Source of the DNA: an uncultured Aliivibrio sp. | GTDB taxonomy: Bacteria; Pseudomonadota; Gammaproteobacteria; Enterobacterales; Vibrionaceae | Assembly (NCBI RefSeq): GCF_946479765.1 | Contig: NZ_CAMLHO010000009.1 | Location: 1 to 64,000, forward strand | DNA: 64,000 bases | Direction: 5' to 3' | Part shown: in pieces, positions 1 through 64,000 of the stretch | Numbering within the stretch: the stretch's first letter is position 1 | How the letters are laid out: each line of letters opens with the position of its first letter | Program-made: the position numbers and the translations under genes | The notes under the pieces: generated by a model | Databases searched by the model: none | Told to the model about the DNA's origin: nothing | Seen by the model: only the letters and a program-made list of their open reading frames with translations

Positions 1-177
1 GAATGTCATGTTAACTACCTTGCAAAATTGTAAAGCTTTTGTGGTGTTTAGTTTTAAAGTTCACCGCTTTTCGCTATAGTACGCGCGTGAAACAAGAGAC
101 TAATAAAAATAAAGTCGGTAAATCAGAACTCATTATACGTTTTGTTACGGGTTTTGTGGATTAAATAGGGAAATTAA
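1..177 (+). promoter_or_regulatory. icd upstream region with a probable sigma70 promoter
   Basis: A -10-like TATAGT lies at 75-80, followed by a GC-rich ACGCGCG stretch. A weak -35 (TTTTAA, 52-57) sits 17 bp upstream. Transcription from here would give icd a leader of roughly 90 nt. On the minus strand an ATG at 9-7 preceded by AAGG could be the start of a divergent gene leaving the window (in relatives rluE often lies here), but three codons are too few to assign it. Confidence 0.4.
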
Positions 178-2406
<2,229 letters not shown>

Positions 2407-2464
2407 CATCGAACAACTTCTTTATATAAAAAGCGGTTTAAATATATAAAGAGTGGTTAAAATT

Positions 2465-2500
2465 AAAAGCCTTGAGGTAGTGATACTTCAAGGCTTTTTT
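2465..2500 (+). terminator. Rho-independent terminator after icd
   Basis: An 11-bp stem (AAAAGCCTTGA paired with TCAAGGCTTTT) is followed by a T run. The A run on the other side lets it also serve the leftward ycgB transcript. Confidence 0.9.
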
Positions 2501-2525
2501 GTGCTTGAATAATCAAGAATAAGTA

Positions 2526-4043
2526 TCAAATATTCGTATTGTAGTAATTACGTTTTGGACAAGAAGAAATGATTTCTGCTCGGTTAAATGAAATAACTTC
2601 TTCAAGCACAACATCAAACCCCCATAAACGGTGTAAATGTTTCATCACTTCAGCATGGCTCTTATCTAATGGGATCCTATTGTGGGGAATATGTCTGAGC
2701 GTTAAAGAACGGTCCCCCCTCACATCGACATTCCATACCTGAATATTTGGTTCTAAATTACTTAAATTATATTGAGCTGCCAGCTTTTCTCTTATTTCTC
2801 GATAGCCTGTTTCATCGTGAATCGCATTGACCTCAATGTGTTTGTTTTTATCATTGTCTAGAATTGAAAATAATTTAAATTCACGGATAAGTTTTGGCGA
2901 TAAATACTGACTAATGAAGCTTTCATCTTTGAAGTTATGCATTGCAAAATGAGCAGCATCAAGCCAATCCGTTCCGGCTAAATCAGGAAACCATTCTCTG
3001 TCTTCATCTGTTGGTTCTTCACAGATCCGACGGATATCTTGGAACATAGCAAAGCCTAATGCATAGGGATTAATGCCACTGTAATAAGGGCTATTGTAAG
3101 CAGGTTGCGCCACGACATTTGTATGGCTGTGCAAGAACTCTAAAATGAATTTTTCAGAGACGAGGCCGTCGTCATATAAATGGTTCAAAATAGTGTAGTG
3201 CCAAAAGGTAGCCCAGCCTTCATTCATCACTTGGGTTTGTTTTTGAGGATAAAAATACTGGCTGATTTTTCTTATGATCCTCACCACTTCTCGTTGCCAT
3301 GACTCTAATAATGGTGCGTGTTTCTCTATGAAATAAAGAATGTTTTCTTGTGGCTCAGAGGGAAAACGAATTTTATCTTCGCTGCTTTCTTCTTTTGATT
3401 TTGGTACGGTTCGCCATAGATCATTTACTTGAGATTGAAGGTAAGATTCTCTGTCTTCTTGACGGATTTTCTCTTCTGCAATAGATATTTTTTCAGGACG
3501 TTTATAGCGATCAACGCCGTAATTCATTAATGCATGGCAAGAATCGAGGATCTTTTCCACCTCATCTACGCCATATTTTTCTTCACACTGAGTTAGGTAT
3601 TGTTGAGCAAACAGTAAATAATCAACAATAGAGCTGGCGTCTGTCCATGTTTGAAAAAGATAATTACCTTTAAAAAAAGAATTATGCCCATAACAGGCAT
3701 GAGCCATCACTAAGGCCTGCATTGTGATGGTGTTTTCCTCCATTAAATAGGCAATACACGGCGATGAATTAATGACAATCTCATACGCTAATCCCATTTG
3801 ACCATGTTTATAATTTTGCTCTGTTTGAATGAATTTTTTACCAAAAGACCAATGGTGATAGTTTATTGGCATACCTACGCTAGAGTAGGCATCCATCATT
3901 TGTTCGGCTGTGATTATTTCAATCTGATTAGGATAAGTATCAAGGCGATAAAATTCGGCGATCTTTTTTATCTCAACATGGTATTGATCTAGCATTTGAA
4001 AGGTCCAATCTGGCCCGTCAGGTAGCATTGTTTTCCTTTTCAT
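2526..4043 (-). CDS. ycgB: SpoVR family protein YcgB
   Basis: This is a SpoVR-like protein of 505 residues, about the length of E. coli YcgB, with which it shares long stretches such as DGPDWTF, MDAYSSVGMPINY, WSFGKKF and MNEGWATFWHYTILNHLY. The biochemical activity of the family is unsettled. It is tied to stress and stationary phase and commonly sits with PrkA and YeaH. Here it is the last gene of the prkA-yeaH-ycgB unit, 8 bp behind yeaH, with a strong AGGAGG site before the ATG. The C-terminal RGDRSLTLRHIPHNR block is also conserved. The functional link with PrkA is inferred from gene order. Confidence 0.93.
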   Translation of the reverse strand: MKRKTMLPDGPDWTFQMLDQYHVEIKKIAEFYRLDTYPNQIEIITAEQMMDAYSSVGMPINYHHWSFGKKFIQTEQNYKHGQMGLAYEIVINSSPCIAYLMEENTITMQALVMAHACYGHNSFFKGNYLFQTWTDASSIVDYLLFAQQYLTQCEEKYGVDEVEKILDSCHALMNYGVDRYKRPEKISIAEEKIRQEDRESYLQSQVNDLWRTVPKSKEESSEDKIRFPSEPQENILYFIEKHAPLLESWQREVVRIIRKISQYFYPQKQTQVMNEGWATFWHYTILNHLYDDGLVSEKFILEFLHSHTNVVAQPAYNSPYYSGINPYALGFAMFQDIRRICEEPTDEDREWFPDLAGTDWLDAAHFAMHNFKDESFISQYLSPKLIREFKLFSILDNDKNKHIEVNAIHDETGYREIREKLAAQYNLSNLEPNIQVWNVDVRGDRSLTLRHIPHNRIPLDKSHAEVMKHLHRLWGFDVVLEEVISFNRAEIISSCPKRNYYNTNI

Positions 4044-4051
4044 AGTGCCTC

Positions 4052-5320
4052 CTAAGCCAATTGTTTTTGAAATAACTCTCTGAAAATAGGGTAGATATCT
4101 TCAACCGAACGAATGTTTTTCATCGCAAAATTATCAAATCCGTGGATGAGTTTTTCATATTCTGTCCACAAGGTTTGATGGTGGCGTTTGGTTATTTCAA
4201 TGTAAGAGTAATACTGACAATAAGGAAGAATCGATGCGGTAAGCAACTCTTTACATTTTGGTGAATCATCTGCCCAATTATCCCCATCAGACGCTTGTGC
4301 TGCATAGATATTCCATTCATTTACAGGGAATCGCTCAGCAATCACTTCTTTCATTAATCTTAATGCGCTGGAGACCATTGTGCCTCCCGTTTCTTGGGAG
4401 TAGAAGAAATCGTGTTCATTGACTTCTTTCGCTTGAGTATGGTGGCGAATAAAGACTACTTCGACATTTTCATAGGTACGAGTAAGGAAAAGATAAAGCA
4501 GAACATAAAAACGTTTTGCGATGTCTTTCGTTGCTTGATCCATTGACCCAGAAACGTCCATTAAACAAAACATGACCGCCTGACTTGATGGGATAGGCGT
4601 GCGTTCGTAGTTTTTATAACGTAAATCAAAAGAATCAATATAGGGTACGTGTTTAATCTTTTCTCGTAATGTGTCGATTTCTTCTTTCATTTTTCGTACT
4701 GAGAGAGGTTGAGCAGGTTCGCTGTTTTTAATTTCTTCTAACTCTATTTCTAATTCAGCAAGCAGGCGTTTTTTACCTGCTGTCATAGCGGTTCTACGAG
4801 CAAGGGATTGTTGTAGTGAACGTACAATATCAATGTTAGAAGGAATGCCAGCAGTTTGGAACCCTGCGCGATGGGTTTCCCATTCAGTGATCTTTTGAAC
4901 CTGATTTTTTTCTAAATTAGGCAGTTCAAGTTCTTCAAATAGAATATCTAAATATTCATCTTTTGAGATTTGAAAGCTAAATTCATCTTCGCCTTCACCG
5001 TCGGGACTCGCATCGCCATCTCCAGAACCCCCACCATTTCCTCCTTGTGGGCGTTCAATCTTATCTCCTCTTATGAATTGATCATTACCAGGAAGCACTC
5101 GTTCACGAATCCCTCCTTGGCCTTGATGAAAAACAGGCTCGGATATATCTCCCTTAGGAATAGAGATACTTTCACCGTCTTCTATGTTTGTCACTGAACG
5201 TTGATTAACGGCATCAGAGACGGCACGTTTAATCTGTTCTTGATGACGGCGGATAAAGCGCTGTCTGTTAACGGTACTTTTCTTTTTCCCGTTTAATCTT
5301 CTATCAATAAATTGAGCCAT
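4052..5320 (-). CDS. yeaH: YeaH/YhbH family (DUF444) protein, VWA-like
   Basis: This 422-residue DUF444 protein begins [16 protein letters not shown] as in the E. coli YeaH family. Residues about 80-110 are a Gly/Asp/Ser-rich linker. A MIDAS-like DVSGSMDQ motif in the second half marks a von Willebrand A-type fold that probably binds a divalent metal. The family accompanies the PrkA kinase and is thought to work with it under starvation, though the mechanism is not known. An AAGGGG ribosome site precedes the ATG. It lies between prkA (77 bp upstream) and ycgB (8 bp downstream) on the same strand, so one transcript is likely. Confidence 0.93.
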
Positions 5321-5344
5321 TAGTTACCCCTTATTTTGCTAGGG

Positions 5345-5368
5345 GCAGCTCATTAAGTGATGAGCTGC
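5345..5368 (-). repeat. Intercistronic hairpin between prkA and yeaH
   Basis: GCAGCTCA (5345-5352) and TGAGCTGC (5361-5368) form a perfect 8-bp stem with an 8-nt loop in the prkA-yeaH spacer. No T run follows on the transcribed strand, so it looks more like an mRNA processing or stability element than a terminator. Confidence 0.55.
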
Positions 5369-5397
5369 AACATAATCTCGAAAATAAAAGAGTTTTA

Positions 5398-7332
5398 TTA
5401 TGAAGATTTACGTACACGTAAGTACCATTCTGCCAGTAGGCGAACTTGTTTTCTGGTGTAGCCTTTTTCCATCATTCGAGCGACAAAATCGTCGTGTTTT
5501 TTCTGATCATCTGTCGATGTTTTGCCATTAAAGGAAATAACAGGCAGCAGATCTTCGGTATTAGAGAACATTTTTTTCTCAATAACGACACGCAGTTTTT
5601 CGTAACTTGTCCATGTTGGATTTTGGCCATTGTTGTTGGCTTTAGCACGTAGAACAAAGTTGACGATTTCGTTTCGGAAATCTTTTGGATTACTTATCCC
5701 AGCCGTTTTCTCTATTTTTTCTAGCTCATCATTCAGAGCTGAACGATCAAATAACTGGCCGGTGTCTGGATCTCGATATTCTTGATCTTGGATCCAGAAA
5801 TCAGCATAGACAACGTAACGGTCAAAGATGTTCTGACCGTATTCAGAGTAAGATTCGAGATAAGCGGTTTGAATTTCTTTGCCAATGAACTCAACGTATT
5901 TAGGCACTAAGAAGCCTTTAACAAATTCGGTGTATTTGTCTGCAATGTCTTGGGCAAATTGTTCACGCTCAATTTGTTGTTCAATGACGTAGAACAGGTG
6001 GACAGGGTTCGCTGCAACTTCAGTTTGATCAAAGTTAAATACACGAGAAAGGATTTTAAAGGCAAATCGAGTTGATAAGCCGGACATCCCTTCATCAACC
6101 CCTGCGAAGTCTTTATATTCTTGATAGCTTTTGGCTTTTGGATCGGTGTCTTTTAATGTTTCACCATCATAAACACGCATTTTAGAGAACAATGATGAAT
6201 TTTCAGGATCTTTAAGACGAGAAAGTATAGAAAATTGAGCCAAAATATCTAAGGTACTTGGGGCGCAAGGAGCATGATAAAGCTCACTGTGCTCAAGCAG
6301 TTTTTGGTAAATTCGAACTTCTTCTGAAACACGTAAACAATAAGGGACTTTAACGATATAAACCCTATCTAAAAAGGCTTCGTTGTTTTTGTTGTTTCGG
6401 AAGGCTTGCCATTCAGATTCATTTGAGTGGGCTAAGATCATGCCATCAAAAGGCAGGGCTGATAATCCTTCTGTGCCGTTGAAGTTACCTTCTTGCGTTG
6501 CTGTTAGTAGAGGGTGGAGCACTTTGATTGGTGCTTTAAACATCTCTACAAACTCCATTAAGCCTTGGTTGGCTTTACATAAAGAGCCTGAATAGCTATA
6601 AGCATCGGGATCATCTTGGGCAAAATGTTCTAATTGACGGATATCGACTTTACCAACAAGAGATGAAATATCTTGGTTGTTTTCATCACCGGGTTCTGTT
6701 TTTGCTATTCCGATCTGATCAAGGATTGATGGATGAACTTTGATGACTTTGAATTGGGTGATGTCACCACCAAATTCATGCAACCTTTTTGCTGCCCAAG
6801 GAGACATTATTGAACGCAGGTTACGAGGCTCAATGCCATATTCTTTTTTTAGTAATTCCCCGTCTTCAGTGACATCAAATAAACAGAAAGGATGGTCGTT
6901 AACTGGGCTTCTTTCTCCATTAGCGCTTAACACGTAAATAGGTAGTTTTTGCATTAAGCTTTTTAGCTTTTCAGCTAATGATGATTTACCACCACCTACT
7001 GGCCCTAATAGGTAAAGCACTTGTTTACGTTCTTCAAGGCCTTGAGCTGCATGTTTTAGGTAAGAAACAATTTGCTCAATTGGCTCCTCCATGCCGTAGA
7101 AATCTTTAAAGGTTTCGTAGCGAGAGATAACACGATTAGAAAAAATACGACTGAGCTGAGGATCAAGTGCAGTATCTATGACTTCAGGTTCGCCAATAGC
7201 GATAAGAAGTCTTTCGGCTGCATTGGCATAAGCACTTTTGTCGTGACTACATAATGACAAGAAATCCTGCAGTGATATTTCTTCATATTTTGCTGCTTCA
7301 TAACGGGCTTGATAGTGGTCAAAAATACTCAT
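5398..7332 (-). CDS. prkA: PrkA family serine protein kinase / AAA+ protein (YeaG)
   Basis: This PrkA family protein is 644 residues from the chosen start. The N-terminal AAA-like domain carries a P-loop (LGPVGGGKSSLAEKL) near residue 110, and the C-terminal half is the PrkA C-terminal domain ending EWYLRVRKSS as in E. coli YeaG. The family is reported to have Ser/Thr kinase or AAA+ protease activity and acts in stationary-phase and nitrogen stress. An ATG two codons upstream (7338) is possible, but its spacing from the AGAGGA site is too short, and the start at 7332 gives MSIFDHY, matching YeaG's MNIFDHY. It heads the prkA-yeaH-ycgB unit. Confidence 0.95.
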   Translation of the reverse strand: MSIFDHYQARYEAAKYEEISLQDFLSLCSHDKSAYANAAERLLIAIGEPEVIDTALDPQLSRIFSNRVISRYETFKDFYGMEEPIEQIVSYLKHAAQGLEERKQVLYLLGPVGGGKSSLAEKLKSLMQKLPIYVLSANGERSPVNDHPFCLFDVTEDGELLKKEYGIEPRNLRSIMSPWAAKRLHEFGGDITQFKVIKVHPSILDQIGIAKTEPGDENNQDISSLVGKVDIRQLEHFAQDDPDAYSYSGSLCKANQGLMEFVEMFKAPIKVLHPLLTATQEGNFNGTEGLSALPFDGMILAHSNESEWQAFRNNKNNEAFLDRVYIVKVPYCLRVSEEVRIYQKLLEHSELYHAPCAPSTLDILAQFSILSRLKDPENSSLFSKMRVYDGETLKDTDPKAKSYQEYKDFAGVDEGMSGLSTRFAFKILSRVFNFDQTEVAANPVHLFYVIEQQIEREQFAQDIADKYTEFVKGFLVPKYVEFIGKEIQTAYLESYSEYGQNIFDRYVVYADFWIQDQEYRDPDTGQLFDRSALNDELEKIEKTAGISNPKDFRNEIVNFVLRAKANNNGQNPTWTSYEKLRVVIEKKMFSNTEDLLPVISFNGKTSTDDQKKHDDFVARMMEKGYTRKQVRLLAEWYLRVRKSS

Positions 7333-7464
7333 ATCCATTTCCTCTTGTCGTCCATAGTTCCGAATCGTTCTTATCTAAGGTTAGTTACTAAACCCTTATT
7401 TTGTCCAAGAAAAAACTGAAAATAGAATAAAAATTAATCGAGAAATGTGGCAATGCGCAGATAT

Positions 7465-7503
7465 AAAAAAGGCGAACCTTAAAAAGTGCGCCTATTGATA
7501 TTT
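7465..7503 (-). terminator. Terminator after folD
   Basis: Read leftward, AGGCGCAC and GTTCGCCT form an 8-bp stem with one mismatch, followed by TTTTTTA. It separates folD from prkA. Confidence 0.6.
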
Positions 7504-7519
7504 TTGTTATTTCATTTGA

Positions 7520-8377
7520 TTATTTGCTGTGGTATTGCTCACAAGCCAGTAATGTATTTTCAATTAGACTTGCAACAGTCATTGGACCAACACCACCAGG
7601 AACAGGGGTGATGTAGCTTGCTTTTGTTTTTGCTACATCGTATTCAACATCACCGATAAGTTTACCGCTGTCTAAGCGATTAATACCGACATCGACCACT
7701 ACAGCGCCTTCTTTTATCCATTCACCAGGAATAAAGTTTGGTTTACCTACGGCAACGACAACAAGATCAGCTTGACGAATATGATGCTCAAGATCTTTTG
7801 TGAATCGATGACAAGTCGTTGTGGTACAGCCTGCAAGTAGTAATTCTAACGTCATTGGGCGACCAACAATATTTGAAGCTCCAACAACGACAGCATGCAT
7901 ACCACGAACTTGAATATTGTAACGATCAAGAAGAGTGATAATTCCTTTTGGTGTACATGAACGTAGTTTAGGAATTCGTTGCGATAGTCGACCAACATTG
8001 TATGGGTGGAAGCCATCAACGTCTTTGTCTGGATCGATCTGCTCTAAGATTTTAGTGCTATCCATTCCCGCTGGAAGAGGTAGTTGAACTAAAATACCAT
8101 CAATTTCAGCATCTTTATTTAATGTATCAATAATAGACAGCAATTCAGCTTCTGTTGTCGTTGTCGGTAAATCATAAGACTTTGAAATAAAACCGACTTC
8201 TTCACATGCGCGGCGCTTACTGCCTACATACACTTGAGAGGCTGGGTCTTGTCCAACAAGAACAACAGCGAGACCTGGAGCACGTAATCCAGCGTCTACT
8301 CGGGCTTTAACACGAGCGCCTACTTCTGAACGAACGGTTTGAGAAATAAGTTTTCCATCGATAATTTGAGCGGTCAT
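7520..8377 (-). CDS. folD: Bifunctional methylenetetrahydrofolate dehydrogenase/cyclohydrolase
   Basis: FolD interconverts 5,10-methylene- and 10-formyl-tetrahydrofolate with NADP, feeding one-carbon units to purine and formyl-Met-tRNA synthesis. The protein is 285 residues, the normal length. It shows the [14 protein letters not shown] active-site block with its catalytic Lys, the nucleotide-binding [13 protein letters not shown] and the family signature [10 protein letters not shown] near the C-terminus. An AAGGAA site precedes the ATG. It is a monocistronic leftward gene with the tRNA-Arg gene upstream, the same neighbour as in E. coli (folD/argU). Confidence 0.97.
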
Positions 8378-8599
8378 AGTGTTCCTTTAGCAGTCTGATA
8401 CTGATTGACCTGCGTATTGTCGCAGAAACAATAAGTAATAGCTATAAGGCAAACGTTTGCTTCTTGCTATTTAATACATATCAATATTGCATTGCTACCC
8501 AGTTTTCCTCTAAAGCATGTGTTTAATCTATTATTTAGATCAAACTATGTTCGATCTGCCCTTTTTTTCAGCATTCGGTAAGATAATGATAAAAAAGGA

Positions 8600-8627
8600 T
8601 TGATCTGATTTCGTATATTCGTATAAT
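8600..8627 (+). promoter_or_regulatory. Promoter of the tRNA-Arg gene
   Basis: A -35 TTGATC (8600-8605) and a perfect -10 TATAAT (8622-8627) are separated by 16 bp and followed by the C-rich discriminator CCTACCCC. This is the arrangement usual for stringently controlled stable-RNA promoters. The tRNA begins 14 bp after the -10. Confidence 0.8.
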
Positions 8628-8640
8628 CCTACCCCATAGA

Positions 8641-8717
8641 GCGCCCTTAGCTCAGCTGGATAGAGCACCTCCCTTCTAAGGAGGTGGCCGAAGGTTCGAA
8701 TCCTTCAGGGCGTACCA
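8641..8717 (+). tRNA. tRNA-Arg, anticodon TCT
   Basis: This 77-nt cloverleaf starts GCGCCCTTAGCTCAG and ends with an encoded CCA. The anticodon loop CTTCTAA gives anticodon UCU, which reads AGA/AGG. The acceptor stem pairs GCGCCCT with AGGGCGT, so the first pair is G-U where E. coli argU has G-C. The T loop TTCGAAT is standard. It has its own promoter and terminator. The 3' half of argU is a known phage integration site in E. coli, but no integrase gene or duplicated 3' end is visible nearby. Confidence 0.97.
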
Positions 8718-8723
8718 AATTGG

Positions 8724-8760
8724 AAAAGCTGCATTAACCTATGGTTAGTGCGGCTTTTTT
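8724..8760 (+). terminator. Terminator of the tRNA-Arg transcript
   Basis: A 16-bp stem (AAAAGCTGCATTAACC with GGTTAGTGCGGCTTTT, including two G-U pairs) around a TAT loop runs into six Ts, starting 7 nt after the tRNA CCA. Confidence 0.9.
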
Positions 8761-8825
8761 CATTTCTGTCATATCATTTATCAATATGCTAGCGTTACGA
8801 CATTGCTTGTTAATGGAATGCACAA

Positions 8826-10283
8826 ATGTCTTTTTGGAACGCTTTTTCGATTACTACTCGTTATTCTGAATTACCTCGTTGCCTCTTTACTCATGTAAAC
8901 CCTAGTCCGTTAGATAATACGCGTTGGGTTATGTGGAATAGTGAGTTAGCAGAGCAATTTGGTCTGCCTTTGACCCCTGAAAATACACCTGAATTGTTGT
9001 CTGCATTTTCAGGCGATAGTATTCCTTCTGCTTTTTCTCCTCTAGCAATGAAATATGCAGGGCACCAGTTTGGTAGTTACAATCCAGATCTTGGAGATGG
9101 ACGAGGACTTTTGCTGGGTGAACTTGCTGATGAATCAGGAGTCAGCTTCGATCTTCATCTAAAAGGAGCGGGTCGAACACCGTATTCACGGACTGGAGAT
9201 GGTCGTGCAGTGCTGCGTTCAACTATCAGAGAATATTTGTGCAGTGAAGCGATGGCAGGGCTCAATATACCAACCACACGAGCTTTAGGGATGATGACGA
9301 GTGATACTGCCGTTTTTCGAGAAGGGTATGAAACGGGAGCGTTACTTATTAGAACCTCTGAAACTCATATTCGATTTGGGCATTTTGAACATTTGTTTTA
9401 TTCCAACTTACTTACAGAACAAAAATTGTTAGCAGATAAGGTTATTGAATGGCACTTCCCAGATTGTACTCATTCTGATAAACCTTACGCGGCTATGTTT
9501 AGTGAGATTGTTGATCGTACCGCTTATATGATTGCACAGTGGCAAGCCGTAGGTTTTGCACATGGTGTTATGAATACCGATAACATGTCGATTATAGGAC
9601 AAACGTTTGATTATGGTCCTTTTGGTTTCCTTGATGATTATGAGCCTGGTTATATTTGCAACCATTCTGATTATCAAGGGCGCTATGCTTTTAATCAACA
9701 ACCTAGAATTGGCCTATGGAATTTGTCAGCTCTGGCACACTCGTTGTCTCCATTAATTGATAAATCAGATTTAGAGTTATCTTTGGATCAATATGAGACA
9801 CAGCTTCATGGTTATTTCAGTCAATTAATGAGAGATAAATTGGGACTCCTTTCTAAACATGAAGGAGATAGTCGCTTATTTGAATCTATGTTTGAGTTGT
9901 TGTCACAAAATGCGGTGGATTACACTCGATTTATGCGAATACTTTCATGTTTAGATGCTGAAGATCAGCAAACTGTTGTGGATCTATTTGTTGATCGAGA
10001 AGCAGCAAGGTTATGGATGGATTTGTATTTAACGCGCTGTGAGTTAGAAGAAAAGGGTGTTGAATTTCGTTGTGAACGAATGAGAAGTGTTAACCCTAAA
10101 TATATTCTTCGTAATTATTTAGCTCAACAAGCGATTGATAGAGCCCAAGAAGGCGATTTTAGTGAGTTAGAAATACTGTCGACATTATTGAAAAAACCGT
10201 TTGATGAGCATTTAGATTTTGAATCCTATGCTCAATTACCTCCTGAGTGGGGTAAGAAAATGGAGATTAGTTGCTCTTCATAA
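8826..10283 (+). CDS. selO: Protein adenylyltransferase SelO (YdiU/UPF0061)
   Basis: SelO is a pseudokinase-fold enzyme that transfers AMP from ATP to Ser/Thr/Tyr of target proteins, linked in E. coli to redox stress. The protein is 485 residues, the usual size. It carries [21 protein letters not shown], the Lys-containing [20 protein letters not shown] block, the catalytic-loop-like [11 protein letters not shown] and the metal-binding DYGPFGFLD. Bacterial forms lack the C-terminal selenocysteine of animal SELENOO, and this one ends in an ordinary ISCSS. It is monocistronic, between the tRNA and a convergent lipoprotein gene. Confidence 0.95.
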
Positions 10284-10320
10284 AAATAATAAAGCAGCCA
10301 AATTGACTGCTTTATTATTT
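10284..10320. terminator. Bidirectional terminator between selO and the lipoprotein gene
   Basis: A 14-bp perfect stem (AAATAATAAAGCAG with CTGCTTTATTATTT) has A and T runs at its ends, serving both convergent genes. Confidence 0.85.
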
Positions 10321-10333
10321 ATGATCCAGACGT

Positions 10334-10870
10334 TTATTTTTTTAGATTATGGAGCATGAATTCAGTAAGTTCATCTAAAGACATTGTACTATCAGAGTTT
10401 GTGTAACCCTGTGCTAATACTGACCATCGTTGGTATGGCTCATTTGGTAAAAAGATAGCGATGAAAATACTGGCTTTTTTTGAGTCGTCGTTATCAACCC
10501 CTATTGGTTGCATCCCTGTTAATAGCCCCGTTTTTTCTAAAATATCTTCATCTTGAATGTTTTCTTCTAATCCTAAACCGTAACCAACATAGAAATCGGC
10601 ATCAGTAGCGTTCTCGATAAATTGAAACCCTCTGTTCTCTAATGACGATTTCAGAGATTGAGAGAACCGTGGCTCAGTATCTCTATTGTTCAATTCTTTA
10701 TTTAAATAATTAGCACTGATAGTAGGGTGCCAAGAGAAGGTTTTTTTCCCTTGAAGCGTATTATTGATATCACCAGTCGTGACTAAGTTTACCGTGTTTT
10801 TTTCTTGATAAGTTTCAGATACGCAACCTGATAGAGTAAATAATAGAATAAGTGATGAAATATATTTCAA
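10334..10870 (-). CDS. Putative DUF4136-type lipoprotein
   Basis: This 178-residue protein has a clear lipoprotein signal: a hydrophobic MKYISSLILLFTL stretch followed by the lipobox LSGC, with Cys16 as the predicted lipid anchor. The mature part contains a TFSWHPT segment and an alternating helix/strand pattern resembling DUF4136 lipoproteins, whose role is unknown. Residue 17 is Val, so outer-membrane sorting is likely under the Asp+2 rule. It lies behind cspD on the same strand but is cut off by a terminator. Family assignment is from memory of the domain pattern and is moderate. Confidence 0.75.
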   Translation of the reverse strand: MKYISSLILLFTLSGCVSETYQEKNTVNLVTTGDINNTLQGKKTFSWHPTISANYLNKELNNRDTEPRFSQSLKSSLENRGFQFIENATDADFYVGYGLGLEENIQDEDILEKTGLLTGMQPIGVDNDDSKKASIFIAIFLPNEPYQRWSVLAQGYTNSDSTMSLDELTEFMLHNLKK

Positions 10871-10928
10871 ATTAGCTACCTAGATAAATGAGTGGAATTT
10901 TTTAGAGCGTTTCTTAATCAATAGGTTC

Positions 10929-10960
10929 AAAAAAGGTGAGTAACAAATACTCACCTTTTA
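10929..10960 (-). terminator. Terminator after cspD
   Basis: AAAGGTGAGTA pairs with TACTCACCTTT around ACAAA. Read leftward it is followed by TTTTTT. Confidence 0.8.
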
Positions 10961-10984
10961 TATAGGTATTGATAAACATGGATA

Positions 10985-11206
10985 TTATTTAGCTACTTCA
11001 CCCTCAAAAGGTTTAATTTCACTGGCGTGAAAACCTTTAGGTCCTTCGTGGATTTCGTAAGTGACAGCTTGTCCTGCTTTTAATGTTCGATAGCCATCCA
11101 TATCAATGGTTGAATAGTGAGCAAAAATATCGCCATCTTCTCCTTCTGGACAAATGAAGCCAAACCCTTTGGCATTATTGAACCATTTTACTGTACCTGT
11201 TGCCAT
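10985..11206 (-). CDS. cspD: Cold-shock-domain protein CspD
   Basis: This 73-residue single cold-shock domain has the RNA-binding motifs KGFGFI (RNP1) and IFAHYS (RNP2-like). E. coli CspD binds single-stranded DNA and inhibits replication in stationary phase. The name rests on both sequence (GTVKWFNNAKGFGFICPEG) and position, divergent from clpS-clpA exactly as in E. coli. The start at 11206 gives MATGTVKWF; a frame extension to 11215 adds only MYS and is less likely. A perfect 11-bp inverted repeat lies 42 bp upstream of the start. Confidence 0.93.
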   Translation of the reverse strand: MATGTVKWFNNAKGFGFICPEGEDGDIFAHYSTIDMDGYRTLKAGQAVTYEIHEGPKGFHASEIKPFEGEVAK

Positions 11207-11602
11207 GCTATACATCCCTCTGCATTTTTAGTTACCTAGCATAATATTTATCAATTAAGGAGTTGCTTAATTGATAACCACTACGAGTACACTCTATTAA
11301 ATCTAAAGAGGGAGTCAAGAACAATTTGATTACCTTTGTAACATTTCTTTCTAATATCATATTTGAGATTAACATAATTATCAGTAATATCAATTTGATG
11401 AATAAAAGTGGTTATTAAGAAAAAAAGACTCTATTCTTTATTTTGTTATCGCTGCTTTTCTATTCACTTAAAAGGAAATTAAGTGATAAAGACATTAAAA
11501 TGACATCTTTTGTTTGATGTAATTCTTTGTCTAGATTAGGCTCAATAGTAGGAAGATATCCTTGTGGTATCAGAAATGCTATTTAACTAATCAGTTGTCG
11601 AC
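11207..11602. other. cspD-clpS divergent intergenic region
   Basis: These 396 bp separate two divergent genes and must hold both promoters. Apart from the inverted repeat at 11248-11277 the region is AT-rich, with no convincing ORF or RNA gene. In E. coli the corresponding CspD promoter is growth-phase controlled. I cannot fix -35/-10 elements with confidence. Confidence 0.5.
11248..11277. repeat. Perfect 11-bp inverted repeat upstream of cspD
   Basis: TTATCAATTAA (11248-11258) and TTAATTGATAA (11267-11277) are exact reverse complements around GGAGTTGC. It could be a hairpin in the cspD 5' untranslated RNA or a DNA operator. No T run follows, so it is not a terminator. Confidence 0.6.
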
Positions 11603-11923
11603 ATGAGCAAATTATATGAATGGATTTCTCCTGATTCAGATGTTCTTGAATTGGAGAAAACAGGGTTAAAGCCACCACCGATGTACAAAGTGGTTTTAAA
11701 TAATGATGATTACACTCCAATGGAGTTTGTTGTTGAAATATTAGATAAGTTTTTTTCCATGGATTTGGAAAAAGCAACACAACTAATGCTTACTGTGCAT
11801 TATGAAGGGAAAGCAGTGTGTGGGGTTTTTACTGCTGAAGTTGCTGAAACTAAAGTCGCGCAAGTGAATACGTATTCGCGTGATAATGAGCACCCACTAC
11901 TGTGTACAATGGAGCAAGCGTAA
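11603..11923 (+). CDS. clpS: ATP-dependent Clp protease adaptor ClpS
   Basis: ClpS recognises N-degrons, meaning proteins with N-terminal Leu, Phe, Trp or Tyr, and hands them to ClpAP. The protein is 106 residues, as in E. coli. The ligand-pocket region [17 protein letters not shown] carries the conserved Asn-Asp pair, and [13 protein letters not shown] holds the conserved His. It is followed 42 bp later by clpA, its partner unfoldase, on the same strand. With bpt and aat a few kilobases away, the locus holds most of the bacterial N-end-rule pathway. Confidence 0.96.
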
Positions 11924-11965
11924 GTTTGTTCGTTACACCATCATTTGGTGTTTTGGGAGGTTCCT

Positions 11966-14218
11966 ATGCTAAATAAAGAATTAGAAGCGAGTTTAAACGG
12001 TGCGTTTGCTCGTGCACGAGATAAGCGTCATGAATTCATGACGGTAGAACATTTGTTATTGGCGCTTTTAGATAACCCATCAGCTCATGAAGCTCTGTTA
12101 GCTTGCCATACTGATTTAAAGGCGTTGGCGACCGAAATTGAAGAGTTTATTACACAAACAACCCCTTTAATTCCTGCTGATGATGAAAGCCGAGAAACGC
12201 AGCCGACATTAAGCTTTCAACGTGTTCTCCAACGTGCAGTTTTTCATGTTCAATCATCTGGACGCAATGAAGTTACTGGCGCTAATGTCCTTGTTGCTAT
12301 TTTTAGTGAGCAAGAATCACATGCAGCATACCTCCTTAAAAAGAATGACATCAGTCGATTAGATATTGTTAATTTCATTTCACATGGCGCTCCCGAGCAT
12401 CGTGATGAGAACTCTGATCTGAATAATGTTGAAACCGCAGTAGAAGCAAATTCAGAAGATAAACTAGAAAGTTTTGCTATCAACTTAAATCAAGTGGCCA
12501 AAAATGGTGGAATTGATCCACTCATTGGCCGTGAGGAAGAGCTGGAACGTACAGTTCAAGTTCTGTGTCGTCGTCGTAAAAATAACCCATTATTAGTCGG
12601 TGAAGCAGGTGTCGGTAAAACGGCGATTGCAGAAGGTCTGGCGTGGCGCATCGTTGAAGGTCAAGTTCCTGATGTTATCAAAGATTGTATTATTTATTCT
12701 TTAGATATCGGTTCATTACTTGCTGGTACTAAGTATCGTGGTGATTTCGAGAAACGATTTAAAGCTATTTTAAAGCAGCTTGAGAATGAAGAGCATGCGA
12801 TCTTATTTATTGATGAAATCCACACTATTATTGGTGCGGGTGCCGCTTCTGGTGGTCAAGTTGATGCCGCGAATTTAATTAAACCTCTATTAAGTAGCGG
12901 GAAATTACGTTGTATTGGTTCAACCACTTACCAAGAGCACAGTACTATTTTTGAAAAAGAGCGCGCTTTAGCTCGTCGTTTCCAAAAAATTGATGTATTA
13001 GAACCGTCAATTGACGATACAACTAAAATTTTAATTGGCCTAAAAAGTAAATACGAAGAGCATCATGAAGTCCGTTATACCAATAAAGCACTTCGTGCTG
13101 CGGTAGAGCTCTCTGCAAAATATATTAATGAACGTCATTTACCAGATAAAGCGATTGATGTTATTGATGAGGCGGGTGCTCGTTGTCGTTTGACTCCAAT
13201 AAGCCGTCGAAAGAAAACCATTAATGTTGCTGATATTGAATCTATGGTTGCCAAAATGGCTCGTATCCCTGAAAAATCAGTCTCTTCTAGTGATAAAGAT
13301 GTATTGAAAAAACTGGATGCGAAATTAAAAATGTTGGTATTTGGTCAAGATAAAGGCGTTGATGCGCTGTGTGAAGCGATCAAACTAAGTAGAGCTGGCT
13401 TAAGTGCGGATAATAAACCGGTTGGTTCTTTCTTATTTGCAGGCCCTACAGGGGTAGGTAAAACAGAAGTGACGGTGCAATTAGCAAAAGCACTTGGTAT
13501 TGAGCTTCTTCGTTTTGATATGTCTGAATATGGTGAGCGTCATACTGTTAGTCGATTAATTGGTGCTCCTCCTGGTTACGTAGGCTATGAGCAAGGTGGT
13601 CTATTAACAGATGCAGTAATCAAGCATCCTCATTCAGTAGTTTTGCTTGATGAGCTTGAAAAAGCACACCCAGATATATTTAATTTGCTTCTTCAAGTTA
13701 TGGATAACGGTACATTAACAGATAACAATGGCCGAAAAGCCGATTTCCGTAATGTGATTTTTGTAATGACGACGAATGCAGGTGTTCATGAAACGGTGAA
13801 AAAATCGATTGGCTTGATCCAGCAAGATCACAGTACCGATGCGATGGCTGCTATTAAGAAAGTCTTCACTCCAGAGTTTAGAAACCGTTTAGATAATATC
13901 ATTTGGTTTGAACATTTGAGCAAAGATGTTATTTCACTTGTGGTTGAAAAATTCATTGTTGAGCTACAAGTACAGTTAGATGCTCGTGGGGTATCAATGG
14001 AAGTATCACAAGATGCTAAAGAGTGGCTTGCTGATAAAGGGTATGACAAATCAATGGGTGCGCGTCCAATGGCTCGTGTTATTCAAGAGAACCTGAAAAA
14101 ACCAATGGCAAATGAATTGCTATTTGGTGAGTTAGTTGATGGTGGCACGGTACGCGTTAAGCTGAACAAGGGTGAATTAGCATTTGAATTTACCAGTGAA
14201 GCAGAAGCAGTTCATTAA
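11966..14218 (+). CDS. clpA: ATP-dependent Clp protease ATP-binding subunit ClpA
   Basis: ClpA is the hexameric AAA+ unfoldase that feeds substrates into ClpP. The 750-residue protein has an N-terminal Clp repeat domain (residues about 1-145, the ClpS docking region), a first AAA module with GEAGVGKT and LFIDEIHT, and a second with GPTGVGKTE and [11 protein letters not shown]. There is no ClpB-type coiled-coil insertion, which separates it from ClpB. The start at 11966 has a strong GGGAGG site at 11955-11960; an in-frame TTG at 11945 lacks one. ClpP itself is not in the window. Confidence 0.97.
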
Positions 14219-14243
14219 TTCTAATTACTTAACTTTAGATAAT

Positions 14244-14273
14244 AAAAAACCCAGTCATTGACTGGGTTTTTTT
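14244..14273. terminator. Terminator between clpA and infA
   Basis: AAAAAACCCAGTCA and TGACTGGGTTTTTT form a strong stem with T runs both ways, shared by the convergent clpA and infA. Confidence 0.9.
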
Positions 14274-14314
14274 ATTGTTTATTTATAGCAAACTAAGTTG
14301 CTAAAAATGACAAA

Positions 14315-15315
<1,001 letters not shown>

Positions 15316-15317
15316 AA

Positions 15318-16031
15318 TTATCGATTATTCCCTATAGTTTGTGGAAGATAACAATGCGGTAAAACCTGGGTGTTGGTTAGTTTATTCAGTATTTTTTTAA
15401 AAGAGGCTCGCTTCATTTCAACAGCGCCAAGGCTTTCTAAATGTGGATTCATCATTTGGCAATCGATGAGTTTTCCTTCAGCTGCAACAAAATGCTCACA
15501 AAATTTCCATAGTGCGATTTTAGAGGCGTTTGTTTTTAATGAGAACATAGATTCACCACAGAAAACTTGACCGATTTGAAGGCCATATAACCCGCCAACA
15601 AGTGCATTATCACACCATACCTCGACTGAGTGGCAATGTCCTAGTTTGGCAAGTTGCTTATAGGCTTGGATCATTTCAGGCATGATCCACGTTTCTTCAA
15701 GGGCTCTTGTTGATGCGCATAGTTCAATGACTTGTTCTGTTGATTTATTAATAGTGATTTCATAGTTTGATTTCCTGAAGAATTTGTTCAAACTTTTTGA
15801 TGGTAAGAATTGGTCTGGTAGAAAAATACCTCTAATGCTTGGGCTCCACCATAGAATAGGATCACTTGCGCTATACCAAGGAAAAATACCTTGTTGATAT
15901 GCATTTAATAGCCGAGATGCTGCTAGATCGCCTCCCATTGCTAATAAACCATCAGGATCAGTTAATGCACTTTCAATATCAGGAAAGTGACTTGTTTCAT
16001 TTGAATCAAGTTGTGGTAGATAAATAGTCAT
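15318..16031 (-). CDS. aat: Leucyl/phenylalanyl-tRNA--protein transferase
   Basis: Aat adds Leu or Phe to proteins with N-terminal Arg or Lys, the other entry into the ClpS/ClpAP pathway. The protein is 237 residues, as usual. It shows DPDGLLAMGGDL near the N-terminus, GIFPWYSASDPILWWSPSIRG, and VGGLYGLQIGQVFCGESMFS in the GNAT-like domain. MTIYLPQL at 16031 is taken as the start rather than an in-frame MLLL four codons upstream. It heads the aat-bpt pair. Confidence 0.96.
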   Translation of the reverse strand: MTIYLPQLDSNETSHFPDIESALTDPDGLLAMGGDLAASRLLNAYQQGIFPWYSASDPILWWSPSIRGIFLPDQFLPSKSLNKFFRKSNYEITINKSTEQVIELCASTRALEETWIMPEMIQAYKQLAKLGHCHSVEVWCDNALVGGLYGLQIGQVFCGESMFSLKTNASKIALWKFCEHFVAAEGKLIDCQMMNPHLESLGAVEMKRASFKKILNKLTNTQVLPHCYLPQTIGNNR

Positions 16032-16228
16032 AAGTAAAAGCAATAAAGATTCATTATTTTTAAGTAAAGAGACAACATTGCCTCTGGTACAACGCTTTGG
16101 TTTTCGTTACCCTGAAAGTATGAAGAATAACAAAAAATAACAATGAAAGCTGAAACAGCTATGCAATAACTGAGTGAAATAGCAGGCATAGCATTATTAT
16201 TTATTTGTACAGGAATTTTTACATAAAC

Positions 16229-17509
16229 ATGGAAAGCTTAACTCTTCAACCAATTTCAAAAATTGATGGCGAAATTAACCTGCCAGGCTCAAAAAGTGTT
16301 TCAAATCGTGCACTATTATTGGCAGCACTAGCATCAGGAAAAACAAAGTTAACCAATTTGCTTGATAGTGATGATATTCGTCACATGTTGAACGCATTGA
16401 AAGCATTAGGCGTTGAGTATACGTTATCTGAAGATAAAACAGTCTGTGAAGTGATTGGTTTAGGTCGTGCTTTTGAATCAAAAGAAACGCTGGAATTATT
16501 TCTTGGTAATGCTGGCACAGCGATGCGCCCACTAGCTGCTGCATTGTGTTTGGGTAACGGTGAGTTTGTTCTTACTGGTGAGCCTCGCATGAAAGAACGT
16601 CCAATTGGACATCTTGTTACGGCATTAAAAGCAGCTGGTGCCGACGTTAATTATTTAGAGAATGAAAATTACCCACCATTAAAAATCAAGGGAACTGGCC
16701 TTAAAGGGGGAACGGTTGAAATTGATGGTTCTATTTCAAGCCAGTTTTTAACGGCCTTTTTAATGGCTGCACCGCTATCAACTCAAGAGACAACGATTAA
16801 TATTGTCGGTGATTTGGTATCAAAACCTTATATCGATATTACCCTAGATATAATGTCGACGTTTGGTGTAGAGATTGAAAATCAGAATTATCAAACTTTT
16901 ATTGTTCCTGCGAATCAAACCTATATCGCACCTGGTGATTTTCTTGTCGAAGGTGATGCCTCTTCAGCTTCTTACTTCCTTGCTGCTGCTGCGATTAGAG
17001 GAGGTGAAGTAAAAGTAACCGGTATTGGTAAGAAAAGTATCCAAGGTGATGTGCAATTTGCTGATGCATTAGTAGCAATGGGAGCCGATATTGAGTGGGG
17101 CGATGATTATGTTATTGCACGTAAAGGCGATCTAAAAGCCGTTGATATGGATTTTAATCATATTCCAGATGCAGCAATGACGATTGCGACTGCTGCGCTC
17201 TTTGCACAAGGTACAACCTCTATTCGCAATGTGTATAACTGGCGTGTTAAAGAAACGGATCGCTTAGCCGCAATGGCTATAGAATTAAGAAAAGTCGGTG
17301 CAGAAGTGGAAGAGGGTGAAGATTATATAACGATCACTCCACCTGCGGTATTGAAGCATGCGGCTATTGATACATATGATGATCATCGTATGGCAATGTG
17401 CTTTTCTTTGGTGGCATTAAGTGATACTTCTGTGACGATTAATGATCCTAGTTGTACGTCAAAAACGTTCCCTGATTATTTTGAAAAGTTAAAAGAGCTT
17501 AGTATCTAA
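16229..17509 (+). CDS. aroA: 3-phosphoshikimate 1-carboxyvinyltransferase (EPSP synthase)
   Basis: AroA condenses shikimate-3-phosphate with phosphoenolpyruvate, the sixth step of the shikimate pathway to aromatic amino acids and folate precursors. It is a class I enzyme of 426 residues. Signatures are [16 protein letters not shown] (shikimate-phosphate site), [13 protein letters not shown] (PEP site), GEPRMKERP and [10 protein letters not shown]. The ATG at 16229 gives MESLTLQPI, as in relatives; an in-frame TTG at 16205 is unlikely. A terminator separates it from cmk. Confidence 0.97.
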
Positions 17510-17544
17510 TTCATTGTATTTTAACAAATAAATTATTAATAATT

Positions 17545-17577
17545 AAAAGCTTTGTGCAAAATGCATGGGGCTTTTTT
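17545..17577 (+). terminator. Terminator after aroA
   Basis: AAAAGCTTTGTGC pairs with GCATGGGGCTTTT (four G-U pairs) and is followed by a T run. Confidence 0.75.
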
Positions 17578-17618
17578 AGTTTTTAATAAACTAGAGTATA
17601 TAAATAATCTGACTTGGG

Positions 17619-17624
17619 TATAAT
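17619..17624 (+). promoter_or_regulatory. Probable -10 element of the cmk-rpsA promoter
   Basis: A perfect TATAAT is followed by the GC-rich discriminator GCGCCCG, typical of growth-rate-regulated promoters. The -35 region is poor. It lies 41 bp before the cmk start codon. Confidence 0.55.
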
Positions 17625-17665
17625 GCGCCCGTAGAAACCAATCACAATAATTAATGGAGAACTCC

Positions 17666-18340
17666 ATGACTACTCATTCACCAGTCGTTACTGTTGATGG
17701 TCCAAGTGGAGCAGGTAAAGGCACGTTGTGCATGTTACTTGCAGAAAAGCTAGGTTATAATTTATTAGATTCAGGCGCAATTTACCGTGTATTAGCCTTA
17801 GCGGCGATTCACCATGGTGTAGCTTTGAGCTCAGAAGATGGACTTGTTCCTTTAGCCGCTAATTTAGATGTGCAATTTAAAGCGGAAGGCGACCTTGTTA
17901 AAGTGATCCTTGAAGGCGAAGACGTTTCTGCTGAACTTCGTAAAGAAGAAACAGGAATGGCGGCTTCAAAAGTGGCTGCATTACCACAAGTTCGTGAAGC
18001 ATTATTGCGCCGTCAACGTGCATTTTCTGCTCAGCCTGGATTGATTGCTGATGGCAGAGATATGGGAACCGTAGTGTTTCCAAGCGCTGAAGTGAAGATA
18101 TTTTTAGATGCAAGTGCAGAAGAACGTGCGAATCGCCGTATGAAGCAGTTGCAACAGAAAGGGTTAGATGTTAGATTTGACCGTCTTTTAAGCGAAATTC
18201 AAGAACGTGATGATCGAGACCGCAATAGAGCTGTCGCGCCATTACGTCCTGCTGAAGACGCTTTAATACTGGATTCAACGTCAATGAATATTGATGAAGT
18301 CGTCGCGCAAGCTATTGCTTTTATTGAATCTAAGCTATAA
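17666..18340 (+). CDS. cmk: Cytidylate kinase
   Basis: Cmk phosphorylates CMP and dCMP with ATP. The protein is 224 residues with the P-loop [19 protein letters not shown] at the N-terminus, [10 protein letters not shown], and the [11 protein letters not shown] motif. The start at 17666 follows a GGAGA site at 17656-17660; an ATG four codons earlier overlaps that site and is less likely. It sits just upstream of rpsA, the order conserved across gammaproteobacteria, and probably shares its promoter. Confidence 0.96.
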
Positions 18341-18350
18341 TTGAAACTTA

Positions 18351-18375
18351 GTTAGTTGCAAGGATGATAACTAAC
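18351..18375 (+). promoter_or_regulatory. rpsA leader hairpin with AGGA in its loop
   Basis: GTTAGTT (18351-18357) and AACTAAC (18369-18375) close an 11-nt loop containing AAGGA. E. coli rpsA lacks a normal Shine-Dalgarno sequence and uses leader hairpins with GGA-containing loops for initiation and S1 autoregulation. The same design is inferred here, since no SD sits directly before the ATG at 18437. Confidence 0.6.
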
Positions 18376-18436
18376 CTTACTATCAACCCCATGCGGTAGG
18401 ATACCCATGGACGTTTAATAATTGAAGATCAAATTA

Positions 18437-20110
18437 ATGACTGAATCTTTTGCTCAACTCTTTGAAGAGTTTTTATCTGAAACTGAATTCCAACAAGGCA
18501 GCATCGTTAAAGGTGTTGTTGTTGCTATCGAGAACGGTTTCGTTCTTGTTGACGCAGGCCTTAAATCTGAAGCAGCAATCCCAGCTGAACAATTCAAGAA
18601 CGCTGCTGGCGAACTTGAAGTTGAAGTTGGTTCTGAAGTAGACGTTGCTCTTGACGCTGTTGAAGATGGTTTCGGTGAAACTCAACTTTCTCGTGAGAAA
18701 GCGAAGCGTCACGAAGCTTGGATTCAACTTGAAAAAGCATACGAAGATGCTGAAACAGTTATGGGTGTTATCAACGGTAAAGTTAAAGGCGGCTTCACAG
18801 TTGAACTTAACGGTATCCGTGCATTCCTACCTGGTTCTCTTGTTGATGTACGTCCAGTACGCGACACTCTGCACCTTGAAGGCAAAGAGCTAGAGTTCAA
18901 AGTAATTAAGCTTGACCAAAAACGTAACAACGTTGTTGTTTCACGTCGTGCTGTTATCGAATCAGAAAACAGTGTTGAACGTGATGAGCTACTTGCTTCT
19001 CTACAAGAAGGCATGGAAGTTAAAGGTATCGTTAAGAACCTTACTGACTACGGTGCATTCGTTGATCTAGGTGGCGTTGACGGTCTACTACACATCACAG
19101 ATATGGCTTGGAAGCGTGTTAAGCACCCATCTGAGATCGTAAATGTTGGTGACGAGATCAATGTTAAAGTTCTTAAGTTCGATCGTGAGCGCACTCGTGT
19201 TTCTCTAGGTCTTAAGCAACTTGGCGAAGATCCATGGGTAGCTATCGCTAAGCGTTACCCAGAAGGTCACAAACTTTCTGGTCGTGTTACTAACCTAACT
19301 GACTACGGCTGCTTCGTTGAAATCGAAGAAGGCGTTGAAGGTCTAGTACACGTTTCTGAAATGGATTGGACTAACAAGAACATCCACCCTTCTAAAGTTG
19401 TCAATGTAGGCGACGAAGTTGAGGTTATGGTTCTTGAGATTGACGAAGAACGTCGTCGTATCTCTCTAGGTCTTAAGCAATGTAAAGCTAATCCTTGGCA
19501 GACATTCGCTGAAGCGCAAGCTAAAGGCGACCACGTTACTGGTAAGATCAAATCTATCACTGACTTTGGTATCTTCATCGGTCTTGACGGCGGTATCGAC
19601 GGTCTAGTTCACCTATCTGACATTTCTTGGAATGCTACAGGTGAAGACGCGGTACGTGAGTACAAGAAAGGCGACGAAATCTCTGCTGTTGTTCTAGCTG
19701 TTGATGCTGAGCGTGAGCGTATTTCTCTAGGTGTTAAACAAATGGAAGAAGACCCATTTAACAACTACCTAGCAGACAACAAGAAAGGTACTCTAGTAAA
19801 CGGTACTGTTTCAGCTGTTGACGCTAAAGGCGCTACAATTACTCTTGCAGATAGCGTAGAAGGTTACATCCGTACTTCTGAGCTTTCTCGTGACCGTATT
19901 GAAGATGCATCTCTAATCCTAAGCGTTGGCGATAGCGTTGAAGCGAAGTTCACTGGTGTAGACCGTAAGAACCGCGTAGTTAACCTATCTATCAAAGCTA
20001 AAGATGAAGCTGATGAGCAAGAAGCAATGGCTACACTGAATACTCAACCAGAAGATGGTGGTTTCGGTAGCGCAATGGCTGACGCTTTCAAAGCAGCTAA
20101 AGGCGAGTAA
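18437..20110 (+). CDS. rpsA: 30S ribosomal protein S1
   Basis: S1 binds mRNA on the small subunit and helps initiation on structured or weak sites. The protein is 557 residues with six S1-type OB repeats. The later ones are plainly visible through recurring [20 protein letters not shown] and [10 protein letters not shown] stretches and RISLGLKQ-like ends. Codon use is strongly biased (CGT, GGT, AAC, CTA) compared with neighbours, as expected for very high expression. [11 protein letters not shown] is the conserved N-terminus; the in-frame TTG at 18422 is rejected. No canonical SD precedes it. Confidence 0.97.
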
Positions 20111-20118
20111 GTAAATTT

Positions 20119-20143
20119 AAAGGGAGCGTAATGCTCCCTTTTC
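20119..20143 (+). terminator. Hairpin after rpsA
   Basis: AAAGGGAGC and GCTCCCTTT form a 9-bp stem around GTAAT with a short T-rich tail. It may terminate only part of the transcripts before ihfB. Confidence 0.6.
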
Positions 20144-20167
20144 TTTCGATAACGTAGGAGGTCATTC

Positions 20168-20449
20168 ATGACAAAATCTGAACTGATTGAACAACTGTGT
20201 AGTAAAAAGCCTCAACTTTCTGCTAAGCAGGTTGAAGATACAGTCAAGGAAATCCTTGAACAGATGGCAACAACGCTAGAAGGCGGTGATCGTATAGAGA
20301 TTCGTGGTTTTGGTAGTTTTTCTCTACACTATCGAGAGCCTCGTTTAGGTCGTAATCCGAAAACTGGCGATAAAGTGGAATTAGACGGTAAGTTTGTTCC
20401 TCATTTTAAACCAGGTAAAGAACTGCGTGAACGTGTGAATTTCAGCTAA
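20168..20449 (+). CDS. ihfB: Integration host factor subunit beta
   Basis: IhfB pairs with IhfA to form the DNA-bending IHF heterodimer. The protein is 93 residues with the DNA-binding arm [22 protein letters not shown] and the N-terminal helices [13 protein letters not shown]. It follows rpsA with a TAGGAGG site before the ATG, the arrangement conserved in gammaproteobacteria, and is closed by a strong terminator. Confidence 0.97.
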
Positions 20450-20464
20450 TGCAAATTGGTATAT

Positions 20465-20498
20465 AAAAACGGCATACTTTTGAGTATGCCGTTTTTTT
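20465..20498 (+). terminator. Terminator after ihfB
   Basis: AAAACGGCATACT and AGTATGCCGTTTT form a perfect stem followed by a T run. Confidence 0.92.
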
Positions 20499-20582
20499 AT
20501 GTTCATTTTCAGTGCATTTAGGTGTATCTTTATAGTTGTAAAATAAGATACTGTAGATATTCATTAACTGGAGGGAAGACCA

Positions 20583-20867
20583 GTGAAAATTGTAATTGCC
20601 GTTTTATTAATTGCGCTATTTCTGATTTCATTAGCTGTGGGTGCACAGAATCAGATAGTGGTTAATTTTAATTATTTATTAGCACAGGATAATTTCCAGC
20701 TATCGACGTTACTGGGTATTTTCTTTGCGACTGGCTTCGGTTTAGGCTGGTTAATTTGTGGTAGCATGTATTTGAAAGTGAATATGACTCAACGTCGTTT
20801 GCGTAAACGCCTTGAAAAGAAAACGATAGAGCTTGATAAATTACGCTTAGACTCAACAAAAGGGTAA
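20583..20867 (+). CDS. lapA: Lipopolysaccharide assembly protein LapA
   Basis: This 94-residue inner-membrane protein has two hydrophobic segments (about residues 3-20 and 40-62) and a basic, helical cytoplasmic tail (NMTQRRLRKRLEKKTIELDKL). This is the LapA (YciS) topology. LapA works with LapB in controlling LPS synthesis through FtsH and LpxC. It has a GGAGGGAAG site, and lapB starts 7 bp after its stop, so they form one unit. Confidence 0.92.
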   Translation: MKIVIAVLLIALFLISLAVGAQNQIVVNFNYLLAQDNFQLSTLLGIFFATGFGLGWLICGSMYLKVNMTQRRLRKRLEKKTIELDKLRLDSTKG

Positions 20868-20874
20868 TGGCTGA

Positions 20875-22044
20875 ATGTTAGAATTGCTATTCCTATTATT
20901 ACCGATTGCCGCCGGATATGGTTGGTATATGGGTAATCGGAATGCTGGACAACAACGTCAAAGAGAAACTAATCACCTGTCTCGTCAATACGTGACGGGT
21001 CTGAATCTATTGCTATCTGATCAGTCAGATAAAGCGGTAGATCACTTCATTGAGCTCCTTCAAGTCGATAGCGACACCATTGATACGCACCTTGCACTGG
21101 GTAATCTTTTTAGAAGCCGTGGTGAAGTGGATCGCGCAATTAAAATTCATCAAAATCTCATCGCTCGTCCAAATTTAACGTTAGATCAACGTAATATTGC
21201 TCTTCAGCAATTGGCTAAAGATTACATGGTTGCTGGTATTCTAGATAGAGCAGAAAAAATATTTGAACAGCTTGTTGATGAACCCGATCACAGAGAAGCG
21301 GCCTTATTGCAACTTGTCTCGATTCATCAGCAAACTCGTGAGTGGGAGCAGGCGATTAACTTTGCAAATAGCTTAGTCAAAATGGGTAAAAAGAAATTAA
21401 AACCCGATATTGCTCATTATTATTGTGAGTTAGCTATGCAAGAACTTGCTGATGATAATATAAATAAAGCAAAGCAGAATCTAAAAAAATCATTATCGAT
21501 TGATAATCAATGTGTACGAGCATCGATTATGATGGCTAAATTACTTATAGAAGAAGAGAACTACAAAGGAGCTGTTAGCCAGCTAGAATCTGTACTAGAT
21601 CAGGATATCGACTTTATAAGCGAAGCATTGCCGCTTTTAGCTGAGTGTTATGAACATTTAGATAGAGAAGGTTCATTACTTAACTTCTTAAAAGAAGCCA
21701 TTTCTAAAGGCGCAGGGGCAAGTGCTGAACTAATGTTATCTAATCTTATTGCTAAGCATGAAGGGACAGCATTAGCGCAAGGTTATATGACTAAGCAGCT
21801 TCTTAAAAACCCTACAATGAAAGGTTTTTATCGTCTGATGGGCTATCATGTTGATGAGGCTGAAGACGGTCGAGCAAAAGCAAGTCTAGCAAGTTTACAG
21901 CACTTGGTAGGGGAGCAGTTGAAAATGAAGCCAAACTACCGTTGTTGTAAGTGTGGCTTTTCTGCTCATCGATTATTTTGGCAATGTCCATCTTGTAAAG
22001 GGTGGGGTGTCATTAAACCGATTAAAGGTTTAGATGGTGAATAA
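20875..22044 (+). CDS. lapB: Lipopolysaccharide assembly protein LapB (YciM)
   Basis: LapB is an inner-membrane-anchored TPR protein that directs FtsH degradation of LpxC and so sets LPS levels. The 389-residue protein has an N-terminal membrane segment (LELLFLLLPIAAGYGWYMG), a long run of TPR-like helices (residues about 40-340), and a C-terminal rubredoxin-like zinc knuckle, CCKCGF...CPSCKGWG, whose cysteine pairs are complete. It is co-transcribed with lapA and followed by pyrF, the same order as in E. coli. Confidence 0.96.
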   Translation: MLELLFLLLPIAAGYGWYMGNRNAGQQRQRETNHLSRQYVTGLNLLLSDQSDKAVDHFIELLQVDSDTIDTHLALGNLFRSRGEVDRAIKIHQNLIARPNLTLDQRNIALQQLAKDYMVAGILDRAEKIFEQLVDEPDHREAALLQLVSIHQQTREWEQAINFANSLVKMGKKKLKPDIAHYYCELAMQELADDNINKAKQNLKKSLSIDNQCVRASIMMAKLLIEEENYKGAVSQLESVLDQDIDFISEALPLLAECYEHLDREGSLLNFLKEAISKGAGASAELMLSNLIAKHEGTALAQGYMTKQLLKNPTMKGFYRLMGYHVDEAEDGRAKASLASLQHLVGEQLKMKPNYRCCKCGFSAHRLFWQCPSCKGWGVIKPIKGLDGE

Positions 22045-22046
22045 TT

Positions 22047-22074
22047 AAGAGGCACAGTTTGTGCCTCTTTTTTT
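22047..22074 (+). terminator. Terminator after lapB
   Basis: AAGAGGCACA and TGTGCCTCTT stem with a run of Ts. Confidence 0.88.
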
Positions 22075-22113
22075 GAATAAAATGAAAGTAGATTAATTTC
22101 CCAAGGAGATAAA

Positions 22114-22818
22114 ATGAAAGACCAAAAGGTAATCGTTGCATTAGACTATGATAATCAAGCAGATGCGTTTTCATTTGTTGATAAAATTGATCCTAGTTCT
22201 TGCCGATTAAAAGTGGGTAAAGAGATGTTTACTCTATTTGGCCCTGAGTTTGTAAAGGAACTTCATAAGCGTGGTTTTTCTGTTTTTCTAGATTTAAAAT
22301 TTCATGATATCCCTAATACTTGTTCAAAAGCAGTACGTGCAGCGGCTGAAATGGGCGTTTGGATGGTAAATGTTCATGCTAGTGGTGGTGAGCGTATGAT
22401 GACAGCATCGCGTGAAATTTTAGAACCGTACGGCAAAGATCGTCCATTATTAATTGGTGTGACTGTCTTAACGAGCATGGAGCAACAAGATTTAGCGGGT
22501 ATTGGTTTAGATCTTGCGCCACAAGAACAAGTGAAACGTCTTGCAGCATTGACTAAAAATAGTGGTTTGGATGGTGTTGTATGTTCAGCGCAAGAAGCAC
22601 CAATGTTAAACGCTGACCTAGGCAAAGAGTTTAAGTTAGTGACACCAGGTATTCGCCCTGCAGGATCTGCGGTTGGTGATCAGAAGCGTATTATGACGCC
22701 GGTAGATGCGATAACGTCAGGATCTGATTATTTGGTTATTGGTCGCCCAATTACGCAAGCTGAAAACCCATCACAGGTATTGCATGACATTAATTTGTCG
22801 TTGGCTTCCGTTTTATAA
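22114..22818 (+). CDS. pyrF: Orotidine 5'-phosphate decarboxylase
   Basis: PyrF decarboxylates OMP to UMP, the last step of de novo pyrimidine synthesis. The protein is 234 residues with VALDYDN at the N-terminus, the catalytic block [12 protein letters not shown] (Asp-Lys-Asp residues), LVTPGIRP and a C-terminal [12 protein letters not shown] phosphate-binding segment. A CCAAGGAG site lies upstream. A terminator separates it from lapB. Confidence 0.97.
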
Positions 22819-22847
22819 ACTGTTCTTTATAAAAAATGCAGATAAAA

Positions 22848-22875
22848 AAATAGAGACCGTATGGTCTCTATTTTT
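22848..22875. terminator. Bidirectional terminator between pyrF and metG
   Basis: AAATAGAGACC and GGTCTCTATTT around GTAT, with A and T runs on both sides, for the convergent genes. Confidence 0.9.
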
Positions 22876-22905
22876 ATTGTAAGTTCTCTTTTATAAAGAG
22901 AAGAG

Positions 22906-24966
22906 TTACATTACACGCATACCAGGTTGAGCACCTTCGTGTGGTTCAAGGATCCAAAGATCTTTACCACCAGGGCCAGCAGCCAGAATCATGCCTTCAG
23001 ACATACCAAACTTCATCTTACGAGGTTTTAGGTTAGCAACCATAACAGTGTGCTTACCAACTAATTCTTCGGGGGTGTACGCAGATTTAATACCAGAGAA
23101 TACTTGGCGCATTTCACCACCAATATCCAGTTGGAATTTAAGTAACTTATCTGCTTTTGGTACTGCTTCACAAGAAATAATTTTAGCAATACGCATATCA
23201 ACAGCTTCGAACGCATCGAATTCAATCTCATCCGCGATTGGTTCTTTGTCTAGTTCTGTTTGGTTTGCTTTTTCTTTTTCCGCTTCTGCTTTCTCTTTTG
23301 CAGCCATTTCAACTGCGGCATCTTCTTTTGACTCTTCAACCATTGCTTCTACTTTCTTAGGATCAATACGGTTGAACAGTGCTTTAAACTGCGTGATTTC
23401 ATGAGACGTTAGAGGTTGTGCAATCCCTTCCCATGTTAACGTTTCATTTAAGAAGGCTTCAGTTCGCGCTGCAAGTTCAGGCATTACTGGTTTTAGGTAA
23501 GCCATCAGCACGCGGAACAAGTTAATACCTACAGAAGCGACTTCTTGTAGCTCTTGTTCTTTGCCTTCTTCTTTCGCAAGAACCCAAGGTGCTTTTTCAT
23601 CAATGTATTGGTTTGCTTTATCAGCAAGAGCGGTAATTTCACGAATAGCGCGACTAAACTCACGTGTTTCGTATAGCTCAGCAATACGATCAGCAGCAGC
23701 AACGAACTCGTTGTAAAGATCAGGAGCTACAAAATTATCAGAAAGCTTGCCATCAAAACGTTTAGTAATGAAACCAGCATTACGAGAAGCTAGGTTAACA
23801 ATCTTGTTTACGACATCAGAGTTTACACGTTGAGTGAAATCTTCAAGGTTTAAATCAAGATCATCAATACGGCTGTTAAGTTTAGCAGCGTAGTAGTAAC
23901 GTAGGCACTCTGGGTCTAGGTGGTTTAAGTAAGTCCCCGCCTTAATGAACGTGCCTTTTGATTTGGACATTTTTGCGCCATTTACGGTTACTTAACCATG
24001 AACAAATACATTGTTTGGTTTGCGGTATCCAGCGCCTTCTAGCATGGCAGGCCAGAATAGGCTGTGGAAGTAGACAATATCTTTACCGATGAAGTGGTAA
24101 AGCTCAGTCGTGCTGTCTTTCTTCCAGTATTCATCAAAGTTTAGGTCATCACGTTTATTACAAAGGTTTTTGAATGAACCCATGTAGCCAATTGGAGCAT
24201 CTAGCCAAACGTAGAAAAACTTATTAGTTTCACCTGGGATTTCAAAGCCAAAATAAGGTGCATCACGAGAGATGTCCCATTGGTGTAAACCAGATTCAAA
24301 CCATTCTTGCATTTTGTTTGCTGTTTCAGTTTGAAGAGAGCCAGAACGAGTCCACTCTTTTAACATGCTTTCAAACTGAGGTAAGTCAAAGAAGAAATGC
24401 TCAGAATCTTTCATTACTGGTGTTGCACCAGAAACGGCTGATTTAGGGTTGATTAAATCGGTTGGGCTATATGTTTCACCACAATTATCACAGTTGTCAC
24501 CATATTGATCTTCCGATTTACATTTCGGACAAGTGCCTTTTACGAAACGATCCGGTAAGAACATTTCTTTTTCTGGATCAAATAACTGAGAAATAGTACG
24601 GCTAGTAATAAAGCCATTTTTTTTCAGTTCTAGATAGATATTAGACGCTAATTCACGGTTCTCATCACTGTGTGTGCTGTGATAGTTATCAAAGCTAATG
24701 TCGAAGCCTGCGAAATCTTTTTGATGTTCTTCGCTAACTGCTGCAATCATCTCTTCAGGAGTAATGCCCATCTGTTGAGCTTTAAGCATGATTGGTGTGC
24801 CGTGAGCGTCATCTGCACAAATAAAGTTAATGTCGTTGCCACGTAAGCGTTGGTAACGAACCCAGATATCCGCTTGGATATGCTCAAGCATGTGGCCTAA
24901 GTGGATTGAACCATTTGCATATGGTAGGGCACATGTAACCAGAATTTTTCTCGGATCGGTAGCCAT
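22906..24966 (-). pseudogene. metG: Methionyl-tRNA synthetase, interrupted by an in-frame TAA
   Basis: MetG charges tRNA-Met and is essential. The frame would encode about 686 residues, the normal length for the dimeric form with a C-terminal tRNA-binding domain. The N-terminal part (24966-23995) has [15 protein letters not shown] and the zinc cluster [21 protein letters not shown] at 23994-23992 replaces the Tyr in the conserved [14 protein letters not shown], then the same frame continues with VTVNGAK and MSKSKG to the C-terminal EMAP-like domain ending [12 protein letters not shown]. There is no frameshift or deletion. The stop lies between HIGH and KMSKS, so neither piece alone should be active. 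An ATG at 23970 could restart translation but has no ribosome site. It may be a sequencing error in a live gene. Confidence 0.9.
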
Positions 24967-25099
24967 ATCTTCTCTTTCGCTTAATGTGATGGGTGAAAAT
25001 TTTAAGAGATAAATAGTACCTGAAGCGAGCTAGAAAGCATAGAGGATCAAGGATTCAATTAGTGATAGGATGAGTAAAAATAATCAAGGAGTAGGCAAG

Positions 25100-26167
25100 A
25101 TGGCTTTTACAACGATGGCAGAGATTAAAAATTGGTTAAATGAATTCACGCATCCGCAACTTTGTGAAGGTTGGGCTGACATTTCAAATATCGTGTTGAT
25201 AGCTGCTACGGGTGTTATTACCGTGACTTTCCCTTTTGTATCTGATTCGATAAAACATGATTTGCTCTCTTGGGTCGAAGAACAAAAAGAGCGTCTACTT
25301 CTTCCGTCTTTACAATTTATGGTGACGTCTAAAACGGCAACGTTAAAAACAGATAAGTCAGCAGTAAAGGGTGTAAAAAACATTATTGCTGTTAGCTCAG
25401 GTAAAGGAGGGGTTGGTAAATCAACAACAGCAGTTAATTTGGCATTAGCATTACAACATTTAGGAGCAAGAACGGGAATATTAGATGCCGACATTTACGG
25501 TCCATCAGTTCCATTAATGCTCGGCGTTGAAGATAAAAAACCAAATATTGTTGATAATAATCGAATGATGCCAGTTGAGGCTCATGGTATTTACAGTAAT
25601 TCAATAGGCTATTTGGTTGATAAATCAGAAGCTGCGGTGTGGCGCGGTCCTATGGCATCGAAAGCCTTATCGCAATTAGTGAATGAAACGTTATGGCCTG
25701 ACCTGGATTATTTGATTATCGATATGCCACCGGGTACTGGGGATATTCAGCTTACTTTGTCACAACAGATCCCAACCACAGGAGCCGTTATCGTAACAAC
25801 GCCACAAGACTTAGCGCTAACTGATGCGATAAAAGGCGTAAATATGTTTACTAAAGTAGACGTTCCTGTCATAGGTGTCGTTGAAAATATGAGTGTTCAT
25901 ATCTGTTCTAATTGTGGACATGAAGAAGCTATTTTTGGTTCTGGTGGTGCAGCATTGATGGCTCAGCATTATTCTATTCCTTTATTAGGACAGCTTCCTT
26001 TACATATTGATATTCGCAGTGAAAGTGATTCAGGTACGCCAAGTGTTGTCTCTGATACGTCTAGTGCTCACAGTCAGCTTTATATTCAGTTGGCCGAGCA
26101 GGTTTCAAGTCGATTATATTGGCAAGGAGAGGTTGTGGTTGACCAAATATTGTTCAAGTCATTGTAG
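25100..26167 (+). CDS. mrp: Iron-sulfur cluster carrier protein Mrp/ApbC
   Basis: This P-loop ATPase carries and transfers Fe-S clusters. The 355-residue protein has an N-terminal MIP18-like domain and a deviant Walker A, SSGKGGVGKSTTAVNLA, near residue 108. Further motifs are DADIYGPSVPLML, IDMPPGTGD and the cluster-binding cysteine pair in HICSNCG. The start at 25100 has an AAGGAG site at 25086-25091; an in-frame ATG at 25070 is weaker. It is divergent from metG, as in E. coli. Confidence 0.95.
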   Translation: MAFTTMAEIKNWLNEFTHPQLCEGWADISNIVLIAATGVITVTFPFVSDSIKHDLLSWVEEQKERLLLPSLQFMVTSKTATLKTDKSAVKGVKNIIAVSSGKGGVGKSTTAVNLALALQHLGARTGILDADIYGPSVPLMLGVEDKKPNIVDNNRMMPVEAHGIYSNSIGYLVDKSEAAVWRGPMASKALSQLVNETLWPDLDYLIIDMPPGTGDIQLTLSQQIPTTGAVIVTTPQDLALTDAIKGVNMFTKVDVPVIGVVENMSVHICSNCGHEEAIFGSGGAALMAQHYSIPLLGQLPLHIDIRSESDSGTPSVVSDTSSAHSQLYIQLAEQVSSRLYWQGEVVVDQILFKSL

Positions 26168-26271
26168 GATCAAAGTTAAGTGAAATTTTGGCTGGAAAGT
26201 CTGTTGGGTAATCCTTATAATCAGGCGGTTTTATATTAATAACCGTATCTCGCACACTTTAGGTATCTTTT

Positions 26272-26919
26272 ATGTCAGAGAACAGTAATCATCACTGTAT
26301 TATCGTAGGTATTGCAGGGGCATCAGCTTCAGGTAAGAGTCTGATCGCTTCGACTATTTATAACGAACTACGAGCAAAAGTTGGCGACCACCAAATTGGC
26401 GTAATAACTGAAGACAGTTACTACAAGGACCAAAGCCACCTGACCATGGAAGAAAGAGTCAAAACGAATTACGATCATCCAAATGCACTCGATCACCAAT
26501 TACTGAGTGAGCATCTTGAGCAGTTAATGCGTGGTGAAGCGGTTAATATTCCGACTTATAGTTATACTGAGCACACACGTACAACAGACGTTGAAGTAAT
26601 GACGCCTAAAAAGGTTATTATCCTTGAAGGTATCCTATTATTAACAGATCCACGTTTACGTAATTTAATGCACGCAAGTGTGTTCATGGATACCCCTTTA
26701 GATATCTGTCTATTACGTCGTGCTAAGCGTGATGTAGAAGAACGAGGTCGTACTATGGAATCGGTATTTGAACAATACCAAAAAACAGTACGTCCGATGT
26801 TTCTGCAGTTTATCGACCCATCAAAACAGCATGCAGACATTATTGTTCCTCGTGGCGGTAAAAACCGTATTGCAATTGATGTATTGAAAGCACATATTTC
26901 TCGTTTACTGAAAGCATAA
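26272..26919 (+). CDS. udk: Uridine kinase
   Basis: Udk phosphorylates uridine and cytidine in pyrimidine salvage. The 215-residue protein has the P-loop [15 protein letters not shown], the [10 protein letters not shown] block and the YDHPNALDH substrate region, all typical. It stands alone between mrp and an AsmA-family gene and ends in a terminator. Confidence 0.97.
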
Positions 26920-26938
26920 TAAACGATATTAAATAAAT

Positions 26939-26968
26939 AGACCGACGTTATCGTTGGTCTTTTTTTTG
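26939..26968 (+). terminator. Terminator after udk
   Basis: AGACCGACG and CGTTGGTCT (one G-U pair) around TTAT, then eight or more Ts. Confidence 0.9.
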
Positions 26969-27094
26969 TCTGATTTCTGTTACTTCCCGTTATTTAGGTA
27001 TATAACTATAGATAACTCTATGTTTATTATGCTTAAGTAGTGGCATAATTAACACAACCGTTACTATTTCAACACATTTAGATGGATTTTGGCC

Positions 27095-29233
27095 GTGAAA
27101 AAAATAGCCCTATTAATTAGCATACCGTTTATCGCTATCATTGCCGCTTTATTGGTGCTGGTATTACTTGTTAACCCTAACGATTTTAAACCCTTGATAA
27201 AAGAGCAAGTGGAAGTTCAAACTGGTCGTCAATTAACTATTGATGGTGATATTGAATGGCGATTTTTTCCATCCATTGGTTTCTCCATTGGAAAAACAGC
27301 ATTAAGTAACCCTGAAGGGTTCGCAACTCCAGATTTAGTTAAATTTGATAATGCAATTTTAGATCTTAATGTTCGCCCATTGTTTCAACATGAAATTAAT
27401 ATAGGGCTAGTGACTTTAGATGGTGCCTCTTTTTCGTTGCATACGCTAAAAAATGGTTCGACTAATCTTGAAAATTTAGCACCTAAAAAAACATCGGTTG
27501 AGAATGAAGTTCCAGTATCCAAAGACTCCAATGTTACCGTTAATGCTAATGACACGACTCCGCCGAGTACAAATATTAATGATTGGAAAATAACACTAGA
27601 AGGTATTGCTTTAACGAATGCAGAAGTGCTTATTCAAGATGATAAAGCGGGATCAAAAACAAAACTGAGTGATATAAATTTATCATTGTCTCAATTTAGC
27701 CCTGGAGAATGGGCGCATTTAGCTTTTGATATGAAAGGCGATTTAGGTCAACAGAAAATATCACTTGCTGGTAAAACTGATTTAAATATCGCAACCACAT
27801 TGGATGCGGCATCCTTGAAGCAAACTGAGTTTACGGCCTCATATTCAGATGCTGTGAATAAATTTGATGACATTACCTTCACGATTGATCAATTTTCTTT
27901 TGGTGAATGGGCTAATATTAAACTTATTGCAAAAGGAAAGGCAAATGAGTTAATGGTTAACTCTGATTCTTCTTTTGCCGTTAATGTACCTAAAGCATTA
28001 GATATTATTCGTATTAAGTCATTCCAAAGTACTAATAATGTTACAGGTAAAGGGTTACCAAATGAGAACGTTACCGCGGTTATTGGTTTTAATACTTCAT
28101 TTGATTTAAATAAATCCTTATTGAAAGTAGAGAAACTTACCTTATCCGCTGTAGAAACTGATTTTAATGGTAAGGCGAGTGTAGAGTTAAAAGATATCCC
28201 TAGAGTACGTTTTTCTTTACGCAGTCCAAATATTGATGTTGATGCGTTATTAGCAACACTTCCAAAAAGTGATGTAGAAAAGACGGCAGATACGGGTAAA
28301 GCTAGTTCATCGAACCATTCCACTTCAGCACCAGTAAAAGAACAGGAACCTGATTTAAGTACGTTAAAAACACTGGATGTAGCGGGCACGATCATCATTG
28401 ACCAATTTAAAGCTAATAACGCAAAAATGCAGAATGTAGAATCAGTATTCTCGGTAAACCGAGGCGTATTGACGCTAAGTAAGTTCCATTCTGATTTATA
28501 CCGTGGTGCTATTGATATGACGGCGACTCTTGATGCTCGCAAATCGACGCCAAGTTATACTGTTAAGCAATCAATTAAAGGGGTTAAAGTCGCACCATTG
28601 TTAATCGATGTAATGGGAGAAAGTTTGATTGAAGGGACGGGTAATATTGCCATTAATGTATCAGGTAAAAGTTTAAAACCGACAGCATTGAAACAAAATT
28701 TAAAAGGTAAAGTGTCGATTAACTTTTCCGATGGTGCTGTTAATGGGGTAAATATTCCATTATTAATCAGAACTACTTATGCCAAGATTAAAGGCGAAAA
28801 AGTTAACGGCAGTGAAGAGGCTGAAAAGACAGATTTTAGTGCATTGTCTGCAGACTTTTATTTATCAAAAGGTAATGCGACAACTAAAAATATTAAAATG
28901 ATTTCGCCGTTATTAAGAATTCATGGCGAAGGCTCTGCACATTACATTAATGAAACGGCGAATATGTTAATTAAAACGTCAATCGTTGGTTCACTAAAAG
29001 GTCAGGGTGGTAAAGATATCAATGATCTTAAAGATGTTACAATCCCTATTCGAATTACAGGGCCTTGGGCAAAACCAAAGTATAAACTTGAATTTGACGA
29101 TGTAATGCAGCAGAAAGCGAAAAAAGAAATTGATCGTGGTATTGAGAAATTAGAAGAAAAATATGGCGATAAAATCAAAGATGAAAAAGTAAAAGAAGCA
29201 GCGAATAAATTGTTAAAAGGGTTGTTTAATTAA
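27095..29233 (+). CDS. AsmA family protein
   Basis: This 712-residue AsmA-like protein has an N-terminal signal anchor (KKIALLISIPFIAIIAALLVLVLLV) and then DFKPLIKEQVEVQTGRQLTIDGDIEW, the hallmark AsmA start. Most of the rest is beta-rich periplasmic sequence, closing with the AsmA_2-type IKGEKVNGSEEAEKTDFSAL region and a charged helical tail. The family includes proteins implicated in phospholipid transport to the outer membrane. The GTG at 27095, with GGA upstream, is preferred to a TTG two codons earlier. It is probably monocistronic. Confidence 0.92.
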   Translation: MKKIALLISIPFIAIIAALLVLVLLVNPNDFKPLIKEQVEVQTGRQLTIDGDIEWRFFPSIGFSIGKTALSNPEGFATPDLVKFDNAILDLNVRPLFQHEINIGLVTLDGASFSLHTLKNGSTNLENLAPKKTSVENEVPVSKDSNVTVNANDTTPPSTNINDWKITLEGIALTNAEVLIQDDKAGSKTKLSDINLSLSQFSPGEWAHLAFDMKGDLGQQKISLAGKTDLNIATTLDAASLKQTEFTASYSDAVNKFDDITFTIDQFSFGEWANIKLIAKGKANELMVNSDSSFAVNVPKALDIIRIKSFQSTNNVTGKGLPNENVTAVIGFNTSFDLNKSLLKVEKLTLSAVETDFNGKASVELKDIPRVRFSLRSPNIDVDALLATLPKSDVEKTADTGKASSSNHSTSAPVKEQEPDLSTLKTLDVAGTIIIDQFKANNAKMQNVESVFSVNRGVLTLSKFHSDLYRGAIDMTATLDARKSTPSYTVKQSIKGVKVAPLLIDVMGESLIEGTGNIAINVSGKSLKPTALKQNLKGKVSINFSDGAVNGVNIPLLIRTTYAKIKGEKVNGSEEAEKTDFSALSADFYLSKGNATTKNIKMISPLLRIHGEGSAHYINETANMLIKTSIVGSLKGQGGKDINDLKDVTIPIRITGPWAKPKYKLEFDDVMQQKAKKEIDRGIEKLEEKYGDKIKDEKVKEAANKLLKGLFN

Positions 29234-29256
29234 TCGGTATCAATAATAACAATATA

Positions 29257-29295
29257 AAAATGGCCTGTGATCTTAATGATACAGGCCATTTTTTT
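29257..29295. terminator. Terminator between the AsmA-family gene and cobO
   Basis: AAAATGGCCTGT and ACAGGCCATTTT form a 12-bp stem with T runs for both convergent genes. Confidence 0.9.
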
Positions 29296-29317
29296 CATTA
29301 CAGGATATTGATATTAC

Positions 29318-29923
29318 TTACCAATCTATGCCTTTCAGCGCTTTTACCCCAGAATCAAACGCGTGTTTAACGTTACGAACTTCAGAAACGGTATCGGCCA
29401 TTTCTATTAATTCACGGTGTGCAGCTCGACCAGTGATTACGACAGATTGCATTTTTGGACGATTATCTAATACCGTTTTTAATTCATCTAGATCTATATA
29501 GCCGTAAGTTACCATGTAAGTCATTTCATCCAATAGAACCAGATCAACTGACTCGTCGGCTAAACTTTTTTTACACTCTTGCCACACTCGCTGTGCAGCT
29601 TCTGTATCGGCTGTTTTATCTTGAGTATTCCAAGTAAATCCTGTTTTCATTACATGAAAAGGGACACCATGGCCTTCTAATAGGTTTCTCTCACCACAAT
29701 CCCATGTACCTTTAATAAATTGAGCAACCACACAATTTAGTCCGTGACCTACAGCGCGTGCAACAGTACCAAAGCCTGAGGTTGTTTTTCCTTTCCCATT
29801 GCCCGTGACAACGATTAACAAGCCTTTTTCTATTTGTGCTTCTTCTACACGTTTATCGACGTTGTCTTTTATTTTTGACTGACGTTGTTTATAACGTTCA
29901 TCTTTTTTATCTTGGTCTGTCAT
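29318..29923 (-). CDS. cobO: Cob(I)yrinic acid a,c-diamide adenosyltransferase
   Basis: This CobA/CobO/BtuR-type ATP:corrinoid adenosyltransferase attaches the adenosyl group during cobalamin synthesis or salvage. The protein is 201 residues with the P-loop TGNGKGKTTSGFGTVARA, a conserved VAQFIKGTW, LLDEMTYMVTYGY and VITGRAAHREL. No other cobalamin gene lies near, so salvage is the likelier role here. In E. coli the same family is named btuR. It is a single leftward gene. Confidence 0.95.
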   Translation of the reverse strand: MTDQDKKDERYKQRQSKIKDNVDKRVEEAQIEKGLLIVVTGNGKGKTTSGFGTVARAVGHGLNCVVAQFIKGTWDCGERNLLEGHGVPFHVMKTGFTWNTQDKTADTEAAQRVWQECKKSLADESVDLVLLDEMTYMVTYGYIDLDELKTVLDNRPKMQSVVITGRAAHRELIEMADTVSEVRNVKHAFDSGVKALKGIDW

Positions 29924-29977
29924 AGTTTTTATTCCGTTAAAAAAGGATAGGGATACGTTAAAGATTTATTTGAGATA

Positions 29978-30015
29978 TAAAAAATCCCGATAGGAGAACC
30001 ATATCGGGATTTTTA
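29978..30015 (-). terminator. Terminator after the SulP permease gene
   Basis: AAAAAATCCCGATA and TATCGGGATTTTT form a stem with a T run when read leftward. Confidence 0.85.
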
Positions 30016-30048
30016 TTATCTATCAATTGTTTTGCGTAATAGGCTTAA

Positions 30049-31596
30049 TTATTGGCTTACAACTTTATAGATAGGATCTTCTTGAACATTAATTTCTACT
30101 AAGCTTCCTGCTTTATTGAGTAAAGCGTGGCAATCTTGGCTTAGATGATGAAGATGTACTTTTTTACCCGCTTTAGAATAACGGTCAGCAATTGTATCAA
30201 TCGCTTCTATTGCTGAGTGGTCAACAACGCGAGAAGTAGCAAAATCAATAATGATGTCTTTCGGATCATTTTCTACATCAAATAGTTCTAAGAAGTTAGC
30301 CGCAGAGCCAAAGAATATTGGGCCATTGATTTCGTATACTTTAGAACCGATATCAGTCATTGAGTTGGTTGAATAGATGTGTTTTGCGTGTTGCCATGCA
30401 AACATAAGTGCAGAAGCGACAACACCAACACCAACGGCTACCGCAAGGTCAGTTAGTACCGTTACGACAGTTACTAATACAATAACAAAGAAATCTTGTT
30501 TTGGTACGCGACGAGCCAGTTTGAAGGTTGCCCATTCAAAAGTACCGATAACTACCATAAACATAACACCAACTAATGCTGCTAATGGGATCATCTCAAT
30601 TAAGCCTGAAGCAAATAAGATAAAACCAAGTAGGGCAAGTGCTGCGGTAATACCTGATAAACGACCACGGCCACCTGAGTTAACGTTGATCATAGATTGA
30701 CCAATCATCGCACAACCACCCATCGCACCAAATACTGAGCAAGTTACGTTTGCAACGCCTTGACCTACACATTCACGATTAGATTGACCACGAGTGCCTG
30801 TCATTTCATCAATTACCGTTAATGTTAGTAATGATTCAATTAAGCCGATAGCCGCTAGAATAAGAGCATAAGGGAAGATGATGTACAGTGTCTCTAAAGA
30901 TAGAGGTACATTTGGAACCGCAAAAGTAGGTAGTGAACCTGCTAGTGTTGCTGCTTCATCACCACTCATTGTACGTAGGAAATCGACAACAGTACGAGTA
31001 TCTAAATCTAAACCTTGAACTAAACCAGTAACGACAATGATTGCCACTAATGAAGAAGGAACCGAGGTGGTTAGTTTTGGTAAGAAATGAATGATAGCCA
31101 TTGTTAACGCAACAAGACCTAACATTAACATCATTTCAGGGCCTTGCAGCCAATCTAAGTTACCTAAGGCATCAGGGGCTTTAAATTGACCTAGTTGAGC
31201 AAGGAAAATCACAATAGCTAAACCATTCACAAAGCCAATCATTACTGGATGTGGAACAATTCGAATAAACTTACCTAATTTAAATAAGCCTGCTGCTATT
31301 TGTAAAATGCCGGCGAGTAAAATAGCGGCAAAAAGGTATTGAACGCCGTGCATTGCAACTAAGCTAACCATAACAACAGCCATTGCACCAGTTGCACCAG
31401 AAATCATTCCTGGGCGACCACCAATAATTGAAGTAATTAGGCCAACAATGAAAGCAGCATATAGGCCAACCATAGGATCAACACCAGCAACAAAGGCGAA
31501 AGCAACAGCTTCAGGGACTAGAGCTAACGCAACGGTTAACCCTGATAGAACATCATTCTTCACTGAATGATTAGAGAATTTTGGGAATTCAAACAT
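30049..31596 (-). CDS. SulP family anion permease with STAS domain
   Basis: This 515-residue SLC26/SulP transporter has about twelve hydrophobic segments (residues about 15-400) followed by a cytoplasmic STAS domain (about 405-510; [21 protein letters not shown]). The N-terminal [22 protein letters not shown] is the conserved first-helix signature. Members move sulfate, bicarbonate or dicarboxylates, and the substrate cannot be told from sequence alone. No carbonic anhydrase gene adjoins it. It is monocistronic, between cobO and rne. Confidence 0.92.
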
Positions 31597-31693
31597 ATTT
31601 TTTTAGATATCTTCTTGGTTATTTTTCAAGCACGGTATAGCGCAAATCGTACAGAAAAGCGTGATGGACTTCAATGTTTATTAATAACTTCAT

Positions 31694-31730
31694 ATAAAAA
31701 AAGCAAGTTACGCCGAAACGTAACTTGCTT
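31694..31730 (-). terminator. Terminator after rne
   Basis: A perfect 12-bp stem (AAGCAAGTTACG with CGTAACTTGCTT) is followed, leftward, by TTTTTTT. Confidence 0.93.
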
Positions 31731-31770
31731 AAATTCATGGTTATTTGTTTAAAGACGTTAGCCTAAAAAA

Positions 31771-34749
31771 TTATAAACCAGATGTTTTTGCCATTGCAGC
31801 ACTTGCTTGTGAAGTTGCTGTTTGGCTGCCTGCTTGTCTTGCATCGAAGCGTTCACTTCTAAATGCAGCAGCAGTAACAGTAATCTCTTTGATTTCTGTT
31901 GGGCCGGTTGCTTTAGTCATTCCTGAAGAAGCTTGACCTTTATATTGTGCTTTTGCAGTAGCAACAATATTAGCTTTAGGCTGAGCTTCTACTGTTACTT
32001 CAACAATAGGCGCAGGCTCTACAGCTGGTGTAACTTCAATAGGAGCCGCTTTCTCTTCGACAATAACTGGTTCGATAGCAATAGGTGCTTCTACTTTAGC
32101 TGGTTCTTCAGTAATAGTAACCGGAGCTTCTACGACTGGAGTTGCAACATAAGGAAGTAACACTTTACCCATCGCCATTTCAGGGAAGGCAACGCCACCA
32201 ACGACAATAGCTTTTACTAAGTTAGCTTGGTTAGCTTCATCTTGTGCATTTTGAGTTTCGTTATCAACAAATTTTTCTTGTTGTTGTTTAGCCAATTTTA
32301 GCTTTAAGATTCGAGCGTAATCAGGATAAACTTTACCCATTGCCATTTCAGGCGATGCAACACCAGCAAATAAACGCGCAGGATTTACAGGACGGCGATC
32401 ACGACGACGACGACGTTGACCACTAGCGCGTAAATGACGAGGTGAACGACGGTTACGACGTTGACCTTCTTTACGCTCTGTATTTGCTTCAGAAGTGGCA
32501 GCAGGTTGAGCTTGAGTTTCTACGATAGCAGCAACTTCAACAGCAACTTCTATTTCCGCTTCAACAGCTTTACCTGTGCGAACTTTTTTCTGCAATTGAC
32601 GAGGTTGACGGCGTTGTTTAATTTGAACCGTTTTTTCGCGTTTCTCAACTGGTTTTTCAGAAGTTTGTTCTGGTGCTGGAGTCTGTAGAGCTTCAGCTGC
32701 CAATTGGATACCTTGTTCAGCAATTTCTTTGCGAACTTTAGGTTGTTTAGTTGGCTTATTATCAACAGCTTTTACTGGTTTAGTTATCGCAATTGATACA
32801 TCTTCAGTTTTATTATCACGGCGATTATCATTACGATTTTCGTTATTGTTGCGGCTATCAGTGCCGTTACGACGATTATCATTACGATTTCTATTGTTAC
32901 GACCATTCTCATTACGACGGCGATCATTATTACGATTTTGATTACGACGTTGAGGCTGAGCTGGTTTCTCTTCTTCTACTTTTTTCTCAGGTTCAGCAGG
33001 CGTTGATTCTGATGCAGAGAAGAAGTTTGCAATCGCAGAGAAGAAACGGCTAATTAAACCTGGTTTTTCATCTGTTGTTAGTGAAGCTTCAGTTCCAGTT
33101 GTTTTCGCTTCTGGAGCCTTAACTACTGGCGCGGCTTGTGTCGGAGCACTAAAACCATGAAGAACAGGTTCTTCGCGTTTCTTTGGTGCTGAATACATTG
33201 AAGGTGTTTCTTTTGCTTCTGCTTCACGTAATGCTTCTAAATTCTTAGGAAGAAGGTAAGACAACATATCTTGCTCTTCGCCCTCACGGATACGGACTAC
33301 TTCAAAATGTGGAGTTTCCATATCAGAGTTAGGAACAATAATTACGCGTACATTGTGGTATTTTTCAATGTGTTGAACTGAGCGACGCTTTTCATTCAGT
33401 AAGTAAGAGGCAATTGAAACAGGAACAACAGCAAGTACTTGTGTTGTATTGTCTTTTAGAGACTCTTCTTCAATGAGACGTAAAACAGAAAGTGCTAGAG
33501 ATTCATTATCACGAACAACACCCGTACCTGTACAACGAGGACAAATGTGATGACTTGCTTCAGCTAAAGATGGGCTTAAGCGTTGGCGAGACATTTCTAA
33601 TAAACCAAAGCGAGAAATGCGACCAATTTGAACACGAGCGCGGTCCATACGAACCGCTTCACGCATACGATTTTCTACTTCACGTTGGTGACGAACTGGC
33701 GTCATATCAATGAAGTCGATAACCACTAGACCGCCTAAATCACGAAGACGTAATTGACGAGCGATTTCATCAGCAGCTTCAAGGTTGGTGTTTAGTGCGG
33801 TTTCTTCGATATCGCTGCCTTTTGTAGCACGAGCAGAGTTGATATCAATAGAAGTCAGTGCTTCTGTAGGGTCAATAACAATTGAACCGCCAGAAGGTAA
33901 GCGTACTTCTCGTTCAAAAGCCGATTCAATCTGACTTTCAATTTGGTAGTGACTAAATAGTGGTATTTCACCCTCATACAATTTAACGCGAGATAAGAAA
34001 TCAGGACGAATAAGTTGGATGTGCTGACGAGCACGATCAAAAATTGTTGGGCTATCAATCAAGATTTCGCCAATATCACGACGTAAGTAATCACGAATTG
34101 CGCGAACAATTACATTACTTTCTTGGTGAATAAGGAAAGGTGCTTGGTTTGATTCAGAGGCGTGTTTAACCGCTTCCCAATGGTTTAGGAGTACGTTTAA
34201 ATCCCACTCTAGTTCTTCAGCAGATTTACCAACACCAGCAGTACGAACAATTAAACCCATACCTTGAGGTAGTTCTAATGTGCTTAGTGCTGCTTTTAGT
34301 TGGGTGCGTTCTTCACCTTCGATTCGACGAGAAATACCGCCTGCACGAGGGTTATTTGGCATAAGAACAAGGTAGCTACCGGCAAGAGATATGAAGGTTG
34401 TTAAAGCTGCGCCTTTGTTGCCACGCTCTTCTTTTTCAACTTGAACAATAACTTCTTGGCCTTCTTTCAAAACGTCCTTAATGTTTGGACGACCTTGATA
34501 AGTGTAGCCTTGAGGGAAATATTCTTTTGCGATTTCCTTAAGGGGAAGGAAACCGTGGCGATCAGCACCGTAATCAACGAACGCAGCTTCTAAGCTTGGT
34601 TCGATACGTGTGATTTTACCTTTATAAATATTAGCTTTTTTAGATTCGTGACCTGGGCTTTCGATATCTAGATCAAAAAGGCGTTGGCCATCAACTAATG
34701 CGACGCGCAACTCTTCCTTTTGGGTTGCGTTAATCAACATTCTTTTCAT
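31771..34749 (-). CDS. rne: Ribonuclease E
   Basis: RNase E is the endoribonuclease that starts mRNA decay and matures rRNA and tRNA. The 992-residue protein has a catalytic N-terminal half nearly identical in layout to E. coli: an S1 domain (about 35-125), a DNase I-like core, and the zinc-link CPRC at 403-406. A membrane-binding amphipathic helix, [14 protein letters not shown], sits at about 564-577. The rest is disordered, with Arg/Asn-rich RNA-binding tracts, [15 protein letters not shown], and a conserved C-terminal end resembling the PNPase-binding tail. [13 protein letters not shown]-type motif occurs twice (796-807 and 852-863), against one comparable ASPELASGKV in E. coli. Confidence 0.97.
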
Positions 34750-35191
34750 TAGGAATACTCATTACAAATTGTCGAGCTTGTTTGTCCACATCCATTTCAA
34801 ATGGTGCCAGATCCCAAGGCTGATTACATGTGCAGCCTCACGGCTGGAACTCAGGGATGCTCTAGGGCACAATCCACATCAACACTATCGATAAATAGTG
34901 CTGATCCGCAATTATTCGCGGTCGTTAAAACATAAAAAATGGTTTAGGCATAACAAGCAAAAAAACTCAAAGCAGTGTAGATGTCTTACGCCAATTGCTG
35001 CATCACCGCATTCGAGCAGTATATTTTTAGTTCGTGTTGGTGCTTTTATGCTCACCAAGGTGAAGAAATAGCCATCTGGGCTGATTTCAGAAGCCCACTA
35101 TAACAGTCAGATCAAGCCTCAGCAATCTTCATTATTTGAAACTGAGTTAAAAAAGGTTCATCAATTAGAATTAAGGCAGTAGAATAAGAGA
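34750..35191. other. rne-rluC divergent intergenic region
   Basis: These 442 bp hold the rne leader (reading leftward) and the rluC promoter region. The structured rne element is listed separately. The remainder up to 35191 shows no coding potential. The rluC ATG has only a weak AAGAGA ribosome site. A long 5' untranslated region for rne, as in E. coli (361 nt), would fill most of this space. Confidence 0.6.
34798..34900 (-). promoter_or_regulatory. rne 5' UTR autoregulatory structure (rne5-like)
   Basis: Read on the rne strand, the RNA folds with GTGCC/GGCAC (34866-34870 with 34804-34808), GGGAT/ATCCC, and the small hairpin GGCTG-loop-CAGCC (34833-34837 with 34818-34822). The segment GAGGCTGCACATGTAATCAG closely resembles the hp2 region of the E. 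coli rne leader, which RNase E binds to cut its own mRNA. A further hairpin, CACTAT-TTATCG-ATAGTG, lies upstream. Feedback control is inferred from this likeness. Confidence 0.75.
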
Positions 35192-36139
35192 ATGAATGAA
35201 GATAAACCTAAAGTGCAATTCGTCGAGATTGATGACGATTTTGCAGGGCAGCGAATTGATAACTTTCTTCTTGCCCGCTTAAAAAACGTACCAAAAAGCA
35301 TGATTTACCGAATTGTCCGTAAGGGCGAAGTTCGTGTAAATAAAAAACGTATTAAACCTGAGTACAAAATTCAAGAGGGTGATATTGTTCGGATCCCTCC
35401 AGTGAAGCTACCTGAGTCAACGGCACCAGAGTTACCTAGTGTTAAGCTAGTTAAAGTCTCAGAGCTTGAAACTTGCATTATTTATGAAGATGACCACCTT
35501 CTGATCTTGAATAAGCCATCAGGTACGGCTGTTCATGGTGGTAGTGGTCTAAAGTTTGGTGCAATTGAAGCATTACGAGCTTTGCGTCCTGATGCCCGTT
35601 TTTTAGAGCTAGTGCACAGAATTGATAGAGATACCTCTGGTATTTTGCTAATTGCAAAAAAACGTTCGGCTTTACGTCGATTACAAGAACAGTTCCGAAA
35701 TAAAACGGTACAAAAATATTATTTTGCTTTGGTTATGGGGCAATGGAAAAGCACTTGTAAAGTTGTTAATGTACCTTTGCTTAAAAATGAAGTGAACAGT
35801 ATTGTTCGTGTCAATCCAAACGGTAAGCCTTCTGAAACTCGTTTTAAAATTTTAGAAAAGTTTGAGCAAGCAACGTTAATTCAAGCAAGTCCTATTACTG
35901 GGCGTACTCATCAAATTCGAGTGCATGCTCAACATGCGGGTCACCCAATTGGTTGGGATGATCGCTATGGCGATAGACGATTTGATGCCTATACGGGTCA
36001 ATTTGGTCTTGATCGACTTTTCTTACATGCGGCGAATATTAAATTTACTCATCCAAGTACTGAAGAGTTAATGGATATCAACGCACCGATGGAAAAACGA
36101 TTAGAAAGAGTATTAACCAGTTTACGCACGACAAAGTAA
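35192..36139 (+). CDS. rluC: 23S rRNA pseudouridine synthase RluC
   Basis: RluC makes pseudouridines at positions 955, 2504 and 2580 (E. coli numbering) of 23S rRNA. The protein is 315 residues: an N-terminal S4 RNA-binding domain (about 18-75, GQRIDNFLLARLKNVPKSMIY) and a catalytic domain with HRIDRDTSGILLIAKK, which contains the catalytic Asp. It is divergent from rne, as in E. coli, and ends in a strong terminator. Confidence 0.96.
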   Translation: MNEDKPKVQFVEIDDDFAGQRIDNFLLARLKNVPKSMIYRIVRKGEVRVNKKRIKPEYKIQEGDIVRIPPVKLPESTAPELPSVKLVKVSELETCIIYEDDHLLILNKPSGTAVHGGSGLKFGAIEALRALRPDARFLELVHRIDRDTSGILLIAKKRSALRRLQEQFRNKTVQKYYFALVMGQWKSTCKVVNVPLLKNEVNSIVRVNPNGKPSETRFKILEKFEQATLIQASPITGRTHQIRVHAQHAGHPIGWDDRYGDRRFDAYTGQFGLDRLFLHAANIKFTHPSTEELMDINAPMEKRLERVLTSLRTTK

Positions 36140-36163
36140 TTTTTTAATATGTCACTTTATTTT

Positions 36164-36199
36164 GCGATAAGTGTTGTTACAAACACTTATCGCTTTTTT
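36164..36199 (+). terminator. Terminator after rluC
   Basis: GCGATAAGTGTT and AACACTTATCGC form a 12-bp stem followed by six Ts. Confidence 0.93.
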
Positions 36200-36216
36200 A
36201 TGTGTGCTATTTTTCA

Positions 36217-36798
36217 CTATAACACGGTAAAATTTTGACGTTCTAGCATATCAATGAGTGATATAAGAGGGAGGCCAATAAGTGTATTTGGATCCTTTCC
36301 TTCTAACTTGTTAAATAGAGTAATACCTAACCCTTCGCACTTAAAACTACCGGCACAATACAGAGGCATTTCTTTATCTATGTAATTTTCGATTTGTTGT
36401 GTGGTTAACTGACGAAAGTGAACATGAAATTCTTCACAGAGCGTTTCTGTAATCATCGTAGTGGTATTTAATAATGATAAACCAGTATAGAACGTAATAA
36501 CTTGTCCACTGGCTTCTTGAAGTTGCTTAATTGCTCTTTCTCGAGTGAGTGGTTTGCCTATTATTTTATTGTTAATAACACAAACCTGATCGGATCCTAT
36601 GATCAAGTAATTAGGATCATTTATATTACAAGAGCGTGCTTTTTGTTCTGCTAATCTTGTTACTAATGAGTTAGGTGATTCATTTTCCTGTGGACTTTCA
36701 TCACAGTTGGGTGAAATTGCATCAAAAGGGACTTGGATCTTCTCTAAGATCGACTGGCGGAACGGCGATGTTGAAGCTAGAATGAGTTTTGGTTGCAT
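36217..36798 (-). CDS. Maf family nucleotide pyrophosphatase (YceF type)
   Basis: This 193-residue Maf protein shows LASTSPFRQSILEKI at the N-terminus and the IGSDQVCVIN motif with its catalytic Asp. In E. coli the YceF member of the family hydrolyses 7-methyl-GTP and related modified nucleotides. The position beside rluC and yceD-rpmF-plsX matches yceF, so YceF-type specificity is the best guess. The gene is divergent from yceD. Confidence 0.92.
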   Translation of the reverse strand: MQPKLILASTSPFRQSILEKIQVPFDAISPNCDESPQENESPNSLVTRLAEQKARSCNINDPNYLIIGSDQVCVINNKIIGKPLTRERAIKQLQEASGQVITFYTGLSLLNTTTMITETLCEEFHVHFRQLTTQQIENYIDKEMPLYCAGSFKCEGLGITLFNKLEGKDPNTLIGLPLISLIDMLERQNFTVL

Positions 36799-36893
36799 AA
36801 TGGGTTCTTCTTCTTAAACTTTTCGTTTATTATTAAGAACTCTGCTGAAATAGCAACTGGGAAGAAAAAAAGCATAATTTTTGCCATTTTTCT

Positions 36894-36922
36894 TTGACTC
36901 TAAGCCTTTAGAAAGATAAGAT
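36894..36922 (+). promoter_or_regulatory. Sigma70 promoter of the yceD-rpmF-plsX-fab run
   Basis: TTGACT (36894-36899), 17 bp, and TAAGAT (36917-36922) make a near-consensus promoter, followed by GCGCGCCC. The expected transcription start (about 36929) is only about 3 nt before the yceD ATG at 36932, so the mRNA may be nearly leaderless. Confidence 0.8.
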
Positions 36923-36931
36923 GCGCGCCCT

Positions 36932-37453
36932 ATGCAAAAGGTAAAATTACCACGAACAGTTGATGCAATCCAAAACGCTCAACGAAGATTAGACTACGAT
37001 GGAATCATCCAATCTGATATTTTAAAGCGTTTGGCTGAATCTACTGAAGATGTGAAAAGTGATGCTGAAGTCACGATGTCATTTAAAGTTGACGAACAAC
37101 GACTAGCCGTTATCTCTGGTAAAGCTAGCGTCAATGTGTTGTTGGAATGTCAACGCTGTAATAAAAATTTTGAACACCACCTAAATGTATCATTTAAGTG
37201 TACGCCTTTTTTAAGCGAAGAGAAGGCAGCTCTTGTTCCTGAGGAATATGAGTTTGTAGATTTAAATGAAGTAGGTGAAGTTGATCTCGTTGAGTTGGTA
37301 ACCGATGAGTTTATTTTAGCGTTGCCGCAAGTCGCTATGCATGACATTAAAGATTGTCAGGTCAAATCTAACAATTTGGTATTTGGCGAAATTCCTGAAG
37401 AGGAAGAGAAACCGAATCCGTTTGATGTTTTAAAATCTTTAAAACAACAGTAA
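36932..37453 (+). CDS. yceD: YceD, DUF177 family 23S rRNA accumulation protein
   Basis: This 173-residue protein matches E. coli YceD through MQKVKLPRT at the start, the CQRC cysteine pair in LLECQRCNKNFEHH, and the closing VFGEIPEEEEKPNPFDVLKSL. The family is needed for normal 23S rRNA accumulation, by an unclear route. The ATG at 36932 fits the conserved N-terminus, yet no Shine-Dalgarno sequence precedes it, and the promoter sits directly upstream. rpmF follows 16 bp downstream. Confidence 0.94.
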   Translation: MQKVKLPRTVDAIQNAQRRLDYDGIIQSDILKRLAESTEDVKSDAEVTMSFKVDEQRLAVISGKASVNVLLECQRCNKNFEHHLNVSFKCTPFLSEEKAALVPEEYEFVDLNEVGEVDLVELVTDEFILALPQVAMHDIKDCQVKSNNLVFGEIPEEEEKPNPFDVLKSLKQQ

Positions 37454-37469
37454 TTGAGGAGTAGGGTCC

Positions 37470-37640
37470 ATGGCCGTACAAAAGAGCAAGAAATCACGTT
37501 CAATGCGTGGCATGCGTCGTTCACATGATGCACTAACAACAATGGCATTGTCTGTAGACCCAACTAGTGGCGAAACTCACCTTCGTCATAATGTTACAGC
37601 TGACGGTTACTACCGTGGCCGCAAGGTAATCAACAAGTAA
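37470..37640 (+). CDS. rpmF: 50S ribosomal protein L32
   Basis: L32 is a small basic protein of the large ribosomal subunit. This reading frame of 56 residues begins [20 protein letters not shown] and ends [10 protein letters not shown], essentially the E. coli sequence. It has the strong site GAGGAG (37456-37461) and lies between yceD and plsX in the order conserved across proteobacteria. This links ribosome and membrane lipid genes on one transcript. Confidence 0.97.
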
Positions 37641-37650
37641 GGTTGAAGCT

Positions 37651-38676
37651 TTGCAGCAGCTAACCATTGCAATTGATGCGATGGGTGGGGACTTCGGTCC
37701 CCAAGTTACAGTGCCTGCCATCGTGCAGGCATTGTCGCAATTCCCAGAGCTAAAAATTATTGTTGTTGGAGATCGTCATGCGATTTCTACACAGCTAACA
37801 CATCTAAATTATACCCCCAATCAACGATTTTCTATTGCACATAGCGACAGCGTTATAGGCAATAACACACTACCTTCAAAAGCACTCCGACATAGTCGTG
37901 GTAGCTCAATGAGAATGGCCATTGATTTAGTCGCTAGTAAAGACGCTGATGCGTGTATTAGCGCTGGAAATACTGGTGCATTAATGGGTCTATCTCGTTT
38001 TACCTTGAAACTTCTTCCAGGTGTTGAACGCCCTGCATTAATTAGTCCTTTACCAACAAAAAACAATCAACGCACTTGGATGCTTGATCTTGGCGCTAAC
38101 GTATCGTGTGATGCTGAGACATTATTTCAATTTGCTGTAATGGGCTCTGAATTAGCAGAGCAATCATTAGGGCGAAAGGCTAAAGTGGCATTATTGAATA
38201 TTGGTGAAGAAGATATTAAAGGTAACGATCAGATAAAAAGATGTGCAGAAATGCTACACCAGTGTAAGGATATTGAATTTATCGGTTATATTGAAGGTGA
38301 TAAACTTTATCAAGGCAATGTTGATGTAGTAGTGTGTGATGGGTTTGTTGGTAATGTTTGCTTAAAAACCAGTGAAGGTGTTGCGCATTTATTTTTAGAT
38401 CAACTAAAATCACACCTGATCACATCCAAATTTAAACAAATTTTAGCGAAATGGCTCTTTGGTGATGTCATTTCTAGCTTAAAAAAGCTGAACCCCGACC
38501 AGTATAACGGCGCAAGTCTGATAGGATTGCGTGGCATTGTTATTAAGAGTCATGGAAGTGCAGATATATTTGCCTTTAACAATGCCATCAAGGAAGCGGT
38601 TCATGAGGTCAAGCGACAAATACCTAATCGTATTAGTGATCGCTTGGAGGCAGTTTTACTCGAGAGGCATTATTAG
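37651..38676 (+). CDS. plsX: Phosphate acyltransferase PlsX
   Basis: PlsX converts acyl-ACP to acyl-phosphate for phospholipid synthesis. The 341-residue protein has [12 protein letters not shown] at the N-terminus, [14 protein letters not shown] and [19 protein letters not shown]. The only start fitting the conserved N-terminus is TTG at 37651, 10 bp after the rpmF stop, with at best a weak ribosome site. Its translation may depend on coupling to rpmF. Confidence 0.95.
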
Positions 38677-38681
38677 TCTTC

Positions 38682-39635
38682 ATGTATAGCAAAATTTTAG
38701 GTACTGGTAGCTATTTACCAGCACAAATTCGCTCAAACGCGGATTTAGAAAAAATGGTCGATACTAGTGATGAGTGGATCTTAGCTCGAACAGGTATTAG
38801 TGAACGCCGCATTGCTGGTGAAAATGAATCAGTGGCCACAATGGGTCACCTTGCTTCTGTGAATGCAATCGAAATGGCTGGAATAGATAAGAATGATATC
38901 GATCTTATTATTCTAGCGACAAGTACACCAACGTACTCATTTCCATCTGCTGCATGTGAAGTTCAAGGATTATTAGGTATTCAAGGTTGTCCTGCGTTTG
39001 ATTTATCAGCAGCTTGTTCAGGTTTTGTTTATGCATTGAGTGTTGCCGATCAGCACATCAAAACAGGCATGGCAAAAAATGTATTGGTTATTGGTTCTGA
39101 TGCCGTTTCTCATACCTGTGATCCTACCGATCGTTCAACAGTTATTTTATTTGGTGATGGTGCAGGCGCGGTTGTTATTGGTCAAAGTGAAGAGCCTGGA
39201 ATTATCTCTACTCATTTGCATGCTGATGGCAAATTTGGCGAATTACTTTCTTTACCTGTTCCTTCTCGTAAAAACGAAGAAGCAGATAAATGGTTGTATA
39301 TGGCGGGTAATGAAGTCTTTAAAGTTGCCGTTACTCAGCTATCTAACCTAGTTAAAGAAACGCTCCATAAAAACCAAATGGACAAGTCAGATCTCGATTG
39401 GTTAGTCCCACATCAAGCGAATTTACGAATTATTAAAGCAACAGCAAAGAAATTGTCGATGTCGATGGATCAAGTTGTTGTTACTCTAGATCGTCACGGT
39501 AATACTTCTGCTGCGACAGTGCCTACAGCATTGGATGAAGCGGTACGTGATGGTCGAATTCAACGTGGCCAAACCTTATTGCTTGAAGCATTTGGTGGTG
39601 GTTTTACATGGGGTTCGGCACTCGTTAAGTTTTAG
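38682..39635 (+). CDS. fabH: 3-oxoacyl-ACP synthase III
   Basis: FabH starts fatty acid synthesis by condensing acetyl-CoA with malonyl-ACP. The 317-residue protein carries the Cys-His-Asn triad in [25 protein letters not shown] and [15 protein letters not shown]. It begins 5 bp after plsX with no clear ribosome site immediately upstream, which suggests coupling. A short hairpin with T run follows before fabD. Confidence 0.96.
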
Positions 39636-39643
39636 TGAGAAAT

Positions 39644-39670
39644 AGGCCGTTTTTTTGGCCTGGTTTTTTT
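39644..39670 (+). terminator. Weak internal terminator between fabH and fabD
   Basis: AGGCC pairs with GGCCT around a T-rich loop and is followed by GGTTTTTTT. The five-pair stem suggests partial termination. Confidence 0.5.
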
Positions 39671-39698
39671 AAGCGCTTATTTAAAGGAAATAATATTC

Positions 39699-40622
39699 AT
39701 GAGCAATTTTGCTATCGTTTTCCCAGGTCAAGGCTCTCAAGCTATTGGCATGCTTGCTGAATTAGGTGAGCAACACGACGTTGTAACGCAAACTTTTGCA
39801 GAAGCATCAGAAGCGCTAGGTTATGACTTATGGTCACTGGTTCAAAATGGTCCTGTGGAAGATTTAAACCAAACGTTCCGTACTCAGCCTGCATTATTAG
39901 CAACCTCTGTTGCATTATGGCGTGTATGGCAAGAGCAAGGTTTAATACAACCAACCGTTTTAGCTGGGCATAGCCTTGGTGAGTACTCAGCACTTGTATG
40001 TGCCGGTGTTATTGACTTTAAAGAAGCAATTAAATTAGTTGAACTACGCGGTCAATTGATGCAAGAAGCGGTTCCTGCGGGTGTTGGTGCTATGTTTGCT
40101 ATCATCGGTTTAGATAATGATTCTATTGCTAAAGCATGTGAAGTAGCAGCACAAGGTGACGTTGTTTCTCCTGTAAACTTCAATTCACCAGGCCAAGTTG
40201 TGATTGCTGGTAATAAAGATGCAGTTGAGCGTGCTGGGGCATTATGTAAAGAAGCGGGCGCTAAACGAGCACTTCCTTTACCAGTATCTGTTCCTTCTCA
40301 TTGTGCATTAATGAAACCTGCGGCTGATAAGCTAGCAGTAGCATTAGAAGGCATTGAGTTTTCAGCACCAGTATTACCTGTTATTAATAATGTTGATGTA
40401 ATTGCTGAAACGGATCCTGCAAAAATTAAAGACGCACTTGTTCGTCAATTATACTGCCCAGTACGTTGGACTGAAGTGGTAGAAACAATGGCAGAACAAG
40501 GCGTAGAAACCTTATATGAAGTTGGTCCAGGTAAAGTTCTTACTGGTTTAACTAAACGAATCGTTAAATCACTTAGCGCAGCAGCTGTTAATGACGTTGC
40601 TTCTCTTGAAGCTGCTAAGTAA
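39699..40622 (+). CDS. fabD: Malonyl-CoA:ACP transacylase
   Basis: FabD moves malonyl from CoA to ACP. The 307-residue protein has FPGQGSQAIGM at the start, the nucleophile motif GHSLGEYSALVCAG and the His-containing SVPSHCALMKPA. An AAAGGAAA site precedes the ATG. It lies in the fabH-fabD-fabG-acpP-fabF cluster. Confidence 0.97.
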   Translation: MSNFAIVFPGQGSQAIGMLAELGEQHDVVTQTFAEASEALGYDLWSLVQNGPVEDLNQTFRTQPALLATSVALWRVWQEQGLIQPTVLAGHSLGEYSALVCAGVIDFKEAIKLVELRGQLMQEAVPAGVGAMFAIIGLDNDSIAKACEVAAQGDVVSPVNFNSPGQVVIAGNKDAVERAGALCKEAGAKRALPLPVSVPSHCALMKPAADKLAVALEGIEFSAPVLPVINNVDVIAETDPAKIKDALVRQLYCPVRWTEVVETMAEQGVETLYEVGPGKVLTGLTKRIVKSLSAAAVNDVASLEAAK

Positions 40623-40641
40623 TTAAAGGGAAAATTAAATG

Positions 40642-41376
40642 ATGAATTTAGAAGGTAAAATTGCCTTAGTTACTGGCGCTAGCCGTGGTATCGGTCGTGC
40701 TATTGCTGAGCAATTAGTGTCTCGTGGTGCTACTGTTATCGGTACTGCAACTTCTGAAAACGGTGCGGTGGCAATCAGTGAATATTTAGGTGAGAATGGT
40801 AAAGGTCTTGCATTAAATGTTACTGATGCCGAATCTATTGCAGCAGTACTTAAAACAATTAATGATGAGTTCGGTGTAATTGATATTCTAGTCAATAATG
40901 CAGGTATTACTCGTGATAACTTACTTATGCGTATGAAAGATGACGAATGGATGGATATCTTAGATACTAACCTAACGTCTATTTTCCGTTTATCTAAAGC
41001 AGTTCTTCGTGGCATGATGAAAAAACGTAATGGCCGTATTATCAACGTAGGTTCTGTTGTTGGCACTATGGGGAATGCGGGTCAAACGAATTACGCAGCT
41101 GCAAAAGCAGGTGTAATTGGTTTTACTAAATCAATGGCACGTGAAGTTGCTTCTCGTGGTATCACTGTAAATACTGTTGCGCCAGGTTTTATCGAAACTG
41201 ATATGACAAAAGCCTTGAATGATGAGCAGCGAGCTGCAACACTATCATCTGTACCTGCTGGTCGTTTAGGTGACCCTAAAGAAATCGCTGCTGCAGTTGT
41301 ATTTTTAGCGTCTCCAGAAGCAGCTTACATCACAGGCGAAACTCTGCATGTGAATGGCGGCATGTACATGGTTTAA
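40642..41376 (+). CDS. fabG: 3-oxoacyl-ACP reductase
   Basis: FabG reduces 3-oxoacyl-ACP with NADPH in each elongation cycle. This 244-residue short-chain dehydrogenase has the nucleotide motif VTGASRGIGRAIA and the catalytic YAAAKAGVIGFTK with Ser/Tyr/Lys. Two ATGs are adjacent (40639 and 40642); the second gives MNLEGK, as in relatives, with AAAGGGAAA upstream. It is 19 bp after fabD. Confidence 0.96.
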   Translation: MNLEGKIALVTGASRGIGRAIAEQLVSRGATVIGTATSENGAVAISEYLGENGKGLALNVTDAESIAAVLKTINDEFGVIDILVNNAGITRDNLLMRMKDDEWMDILDTNLTSIFRLSKAVLRGMMKKRNGRIINVGSVVGTMGNAGQTNYAAAKAGVIGFTKSMAREVASRGITVNTVAPGFIETDMTKALNDEQRAATLSSVPAGRLGDPKEIAAAVVFLASPEAAYITGETLHVNGGMYMV

Positions 41377-41545
41377 TTTATAAAATTGATTTAAGGGTGA
41401 CTTAAGTCAATTTTGGGTTAAAATTGCACTAAAAATCACGAATTTCGTGGTTTGACCAGCGATCTTAGCCTTGCAACTTTCTTATTAATGAATAAAATAC
41501 AGCAAGTATCGCAAATCAGCGAAATCTGTAATTAGGAAAATTAAA

Positions 41546-41779
41546 ATGAGCAATCTTGAAGAACGCGTAAAGAAAATCATCATTGAGCAACTAGGTGTGG
41601 ATGAAGCTGAAGTTAAAAACGAAGCATCATTTGTTGATGACCTAGGTGCAGATTCACTAGATACAGTTGAACTAGTAATGGCTTTAGAAGAAGAGTTTGA
41701 CACTGAGATTCCAGATGAAGAAGCTGAGAAAATCACAACTGTTCAAGCTGCTATCGACTACGTAACTGGCGCACAGTAA
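41546..41779 (+). CDS. acpP: Acyl carrier protein
   Basis: ACP carries growing acyl chains on a phosphopantetheine attached to Ser37 in [15 protein letters not shown]. The protein is 77 residues, acidic, and nearly identical to E. coli ACP. The 169-bp spacer from fabG leaves room for its own promoter, which is expected because ACP is needed in great excess. A strong terminator-like hairpin follows before fabF. Confidence 0.98.
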
Positions 41780-41790
41780 GAAATACCCTC

Positions 41791-41821
41791 CAGGCGGTCA
41801 TCTTGACCGCCTGAGTTTTTT
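41791..41821 (+). terminator. Terminator after acpP
   Basis: CAGGCGGTCA and TGACCGCCTG form a perfect 10-bp GC-rich stem around TCT, then AGTTTTTT. It probably limits read-through into fabF and favours abundant acpP mRNA. Confidence 0.88.
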
Positions 41822-41870
41822 ATACGCAACAATCCCTATCTAATTTCAATTAATTCCGGAGAATTATATC

Positions 41871-43115
41871 GTGTCCAAACGTCGTGTAGTAGTTACAGGC
41901 ATGGGTATGCTAACACCGGTGGGTAACACTGTTGAAGCATCTTGGAAAGCGCTGTTAGCAGGCCAAAGTGGTATCGTTAATATCGAGCACTTTGATACCA
42001 CTGGTTTTACGACTCGTTTTGCAGGTCTAGTAAAGGACTTTAATGCTGAAGAGTACATGTCTAAAAAAGACGCTCGTAAAATGGATTTATTTATCCAATA
42101 CGGTGTGGCTGCTGGCATTCAGGCATTAGATGACTCGGGTTTTAAAGTAACTGAAGAAAATGCACACCGTATCGGTGCTGCTATTGGTTCAGGTATCGGT
42201 GGCCTTGGCTTAATCGAAGCTGGCTACAAAGCATTTAAAGAAAAAGGCCCTCGTAAGATCAGCCCATTTTTCGTGCCTTCAACTATCGTTAATATGATCG
42301 CTGGTCATATGTCGATCATGCGCGGACTACGTGGTCCTAATATCGCAATTTCAACGGCTTGTACGACAGGTCTTCATAATATTGGTCATGCTGCACGTAT
42401 GATCGCTTATGGTGATGCTGATGCAATGCTAGCGGGTGGTGCTGAAAAAGCATCAACAGAGCTAGGTATGGGCGGTTTCGGTGCAGCTAAAGCACTATCA
42501 ACAAACAACGAAAACCCACAAGCGGCTTCACGTCCTTGGGATAAAAACCGTGATGGTTTTGTTCTTGGTGATGGGGCTGGCATGATGGTTCTTGAAGAAT
42601 ACGAACATGCGAAAGCTCGTGGCGCTAAAATCTACGCTGAATTAGTGGGTTTTGGTATGAGCGGCGATGCTTATCACATGACATCACCAACACCAGATGG
42701 TTCTGGCGGTGCATTAGCGATGGAAGCAGCAATGCGTGACGCTGGTGTAACGGGTGAGCAAATTGGTTATGTGAACGCTCACGGTACTTCAACACCTGCT
42801 GGTGATGTAGCTGAAATTAAAGGCATTAAACGTGCCCTTGGCGAAGCCGGAACCAAACAAGTATTAGTATCATCAACAAAATCAATGACTGGTCACCTAT
42901 TAGGGGCTGCAGGTTCTGTTGAAGCGATCATTACTGCAATGTCGTTGGTTGATCAAATCGTTCCACCAACGATTAACCTTGATGATCCTGAAGAAGGTCT
43001 AGACATTGACCTAGTACCACACACCGCTCGTAAAGTGACAGGTATGGAATATGCTATCTGTAACTCATTCGGTTTTGGCGGTACTAACGGTACGTTAATA
43101 TTTAAGAAAGTGTAA
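41871..43115 (+). CDS. fabF: 3-oxoacyl-ACP synthase II
   Basis: FabF performs elongation condensations and adjusts unsaturated acyl length with temperature. The 414-residue protein has the Cys-His-His triad in [27 protein letters not shown] and [12 protein letters not shown]. It starts with GTG at 41871 ([12 protein letters not shown]), after a CCGGAG site. The base composition and codon bias suggest high expression. Confidence 0.97.
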
Positions 43116-43164
43116 TAACTTGTTTATGAGACTTAATTAGTTTCATTCAGTTAGTTATATTTTG

Positions 43165-43199
43165 AAGGCGGTTTGATATTATATCAAATCGCCTTTTTT
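43165..43199 (+). terminator. Terminator after fabF
   Basis: AAGGCGGTTTGATA pairs with TATCAAATCGCCTT (one mismatch) and is followed by TTTTTT. It separates the fab genes from pabC. Confidence 0.88.
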
Positions 43200-43221
43200 A
43201 TTTATTTATTTTGGAGTATCT

Positions 43222-44031
43222 ATGTATTGGGTCAATGGAGTTGAATCCGAAACATTGCCGATCAATGACCGAAGTTCTCAGTATGGTGATGGCTTCTTTA
43301 CGACCATGAAAGTAGATAATGGTAAGATACAGCTATGGTCTTTGCACTTAGAGCGGTTAATTTCATCTGCTTATTGTTTAGGGATTAGAGCGCCTAATTG
43401 GCAGCATCTTGAAAATCAAGTGTATGCGATTGCTAAAAAGGTAGTTCATGGTGGAATTAAAATTTTAGTCAGCCGAGGAACTGGAGGTCGAGGCTACTCA
43501 CCTGAAGGCTGCGAGAATACTCAGGTTATTGTTTCTGATTTTGACTATCCAGCTCACTATGAACAATGGCAAGAAAAAGGCATAGAACTAGGTGTCTCAA
43601 CGATTAAACTTGGTTTATCATCACCAGCTCTTGCTGGAATGAAACATTTAAACCGGTTAGAGCAAATTTTAATTAAAAAAGACATTTCAAAAACCTCTTA
43701 TTTTGATGCCGTTGTTCTTGACCTTAATAACAAAGTAATAGAAACATCGATAGGTAATATTTTTTGGATTAAGGGTGGTAGAATCTTTACCCCTAAATTG
43801 TCATTTTCTGGTGTTGAAGGTGTGATGAAGAAGCACATTCTGCAACTAGCAAAAGAATTTCAATTAGAGCTAGAGGAAGTAAGTGTCGAGTTATCGGAAT
43901 TAGAGAACGCAGACGAAGTCTTTATTACTAATGCTTTATTTGAAGTTGTACCTGTTAATATGATTGCTCATACAAAGTTCAATCAATATAAGTTTACTCA
44001 TTGGTTTCAGGAGAAATTGTACTCGTGTTAA
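43222..44031 (+). CDS. pabC: Aminodeoxychorismate lyase
   Basis: PabC releases p-aminobenzoate from 4-amino-4-deoxychorismate for folate synthesis. This 269-residue PLP enzyme of the branched-chain aminotransferase fold has the cofactor Lys in LAGMKHLNRLEQILIKK, and NDRSSQYGDGFFTTM at the N-terminus. A TTGGAG site precedes the ATG. Its stop overlaps the start of mltG by 7 bp, the usual pabC-mltG arrangement. Confidence 0.95.
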   Translation: MYWVNGVESETLPINDRSSQYGDGFFTTMKVDNGKIQLWSLHLERLISSAYCLGIRAPNWQHLENQVYAIAKKVVHGGIKILVSRGTGGRGYSPEGCENTQVIVSDFDYPAHYEQWQEKGIELGVSTIKLGLSSPALAGMKHLNRLEQILIKKDISKTSYFDAVVLDLNNKVIETSIGNIFWIKGGRIFTPKLSFSGVEGVMKKHILQLAKEFQLELEEVSVELSELENADEVFITNALFEVVPVNMIAHTKFNQYKFTHWFQEKLYSC

Positions 44032-45035
44032 AGAAATTTTTATTCCTCGTCTTATTGATTGCAATAGGGACAACTGGTTTCGGATTCTGGAGTTACCAGC
44101 AAGCAAATCAATTTACAGAGCAGCAAGTCGCATTGGACAAGGCTCAATTAATTGAAGTAAAACCCGGTACTAGTTATCGTAAATTAGTTCGTCAATTTGA
44201 ACAAAATGGTTGGGTTACAAATACAAAATGGGCACGTTTTACGCACAGATTATCACCTCAATTAACAGAAATAAAAGCGGGGACTTATTGGGTTGAACCA
44301 AACCAATCACTTGCATCTGTTTTGACTCAATTAAAAACAGGTAAAGAGCATCAGTTTTCAATCACGTTTGTTGAAGGCAGTCGTTTTTCTGAGTGGCAAC
44401 AACAATTAGAACAAGCGCCTTATCTAGACCATGAATTAAGTGATCTTTCAGAAAAAGAAATCGCAGATAAACTAGGGATTGAACGCACTAAATTAGAAGG
44501 TTTGTTCTTAGCTGAAACGTATCACTATGCGGCAGGGATGAGTGACTTTGATATTCTAGAACGCTCTCATAATGCATTAATTTCAGTATTAGACACTGAG
44601 TGGGAAACTAAATCAGCAAACTTACCTTTAAAATCATCTTATGATGCGTTGATCTTAGCTTCTATCATTGAAAAAGAGACGGCGATAGATTCAGAAAGAG
44701 AACGAGTCTCTTCTGTATTTGTGAACCGCTTAAAGCGTGGTATGCGTTTGCAAACTGACCCTACCGTTATTTATGGTATGGGGGATAAGTATGATGGCAA
44801 TATTCGTAAAAAAGATTTACGAACACCAACGGCTTATAATACGTATACCATTAATGGCTTACCGCCAACGCCGATAGCAATGGCTGGTCCTGCGTCAATT
44901 AAAGCGGCATTGCATCCAGAAACGAGCAGATACCTTTATTTTGTTGCAGATGGCACTGGCGGTCATAAATTCACTAAATCTTTAGTTGAGCATAACAAAG
45001 CAGTTAGAGCTTACCTAAGAACCTTAAGAAATTAA
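44025..45035 (+). CDS. mltG: Endolytic murein transglycosylase MltG
   Basis: MltG cuts nascent peptidoglycan strands within the chain, setting glycan length. The 336-residue protein has one N-terminal membrane anchor ([20 protein letters not shown]), a LysM-like part and a YceG domain with the catalytic Glu in [18 protein letters not shown]. The GTG at 44025 is chosen: AGGAG lies at 44010-44014, and the start overlaps the pabC stop. A TTG further upstream would leave an unusual leader. tmk follows after 2 bp. Confidence 0.94.
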
Positions 45036-45037
45036 TC

Positions 45038-45670
45038 ATGTCTAAATTTATTGTAATTGAAGGTCTTGAAGGCGCTGGTAAAAGTACCGCGATTAAAAAC
45101 GTATTAGCAACATTAGTTAAGCATGGTATTACTTCACCAGTAACTACTAGAGAGCCAGGTGGAACGCCACTCGCTGAAAAAATGCGCGAGCTTGTAAAAC
45201 AAGGTCACCCTGATGAGCCATTAACTGATATGGCTGAATTATTACTGCTGTACGCTGCACGAGCGCAGTTAGTAGGTAATGTGATTAAGCCAGCATTAGC
45301 AAAAGGTGAGTGGGTGGTTGGTGATCGTCATGATTTATCTTCACAAGCTTACCAAGGTGGTGGTCGTGGTTTTGATCGTGATTTAATGGCGACAATGAGA
45401 AGTACGGTTCTTGGTGATTTTAAACCAGACTTGACTATCTATATGGATATTGATCCTAAGCTTGGTTTACAGCGTGCGTCTGCACGTGGAGAGCTGGATA
45501 GAATAGAGCAAATGAAGCTGGATTTCTTTGAGCGTAGTCGTGAGCGTTATTTAGAATTTGCTAATAGTGATGATTCGATTATTACTATCGATGCAGGGCA
45601 AGATTTGGAAACGGTAACACAATCAATTATTACGGTACTAGAAACGTGGTTAGTGGCTAATGATAACTAA
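45038..45670 (+). CDS. tmk: Thymidylate kinase
   Basis: Tmk phosphorylates dTMP to dTDP. The 210-residue protein has the P-loop [32 protein letters not shown] and the [16 protein letters not shown] block. It begins 2 bp after mltG and overlaps holB by 11 bp, so the two replication genes are coupled. Confidence 0.97.
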
Positions 45671-46631
45671 ACTGTATCCTTGGCAACAAGGTGTTTGGCA
45701 GCAATGGCAGCAATTGATAGCGAAAGATCGATTGCCTCATGCCATCTTATGCGCAATGCCAGAAGGAACAGGGCGAGATCAACTTGTTCAGTATTTTTCT
45801 AATACATTATTATGTCTAACGCAAGGTACGGAGCCTTGTGGATTTTGTCATAGTTGCGGGTTGGTTGAGTCAGGAAATCATCCCGATTTACATTGGATAA
45901 AACCTGAAGTTGAAGGGAAATCGATCTCTGTTGATCAGATCAGACAATGTAATTTATGGGCATTAGAATCATCACAATTTAATGCCAAACGCATGATCAT
46001 TATTGAGCCTGCCGAAAAAATGACAGAATCAGCGGCAAATGCTCTGTTAAAGACGTTAGAAGCGCCGCCGAAAAATTGTCAATTTGTCTTATTGGCTAGC
46101 TCTCCACATGCGTTGTTACCAACGATTCGAAGTCGTTGCCAGCTTTGGCATCAACCGGAGATTAGTGCTGAGGTTATAGATCAATGGTTAGAAGAGACTG
46201 AAAAACTAAAAGTCAGTAAGCAATCAATTATATTGAATGGATACCGACCATTAGCAGTAAAAAGTTTCTATCAAGACAAGAAACAAGCTGCTCACCAACA
46301 GTTGTTGTCTTATTTTAATACCTGTGTCAGCTCTTCTTTTTGTGATACCGCAGACCTTGTTAAAAGTCTGATTAAATTAGAAGATGAAGGCCTTTGTTGG
46401 CTAAGCTATTTATTATCTGATATTCAAAAGAGACAATCAGGTATCACTGCCGGCTGGGTTCATTGCGATGAAAAAGAGATTATCGAACGTTTAGCGACAG
46501 GTATCCCTGCAAATACTGTCTATAAACAGTATTTGAGTTTGAATGCTTTGCGACAACAATTGAATGCACATTCAGGATTAAATAAAGAATTATTATTAAC
46601 TCAATGGTTATTTGAGTTTATTGGAGAATAA
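45660..46631 (+). CDS. holB: DNA polymerase III delta' subunit
   Basis: HolB is the delta' part of the clamp loader that places the beta clamp on DNA. The 323-residue AAA+ protein has the zinc-binding cluster [16 protein letters not shown] and the SRC motif in IRSRCQLWH, with a degenerate P-loop (PEGTGRD) as expected for delta'. It overlaps tmk by 11 bp, and tatD starts 1 bp after its stop. Confidence 0.95.
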
Positions 46632-46632
46632 T

Positions 46633-47403
46633 GTGTTAGTTGATACACACTGCCATTTAGACAAATTAAATTACAATGATCTACATACCAATGTTGCCGA
46701 TGTACTTGAAAAAGCAAAACTACGTGGTGTAGAGCAGTTTTTAACGGTTGGCGTAACGTTAGATGCTTTTCCAAATATGATGGAAATCATCAAAGATCAT
46801 CCTGAAGTTCACGCTTCTTGTGGTATCCATCCTTTAGATGTTGACTCTGATTTTGAATTGTCACTTTTTCGCCAATATGCAGCAAACGATCGTGTTATTG
46901 CCATTGGTGAAACAGGATTAGATTATTTTTATCAGCCTGAAAGTGCACCGCGTCAGCGAGATTTATTTGAGCAGCAAGTTGATGTGGCGGTTGAGTATAA
47001 TAAACCACTAATTATACATACACGACAAGCTCGAGAAGATACCTTAGCCATTCTAAAAAATGGTAAAGCAGATAAATGTGGTGGTGTGATCCACTGTTTT
47101 ACCGAAGATTGGGCATTCGCAGAAGCGGCGATGGAGTTGGGGTTCTATATTTCAATTTCAGGCATTGTGACTTTTAATAAAGCCACTGAACTAAAAGATG
47201 TAGTGCGTCGTTTACCTTTAGAGCGTCTTTTGGTTGAGACGGATTCTCCTTATTTGGCTCCGGTTCCGTTCAGAGGAAAAGAGAATCAGCCTGCTTATGT
47301 AAGGGAAGTTGCAGAATATATTGGGCTATTAAAAGGGAAGTCATTCGAAGAAGTTGCTCAAGTAACGACCAATAACTTTAAAAATCTTTTTTTGAACAAA
47401 TAA
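46633..47403 (+). CDS. ycfH: TatD family metal-dependent hydrolase (YcfH)
   Basis: This 256-residue TatD-type TIM-barrel hydrolase is a putative DNase. Metal ligands are visible in VDTHCHLDKL, IGETGLDYF, IIHTRQ, GVIHCFTED and ETDSPYLAPVP. The GTG at 46633 gives MLVDTHCHLD with GGAGAA at 46623-46628. An in-frame TTG at 46612 inside holB is less likely. It ends the pabC-mltG-tmk-holB-ycfH run, the same order as in E. coli. Confidence 0.93.
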   Translation: MLVDTHCHLDKLNYNDLHTNVADVLEKAKLRGVEQFLTVGVTLDAFPNMMEIIKDHPEVHASCGIHPLDVDSDFELSLFRQYAANDRVIAIGETGLDYFYQPESAPRQRDLFEQQVDVAVEYNKPLIIHTRQAREDTLAILKNGKADKCGGVIHCFTEDWAFAEAAMELGFYISISGIVTFNKATELKDVVRRLPLERLLVETDSPYLAPVPFRGKENQPAYVREVAEYIGLLKGKSFEEVAQVTTNNFKNLFLNK

Positions 47404-47431
47404 TTTTATTTAGCGTGAAAAGTAGCCAAAA

Positions 47432-47456
47432 TAGAGGTTTTTACCTCTCTTTTTTT
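47432..47456 (+). terminator. Terminator after ycfH
   Basis: AGAGGT-TTTT-ACCTCT followed by a T run. The stem is short but AT-flanked. Confidence 0.7.
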
Positions 47457-47853
47457 GAATGATTGATTTAAAGCTGTTTTATCGCAAAATTTAAGCAAGC
47501 AAATGATTAATAGTGCGTCTTATTTGAGCTATCTATTTTTGTTGCTAAAAATAACATTTTGTTTTTTAGGGTCAATGCTATTTTTTAAACTAAATCAAAT
47601 GGTTATGGGTAATGTGCATTTTTATTGTTACTTTTACTACGCCTTGCTTTTGTGATCACTGCAGGGTTTTAAAACAATAAATGAAAACATGCTAGAAAGT
47701 GTTTTTACATAGGTCTATATTTAGCGACAGTTTGATTAGGGACATGATTACTTACAATTTGTTGATTACACTTAGGCAAGGGGGATATTGCCGTAATTGA
47801 TAAGGTAAGATAAGACGGTTTCAAATTGTATTTATAAATATTAGGAGCAAAAC
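47457..47853. other. ptsG upstream region
   Basis: About 400 bp of AT-rich sequence without a gene. It must contain the ptsG promoter and probably sites for glucose or cAMP control. The near-palindrome TTGTGATCACT near 47650 recalls a CRP half-site but lacks the N6 spacing. I cannot assign a promoter with confidence. The ribosome site is AGGAGC just before the ATG. Confidence 0.4.
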
Positions 47854-49284
47854 ATGTTTAAACACCTTTTTGCCAATTTACAGAAAGTTGGTAAGGCACT
47901 TATGTTGCCTGTATCAGTTCTTCCTGTAGCTGGTATTCTTTTAGGGGTTGGCGCAGCCAACTTTAGTTTCCTTCCAGAAGTTGTTTCTCACTTAATGGAA
48001 CAAGCTGGTGGTTCAGTATTTGGTCAAATGGCTCTGCTATTTGCTGTTGGTACTGCACTTGGTTTTACAAACAATGATGGTGTTGCTGGTCTAGCCGCTG
48101 TTGTTGGTTACGGCATCATGGTTGCTACACTTAAAGTGATGGCAACAGTAATGGGCGTTGATGGTATCGAGACTGGTGTTCTTGGTGGTATCCTTGCTGG
48201 TGGTGTTGCTGGTTGGGCTTTCAACAAGTTCTACCGTATTCAACTTCCTGAATACCTAGGCTTCTTCGCTGGTAAGCGTGCAGTGCCAATCGTAACGGGT
48301 TTCGTATCGATTGCTCTAGGTCTAGTTCTTTCTGTTATTTGGCCTCCAATCGGTAGCGCAATTGCTGCATTCTCTGATTGGGCGGCAAACCAAAACCCAG
48401 TAATGGCATTTGGTATCTACGGTGTTGTTGAGCGTTCTCTAATTCCTTTTGGTCTGCACCATATCTGGAACGTACCATTCTTCTACGAAGCAGGTTCTTG
48501 TGTGAACAATGCTGGTGAGCAAGTAAACGGTATTATGACTTGTTTCCTGACTGCTGATGACGCATCTCGCGCTGCTGGTAATGGTTTCGGTCAACTGGCT
48601 GGTGGTTACTTATTCAAAATGTTTGGTCTTCCTGCTGCTGCAATTGCAATTGCACATTCAGCAAAACCTGAAAACCGCGCTAAAGTAATGGGTATCATGG
48701 CATCTGCTGCGTTAACTTCATTCCTTACGGGTATCACAGAACCGATTGAATTCGCATTCCTATTTGTTGCTCCTGTTCTTTATGCTATCCACGCAGTACT
48801 TGCTGGTGTTGCATACATGCTAACTAATGCATTAGGTATTGTTCACGGTCACACATTCTCGAATGGTTTCATTGACTTCGTAGTTCAGTCTCCACGTGCA
48901 GAGAACATGCTTCTTCTTGTCGGTATTGGCCTTGTTTACGCGGCTGTTTACTACATCGTGTTCCGCTTTGTAATTAAAGCAATGAACCTTAAGACTCCAG
49001 GTCGTGAAGATGAAGATGATAATGCAGCTCCTGCTGTAACTGGTACTGAACTTGCTGGTGAGTTAGTTGCTGCATTTGGTGGCAAAGAGAACATCACAAA
49101 CCTTGATGCTTGTATCACTCGTCTACGTGTTTCTGTAGCGAACATTGATGCAGTTAATCAAGACAAACTGAAACAACTTGGCGCTGCTGGTGTTGTTGTT
49201 GCAGGTTCTGGTGTTCAAGCTATCTTCGGTACTAAATCGGATAACTTGAAAACAGACATGAATGAATGGATTAGCCATAACTAA
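47854..49284 (+). CDS. ptsG: PTS glucose transporter subunit IIBC
   Basis: PtsG takes up and phosphorylates glucose using phosphate from IIA-Glc. The 476-residue protein has an N-terminal IIC domain of about ten hydrophobic segments (residues about 10-380), with [20 protein letters not shown] and [14 protein letters not shown]-terminal IIB domain follows, with the phosphorylated Cys in [12 protein letters not shown]. No IIA domain is fused, so Crr must supply it. Codon bias is strong, as for rpsA. It is monocistronic. Confidence 0.95.
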
Positions 49285-49305
49285 TTCTCATTTATTGAAT
49301 GAATG

Positions 49306-49333
49306 AAAAAGGAGACTTTCGAGTCTCCTTTTT
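49306..49333 (+). terminator. Terminator after ptsG
   Basis: AAAAAGGAGACT-TTCG-AGTCTCCTTTTT, with a stable UUCG tetraloop. It may also serve the convergent GST gene. Confidence 0.92.
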
Positions 49334-49366
49334 GTTTTCTAGACTTTAGAAATTAAAAGATGAAGG

Positions 49367-49993
49367 CTACTTTTCAGGAAACGTAATTTCTTGATTTGAT
49401 TCTAACCAAGTAGGGTACTTCGTCATGATTGATTCGAATAACTCTGAATCTATGAATGCGGTTAGCCAATTACGTAGGTTATGATATGAACTTTGGTTAA
49501 ACCAGTTAATATCAACAAATGCAAATTGTCGTATGAAAGGTAAGATAGCAATGTCAGCAAAACTGTATTCGTTGCTAAAAAGCATCGTAGAGTTAGATAA
49601 ATGCTCTTCTAGTTTCTCTATAAACTGCTCGCCTTGTTCTCGATAGTAAGCTTCTGAAAATTCTGGATGACGGTCAGCGTATTTGTATTTATCCAACCAA
49701 CCTTTAAAACTCTCATCATTTTCTTGAATTAATGCATGCATTGCCGGGGTTGTTGATAATAGCAGTTCAGAGCCCTCTAACGCCCATTTCATGATATCTA
49801 AGCTTTCATCTACTACGTGTCCATTTTTTTCAATTAAAACCGGAACAGTACCTTTAGGCGACGCTTGTATCATGGATTCAGGTTTATGTTTCAATATGAT
49901 CTCACGAAGTTGCACAGATTTATTTGAAAGAGCCAGACCAAGTCGTGCACGCATAGCATAAGGGCAACGACGAAATGAATAGAGAGTTGTCAT
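49367..49993 (-). CDS. Glutathione S-transferase family protein
   Basis: This 208-residue protein has an N-terminal thioredoxin-like domain (TTLYSFRRCPYAMRARLGLAL, with a glutaredoxin-like CPYA) and a helical C-terminal domain with FADIAILPFIRQF. The N-terminal Cys suggests redox or lyase chemistry rather than a Tyr/Ser GST. The substrate is unknown. It is a single leftward gene. Confidence 0.88.
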   Translation of the reverse strand: MTTLYSFRRCPYAMRARLGLALSNKSVQLREIILKHKPESMIQASPKGTVPVLIEKNGHVVDESLDIMKWALEGSELLLSTTPAMHALIQENDESFKGWLDKYKYADRHPEFSEAYYREQGEQFIEKLEEHLSNSTMLFSNEYSFADIAILPFIRQFAFVDINWFNQSSYHNLRNWLTAFIDSELFESIMTKYPTWLESNQEITFPEK

Positions 49994-50105
49994 ATTAAGC
50001 CTCCTTGCTTGCTTGATTTATTTATAACAATACTAACCACTAGCATGACAGCGATAAGGCCTCAACCCATGATGAATAACTCAATTAAACAGCTCGTAAG
50101 TAAAG

Positions 50106-50687
50106 CTAGAAGCTGAAACGTAATCCAAGGTTGCCTTGAACTTGGTTAACCCAACTTCCTTCATACCGAATGACGCAGTTGGTTTGTGTTGAGTCTGAAA
50201 CACAAGCGCTGTCAAAGTCACTATCAACAGAAGTGCCTAACCAACGAGCCTCAAGTTGTAGAGCAAGATTATTGGTAAAGTGGTATTGCAAACCAGTAAA
50301 AGCGCCGGCAGAAAAGTTAATGCTTTCATCATTCCAATCAACATCTGTAAAAGTTGCCCCGATACTTAGCCCAAAAAAGGAACTTAATTTAGAGGTTAAT
50401 GGATAATCTAAAGCACTTTGGAAATGCAAATAATCAAAACGTGACTTATTACCAAGTGATTTCACTTCACTACTCTGAGTGCTATAGAATAGGCCAATGC
50501 GACCCGTATCAAAATCTGTCTCTAAAGCAAAGGACAATGAATTATCACTTTTAATTTTAAATGAATCTCCATTTTTGTCTTCAACTTCACCACCAGCGGC
50601 AATGCCTATTGATGGGGTAATATAGAATTGAGCAAAAGCAGGAAGGGGGGCTATTGTAATTAAAGCGAGTAAGGCAATCCGTTTCAT
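50106..50687 (-). CDS. Putative outer-membrane beta-barrel protein
   Basis: This 193-residue protein has a signal peptide (MKRIALLALITIAPLPAFAQ, cleavage after AFA). Alternating strands and a C-terminal Phe (GNLGLRFSF) are typical of small eight-stranded barrels of the OmpX/OmpW-like class. The start at 50687 has an AGGAGTT site at 50691-50697; an ORF extension to 50762 has none. Two cysteines in the DSACVSDSTQTNCV loop may form a disulfide. Function is unknown. Confidence 0.8.
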   Translation of the reverse strand: MKRIALLALITIAPLPAFAQFYITPSIGIAAGGEVEDKNGDSFKIKSDNSLSFALETDFDTGRIGLFYSTQSSEVKSLGNKSRFDYLHFQSALDYPLTSKLSSFFGLSIGATFTDVDWNDESINFSAGAFTGLQYHFTNNLALQLEARWLGTSVDSDFDSACVSDSTQTNCVIRYEGSWVNQVQGNLGLRFSF

Positions 50688-50846
50688 TTTAACTCCTAAT
50701 TTCATGGTTATATTTGTACTCACGTTTAACTTATTATGTAGACATTGTGACATTAATACCAATTTGATGGATTAGTTAATCTGAGATCTTGAAGATACCT
50801 CTAATTACTGTTAAATTTTTGTTATCAACATTAACAAGGAGTCATC

Positions 50847-50936
50847 ATGGACAGTGATTTTAAATTTGCACTTATTACCACTATAGTTGTTTTTTCAGGA
50901 TTGGCATTCTTTGGCAGTTTAGTTTTAATGGCGTGA
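50847..50936 (+). CDS. ynhF: YnhF family small membrane protein
   Basis: This 29-residue reading frame begins MDSDFKFALITTIVVFSG and resembles E. coli YnhF (MSTDLKFSLVTTIIVLG, also 29 residues). The pattern shared is acidic-Lys-Phe, then Thr-Thr-Ile and one hydrophobic helix. An ideal AAGGAG site lies 5 bp before the ATG, and a strong terminator lies 24 bp after the stop, so it looks like a complete one-gene unit. YnhF is a membrane microprotein of unknown function. The assignment is from sequence memory. Confidence 0.82.
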   Translation: MDSDFKFALITTIVVFSGLAFFGSLVLMA

Positions 50937-50960
50937 AATAAAGCAATGGTACATGACATA

Positions 50961-50998
50961 AAAAAAGAGCAATCAGTGAATATTGATTGCTCTTTTTT
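50961..50998. terminator. Bidirectional terminator after ynhF
   Basis: AAAAAAGAGCAATCA and TGATTGCTCTTTTTT form a 15-bp stem. It also ends the leftward gene at 51037. Confidence 0.93.
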
Positions 50999-51036
50999 AG
51001 TTTTGTTGCGGAATAACGTTGTTGCGGAATAAATAG

Positions 51037-51807
51037 TTAAGCTAAAGCTTGAGTCGGTAGATAAGCTTGCCAAGCATTGGTATATAAAGACTGAGATAAG
51101 TCTCTTAACTTTGCAATTCTGGCCTGCTCAAATTGTGTTAATTCTCTTTTATCCATTAGTGCTAGACGCTCTAGGCCTTGAATCTCCTCATAAAGCTTAT
51201 GCTCCGCTCCATTTTTTACTGTCGCAATGTCTTTTAAATGCAATTGTATTTCTGCTACTAATTTTGTTTTCGGTAATTCGACCAATAATTTAATATCTCG
51301 GTAACCTGATTTTGCAGGTTGAGCAAATCGGTTTGATACGCTTAAGACCGTCGTTTCTCTATTGATAGCTTCATAGGCGGTGACCAAATCAGGGATAGAG
51401 TCAGCAATTATCGTGGCTCTTGCCATATCAGTTAATTGGTTAACTTGGCCATTTAATTCTTGTTCAATTTTTACTAATGCTCTTTCTGCGTTTTTTACCC
51501 CCGCAAATTGAGGCTGTGCATTGGATATCAATGCGGTCTCTTTACACACATTTTCTAACTCTCTCTGAGCTTGATGTGCTTTAGAGTTTAAAATATCAAA
51601 ATCGTCATAAGGCTGTTGTGAGAAATGGTTCCAACTTTGAATTGAAAGAAGACCATTTAAGCTATGAAGGACATGTTGGTGATCGATTTCTGATTGATTC
51701 GCTTCTTGAAAATCAGGTTCAATAAATTCAATTAACGAGGAAGCTTGTGCTTGAGGTCGTCCAAAGACAAGAACCATTAAGACGGCGGCACGGGCAAACT
51801 TTTTCAT
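51037..51807 (-). CDS. Exported protein of unknown function
   Basis: This 256-residue protein has a signal peptide (KKFARAAVLMVLVFGRPQAQA) and a mature part that is almost all alpha-helical, Glu/Gln/Lys-rich, with coiled-coil character (AQRELENVCKET, GLERLALMDKRELTQFEQARIAKLRDL). I do not recognise a family. It stands alone, convergent with ynhF and divergent from tyrS. Confidence 0.8.
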   Translation of the reverse strand: MKKFARAAVLMVLVFGRPQAQASSLIEFIEPDFQEANQSEIDHQHVLHSLNGLLSIQSWNHFSQQPYDDFDILNSKAHQAQRELENVCKETALISNAQPQFAGVKNAERALVKIEQELNGQVNQLTDMARATIIADSIPDLVTAYEAINRETTVLSVSNRFAQPAKSGYRDIKLLVELPKTKLVAEIQLHLKDIATVKNGAEHKLYEEIQGLERLALMDKRELTQFEQARIAKLRDLSQSLYTNAWQAYLPTQALA

Positions 51808-52164
51808 TCTTTTTCCTTAGCAAGATAGAAAGAAATAGCAACTAAGTAAATATATCTTAGCAACACCTATTAGATAAATATGGGCCTAGTTAGCAGATTC
51901 AAGGTTTCCAAATTAGTATTGTTTTTGTTTGAGTTAAGTATCACAAAATGACATTTCTTTACGTCAATTCAAGGTTAAAAATTGAACTATTCATAGTGTA
52001 AAATGAAAGCAATTGTAACTAGGGTATTTGATATTAGATAATGACAAAAAATAGAAAGCACTAGTAACTGCCTTTTTACTCACAAACTCTGTTATTTAGC
52101 GGGTAAATGTGTAAAATCGAATCTTCTTTTTTATACCGAAATTTAGAGTACAAGTAGGTTATCT
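51808..52164. other. Intergenic region upstream of tyrS
   Basis: These 357 bp separate the exported-protein gene and tyrS. They are AT-rich and carry several TAAAAT -10-like words (for example 51999-52004 and 52112-52117) without well-spaced -35 partners. No T-box-like or attenuator structure was recognised. Confidence 0.4.
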
Positions 52165-53445
52165 ATGACAGCAACAAATGAATTATTGCAGGATTTAAAA
52201 GCTCGTGGGCTTATTGCACAGTGCACAGCAGACGAAGAGTTAGCTGAGCACCTTTCAACAGACTGTCGTACTCTCTATTGCGGTTTCGATCCGACAGCAG
52301 ACAGTCTACACATTGGTAGCCTAGTGCCTTTGCTAGTTCTTAAGCGTTTTCAACAAGCGGGTCATAAACCATTAGCGCTTGTTGGTGGTGCAACTGGCCT
52401 AATTGGCGATCCAAGCTTTAAAGCGGCTGAGCGTCAATTAAATACATCTGATGTTGTTGGTGATTGGGTTAATAAAATTCACGCTCAAGTGTCTGCATTT
52501 GTTGATTTTAATGAATCAAAAAATGGCGCAGAAGTGGTGAATAACCTAGATTGGATCGGTGAAATCAATGTAATCGAATTCATGCGTGACATTGGTAAGC
52601 ATTTCAGTGTAAACGCAATGATTCAAAAAGAATCAGTAAAACAGCGTATCGATCGTGAAGGATCTGGTATTTCATTTACTGAGTTCAGCTACATGCTTCT
52701 TCAATCGTATGACTTTGCTGCATTAAACAAAGCTAAAGAGTGTACGCTTCAAATCGGTGGTTCTGATCAGTGGGGTAATATCACTGGCGGTATCGATCTG
52801 ACTCGCCGTATGAACCGTAATAAAGTATTTGGTCTAACGTTACCGTTAGTAACTAAATCAGATGGTACTAAATTTGGTAAAACGGAATCAGGTACAATTT
52901 GGTTAGACCCAAGCAAAACGTCACCATACGCATTCTTCCAATTCTGGTTGGGAACAGCAGATGCTGATGTATATGATTTCTTACGTTTCTTCACATTCTT
53001 ATCTGTTGATGAGATTGCTGCTATTGAAGAGAGTGACAAAAGTGTACAAGGTCGTCCTGCAGGCCAAGGTGTACTAGCTAAAGAAGTAACTCGCTTAGTG
53101 CATGGTGAAGAAGGCTTAGCATCTTCTGAGCGCATTACAGCCGCGTTATTCTCTGGTGACTTAGCCTCTCTAACTGAAACCGATTTAGCACAATTAGCAC
53201 AAGATGGTCTACCAACGACTGAACTTGAGGCTTCTGAGCAAACTATCGTTGAAGTACTAACTCAATCTGAACTAGCAAAATCAAATAAGATGGCGCGTGA
53301 ATTTATTGGTAACGGTGCGGTTTCAGTGAATGGTGAAAAAGTTGCTGATGCTGAAGTGATTCTGAAAAAAGAAGACGCATTATTCGGTAAGTACAGCGTG
53401 ATTAAGCGTGGTAAGAAACTGTTTAACTTATACATCTGGAAATAA
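52165..53445 (+). CDS. tyrS: Tyrosyl-tRNA synthetase
   Basis: TyrS charges tRNA-Tyr. The 426-residue class I synthetase has [19 protein letters not shown] (HIGH-like HIGS), [12 protein letters not shown] and [12 protein letters not shown] (KMSKS-like). The C-terminal S4 RNA-binding domain has [18 protein letters not shown]. Length and motifs fit the TyrS (type 1) form of E. coli. It is monocistronic with a terminator shared with ygiQ. Confidence 0.97.
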
Positions 53446-53514
53446 TATTAGCTTCCGTTGATGAGGTATTTGTCTCTCTTTAATGGGGTGTAGATTATTT
53501 ATTGTTCAGATAAT

Positions 53515-53546
53515 AAAAAAGCGAACCGACAAGGTTCGCTTTTTTT
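53515..53546. terminator. Bidirectional terminator between tyrS and ygiQ
   Basis: AAAAAAGCGAACC and GGTTCGCTTTTTT stem, for convergent genes. Confidence 0.92.
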
Positions 53547-53599
53547 ATGCATGTTAGTTTTTTCTATTTAAGAAAGCGTCTTTAATTAAGAAAGAGTAA

Positions 53600-55972
53600 T
53601 TAACGATGCTTTGGTTTATTACGTTTTGGTGCTGAACCGCTTGGCTTATTTGCAGTAGGTTTATTGCTACCAGGTTTGCCATTACCATTTGGTTTGTTGT
53701 TTGAATAACCGTTGCGAACCCCATTCTTTTGACCACTAGAGGCTGGTTTATCTGAACCAGAATTTCCTGTACGGTTTTGTTGTTGTCCTTGAGTAGCTGG
53801 TTTGCCACTGCGGTTACTATTATTTTGACCACTGCGATTATTGCTAGTACGAGGATCACCATCAAACTGCGCTTGTGTATGCTTAGTTGCAAAGCGTTTT
53901 GCACCATGACGACCTGTTTGACGACGTTCGGCTGGTGTTTGTGTATCAATGTCATGTTCAGGCACTAAACAGTGTGGTTTGTCACCAATAAGGTGTTTTT
54001 TACCCATATTTGTCAATGCTTCACGGATCATTTTCCAGTTTTTAGGATCATGATAACGCAATAGCCCTTTGTGTAGTCGGCGTTGACGCTCACCTTTAGC
54101 AACGGTCACATCTTCACGTTGTTTATATTTAACGCGTTTTAGTGGGTTGGTTTCTGAATAATACATTGACGTTGCATTACACATTGGTGATGGATAGAAG
54201 TTTTGAACTTGATCACACTCAAGGTTGTTCTTTTTCAGCCACATCGCTAGATTCAGCATGTCTTCATCTTCTGTGCCCGGGTGAGCAGAGATAAAGTAAG
54301 GGATAAGGTATTGTTTCTTACCTGCTTCTTGGCTGTATTTTTCAAACATTGTTTTGAAGCGATCGTATGAACCCATTTCAGGCTTCATCATAAGATCTAA
54401 TGGGCCTTTTTCAGTATGTTCAGGGGCAATTTTTAAGTAACCACCAACGTGGTGAGTCACTAACTCACGTACGTATTCTGGTGATTCAATCGCTAAGTCG
54501 TAACGAACACCAGAGGCAATTAAGACTTTCTTTATGCCTTTTACTTGGCGTGCTTCACGGTACAAATCAATCGTATGTACGTGATCGGTATTTAACTTGT
54601 CACAGATTTTAGGGAAGACACAAGAAGGTCGACGACAGGTTGCTTCCGCTTTAGGAATAGAACAGCCTAAGCGATACATGTTTGCTGTTGGGCCACCAAG
54701 ATCTGAGATTGTGCCAGTAAAACCAGGAACTTTGTCACGAATTTCTTCTAATTCATTAAGAATTGATTTTTTAGAGCGGTTTTGAATAATACGACCTTCG
54801 TGTTCTGTAATACTACAGAATGAACAACCACCAAAACAACCACGCATAATGTTGACTGATGTTTTAATCATTTCATACGCAGGGATCTTTGCTTTGTCAT
54901 ACATTGGGTGTGGTACGCGTGCATAAGGGAGATCAAACACAAAATCCATTTCTTCTGTTGTCAGAGGAATTGGCGCTTGGTTTACCCATAACTCACGATC
55001 ACCATGACGTTGGATTAATGCACGACCAGAATATGGGTTCGTTTCTAAATGCATAATACGACTAGCATGGGCATAAAGAATACGGTCACTGTTTAATTTT
55101 TCAAACGGTGGAATGCGAATTGCTGTTGTTTTTGAATCATGGCGAGAAGCGGTTACCGTAATAACTTGTGGTTGCTCTTCTTTTACCTCCGCTTTATTCG
55201 TTTCGCATTGCTCTTCTGTCGCGTATGGATTGATAGGCACAAAAGCGGCTTTGCCTGGTTTCTCAATACGAGACGAGTCAATGATCTTAAATCCTTCAGG
55301 TTCTGCTGGTAAGTTCACAGCGGTACCACGGATGTTTGTCATTGTTTTCACGTCTTCGCCACTAGCAAGACGGTGAGCAACCTCAACTAATGCACGTTCC
55401 GCATTACCAAACAGAAGAATGTCGCCTTTTGCATCAAATAATACAGAACGACGAACCTTGTCAGACCAGTAATCATAATGCGCTAGACGACGAAGACTTG
55501 CCTCAATACCACCCAATACGATAGGGGTGTCTTTAAACGCTTCACGACAACGCTGAGAATAGACTAATACTGCACGATCAGGGCGCTTACCGCCTTCATT
55601 GTTTGGGGTGTAAGCATCATCGTGACGAAGTTTTTTATCCGAGGTATAACGGTTGATCATGGAATCCATGTTACCCGCAGTGATACCAAAGAATAAGTTT
55701 GGTTGACCAAGGGTCATGAACTCGTCTTTGTTTTCCCATTTTGGCTGGGCAATGATACCAACGCGGAAGCCTTGTGCTTCTAGCAAACGTCCGATGATCG
55801 CCATACCAAAACTTGGGTGATCCACATACGCATCCCCAGTTACAATGATAATGTCGCAGCTATCCCAACCAAGTTGGTCCATTTCTTTACGAGAAGTAGG
55901 AAAGAAAGGGGCTGTTCCATAGCATTCTGCCCAGAATTTCGGGTATTCGTTTATTGGAGTTACGTTGTGCAT
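53600..55972 (-). CDS. ygiQ: YgiQ family radical SAM protein
   Basis: This 790-residue protein has an N-terminal UPF0313 domain ([34 protein letters not shown]) and a radical SAM core with [16 protein letters not shown], whose three cysteines bind the 4Fe-4S cluster. The reaction is unknown. The last 83 or so residues (about 708-790) are a low-complexity Asn/Gly/Lys/Ser/Pro tail ending in basic residues. It is a single leftward gene. Confidence 0.93.
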
Positions 55973-56328
55973 TAGTTCACCTCAGAATTTGGAGGCAGAA
56001 TTATACCGATTTGAGAGCGCTTTCACCAGAAAAGAAAACCCCCATTATTATTAAGCGAATTCATATCTTTATGCCATTGAAAAATATAGACGACATAAAT
56101 AAGTAATAGAAATAGCAGAGATTGATAAAGAGAAAATGATAGTGGTGTCTTTGAGCATGACTTATTTATCCATTAATTTATTTTAGATTGGTATAGATAA
56201 GTAATATATAGGTTAGCAAGATGAGTTTAATTAGCAGAGCGTAAATTTTTTGTAATAATATGCCTATTATTTATGAAAAAACGCCAGTAGTTTCAATCTG
56301 CTGGCGTTTTATTTATTTCTTTAACTAT
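55973..56328. other. Intergenic region between ygiQ and dcuC
   Basis: These 356 bp are AT-rich. They hold the ygiQ upstream region and the dcuC terminator at the right end. Two ATAAGTAAT words (near 56098 and 56195) recur, but nothing coding or RNA-like is recognisable. Confidence 0.4.
56276..56310 (-). terminator. Terminator after dcuC
   Basis: ACGCCAG(T)AG and CT(G)CTGGCGT pair around TTTCAAT, with TTTTTT following leftward. Confidence 0.85.
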
Positions 56329-57696
56329 CTATGCGTACATAGGAACCAATACCATGGTCCCCAAGATTACTGTGATTAGACCACAAATAACAGGAACAGA
56401 GGTACGTTTCACTACTTCAAATGGGCTGATTTTAGCCATACCTGATGTCGCAACGATAACACCAGATACCGGTGAAATTGTACGACCAAGGTTAGATGCT
56501 TGTAGCATTGGGATGATTAAGAACGCAGGGCTTAAACCCATTTTTTCAGCAAGTTGCGGAGCAAGCTCAACGAATGCATAGAATGGAGCGTTACCAGAAC
56601 CCGTTGCGATAGCAGCAGCAACCGTTAAACCAGTAAGAAGAAGCATTAAGGCAATACCACCAGCTCCCGCTTTATCGGCTAGGTGTAGAAGGTTATCAAT
56701 TGCACCAACAGACATTAGGCCTTGTGCAAATACACCAGCAGCAACCAATAGCATTACCACGCCTTTAAATGCATCTGCCATACCTGCATAACAAGATTCT
56801 AAATCTTCTAGGGTTGCTCTGCCGTCTAGTTTATTAGTAATAAAGTTAATTACCGCACCAATGAAGATTGAAGCAACAACGATAGTATAGATATCTAAAG
56901 ACAAGCCAGGGATAGTTTCGCCATTGAAGACAAAAACACCAACGATTGGTAAGAAAGGTAAAATCGCGTAGTAAGAAGGCGCGTTGACTTCCATTGCTGA
57001 AATATCAACTTTTTCCATTGGCGTATTTTCTTTCTTATCTAGATATTTATTCCAGAAGAAAGCGGCTGCTGCCATAACAATGATTGCACAAATAGAAACA
57101 GGTAAGACTGTTTCAACTGCAAAACTGTGTAGAGGCATACCAGACTTTTCTGCTGCAACAATAACGTCACCAGAAGTAGGAGAAAGAATGATGGCTGCTG
57201 GAGATGCACAGACGGCAACTGCTGCTGGACGAGAAATACCCATCGCTGTCATCATAGGGAATAGTGTTGCCATTAACAACACACCTAGACCTGTTGCTGA
57301 ACTTACAGCAAGAGACATTAAACAAGCAACGATATAAGCCGCTACCAGTAAAACGTAAGGTGATTTAATAAATGCTAATGGTTTAGAAAATTGTTTAACA
57401 ACCACATTGTTTGCGCCAATGTGAGTCATGTAAGAAGCAAAACCACAAAGTAGCATGATTTGCATTCCTAGGCCGCCCCCACGATACTGAAGCATGTATT
57501 TCACGTATTCTAGTGCATCCGTTAATAAGTTACCTGTTGCGGTAACTTTTGCAGGTAAAACCGTGTGACCTAATAAGCCTGCAATAATAAGTAGTGCTAA
57601 ACCAGCAGTTAGTAGAACACCGGCTGCCTTGTATCCTTTTACGATAAAGTAACCCACCAAAACGGTGATTACCAAACCAATCATTAACTCCAGCAT
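56329..57696 (-). CDS. dcuC: Anaerobic C4-dicarboxylate transporter DcuC
   Basis: DcuC moves C4-dicarboxylates, mainly succinate efflux during fermentation. The 455-residue protein has about twelve hydrophobic segments and matches DcuC in MLELMIGLVITVLVGYFIVKGY, GLGMQIMLLCGFASYM, SSATGLGVLLMATLFPMM and ATGSGNAPFYAFVELAP. The start context has AGGGGAAAA. An inverted repeat TGTGTAA-N15-TTACACA lies 37-65 bp upstream and may be an operator. FNR/ArcA sites were not recognised. Confidence 0.93.
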   Translation of the reverse strand: MLELMIGLVITVLVGYFIVKGYKAAGVLLTAGLALLIIAGLLGHTVLPAKVTATGNLLTDALEYVKYMLQYRGGGLGMQIMLLCGFASYMTHIGANNVVVKQFSKPLAFIKSPYVLLVAAYIVACLMSLAVSSATGLGVLLMATLFPMMTAMGISRPAAVAVCASPAAIILSPTSGDVIVAAEKSGMPLHSFAVETVLPVSICAIIVMAAAAFFWNKYLDKKENTPMEKVDISAMEVNAPSYYAILPFLPIVGVFVFNGETIPGLSLDIYTIVVASIFIGAVINFITNKLDGRATLEDLESCYAGMADAFKGVVMLLVAAGVFAQGLMSVGAIDNLLHLADKAGAGGIALMLLLTGLTVAAAIATGSGNAPFYAFVELAPQLAEKMGLSPAFLIIPMLQASNLGRTISPVSGVIVATSGMAKISPFEVVKRTSVPVICGLITVILGTMVLVPMYA

Positions 57697-58020
57697 GGAA
57701 TTTTCCCCTTAAGATTTCAAAAATACAAAAATTGTGTAACTTATATACATATTCTTACACATTTCGTAATAGAAACTTACCTAACTTTTACCTGTAGCAC
57801 ATCTGCTACTTAACCTCATCATGATCTAAAACAAATAAAAAATAATCCTGTTAATAAGATGATGCGTAACTGTTGTTCTTGTTGCTGTAAAAGGATAATA
57901 AGTTGGAAAGTGTCACGTGTGTTTTTGAGATATCAATAGAAGTAGATTGTTTTTTAACCGTTACTAGACGAAGTGAAAATTGGGTTTATACTAGCGTCAT
58001 TCTAATTAGGTGGCGTAACT
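57697..58020. other. dcuC divergent intergenic region
   Basis: These 324 bp lie between dcuC and a divergent membrane-protein gene and must hold both promoters. The clear feature is the inverted repeat at 57733-57761. A short overlapping reading frame at 57903-58139 is considered spurious. Confidence 0.5.
57733..57761. repeat. TGTGTAA-N15-TTACACA inverted repeat upstream of dcuC
   Basis: Two exact 7-bp arms separated by 15 bp of AT-rich sequence sit at about -37 to -65 from the dcuC start. The spacing is too long for CRP or FNR. Regulator unknown. Confidence 0.5.
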
Positions 58021-58728
58021 ATGTTTTTTCAAACCTTACAATATATTCTTATTCCAGCACTCTTAGGAGCGCAAATACTATTGACCATAATTTTGCACAA
58101 AGGCGATATTTGTCCTGGTCAACGCGGGCGTATTCATAAATGGTTGCCAGTGTTCATTCTTGGCTGGTGTATTATTGCCGGTGTAGGTATGACTTACGCT
58201 TCTATATTTGCCATTAATTTTGTTCCAGCGCTTGCCATTGCCGGTTTTTATCTAAGTGTTAAAACAGGGAAAACTCGTGATAAAGGCCCGTTAATTGTGA
58301 TGGCATTAGCGAATGGTTTTGCGGCGGCAAGCTTTGTTAATTTAGCCTTGGGCTCAGGTTCATTTACGCAGTTATTTTTTGCAGCGACAGGCCCATTCTT
58401 ATTTGGGGCGTTATTAACACACCTTCTTTTGACCTTAGCGCGAACTCGCTTGCAGGCATTTCATAAACTATTACCGATCAGTGGCATTGTTAGTGGGATT
58501 GTCATGTCGGTTATTTTGTTGTGTCAGACTCTCAGTGTCCATGAGATATTTTTGGATAAGATGGCAGTTAAGTTAGGTATAGCATTAGGACTGATGTTAC
58601 TAAGTATTGGTTTGTGGAGTGTTCACTTATTCAAACAACAAGCGGTGAAGTGGAAAATGCTAGCCGTAGCAAGTGTAGTTATGGCTATTTCTGGTTATTA
58701 TCAATTTCAGTTGTTTTTTGTGATGTAG
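58021..58728 (+). CDS. Polytopic membrane protein of unknown function
   Basis: This 235-residue protein has about seven hydrophobic segments (for example FQTLQYILIPALLGAQILL, VFILGWCIIAGVGMTYASI, FGALLTHLLLTLA, MLAVASVVMAISGYYQF) and short charged loops. I do not recognise a family. An AGGTGGCGTAACT stretch is a moderate ribosome site. A DUF4250 gene follows 68 bp later on the same strand and may be co-transcribed. Confidence 0.8.
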   Translation: MFFQTLQYILIPALLGAQILLTIILHKGDICPGQRGRIHKWLPVFILGWCIIAGVGMTYASIFAINFVPALAIAGFYLSVKTGKTRDKGPLIVMALANGFAAASFVNLALGSGSFTQLFFAATGPFLFGALLTHLLLTLARTRLQAFHKLLPISGIVSGIVMSVILLCQTLSVHEIFLDKMAVKLGIALGLMLLSIGLWSVHLFKQQAVKWKMLAVASVVMAISGYYQFQLFFVM

Positions 58729-58796
58729 GGCACGCATTGCTTTCAAAAACTGATCTAATCTAAGTATGTCTCTTACAGCAACATGGAGGGTGAAGA

Positions 58797-58991
58797 TTGG
58801 ATTTAAGTAATGCTCACGGACTAGAAAGTGGAATTCTACTCGGCATCATTAATGAAAAATTGCGATTGGAATGTCACAGTCTAGAAGAATTGTCCAGCGT
58901 GTATGAGCTTGATACACAAGGAGTTCAAGACAAGCTCAGTGGCTTGGGTTATCAATATGACCCATTAACGAATCAATTTAAGAATACGTAA
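58797..58991 (+). CDS. DUF4250 domain protein
   Basis: This 64-residue protein fits the DUF4250 pattern: SGILLGIINEKLRLECHSLEELSSVYELD, then a helix ending in LGYQYDPLTNQFK. The family has no known function. The start is TTG at 58797, supported by a strong GGAGGG site at 58785-58790 and by the absence of any ATG or GTG nearby in frame. It may form a unit with the upstream membrane protein. Confidence 0.82.
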   Translation: MDLSNAHGLESGILLGIINEKLRLECHSLEELSSVYELDTQGVQDKLSGLGYQYDPLTNQFKNT

Positions 58992-59026
58992 TTTTTAACC
59001 AATATTTAAATGCTACATACCTCGAT

Positions 59027-59938
59027 TTAAGTCATTTTAATACCATCTAAATGACTCTGGCTCTGCTGTTTCGCAGTAGAGAAAAACGCTTGTAAATATT
59101 TTTTATCATGTTCGCTGTCTCTAACGGCAGCGAACAATCTTCTCCACAATCCTTTCCCTAATGGTTTACTCTCAATTAATCCTTGTCGTGAAAACTCACT
59201 GATTGCCCAGTTAGGCAGTGCCGCCACACCTAAACCCGCCGAGACCATCTGTATCAACATTAATGTATTTTCAGCTTTTTTCCATTTAGCTGGCTCAACA
59301 TTGTTTGGCGATAGAAAATATTTTACGACATCCAAACGTTGTTTTTGTACAGGATAAGTCAGCATGGTTTGATCGAGTAAATCTTCGGGTTCGATATATT
59401 CTTTATTGGCAAGAGGGTGGTTAGTTGCCATAACAAGGCGCATTTCGAAATCAAATAAAGGCTCATAATGAACCTCTCCACGAGGTTGAATATCTGATGT
59501 TATTACTAAATCAAGATCGCCATTGACTAATGCAGGTAAAGGCTCAAAACCAAAGCCGGATGAAAAATCCAGTTCCACCTCAGGCCAGCTCACTTGATAC
59601 TCTTTAATTGCAGGCATTAACCACTGAAAACAAGAGTGACATTCAATCGCCATGTGCAATCGGCCGTGTAAATCTTCTTTCAAACTCGCAATATCATATT
59701 CCGCGCGAGTCATTTTTGGTAAAACATCATCAGCCAGCTTTAATAAGATCTCACCTTCTGAGGTGAATTTTACAGGGCGAGTTTTACGTAAAAAAACATG
59801 ACTGCCAAGACGGGTTTCAAAGTCTTTTAACTGATGAGAGAGGGCTGATTGAGTAAGATGCAGAGCATTAGCAGTGGCTGTTAATGAGCCAGTATCACGC
59901 AGTGTGATTAAGGTTTTTAGATGTTTTAATTCAATCAT
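59027..59938 (-). CDS. metR: LysR-type regulator MetR
   Basis: MetR activates metE and other methionine genes, with homocysteine as coactivator. The 303-residue protein has an N-terminal helix-turn-helix (MIELKHLKTLITLRDTGSLTATANALHLTQSALSHQLKDFE) and a LysR substrate-binding domain; the whole N-terminus matches E. coli MetR. It is divergent from metE across a 221-bp region with MetR- and MetJ-like sites, as in E. coli. Confidence 0.96.
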   Translation of the reverse strand: MIELKHLKTLITLRDTGSLTATANALHLTQSALSHQLKDFETRLGSHVFLRKTRPVKFTSEGEILLKLADDVLPKMTRAEYDIASLKEDLHGRLHMAIECHSCFQWLMPAIKEYQVSWPEVELDFSSGFGFEPLPALVNGDLDLVITSDIQPRGEVHYEPLFDFEMRLVMATNHPLANKEYIEPEDLLDQTMLTYPVQKQRLDVVKYFLSPNNVEPAKWKKAENTLMLIQMVSAGLGVAALPNWAISEFSRQGLIESKPLGKGLWRRLFAAVRDSEHDKKYLQAFFSTAKQQSQSHLDGIKMT

Positions 59939-60006
59939 TATTATTCCTCAAGTTCCGTTTGAGTTGGTTTATCTCTCTTCACAGTAAAGTGAAAAAGAAG
60001 CAAAGT

Positions 60007-60022
60007 AAACATCTAGATGGCT
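60007..60022. promoter_or_regulatory. Tandem MetJ-like boxes, metR side
   Basis: AAACATCT and AGATGGCT, each 6 of 8 with the met box AGACGTCT, lie head to tail as MetJ dimers require. They are about 70 bp upstream of the metR start. Confidence 0.6.
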
Positions 60023-60061
60023 AAATAAAATTAATCCATTTAAATTAAGAGAAAACTTAGT

Positions 60062-60074
60062 TGAAATAAATTCA
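60062..60074. promoter_or_regulatory. MetR binding site
   Basis: TGAA-ATAAA-TTCA is a perfect match to the MetR consensus TGAA-N5-TTCA, 86 bp before the metE start, a suitable place for activation. A weaker partial copy starts at 60084. Confidence 0.75.
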
Positions 60075-60128
60075 TAATCAAAGTGAAGTATTCGACGTTG
60101 TAGATAGTTATAAAAAGCGCCATTATTT

Positions 60129-60144
60129 AGCCATCCAAACGGCT
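60129..60144. promoter_or_regulatory. Tandem MetJ-like boxes overlapping the metE leader
   Basis: AGCCATCC (5 of 8) and AAACGGCT (6 of 8) directly precede the AAGGGA ribosome site. TTAGCCATC here is the reverse complement of GATGGCTAA in the distal pair at 60016-60024. Confidence 0.5.
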
Positions 60145-60159
60145 AAGGGAATTAAATCA

Positions 60160-62493
60160 ATGACAACAGAATTAAACAATACAGTAGGAAAAACAGTAAC
60201 TCATATTTTAGGCTATCCACGAGTAGGTGCTCAACGAGAGTTGAAATTTGCACAAGAAAAGTACTGGCGTGGCGAGATTGAACAAAAAGAATTATTAGTA
60301 GTAGGTAGCGAGCTTCGTCAGCGTCACTGGAAAGATCAATCAGCATCAGGATTAGATTTTGTTACCGCGGGTGATTTTGCTTGGTACGATCATGTATTAA
60401 CAACCAGCCTTCTTTTAGGTCATGTACCTGCTCGTCATAATAAAGGTTTCCCTGATTTAGACACGCTATTTAAAGTGGGTCGTGGTCAATCACAAAACAG
60501 TTGTGGCTGTGGTGAAGCGGCATCAGACATGACTAAGTGGTTTAATACTAATTATCATTATATCGTGCCGGAATTTTCTAAAGACGATAAATTTAACGTT
60601 AGTTGGTCACAGCTGTTTGATGAAATTGCAGAAGCGCAAAAGCAGGGGCATACCGTTAAACCAGTACTTCTTGGCCCATTAAGTTATTTGTGGCTAGGCA
60701 AAGAAGTGAATGATGAAGAAGTTGAGCAAGGGTTTGATCGTTTAGCGCTTCTCCCTCGTTTATTAACCGCTTATCAGGCTATTTTTTCGAAGTTATCTGC
60801 GCTTGGTGTTGAATGGGTACAAATTGATGAGCCAATTTTAGCGCTTGAGTTACCCAAAGCATGGGCAAATTCATTTAAATTGGCTTATCAAGTGATTCAA
60901 AGTGATGTGAAGTTACTATTAACAACCTATTTTGATGGCGTCGAACATCATTTAGATAAGATCACCGAATTAGCAGTAAATGGTTTACATATTGATATAT
61001 CAGCAGATCCTAAACAACTAGAAACCGTTGTAAATGCATTACCAAAAGAGTGGGTATTGTCTGTTGGTGCGATAAATGGTCGTAATGTATGGCGTGCAGA
61101 TTTAGAGCGTTTGCATGAAAAATTACAACCAGTTAAAGCAAAACTGGGTGATAAATTATGGATTGCAAGTTCATGTTCGTTATTGCATAGCCCTGTAGAT
61201 TTAGAGCAAGAAACAGAATTATCACAAGAAACAACTCAATGGTTTGCCTTTGCAAAACAAAAGTTAAAAGAAGTGACTTTGTTAGGTGGGGCACTGGATG
61301 GAAATCAAAATGCAATTTTAGCGTGTCATCAATACAGTCAACCACTGCGTGAGCGTGAGACGGCAGAGCACATTAATAAGCCAGCGGTACAGCAACGTTT
61401 AGCGGCTATCACTCCTGCGTTAGCAGAACGAGCGGAAGCGTATCCAGTCCGTGCACAACACCAAGCTGAAAAATTAGGGTTACCATTACTGCCAACAACA
61501 ACAATTGGTTCATTCCCACAAACCTCTGATATTCGTCAACAGCGTAGTGCGTATCGTGCAGGTAAATTGAATGAACAAGATTATGTCGCTGCAATGAAAG
61601 GGCATATTGCCGATGCAGTCGAGCGTCAAGAGCGTTTAGATTTGGATGTGTTGGTACATGGTGAAGCTGAGCGTAATGACATGGTCGAATATTTTGCGGA
61701 GAACCTGAATGGCTTTCAAGCAACACGATTTGGTTGGGTTCAAAGTTATGGCTCTCGTTGTGTTAAACCGGCTATCGTGGTGGCAGATATTGAGCGTGAA
61801 GCACCAATTACAGTCGATTGGACTCAGTACGCACAATCTCTAACAACCAAACAAATGAAGGGGATGCTAACAGGCCCAGTAACCATTCTTAGTTGGACGT
61901 TCCCACGAGAAGAAATCACTCGTAAAGAAATTGCACAACAATTAGCGTTGGTATTACGTGATGAGGTCTCTGATCTTCAGCAAGCGGGCATTAATATTAT
62001 TCAAATTGATGAGCCAGCCATTCGTGAAGGGCTACCGATTAAAAAGAGCGATCAAAAAGCGTATTTAGATTGGGCAGTAGAAGCGTTTAAGATCTCGGCA
62101 GCCAGTGCAAAATCAGAAACACAAATTCATACACACATGTGTTATAGCGAGTTTAATGAGATTATCGAATCAGTTGCTGCATTAGATGCAGATGTGATCA
62201 CCATTGAAACGTCTCGTTCAAATATGGAACTGCTGAAAGCGTTTGAAGATTTCAATTATCCAAATGAGATTGGACCTGGTGTTTATGATATTCACTCGCC
62301 AAACATTCCAAGTGAAGAATGGATTGTTGATTTAATTGAAACCGCCGCCGCGAAAGTTCCTGTAGAGCGTTTATGGGTTAACCCAGATTGTGGTCTTAAA
62401 ACTCGTAACTGGAAAGAGACAGAAGCCGCATTAGAGAACATGGTAAAAGCAGCGAAAATATTGCGTCAGAAATGGCAAGTTAATGCAGCATAG
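60160..62493 (+). CDS. metE: Cobalamin-independent methionine synthase
   Basis: MetE methylates homocysteine from 5-methyltetrahydropteroyl-triglutamate without B12. The 777-residue protein has the duplicated barrel of the family: N-terminal [19 protein letters not shown], linker, and a catalytic half with [10 protein letters not shown]. The zinc ligands are in HTHMCYSEF and [11 protein letters not shown], with the Glu between them. Control by MetR and MetJ is supported by upstream sites. Confidence 0.97.
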
Positions 62494-62539
62494 ATTGGAA
62501 TAACGAATACGATTAGCGTTCATTTACGTGAAACCAAAT

Positions 62540-62577
62540 AAAAGCGAAATCCTTTCATTCAGGGATTTCGCTTTTTT
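62540..62577. terminator. Terminator between metE and the Pmp3-type gene
   Basis: AAAAGCGAAATCCTT and AGGGATTTCGCTTTT (one G-U pair) form a long stem with T run, usable in both directions. Confidence 0.9.
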
Positions 62578-62591
62578 ATTTGCTGTTTTGC

Positions 62592-62750
62592 TTAACGGGT
62601 GGTTACCCAAAGGGCGTGGATCATACCTGGAACCCAGAAGAAAATAGTCAATATGATATTAATCAAAAGATCTTTTCCAATGCCTTTATCAAAGAAAACA
62701 CCTAGAGGTGGAAGTAATACACACAAAATAATTAGTACAAGCTTGTTCAT
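62592..62750 (-). CDS. Pmp3/YqaE family small membrane protein
   Basis: This 52-residue protein has two hydrophobic segments, NKLVLIILCVLLPPLGVFF and DLLINIILTIFFWVPGMIHALWV. It shows the PPLGV and PG-HALWV pattern of the Pmp3/YqaE stress-response family. The start at 62750 follows a GAGAGA site; the ORF extension to 62807 lacks one. E. coli YqaE is membrane-stress and Cpx linked, which may or may not hold here. Confidence 0.88.
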   Translation of the reverse strand: MNKLVLIILCVLLPPLGVFFDKGIGKDLLINIILTIFFWVPGMIHALWVTTR

Positions 62751-62833
62751 ATAATCTCTCTTTAAACTATGTTTACCATTATTAATAAGTACTAGATGAG
62801 CGACCATTGGTCAACTACTTACTTGAATTGGTA

Positions 62834-64000
62834 TTATGAAATCGCATGAGTATTACAAGCGCTTCTTTGATTTAAGAGTAAGGTATTGATCTGGGCGTTG
62901 TCGACGGGTTTTGAAAAGTAATACCCTTGGTATTTATCACACCCTTCTATTTCCAATATATTAAGCTGATCTTTATCTTCAATACCTTCTGCTGTGATTG
63001 TGATACCTAAATTATGGCCAAGTTGGATAATAGTTCGAACTATCATGTGATCTTTTTCGTTCGTCGCACAATCATCAATAAAGGATTTATCTATTTTGAT
63101 GATATCAATAGGTAACTGTTTTAAATAACGAAGAGAAGAGTAGTCGATACCGAAGTCGTCAATGGCAATTTGTACGCCTAGTTCCCGTAATTGAGTGCAC
63201 TGTTGGATCACTTTTTCTGGTTGTTTCATTAGTGCCGTTTCTGTGATTTCAAGTTGCAGATATTGTGCGTCGAGGCCTGAGCAATTCAGAGCGTTACGTA
63301 CCGTTCCGACAATATCATCATGGGATAATTGAACGATGGAAACATTGACAGAGATGGAAATAGGCGTGCCATTGTCACACCAAATTTTTCCTTGATTACA
63401 AGCTTCGTTTAGCACCCATTTCCCAACTTCTATTATATGGTGGTTTTTTTCTGCAATGGAAATAAATTCTAATGGGGAGATTAATCCAAGGGTAGGGTGT
63501 TCCCATCGAATTAATGCTTCTACGCCAGAGATAGTATTTGTTGGTATTACAATTTTAGGTTGATAAAGAAGATAGAACTGCTGCTCTTTTAAAGCAATAG
63601 ATAGATCTTTTTCAAGTTTGTAATATCTGAATGTCTCTTGCATTAATGTCTGATTAAACCACTGAGCGTTATTTTTACCCTGTTGTTTTGCTTCATACAT
63701 TGCTATATCAGTATTACGGCACCAAAGGTCTGTGAGGTTAGAGCAATCATTGTATAACGATGCACCAATACTCGTCGTAAGGGAGTAGTGAGATTTTAGG
63801 TTTTCATAAGGTTCTTTTGAAAAAGTCAAAATAGTATGAATAAGAGCGTTGGTGGCTAATTCGATATTATGGTGCTTAATAATTACGGTAAATTCATCAC
63901 CACCAATACGATATACAGACACATTATCCTTTTCTATGGTTTTTAAACGTTTGGAAAAATCGACCAAAACTAAATCACCAATATGATGACCTAGATTGTC
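62834..64000 (-). CDS. GGDEF-EAL domain protein, 5' end beyond the window
   Basis: This is the C-terminal part of a cyclic-di-GMP protein. The GGDEF domain is seen from DNLGHHIGD with an intact RIGGDEFTVI. The EAL domain follows, with GVEALIRWEHP, LEITETALM, DDFGIDYSSLRYL (usually DDFGTGYSSL) and KIDKSFI. Both motifs look catalytically competent, so it may make or break c-di-GMP, and the phosphodiesterase is usually dominant. The frame is open through 64000, so an apparent start at 63967 (TTG) is not the real one. Any sensor domain is not visible. Confidence 0.93.
   Translation of the reverse strand, partial: DNLGHHIGDLVLVDFSKRLKTIEKDNVSVYRIGGDEFTVIIKHHNIELATNALIHTILTFSKEPYENLKSHYSLTTSIGASLYNDCSNLTDLWCRNTDIAMYEAKQQGKNNAQWFNQTLMQETFRYYKLEKDLSIALKEQQFYLLYQPKIVIPTNTISGVEALIRWEHPTLGLISPLEFISIAEKNHHIIEVGKWVLNEACNQGKIWCDNGTPISISVNVSIVQLSHDDIVGTVRNALNCSGLDAQYLQLEITETALMKQPEKVIQQCTQLRELGVQIAIDDFGIDYSSLRYLKQLPIDIIKIDKSFIDDCATNEKDHMIVRTIIQLGHNLGITITAEGIEDKDQLNILEIEGCDKYQGYYFSKPVDNAQINTLLLNQRSACNTHAIS

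Follow-up and report, generated by a model that had tools for sequence, protein, structure and literature searches.

The window analyzed here is a 64,000-nucleotide stretch of DNA from an uncultured Aliivibrio sp. It carries metG, the gene for methionine--tRNA ligase (MetRS), which is normally indispensable to bacteria. The neighboring genes pyrF, apbC, and udk each have a strong NCBIfam match. In this record, metG does not run as one uninterrupted reading frame, because codon 325 is TAA (bases 23994 to 23992). The original prediction had given this codon and these coordinates, had expected a Tyr at the site, and had described the frame as otherwise full length, all of which agrees with what we find: the remaining codons are open, and the TAA is the sole internal stop. 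The base directly 3′ of it is G.

Table 1. Features of the metG region, with positions counted from the first base of the window
Feature	Position	Strand	Remark
metG reading frame (methionine--tRNA ligase), 686 codons, one internal stop	22906..24966	-	Both halves match NCBIfam
Upstream open frame, 324 residues, up to the TAA	23992..24966	-	TIGR00398 and NF001100 match to residue 324
In-frame TAA, codon 325	23992..23994	-	Tyr in 109/109 homologs
Codons 326-332, between the TAA and the first possible restart; would be absent from a restart product	23971..23991	-	
Downstream open frame of 354 residues, starting at the KMSKS-internal ATG and closed by the natural stop	22906..23970	-	
pyrF, convergent neighbor of metG (context only)	22114..22818	+	
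apbC, divergent neighbor of metG (context only)	25070..26167	+	

Both halves of the frame match the MetRS family models TIGR00398 and NF001100, although the upstream half by itself reaches a score of 572.8 with NF001100, below the cut-off of 587; the downstream match starts at the ATG at 23970. This ATG is the first in-frame ATG, GTG, or TTG after the stop. It is codon 333, lies inside the KMSKS motif, and aligns with residue 333 of the solved MetRS chain 1p7p_A. Four terminator-like sites occur inside metG, against a mean of 1.7 in shuffled sequences.

At column 325, none of the 109 MetRS homologs has a stop, in a sample that leans to intact genes and that consists of 29 loci (the best-scoring of 60 relatives) and a further 80 loci. 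Substitution rates were computed with 7 of 14 aligned relatives. Against these seven, dN was 0.006–0.020 upstream of the TAA and 0.016–0.030 downstream, with dS at 0.33–0.60, so that dN/dS lies far below 1 on both sides and resembles that of a pair of intact relatives. Judged by these rates, purifying constraint is strong on both halves, and metG was therefore functional until very recently or still is. At columns conserved in at least 95% of homologs, its protein deviates only at 228 and 325. On these columns and the low dN/dS on both sides, we rejected the idea of a decaying gene. We also considered whether the gene contains a stretch of poor sequence, as its unique substitutions cluster at gene positions 920–1043 (6 of 24 unique sites). 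We give this cluster no weight, since its sole amino acid change, at residue 314, is found in 4 of the 109 relatives. The closest metG among those compared, from genome G004, has 92.7% DNA identity. For the upstream half, A. fischeri gives the closest named record, at 98% identity in a search from which very near records were possibly excluded, which suggests that the organism is an Aliivibrio. Searching relatives at the DNA level for corresponding stretches succeeded in 0 of 3 and 1 of 3 cases.

How might a bacterium survive with such a stop? One reading is that the nonsense mutation is real and that a functional MetRS gene is missing from the assembly, for instance because it sits on an unassembled plasmid or because the culture was mixed. 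Plasmid-borne metG does exist: of 72,556 plasmid records, 221 hold a metG-like match, and 190 of these 221 are named Escherichia. One E. coli isolate is reported to carry metG solely on a plasmid (PMC8297927), so that real loss of the gene is possible given another copy. However, the assembly of the present genome (3,796,369 bases in 120 contigs, 99.99% complete) holds no second MetRS. Its eight matches to PF09334 are the metG, leuS, ileS, valS, and cysS frames, and the matches other than metG were rejected as second copies. The earlier suggestion of a real mutation covered by another metG elsewhere thus found no support in a search of this assembly. Moreover, with both halves still constrained, any loss would have to be very recent, and we regard a missing copy as improbable. 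As separate observations, 212 of the 221 plasmid records with a metG-like gene were predicted to be non-mobilizable, and three other genomes (G018, G019, and G028) have a second, shorter MetRS-like frame (501–516 aa) together with a second, longer IleRS-like frame (1063–1071 aa).

Alternatively, the stop could divide the enzyme rather than destroy it: the ribosome would halt at the TAA and restart at the ATG 22 bases further downstream, and two chains would form the active enzyme. The restart codon is near and in frame, and most of KMSKS would be kept in the second chain. An artificially split E. coli MetRS reportedly assembles; our literature search did not turn up that study. Several features of the site speak against such a division. 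By eye, nothing resembling a Shine-Dalgarno sequence precedes the ATG at 23970, in keeping with the earlier remark that this codon has no ribosome site, whereas the natural metG start has GAGAAG. Restarting there would drop codons 325–332 and with them V326, G330, and K332, each identical in 109 of 109 homologs. The bases between the TAA and the ATG differ from those of relatives only where the relatives also vary among themselves, and none of the 109 homologs is split, so the arrangement is not one that relatives share. A natural two-chain MetRS therefore seems to us very unlikely.

Ordinary low-level read-through of the TAA would instead have to supply enough full-length MetRS. Its sole support is that the frame stays intact beyond the stop. 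With G as the next base, TAA terminates translation strongly, and the yield would be too low for an essential enzyme; RNA folding around the site is ordinary (z-score −0.73). Among the readings that we weighed, this one is barely credible.

A real TAA could also be read by an ochre suppressor tRNA, the simplest form being a mutated tRNA-Tyr copy hidden in a collapsed tRNA array. Contigs of this assembly often terminate in or near tRNA genes, which suggests short-read assembly, and one of them ends inside a tRNA-Tyr gene (contig C72, L228:1474-1524), so that the tRNA-Tyr copies are not fully resolved. The tRNA list is also incomplete, with 150 of the 279 candidates scored, and neither tRNA-Lys nor tRNA-Ala is among the 47 tRNAs read from them. 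Yet none of these 47 has a stop-reading anticodon, and the tRNA-Tyr anticodon arms are normal, with GTA in three of three. A suppressor should also be weighed against the other genes of this genome, and no further in-frame TAA occurs in the 179 genes compared, nor any stop in 75 ABC-ATPase matches across the genome. Ochre suppression has, in our estimate, only a slight chance of being correct. The read-through and split-enzyme options of the original prediction are thus unsupported: no stop-reading tRNA is among the 47 read, no Shine-Dalgarno-like stretch was seen, and no other stop lies well inside the conserved genes sampled.

The 179 genes, 48 from the window and 131 from contig C3, were set against genome G006, and metG alone has a stop well inside the gene; this comparison covered stops beyond the first 40 residues and genes of at least 70% identity. 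One C3 gene ends about seven residues early: its TAG stands at residue 246 of the 252 matched. A C3 match spans 39% of its query. In the reverse control, G006 showed a single stop, at residue 54. Four window genes were flagged for stops near their starts in comparison with a relative. In three of these, a start codon directly follows the stop, and we put them down to over-long starts in the relative. In the remaining gene, at 11576, the stop is at residue 5. We discarded a codon-usage scan for interrupted genes, as it failed to pick up metG, which served as its control. The genome's ileS and valS are intact, and the 464 kb sampled contain no ambiguous bases. On these two counts, the sampled genome has no general excess of errors.

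It is useful to set this gene beside metG in other genomes. The catalytic part of metG is interrupted in 6 of 150 Vibrionaceae genomes, namely the present one, G138, G107, G014, G104, and G078. In the last four of these the gene is frameshifted, and valS is likewise broken or partial in three of them (G107, G104, and G078). The unrelated G138 instead resembles the present case: it has a lone TGA at codon 305 (L212:1016-3058, contig C3) in a genome of three contigs, in which no second MetRS matched at E 1e-20. In G014, a 2.6-Mb genome whose metG is ∼53% identical, the gene is split between two frames near residues 123–152 (L211 and L217, C1:93371-94533), and the metG frameshifts of G107 and G104 (L213 and L218), which belong to one genus, include a common break at residue 664/665. 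In a class-level sample, a stop in metG was found in 1 of 137 matched genomes, the present one, while 6 of 143 genomes had no metG match at the limit set. As controls, ileS was free of stops in 147 of 147 genomes among the matches listed, out of 150, with G025, G149, and G107 falling below these, and valS had stops in 1 of 146 (G107), with G104, G078, and G028 partial. By these counts metG looked somewhat more often broken than the longer ileS and valS, on numbers too small to build on. Going by these counts, broken metG has a base rate among assemblies, and the five other cases are candidate errors. A bolder reading, that the lone stop of G138 is a second tolerated one in the same part of the gene and that metG is decoded either as two chains by stop-and-restart in the KMSKS region or by ochre suppression of the sole MetRS gene, strikes us as improbable.

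Taken together, the TAA in metG is quite probably an artifact of the record, arising from a base-call or assembly error, or else a variant limited to the culture that was sequenced. A single wrong consensus base, or a variant confined to the culture, would create the TAA, and the living species would then make ordinary full-length MetRS from metG. We favor this reading because nothing seen in the genome explains survival with a stop in the only metG copy found. The original prediction had listed four options without ranking them; the evidence favors error, and the second metG, read-through, and the split enzyme find no support. Several observations fit an artifact: the lesion is single and isolated, in a gene otherwise constrained (dN/dS far below 1 on both sides), its stop is not common to relatives, and five other genomes of the 150 in the family have a broken metG. 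The same genus offers a precedent in strain ES114, in which 12 interrupted genes were corrected (PMC2330054). There are also points against it. The sampled genome has no general excess of errors, which would make this a rare, single slip; the lone stop of G138 would need a separate error; and the ES114 errors were mostly frameshifts in an old Sanger assembly. On balance, we infer a wrong base at codon 325.

Either outcome has consequences. If the stop is an artifact, the case is a caution that public assemblies contain broken essential genes, and a tally of interrupted essential genes, proposed in the ES114 report (PMC2330054), is useful as a quality check. If the stop were real, the strain would be a natural test of the minimal need for intact MetRS, or of an essential enzyme that is split or suppressed.

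Known systems offer several points of comparison. Aquifex LeuRS is a naturally split, two-chain class I synthetase and would be the model for a two-chain MetRS. In contrast to such split synthetases, metG here shows no second ribosome site of its own, and none of its 109 homologs is split. Lesions of metG are otherwise known in living bacteria: persistence-linked alleles are viable, including the truncating frameshift metG630 (PMC11004401). These alleles resemble the present case in being metG lesions that bacteria carry, but metG630 breaks the gene near its 3′ end, around residue 626, whereas the stop here stands at 325, within the catalytic part. The plasmid-borne metG of Escherichia (PMC8297927) illustrates a route to life without a working chromosomal metG, and differs in that the present assembly has no second MetRS. 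A further comparison is with Vibrio fischeri ES114. Its first sequence had 12 genes split, thrS among them, of which 11 are essential and one is conditionally so. They account for 12 of the 74 loci that resequencing corrected; most corrections were frameshifts, the thrS error included, and a few were nonsense changes (PMC2330054). That older Sanger assembly was resequenced, whereas the metG lesion is one substitution, known from the published sequence alone. The two cases are alike in kind: in the same genus, conserved essential genes, including that of a tRNA synthetase, were broken in one record while their relatives were intact.
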